Positions 1 through 7,180 of a stretch of DNA of 7,180 nt are shown one piece after another; positions within the stretch are counted from its first letter, which is position 1, and every line of letters begins with the position of its first letter. Below the pieces are notes generated by a model. It ran no database searches and was not told the origin of the DNA. It saw only the letters and a program-made list of their open reading frames with translations. The position numbers were made by a program, and so were the translations under genes. Origin of the DNA: Candidatus Fermentibacterota bacterium. GTDB taxonomy: Bacteria; JAFGKV01. The stretch lies in NCBI GenBank assembly GCA_030620115.1, contig JAUXFG010000179.1, forward strand, positions 1 through 7,180, written 5' to 3'.

Positions 1-66
1 ATGGCCTCAGTCATTGCAAGGAGGGTTCCGAAAGTGTAAAGCACTTCCCGGCCTATCCTGAAACAT

Positions 67-129
67 CCACAAACGTCGTTGCAAAACTTGACTCATCTGT
101 TAAGTTTTCAACCTATTAAAGACGACTAG
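67..129 (+). repeat. 63-bp direct repeat, copy 1, upstream of the ArsR-type gene
   Basis: This segment matches 1241-1303 at 55 of 63 positions without gaps. Inside it is a perfect 7-bp inverted repeat, AAAACTT (83-89) and AAGTTTT (102-108), separated by 12 nt. Both arms are unchanged in the other copy, while three of the eight substitutions lie between them. A TTGACT (88-93) and a TATTAA (114-119) resemble -35 and -10 boxes, but the 20-bp spacing is too long for an ordinary sigma-70 promoter. Its position just ahead of an ArsR-type gene fits an operator or autoregulated promoter region. That function is inferred; the repeat itself is directly visible. Confidence 0.8.
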
Positions 130-238
130 TTCTATCGCTCTGGAGGGAGGATCTCAGAAGGCGCGAGGACGACTGGTGAATAGATATCCTCCACCGGAGC
201 AATCACGTCGCGGTCTTCGTGAGAAGGGAGCCCGTTCG

Positions 239-586
239 GTGGGAAAACGTTTGGAACAAGAGATCAGCCTTCTCTATGACAGAATTTGTCAAGCTATCGC
301 TGACCCGAAGCGGATCCTTCTGTTGTATGAGCTGAACCGTCGTCCACGACGGGTAAGTGAGCTTTCGGAAATCCTGCATATGCCCCAGCCAAGCGTATCA
401 CGTCATCTGAAGATTCTCCGCGATCGGGCTCTGGTGACGGCTGAGCGTGATGGAACAGGGGTGACCTACTCTTTGGCTGAGCCCGAAATAGTCGAAGCCC
501 TGGATATCATGCGCGGAGTTCTAAGATCTATTCTGCGACGCGAGGCGGAACTGGCGCGATTCACGGCGCTGGAAGAGACCCCATAG
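239..586 (+). CDS. ArsR/SmtB-family winged-helix transcriptional regulator
   Basis: The product is 115 aa and is predicted to be a cytoplasmic dimeric DNA-binding repressor. Residues about 18-32 (AIADPKRILLLYEL) are the family's first conserved helix. Residues 39-61 form the helix-turn-helix, with recognition helix QPSVSRHLKIL at 50-60, and the wing lies at about 65-79 (LVTAERDGTGVTYSL). The arginine- and glutamate-rich C-terminal helix fits the dimer interface. The GTG at 239 is preferred because AAGGGAG lies 8 nt upstream (224-230) and the length is typical of the family. The frame stays open to a GTG at 176, which would add 21 basic, low-complexity residues and whose only purine-rich site is about 25 nt away. 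The metal-site motif ELCVC is absent and the single cysteine is Cys17, so metal sensing cannot be claimed. The 63-bp inverted-repeat element upstream is a candidate operator. The family call is firm; the ligand and targets are unknown. Confidence 0.9.
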   Translation: MGKRLEQEISLLYDRICQAIADPKRILLLYELNRRPRRVSELSEILHMPQPSVSRHLKILRDRALVTAERDGTGVTYSLAEPEIVEALDIMRGVLRSILRREAELARFTALEETP

Positions 587-618
587 TCTGAGCGCAAACC
601 AGGCTGAGGATTCTGTAG

Positions 619-722
619 CCGTTCATGGGTTCAAAGGTTCAGGGTTCACCGGAAATCTGACTTCGGGTAGCCTTCAACGCTGAACGCTGAACGCTGAACC
701 TGTAAACGGTAACCGGATTTTT
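619..722 (+). repeat. Large imperfect hairpin of GGTTCA/TGAAC phrases, with a T-run after it
   Basis: The left arm (619-648) is built from three GGTTCA units. The right arm (681-709) holds three tandem AACGCTG heptamers (676-696) followed by AACCTGTAAACGG. The reverse complement of the right arm aligns with the left arm over about 30 nt, with only a few mismatches and one gap, around a 32-nt loop. The run ATTTTT follows at 717-722. The element could act as a rho-independent terminator for the regulator gene, but its arms are far longer and more repetitive than a typical terminator, so it is entered as a repeat. No gene is seen between 587 and 772. Confidence 0.6.
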
Positions 723-772
723 AATCACCCCACGAGAGACTCGAGAGGGGTTATATCGCTTGGAGGAGTACT

Positions 773-1045
773 ATGCAAGAGCACGAGTTGCGCGAGAAGC
801 TCGACGAGATTCACCACGAGCTTGAACATGCTCACGATGTGGACAGTGAGGTCGAAGCGCTTCTTCGGCGCATCCTGGAAGACATCCGGCAGCTAATCCA
901 CGAACCGCGCGGCGAAACCCCTCCCGAGCATCATGCCCTCAACGAGCAACTCATGGACATGACCTACCATTTTGAGTCCACGCATCCAACCCTCGCCGCC
1001 TCAATGAGACAAGTAGCCGTGGCCTTGGGCAATATGGGGATCTAG
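773..1045 (+). CDS. DUF4404-family small helical protein
   Basis: The product is 90 aa, soluble, and rich in Glu, His and Leu. The opening pattern (EHELREKLDEIHHELE, then DVDSEVEALLRRILEDI) followed by a shorter conserved helix (LNEQLMDMTYHFESTHPTLA) matches, by recollection, the DUF4404 family, whose members are about this length and have no established function. The first half looks like an amphipathic helix or coiled coil, and there is no signal peptide or membrane segment. GGAGGAG at 762-768 sits 4 nt before the ATG, which fixes the start. The 186-bp hairpin-bearing gap after the regulator argues for a separate transcript. No role should be assigned from its neighbours. Confidence 0.8.
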   Translation: MQEHELREKLDEIHHELEHAHDVDSEVEALLRRILEDIRQLIHEPRGETPPEHHALNEQLMDMTYHFESTHPTLAASMRQVAVALGNMGI

Positions 1046-1060
1046 CCCGCACTTCTCATC

Positions 1061-1102
1061 CCGCGTCCGCCGCGGGACTGCAGCCGCCGATATGACAGTC
1101 CC
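1061..1102 (+). other. Overlapping hairpins after the DUF4404 gene
   Basis: Starting 15 nt after the stop codon are CCGCG/CGCGG (1061-1065 with 1071-1075) and GGGACTG/CAGTCCC (1074-1080 with 1096-1102, 15-nt loop). The two stems share two bases, so they cannot both form in full. No T-run follows, which makes a rho-independent terminator a weak reading. Confidence 0.35.
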
Positions 1103-1132
1103 TGCTTCGTGGCGCTTTGATTGAGGCGCAGC

Positions 1133-1226
1133 GATACTGGTTGCTGGTTACTGGTCACTGGATACTGGATGGGACCCGGAGTTGCTCCATTCTCCTTCCA
1201 GCATCAAGCATCCAGAAACCAGCATC
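1133..1226 (+). repeat. Imperfect hairpin of CTGG-based phrases
   Basis: The left part (1133-1169) is a chain of degenerate 7-8-mers of the type TTACTGG, TCACTGG and ATACTGG. The right part (1198-1226) is the matching complement-type chain, CCAGCATC, AAGCATCC, AGAAACCAGCATC. The reverse complement of the right part aligns well with the first ~29 nt of the left part. It resembles the hairpin at 619-709 in architecture but not in sequence. Within the gene-free stretch 1046-1374 the other contents are the overlapping hairpins at 1061-1102 and the 63-bp repeat copy at 1241-1303. Confidence 0.6.
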
Positions 1227-1240
1227 ACCTCGCAGCCAAC

Positions 1241-1303
1241 CCACATACGTCGTTACAAAACTTGACTCGTTTGTGAAGTTTTCAACCTATTGAAGATGGC
1301 TAG
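1241..1303 (+). repeat. 63-bp direct repeat, copy 2
   Basis: This copy is in the same orientation as 67-129, with 8 substitutions and no gaps. It keeps both arms of the inverted repeat (AAAACTT at 1257-1263 and AAGTTTT at 1276-1282) as well as the TTGACT and the CCTATT block. No gene starts after it on the plus strand. The next coding sequence, the transporter, ends facing it at 1375. It is therefore either an orphan operator or promoter, a relic of a lost or duplicated gene start, or one copy of a dispersed repeat. Confidence 0.8.
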
Positions 1304-1337
1304 AATCTGACAATCTTGAATCTGAAGACGAAGACGA

Positions 1338-1367
1338 AAAATCCGCAATCTATTGACAACTCGTCAA
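1338..1367 (-). terminator. Weak terminator candidate for the OPT transporter
   Basis: Read on the minus strand just after the transporter stop, TTGAC and GTCAA pair around a 5-nt loop (1353-1367), and a short T-run lies further downstream at about 1338-1342. The stem is only 5 bp and the T-run is about 10 nt away, so this is a possibility only. Confidence 0.25.
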
Positions 1368-1374
1368 AGGCATC

Positions 1375-3297
1375 TCAACGCTCCGTATGTGACTCCTTTT
1401 CCAGGGAAACATCCGATCCCTTGGGCCTCGACGAGGCCAGAATGGCGTATACTCCCACCACGGCAATGAATATGAGGATCGATATCAGCGCATTGCCTTC
1501 ACGGTCTGGCACGAGCTCGGGCCAGAAATACATCGGTATGGCCAAACCGATTCCCATCAAAGCCTCGCCCGCAATGAGCCCTGAACCGAAAAGCACCCCC
1601 GGGCCGTGGGAGCTTTCCCCCGCCGACCTGCGTCCCAATGTGTGCCGGAGAATGCCGCCGATGAGGATGGGGATATCCAGGGACAAAGGGAGGTAGATGC
1701 CAACGGCTACCGGCATGACATGGGCGCGGAACTTGCTCCCCCGCCGCTCTAAGCCTTTATCCACAATGATCAGTGCTATGCCTATGGCGAGTCCAATAAT
1801 CACCATGAGCCATGGCAGCTCTCCATCCCCAAAGAACCCCTCGGTAATACTCGCAAACAGTGCGGCCTGCGGTGCGCGGAGACTGCCGGCCTCACCTGTC
1901 CCAATTCCGTACGCGCTATGCAGGAGTGTGAGTATCGGCGCGAAAAAAAAAGCGGGAACAAGCGCACCGAGCATCTCGGTCCATTGCTGCTTCGTAGGCG
2001 TCGCACCCACCAGCACGCCCGTCTTCAGATCCTGCGCCACATCGCCTGAAGTGCATGTAGCACAGCAGACAACACCGGCAACACCCAGCGTCGCCAAAAT
2101 GGCGGACTCGCCTTTGATCCCCAGCGCCAACAAAACGCCGGCCGCGATCAACAGAGCACAGATGGTCATGCCTGAAACAGGAGAGTTGGAAGAACCAACC
2201 AACCCTGCGATGTAGGTCGCCACAGCCACGAAGAGAAAAGCGGTCACCACCATCACCAGGGTAGTGACCAATGCGATACACATGCTGCCAACAAGGAAAT
2301 CATAGAAAACGAAAGTCGCAAAGGTCGCGCCCAAAAAGATGAAAAGGAGCCATTGGAACGGCATATCACGTTCAGTGCGGAGAACGGTGGCCCCGCCGGT
2401 TCCCTCGTTGCCTCGGACCGACCGTAGCCCTGCGACTCCCGCGATGATGCCGCGCCTGACATTCCAAATGGAATAGAGGCCTCCCACGACCATGGCGCCG
2501 ACGCCCATGTATCTGATCTTGGTTGACCAAAGCTCCCATGCGGTATCAAGCGGAACCGAACCCGGCGCGGCGCCGCCCATGATGGGCATGGCGATCAACC
2601 ACGCGATGGCGCCTCCGATGGTGATCAATACGGCGATGTGGAGATCGACGATGTAGCCCACGCCCACCAACATCACGCTCATATCCGTACCCATGTAAAA
2701 GATCCGTCTCCCCCACGCCACGGCTCCCTCTACGGTTTCCTGTATGAGATGGACACCGGCCAGCAGGAATTTGAACGTCGCACCGATCCCAAGCCCCAAC
2801 ATGATGGCTCGTACGCCGGAACCACCCTCCTCTCCTGCCACAAGGACCTCTGAACATGCCACACCCTCAGGATAGATGAGATCCTTGCGTTGCACGATGA
2901 GGGCACGCCGCATAGGAACCATGAACACGATACCCAGTATCCCGCCAATAAGAACGATAAGCGTCGTGGGCCAGAACTTGAACTCCTGCCACGCCCCCAC
3001 CATGAGCAGGGCCGGAACAGTAAAAATCACACCAGCGGCAAGACTCTCCCCAGTGGAAGCCATGGTTTGCACGATATTGTTCTCGAGGATGGTTCCCCGC
3101 CGGAAAAGACCCCTCAAGATGGCCATGCTTATGACCGCTGCGGGGATCGACGCACTGACCGTCATGCCGGCATAAAGACCTACGTAGGTATTGGCAGCCG
3201 CCATGACAATGCTGAGCACAATACCCAGCAAAATCGAGACGATCGTCACCTCGGGGATGGTGCGGTGCGGGCTGATGTAGGGCTGCGCTTGGGCCAT
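1375..3297 (-). CDS. OPT-family oligopeptide/metal-chelate transporter
   Basis: The product is a 640-aa integral inner-membrane protein of the oligopeptide transporter (OPT/YSL) superfamily, proton-coupled importers of peptides or metal chelates. By eye it has about 14-16 hydrophobic segments. Family signatures are present in order: ENNIVQTMASTGES (72-85) with an AAGVIFTVPAL helix after it, YPEG (142-145), SNSPVSGMTI (370-379), SGDVAQDLKTG (417-427) and GEALMG (577-582). The length fits bacterial members. The ATG at 3297 is chosen because AAGGAG (3307-3312) lies 9 nt upstream. A second ATG at 3303 is only 3 nt from that site. The open frame continues to 3570, but those ~90 residues cover palindromes and a tandem repeat and do not resemble the family. 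It is transcribed alone and convergently with the genes on its left. The substrate cannot be told from sequence. Confidence 0.93.
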   Translation of the reverse strand: MAQAQPYISPHRTIPEVTIVSILLGIVLSIVMAAANTYVGLYAGMTVSASIPAAVISMAILRGLFRRGTILENNIVQTMASTGESLAAGVIFTVPALLMVGAWQEFKFWPTTLIVLIGGILGIVFMVPMRRALIVQRKDLIYPEGVACSEVLVAGEEGGSGVRAIMLGLGIGATFKFLLAGVHLIQETVEGAVAWGRRIFYMGTDMSVMLVGVGYIVDLHIAVLITIGGAIAWLIAMPIMGGAAPGSVPLDTAWELWSTKIRYMGVGAMVVGGLYSIWNVRRGIIAGVAGLRSVRGNEGTGGATVLRTERDMPFQWLLFIFLGATFATFVFYDFLVGSMCIALVTTLVMVVTAFLFVAVATYIAGLVGSSNSPVSGMTICALLIAAGVLLALGIKGESAILATLGVAGVVCCATCTSGDVAQDLKTGVLVGATPTKQQWTEMLGALVPAFFFAPILTLLHSAYGIGTGEAGSLRAPQAALFASITEGFFGDGELPWLMVIIGLAIGIALIIVDKGLERRGSKFRAHVMPVAVGIYLPLSLDIPILIGGILRHTLGRRSAGESSHGPGVLFGSGLIAGEALMGIGLAIPMYFWPELVPDREGNALISILIFIAVVGVYAILASSRPKGSDVSLEKESHTER

Positions 3298-3311
3298 ATG
3301 CATATACTCCT

Positions 3312-3335
3312 TAGAGAACTCCGTAGAGAACTCCG
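3312..3335 (-). repeat. Tandem 12-bp repeat abutting the transporter ribosome site
   Basis: TAGAGAACTCCG occurs twice in perfect tandem (3312-3323 and 3324-3335 on the plus strand). The first copy begins at the outer edge of the AAGGAG ribosome binding site of the transporter. It lies in the presumed 5' untranslated leader. Read through in the open frame it gives EFST-EFSK, which is not a convincing protein segment. Confidence 0.7.
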
Positions 3336-3410
3336 TCGTCAGATTCATATACCCGCTCGGCATATCGCATCCTGAAAAAATGCGGGCGACCCCGAACTTC
3401 TCACCAGCTT

Positions 3411-3486
3411 TCGGCTGCAGCAGCCGATATCCAGCTTTCCGCCAGCTGGCGGACTTCGTCGGCCTCCTCGACGTATCGCAGAGGAG
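3411..3486. repeat. Cluster of three palindromes in the transporter leader
   Basis: Three symmetric elements lie close together: TCGGCTGCAGCAGCCGA (3411-3427, 8-bp arms around one base), TCCGCCAGCTGGCGGA (3438-3453, a perfect 16-bp palindrome), and CTCCTC/GAGGAG (3464-3469 with 3481-3486, 11-nt loop). The first two are each preceded by CAGCTTTC (or CAGCTTTCC). They could be a composite dispersed repeat, a leader RNA structure or operators; the sequence does not decide between these. Confidence 0.6.
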
Positions 3487-3573
3487 ATCCCCAGAAAGTA
3501 CACGCGCTCCCACCAATGGCCAACCCACGGATCCATGGATCTCTCTCCCATAAAAGTCTAGTAAATCCATAGG

Positions 3574-3587
3574 AATACTAGAGTATT
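3574..3587. promoter_or_regulatory. AATACT-AG-AGTATT palindrome upstream of the transporter
   Basis: This is a perfect inverted repeat with 6-bp arms around a 2-bp centre, about 280 bp ahead of the transporter start codon. Its size and symmetry suit a dimeric repressor site. No convincing -35/-10 pair was found on the minus strand beside it, so a regulatory role is only possible. Confidence 0.3.
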
Positions 3588-3654
3588 GTCTGAGAATCTA
3601 CGCTCCTTCCAAACTTCGTGCGTAAGAAGAAAGGTCGAATCCGCTGGCTGGCGA

Positions 3655-3866
3655 AAATGTCCAATGCCCAACATTGAAGTGGGGCTCTTCCTTCGATCTC
3701 CGATGTTGAACCGAGTGAGCTGTCAGCCCTCGGCCGGAGGAGTATTGCATCTCTGGAGGGACGCGCTCCGTCGCGGCCGCCGTATCGAGCGTCAACGGCC
3801 ATGACGGAGCATGGCCCTCCATCATCCTCACTTCGACGTTGGATGGTCAATGTTCGATGTTCGATG
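3655..3866. repeat. Intergenic compound hairpin (TGGAGGG...CCCTCCA)
   Basis: The core arms are TGGAGGGACGCGCTCCGTC (3754-3772) and GACGGAGCATGGCCCTCCA (3803-3821). They pair over 15 of 19 positions, with one 4-nt internal mismatch block, and GGCCG/CGGCC (3775-3779 with 3796-3800) adds a further inner stem. Outside the core, a left flank with CCAACATTGAAG (3668-3679) faces a right flank with CTTCGACGTTGG (3831-3842) and CAATGTTCGATGTTCGATG, which are partly complementary. The nested symmetry suggests one mobile or dispersed intergenic element. Short open frames crossing it are low-complexity translations of the repeats and are not called as genes. Confidence 0.65.
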
Positions 3867-3879
3867 TTCTTCCTCCCTA

Positions 3880-3947
3880 TTCCCCCACTCCCCCATTCCA
3901 GCAATCAAGCAATCAAGCAATCAAGCAATCCCCCATTCCCCCATTCC
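3880..3947 (+). repeat. Tandem AGCAATCA 8-mers flanked by CCCCCATTCC phrases
   Basis: Three perfect AGCAATCA units and a fourth ending in C (3900-3931) are framed on both sides by copies of CCCC(C)A(T/C)TCC (3881-3899 and 3930-3947). Together with the compound hairpin to its left this fills much of the gene-free stretch 3298-4117. Beyond 3947 only a TGTGCA/TGCACA hairpin (3973-3989) and a 9-bp direct repeat ACCGGTTTG (4058-4066 and 4094-4102) were noticed. Confidence 0.75.
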
Positions 3948-3972
3948 TCCTATACACACCATGCGCACCAGA

Positions 3973-3989
3973 TGTGCAAAGTCTGCACA
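3973..3989. promoter_or_regulatory. TGTGCA-TGCACA inverted repeat upstream of the CotH gene
   Basis: Perfect 6-bp arms flank a 5-nt centre, about 130 bp before the CotH-protein start. It could be an operator or a short RNA hairpin. No promoter boxes could be placed with confidence around it. Confidence 0.25.
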
Positions 3990-4117
3990 GTTTGGGGTAA
4001 ACAGACTCTCCCCTGGCCCATTAGAAGGATCCTGCTCTATGGCACGCACCCTGCAATACCGGTTTGGTGAAGACATCCAATCAATCCGTTACCACCGGTT
4101 TGAAGGAAAGCAGAGCC

Positions 4118-6760
4118 ATGGATGGAAGGTCATCGCGGATCGGAAGAAAGCTGGAGATATGGGTATTGCTTCCCCTATGCCTCAGCGCACACGCGGGCAC
4201 CATCAAATTGAATGAGATGATGTCATCGAATCTGATGACCATTGAGGATGAAGATGGGGATTCTTCAGATTGGATCGAGTTGTACAACGAAGGACCGGAT
4301 ACCGTGTTCCTCCTTGGCTACGGCCTCTCGGATGAGGAGGATAATCCCTTCAAATGGACATTCCCAGACGTGCCACTCCCCCAGCGCGGGTTTCTCCTCG
4401 TATTCGCCTCTGGAAAGGACCGTGCGTCCTGGCCCGGGGAACTTCATGCTAATTTCCGCATCCGAGCCGACGGTGAGTTATTACTTCTTACTGCCCCGGA
4501 TGCAGCACAGGCCGACGTCTTGGAGCCAGTGCCCCTGGATTCCGACATCTCATATGGGAGAGTTCCCGACGGCGGCGACGGATGGTGGTTCTTCGAGAAT
4601 CCCACTCCTGGTGAGAGCAATGGTTCCGATCCGCCAACGCAACGAGCCCCTCCGCCCATATTCCTTCTGCCCAGCGGATTCTATCCGGCGGGGATCTGGG
4701 TCGCGTTGAGCTGCGAAGATCCCGCGGCAGTCATCCGCTTCACGTTGGATGGAAGCCCCCCCACAGATACATCCTCTGTCTACACCGACCCGATGATCTT
4801 GGCAACGGTCACCGTAGTTCGTGCGGCAACCTGGTGTCAAGGCATGTTGCCGAGCAAGCCTGTCAATGTCACGTACATCGTGGGGTACGACACATCGTTG
4901 CCAGTGGTCTCATTGATCACCCATCCCGACAATCTGTGGAGTGACGAATGTGGCATCTATGTGGAGGGGCCCAATGCGGCTCCCCAGCAACCTCACATCG
5001 GTGCGAACTACTGGCAGGATTGGGAGATCCCCGTTCATTTCCAGTTCTTGGATGAGACTGGCCAATTCGCACACTCCATGGATGTTGGCATGGCCATCCA
5101 TGGCGGATGGACAAGAACGCTGCCCCAGAAAAGCCTTCGAATCACGGCCCGCGATGAGTTCGGCTCTGATCGGATCAGGTACCCGCTCTTCCCTTCTGAG
5201 CCCATCAGTTCCTTCAAGGCGCTCATTCTCCGCAACTCTGGAAACGACTGGGCTTCAACAATGATGCGGGATGTTTTGATGACCGGATTGACCAAGGGCG
5301 CCGAAATTGGAATACAAGCATACCGCCCCGTGGTGGTATTCCTCAATGGCGAGTACTGGGGCATCCACAATCTCCGCGAGCGGCTGAGCGAGTTCTATCT
5401 CGCCGCCCACTATGGCGTTGCCAAAGACAGCGTCGATCTCATCGAAAACAACCGGCGGGTCAATGCAGGCGACATGGAGGCATTCGCCGCACTCACTGCC
5501 CTTGTGGAGAGCAATGATCTGTCGGATTCATCAGCCTATGATTCCGTACGCACCATGATGGACATAGAGGATTTCATCCGATACCAGGCTGTGGAGATCT
5601 ATCTCGCAAACAAGGATTGGCCGGCGAACAACATTAAGTGCTGGCACCCGAGGGGGCCTGACGGCCGCTTTCGATGGCTCCTCTATGATACTGACAACGG
5701 CTTTTGCCTCCACGGATCGGTGGATCACAACACCCTGGAGTATGCCACGGCGGTTGACAGTGATCACTGGGCAAACCCTCCTCACGCCACGCTGCTCCTC
5801 CGCAAGCTGCTCGATAACTCGCGATTCCGCCAAGATTTCATCGTACGCTTCTGCGACCTCATGAACAGCTTCTTCGCGGCGGACCGCGTCCTTGGGCATA
5901 TCAACAGGCTGCGGGACGGCATAGCGGATGAGATGCCTTCCCACGAGGCACGCTGGTACCCAGATCATGATTGGGAATCTCAACTGGAGACGCTTCGTCA
6001 GTTTGCCGTGCTTCGGAAAGGATACGTGCTCGATCATCTGCGAGCCAAATTCGATCTCGCCGGGACACTCACGCTCACTGTGGATCGTTCACCCGACCAG
6101 GGAGGGCGAGTACGAGTGAACCCATTCTTCCTCGATGGATATCCATGGCGCGGCCAATACTTCTCGGGCCTTCCAATTGAGCTGCACGCCGAGCCATTTG
6201 CCGGATACCGGTTCATGGCATGGGCTGGTGATACCGTGGCAACGCAACAGACCATGGTCATTCGGCCAATCACCAACACCAGGATTCAAGCCCTTTTCGA
6301 GCCGACCTCCATACCGGACTGCGGTATCGCTATCACGGAGATCAACTACCACAGTGCTGATGACTGGGATACCGGTGACTGGGTGGAGCTCTTCGCCTAC
6401 TCCGGCTCTCAAGATCTTGGAGGCTGGATGCTCCAAGACCGAAACGATGATCACTGCTTCTTCTTCCCGTGGGGGACGATACTGCATGAGGGCCATCATC
6501 TTGTGCTCGCGTCTGACAGAGAATCCTTTACCGCCCTTTTCCCGGAAGTGAACTCGGTGATTGGAGATATCGGCTTTGATCTTGGAAACACTCCAACGCG
6601 GATATCTGCCTTCGGGCCCACATTATTTCCTATTCGATGGCTCACATGTGGCCAGCGGTACCTACTTCATCCACGCGGGGATTCCCGGGAAGCTGAATCA
6701 AGTACGCCGAGCCATCCTCATCAAATGATTCATTCAACCCGGGATTACACCTTTCAATGA
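4118..6760 (+). CDS. Secreted CotH-kinase protein with lamin-tail domains (3' end probably frameshifted)
   Basis: As read, the protein is 880 aa. It has a signal peptide (1-26, basic start, WVLLPLCL core, AHA cleavage site) and a lamin-tail domain at about 28-165 (KLNEMMSSN, DWIELYN). A chitobiase-C/FN3-like domain follows at about 180-256 (IRFTLDGSPP). The CotH domain spans about 262-620: FLNGEYWGIHNLRERLSEFY (409-428), NKDWPANN (498-505) and LLYDTDNGF (521-529), whose acidic residues D500, D524 and D526 are the likely ATP/metal ligands. An InlB-like repeat lies at about 650-730, and a second lamin-tail domain begins at about 736. CotH proteins are atypical kinases that phosphorylate secreted proteins, and lamin-tail domains are common on exported enzymes. 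The ATG at 4118 has AAGGAA 9 nt upstream and begins a proper signal peptide. The GTG at 4064 has neither. After residue ~824 the second lamin-tail domain breaks off and the reading frame appears wrong. The substrate is unknown. Confidence 0.88.
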   Translation: MDGRSSRIGRKLEIWVLLPLCLSAHAGTIKLNEMMSSNLMTIEDEDGDSSDWIELYNEGPDTVFLLGYGLSDEEDNPFKWTFPDVPLPQRGFLLVFASGKDRASWPGELHANFRIRADGELLLLTAPDAAQADVLEPVPLDSDISYGRVPDGGDGWWFFENPTPGESNGSDPPTQRAPPPIFLLPSGFYPAGIWVALSCEDPAAVIRFTLDGSPPTDTSSVYTDPMILATVTVVRAATWCQGMLPSKPVNVTYIVGYDTSLPVVSLITHPDNLWSDECGIYVEGPNAAPQQPHIGANYWQDWEIPVHFQFLDETGQFAHSMDVGMAIHGGWTRTLPQKSLRITARDEFGSDRIRYPLFPSEPISSFKALILRNSGNDWASTMMRDVLMTGLTKGAEIGIQAYRPVVVFLNGEYWGIHNLRERLSEFYLAAHYGVAKDSVDLIENNRRVNAGDMEAFAALTALVESNDLSDSSAYDSVRTMMDIEDFIRYQAVEIYLANKDWPANNIKCWHPRGPDGRFRWLLYDTDNGFCLHGSVDHNTLEYATAVDSDHWANPPHATLLLRKLLDNSRFRQDFIVRFCDLMNSFFAADRVLGHINRLRDGIADEMPSHEARWYPDHDWESQLETLRQFAVLRKGYVLDHLRAKFDLAGTLTLTVDRSPDQGGRVRVNPFFLDGYPWRGQYFSGLPIELHAEPFAGYRFMAWAGDTVATQQTMVIRPITNTRIQALFEPTSIPDCGIAITEINYHSADDWDTGDWVELFAYSGSQDLGGWMLQDRNDDHCFFFPWGTILHEGHHLVLASDRESFTALFPEVNSVIGDIGFDLGNTPTRISAFGPTLFPIRWLTCGQRYLLHPRGDSREAESSTPSHPHQMIHSTRDYTFQ
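6585..6728 (+). pseudogene. Out-of-frame C-terminal sorting-type tail of the CotH protein
   Basis: In the +1 frame relative to the CotH gene, an open stretch (6561-6728) encodes ETLQRGYLPSGPHYFLFDG followed by SHVASGTYFIHAG and a basic end, LNQVRRAILIK, then a TGA at 6726. The pattern LP-x-G-x-H...FDG-x...ASG-x-Y-F...R-x-ILxK is that of FlgD-Ig-like or type IX secretion C-terminal domains, which end proteins in several FCB-group phyla. The in-frame reading of the same DNA (TPTRISAFGP onward) is proline- and histidine-rich and resembles no domain end. The most economical explanation is an out-of-frame deletion or indel between about 6575 and 6640 that removed the rest of the lamin-tail domain and the front of the sorting domain. 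A sequencing or assembly error is the alternative. Confidence 0.65.
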
Positions 6761-6802
6761 GCCACGGGTCAAAGGAGAGAACCGCCATAAAGGAGGGAGA
6801 AG

Positions 6803-7180
6803 ATGTTCTCGCGTGTTGCCCTGTTTCCCATAATCTTCGGCGTGGTATTCGTGGTCTCGGTGAAGATCACGCCTGATACCATCGGGGTCCGGGGCGTGGT
6901 CTATCCGCTGAACGAGTGGTCGTTCGCCTTTGATGGCGAAAGCTACCTCGAACGCACGGAAAGATGCGGGAGCATCCATGCAGTACGACGCTGGCAGGGA
7001 AGACGGGGCGAACCAGTGGTGGTACAAGCCATGCCGGGCATTGCCCCAGGAATGAAGGTGACGCAGGGGCAGACAGTGGCCTCTCTCTGTTTCCCCATGG
7101 AAACCTACCAGTACGCCACGGCCCTGGCCTGCCTGGAGACTGCCAAGGCTGAGCTTAGGCTTCTTGAAGCAGCCCCCAGG
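6803..7180 (+). CDS. Membrane fusion protein, HlyD/RND periplasmic adaptor type (3'-partial)
   Basis: The first 126 residues are present; the frame is open to the window end. An N-terminal hydrophobic anchor (about 5-20, VALFPIIFGVVFVVSV) is followed by a lipoyl-like beta segment. Its second half reads VVVQAMPGIAPGMKVTQGQTVASL (73-95), with the G-M-x-V-x-x-G-Q-x-V turn typical of biotinyl/lipoyl-like domains of adaptor proteins. A helix rich in Ala, Glu and Leu then begins (YATALACLETAKAELRLLEA, 104-123), as expected for the coiled-coil hairpin. Such proteins link an inner-membrane pump to an outer-membrane channel in Gram-negative export systems. A very strong ribosome site, AAAGGAGGG at about 6789-6797, lies 5-6 nt before the ATG. 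The 42-bp gap after the CotH gene suggests possible co-transcription. The pump partner would lie beyond the window. Confidence 0.7.
   Translation, partial: MFSRVALFPIIFGVVFVVSVKITPDTIGVRGVVYPLNEWSFAFDGESYLERTERCGSIHAVRRWQGRRGEPVVVQAMPGIAPGMKVTQGQTVASLCFPMETYQYATALACLETAKAELRLLEAAPR

Follow-up and report, generated by a model that had tools for sequence, protein, structure and literature searches.

An out-of-frame sorting-domain remnant at the end of a CotH-family gene points to a probable internal deletion in a putative type IX secretion cargo of Candidatus Fermentibacterota

Introduction

A close described counterpart to the locus reported here is the type A C-terminal sorting domain (CTD) of the type IX secretion system (T9SS; TIGR04183 Por_Secre_tail, PF13860 FlgD_ig). 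RgpB without its CTD, or lacking just the last two residues of it, stays in the periplasm (PMC5445135, PMC11285876), and the targeting signal of HBP35 has been mapped to the last 22 residues of the CTD (PMC11285876). The putative cargo in this case is a CotH-family protein, and protein kinase activity is known for Bacillus subtilis CotH (PMC7821199). The locus resembles a type A sorting domain in the last ~47 residues, with an SGTYF strand and a basic C-terminal strand, but here the first half of the Ig-like domain is absent, and what is left of it lies outside the reading frame of the cargo. Pseudogenes and 3'-truncated alleles that arose by internal deletion likewise have a frame-disrupting deletion in an otherwise open gene, and the gene described here differs from them solely in how clearly both edges are recognisable. 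The literature search found no paper on the CotH-family protein of this locus, nor on a T9SS cargo gene damaged in this way.

Results and discussion

The stretch analysed (the window) is one whole contig of 7,180 bp (C136) from a 4.1-Mb draft genome of 296 contigs; all features described below lie on its forward strand. The CotH-family gene as it now reads is an open frame that runs from ATG 4118 to a stop at 6758-6760 and encodes 880 amino acids. In the ORF listing of the window, frame 2 is open from 4064 to the same stop, with ATG 4118 as the likely start; read from the sequence, GAAGGAAAG precedes this ATG, and a stretch that resembles a signal peptide (by eye only), with a basic n-region and WVLLPLCLSAHA, follows it. 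The domain order is putative signal peptide, first lamin-tail domain (LTD1), chitobiase C-terminal-like domain, CotH domain, InlB-like repeat and second lamin-tail domain (LTD2). LTD1 spans 4247-4516 (PF00932, residues 62-151 of the frame from 4064; E value of 3e-16 for the whole protein, in two stretches), and the chitobiase/beta-hexosaminidase C-terminal-like domain spans 4670-4858 (PF13290, residues 203-265, E value of 8.4e-14). The CotH kinase-like domain at 5093-6025 is complete, covering profile positions 2-321 of 322 of PF08757 with an E value of 3.8e-49, and its 168.4 bits against a curated cut-off of 23.8, a result that was repeated, place the protein in the CotH kinase family. A divergent InlB B-repeat-like domain at 6149-6304 (PF18998, E value of 1.2e-4) scored slightly below its curated cut-off. 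Apart from its end, the gene is free of stops, and a downstream HlyD-like gene starts within the window (6803-7180), with AGGAGG upstream of it as read from the sequence.

The left edge of the lesion lies in LTD2 (6326-6589), which is truncated after LGN. A profile derived from 41 homologous LTD2 domains matched it at positions 3-93 of 116 with 95.8 bits, and the match ended at FDLGN (residues 842-844, ~6589). Here, the paralogue from the same genome (L017, G000:C78:22118-24541, 59% identity) runs on with LGNGGDQVRLYDCSNALVDSVEYDDEPPWPVEPDG, where the window has no such sequence, and both this paralogue and homologue L003 (genome G056) continue through the remainder of LTD2. The in-frame sequence after LGN consists of 56 residues (6590-6757, including the peptide YLLHPR) up to the stop that ends at 6760, and it had no family match and was unseen in homologues. 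An earlier note on this DNA had claimed that the annotated frame breaks off inside LTD2 near FDLGN and carries on as non-domain sequence to 6760, and both parts of that description held.

The right edge lies in the +1 frame, which is open from 6561 to a TGA at 6726-6728 and reads LETLQRGYLPSGPHYFLFDGSHVASGTYFIHAGIPGKLNQVRRAILIK. Within it, the C-terminal half of a FlgD-Ig/T9SS sorting domain (6585-6728), recognised by profile matches and codon usage, begins with ETLQRG at 6585 and can be written as ETLQRGYLPSG...RRAILIK or as LETLQRGYLPSG...RRAILIK; it contains the peptide GYLPSGPHYFLFDGSHVASGTYFIHAGIPGK, and its last residues are LNQVRRAILIK. Neither Pfam nor NCBIfam returned a match for the +1 peptide, which is too short for general models, and local CTD profiles were built instead. 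The first, made from 42 sorting domains from proteins of the same genome (100 positions), matched the +1 peptide at positions 50-99 with 16.8 bits and an E value of 4.7e-5 over all ORFs of the window, while the best of 10,000 shuffles reached 7.2 bits. The second, made from 50 CotH homologues (95 positions), matched at positions 49-95 with 19.4 bits (E value of 7.1e-6; best shuffle 8.9 bits). None of the other reading frames of the window rose above ~5 bits against the CTD profile. On these scores the match is significant but short (17-19 bits) and, as judged from the alignment to the profiles, the second half of the CTD is present to its last residue while the first ~49 residues are absent. 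The complete in-frame C-terminal Ig-like sorting domain expected of a T9SS cargo is thus replaced by its last half in the +1 frame. The sorting-type tail that had been proposed from ASGTYF, LNQVRRAILIK and a stop at 6726 was matched by both profiles, although its start proved to be slightly earlier, at ETLQRG; the proposed search of the +1 translation against C-terminal domain models found the CTD family with the local profiles, with Pfam and NCBIfam silent. With both truncated homologies evident from profiles, the claimed absence of the end of LTD2 and the front of the sorting domain was also confirmed.

The size of the missing segment could be estimated from homologues, in which the LTD2 and CTD junction points lie 118-129 residues apart in 32 of the 34 that carry both domains (mode 120); the two exceptions, L100 and L102, have more sequence between these points. 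In the window, the two points overlap by ~5 bases, GAAAC at 6585-6589, which are counted in both homologies and are a possible microhomology. The putative deletion junction was placed at 6585-6592, where the end of the LTD2 match overlaps the start of the CTD match. Assuming the modal spacing of homologues for the ancestor, ~365 bp or ~120 residues would be gone, which supports the earlier proposal of a deletion joining two domains out of frame. The frame change needs a deletion length of 2 mod 3, and 365 fits; this is consistent with the frame change but is not independent evidence for a deletion. A single-base indel was rejected given the ~120 missing residues. Codon statistics trained on the same genome favoured the CotH frame through LTD2 (+30.2 bits), and for 6590-6725 they gave +7.6 bits for the +1 frame versus -12.4 for the CotH frame. 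After the junction, codon-position G+C likewise followed the +1 frame, with 0.62/0.42/0.60 against 0.60/0.43/0.65 in the gene body.

I consider it probable (roughly 0.83) that one deletion of ~365 bp broke the gene, which would account for both the missing sequence and the frame change. The ancestral gene would have encoded a CotH kinase-like protein that was exported by Sec and then by the T9SS, and that ended in LTD2, a linker and a FlgD-Ig-type sorting domain, as its homologues do. A single internal event would have taken everything from the last part of LTD2 through the linker to the middle of the CTD, and the remainder would have been rejoined out of frame, perhaps via the ~5 bp of microhomology, such that translation would now add 56 meaningless residues up to 6760. 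The gene would then be a recent pseudogene or a loss-of-location allele.

The open +1 tail that ends like a CTD might also suggest a programmed +1 frameshift or phase variation, by which some of the product would gain the tail with C-terminal strands sufficient for T9SS export, and the earlier note had hedged in this direction. This is very improbable. The region 6540-6660 has no homopolymer of at least four bases and no slippery run for programmed ribosomal frameshifting, there are no tandem repeats near the junction, and a search for inverted repeats gave only short imperfect ones. The genome itself yielded no duplicate of the region or the tail such as a phase-variable locus might have. Moreover, a shift would leave LTD2 cut and half of the CTD absent, since a change of frame cannot restore the lost domain halves, and no homologue is built with both frames in this way. 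Nothing at the junction suggests frameshifting.

A second alternative is an assembly that dropped ~0.36 kb from a gene that is whole in the organism. The draft state of the genome with its 296 contigs, the position of the window's contig end at a graph fork, and the otherwise stop-free gene would be in keeping with such an artefact. C136 and a second contig, C103, end in the same 117 bp that start contig C124 (window 7064-7180), and such an exact overlap is what a de Bruijn graph with k of ~117 typically leaves. With ~5 bp shared at the junction, a false join should not occur there, as an unsupported join needs far more shared sequence, and the junction should be carried by reads. The junction flanks are also unique in the genome, and 590 bp separate the junction from the contig end. 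Were an intact allele also common in the sample, a contig break would be expected at the junction. The assembly error that the earlier note had allowed for is therefore unlikely at this k, and the deletion is likely, rather than proven, to be real and present in the organism. The HlyD-like starts of C136 and C103 are 69% identical at the protein level, followed by identical DNA over the last 117 bp; they represent either a pair of paralogues with a converted segment in common or a single gene with two alternative upstream regions.

The CotH homologues, most of them 36-48% identical to the window protein, provide the reference for the ancestral tail. Homologues such as L003, L101 (Krumholzibacteriota), L112 and L124 have the same domain order as the window gene up to the middle of LTD2 and the same type of CTD; they keep a complete LTD2, linker and CTD in a single frame, whereas the window gene lacks ~120 residues and has its CTD half in another frame. 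Looking for a longer in-frame version among homologues had been suggested earlier: 34 homologues carry LTD2 and CTD, and among the homologues examined none has an in-frame ending like that at 6760. A close orthologue was sought in three genomes of the same phylum (its own and two of the same family), where only the paralogue L017 aligned over the length of the protein, and no closer orthologue was found. Over the shared part, at 59% identity, L017 has a whole LTD2 like the homologues, but it ends in a different, Fn3-like looking segment and has no CTD where the window gene has half of one. As the paralogue lacks a CTD and no orthologue is closer, the ancestral tail had to be reconstructed from homologues of at most 48% identity. 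The nearest of these outside the genome itself is L099 (48%), from Candidatus Electryonea clarkiae; an in-frame stop codon interrupts its gene, and beyond this stop LTD2, linker and CTD follow complete and without a change of frame. This single stop, at residue 719, stands where relatives have tryptophan (RYP*EGEYF versus GYPWRGQYF) and is either an independent lesion or a sequencing error.

Genomic context bears on whether the CTD half belonged to this gene at all. By the 117-bp overlap, the HlyD-like gene continues in C124 and is followed by a VTC-domain gene, and CotH lies near VTC in eight of the homologue loci that were examined (L108, L109, L112, L116, L117, L148, L153 and L174). This recurring neighbourhood supports the view that the CotH gene naturally ended where the half CTD now lies, with the caveat that C124 is also reached from C103. 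As an alternative, the CotH gene may have been fused, or joined by a larger rearrangement, to the 3' end of some other gene that carried a CTD; this reading would draw on the abundance of CTDs in the genome, the orphan CTD pieces found elsewhere in it, and the missing CTD of L017. It is nevertheless quite unlikely: the CTD sits at the expected place in most homologues, CotH adjoining VTC recurs in homologue loci, and HlyD and VTC follow directly here, which suggests no loss beyond the gene. To see whether another conserved gene owns the CTD half, the regions ahead of HlyD in C103 and in the two family relatives were inspected; their genes differ, and no such owner was found. Regardless of the lesion, several phyla have CotH and VTC-domain genes close together (on the path from C136 to C124 with a HlyD-like gene in between), and a functional link between CotH kinase-like and VTC proteins is possible.

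The genome has 49 FlgD_ig and ~60 Por_Secre_tail matches over the cut-off, as well as a partial SprA_N match over the cut-off (positions 368-499 of 510) and six PorV-family matches over the cut-off; on the SprA_N and PorV-family matches, it encodes a T9SS. Together with the many CTDs, this means that a CTD on the CotH-family protein would have had a T9SS to use. Following the proposed deletion, the CTD-less product would likely be stranded in the periplasm, not released, or would misfold. The kinase-like domain itself is complete but would no longer reach the surface, and the shortened LTD2 may make the protein less stable. The earlier expectation that the lesion would release or mislocalise a secreted kinase is thus upheld for mislocalisation but not for release, as CTD-less RgpB stays in the periplasm (PMC5445135, PMC11285876). 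Since the HBP35 signal lies in the last 22 residues of the CTD, a protein that had gained the tail by frameshifting could in principle still be exported; that occasional frameshifting supplies C-terminal CTD strands that are enough for T9SS export, with the kinase split between periplasm and surface, is nonetheless hardly to be expected.

Two orphan T9SS-type CTDs were seen elsewhere in the genome, one at L198 1999-2202 (G000:C6), in a 68-aa frame without the first strands, and one at L199 1946-2251 (G000:C29:17445-17750), in a 102-aa frame. Both are likely debris of other T9SS cargo genes, so that damage to such genes would not be exceptional here, and alongside the lesion in the window they hint at ongoing loss of T9SS cargo genes in this lineage. 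The lesion in this uncultured bacterium appears to be gene damage of the usual kind, not a new mechanism. A deletion, of a length that can be estimated from homologues, would explain the odd out-of-frame ending as the separation of a T9SS cargo from its export signal. The case also calls for caution in annotation, as the gene would pass as an intact 880-residue CotH protein and Pfam and NCBIfam miss the lost CTD.

Away from the CotH-family gene, the window carries two dispersed intergenic repeats (3-68 and 67-130) with tens of copies across the genome. The repeat at 67-130 has a palindrome-like core, AAAACTTGACTCATCTGTTAAGTTTT, and a further copy at 1241-1303 (87% identical), and one dispersed-repeat copy closely precedes an ArsR-type regulator gene (176-586). 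Intergenic tandem repeats of 7-8 bp (e.g. AACGCTG, TTCGATG and AGCAATCA) occur at 676-699, 1135-1168 and 3832-3947.
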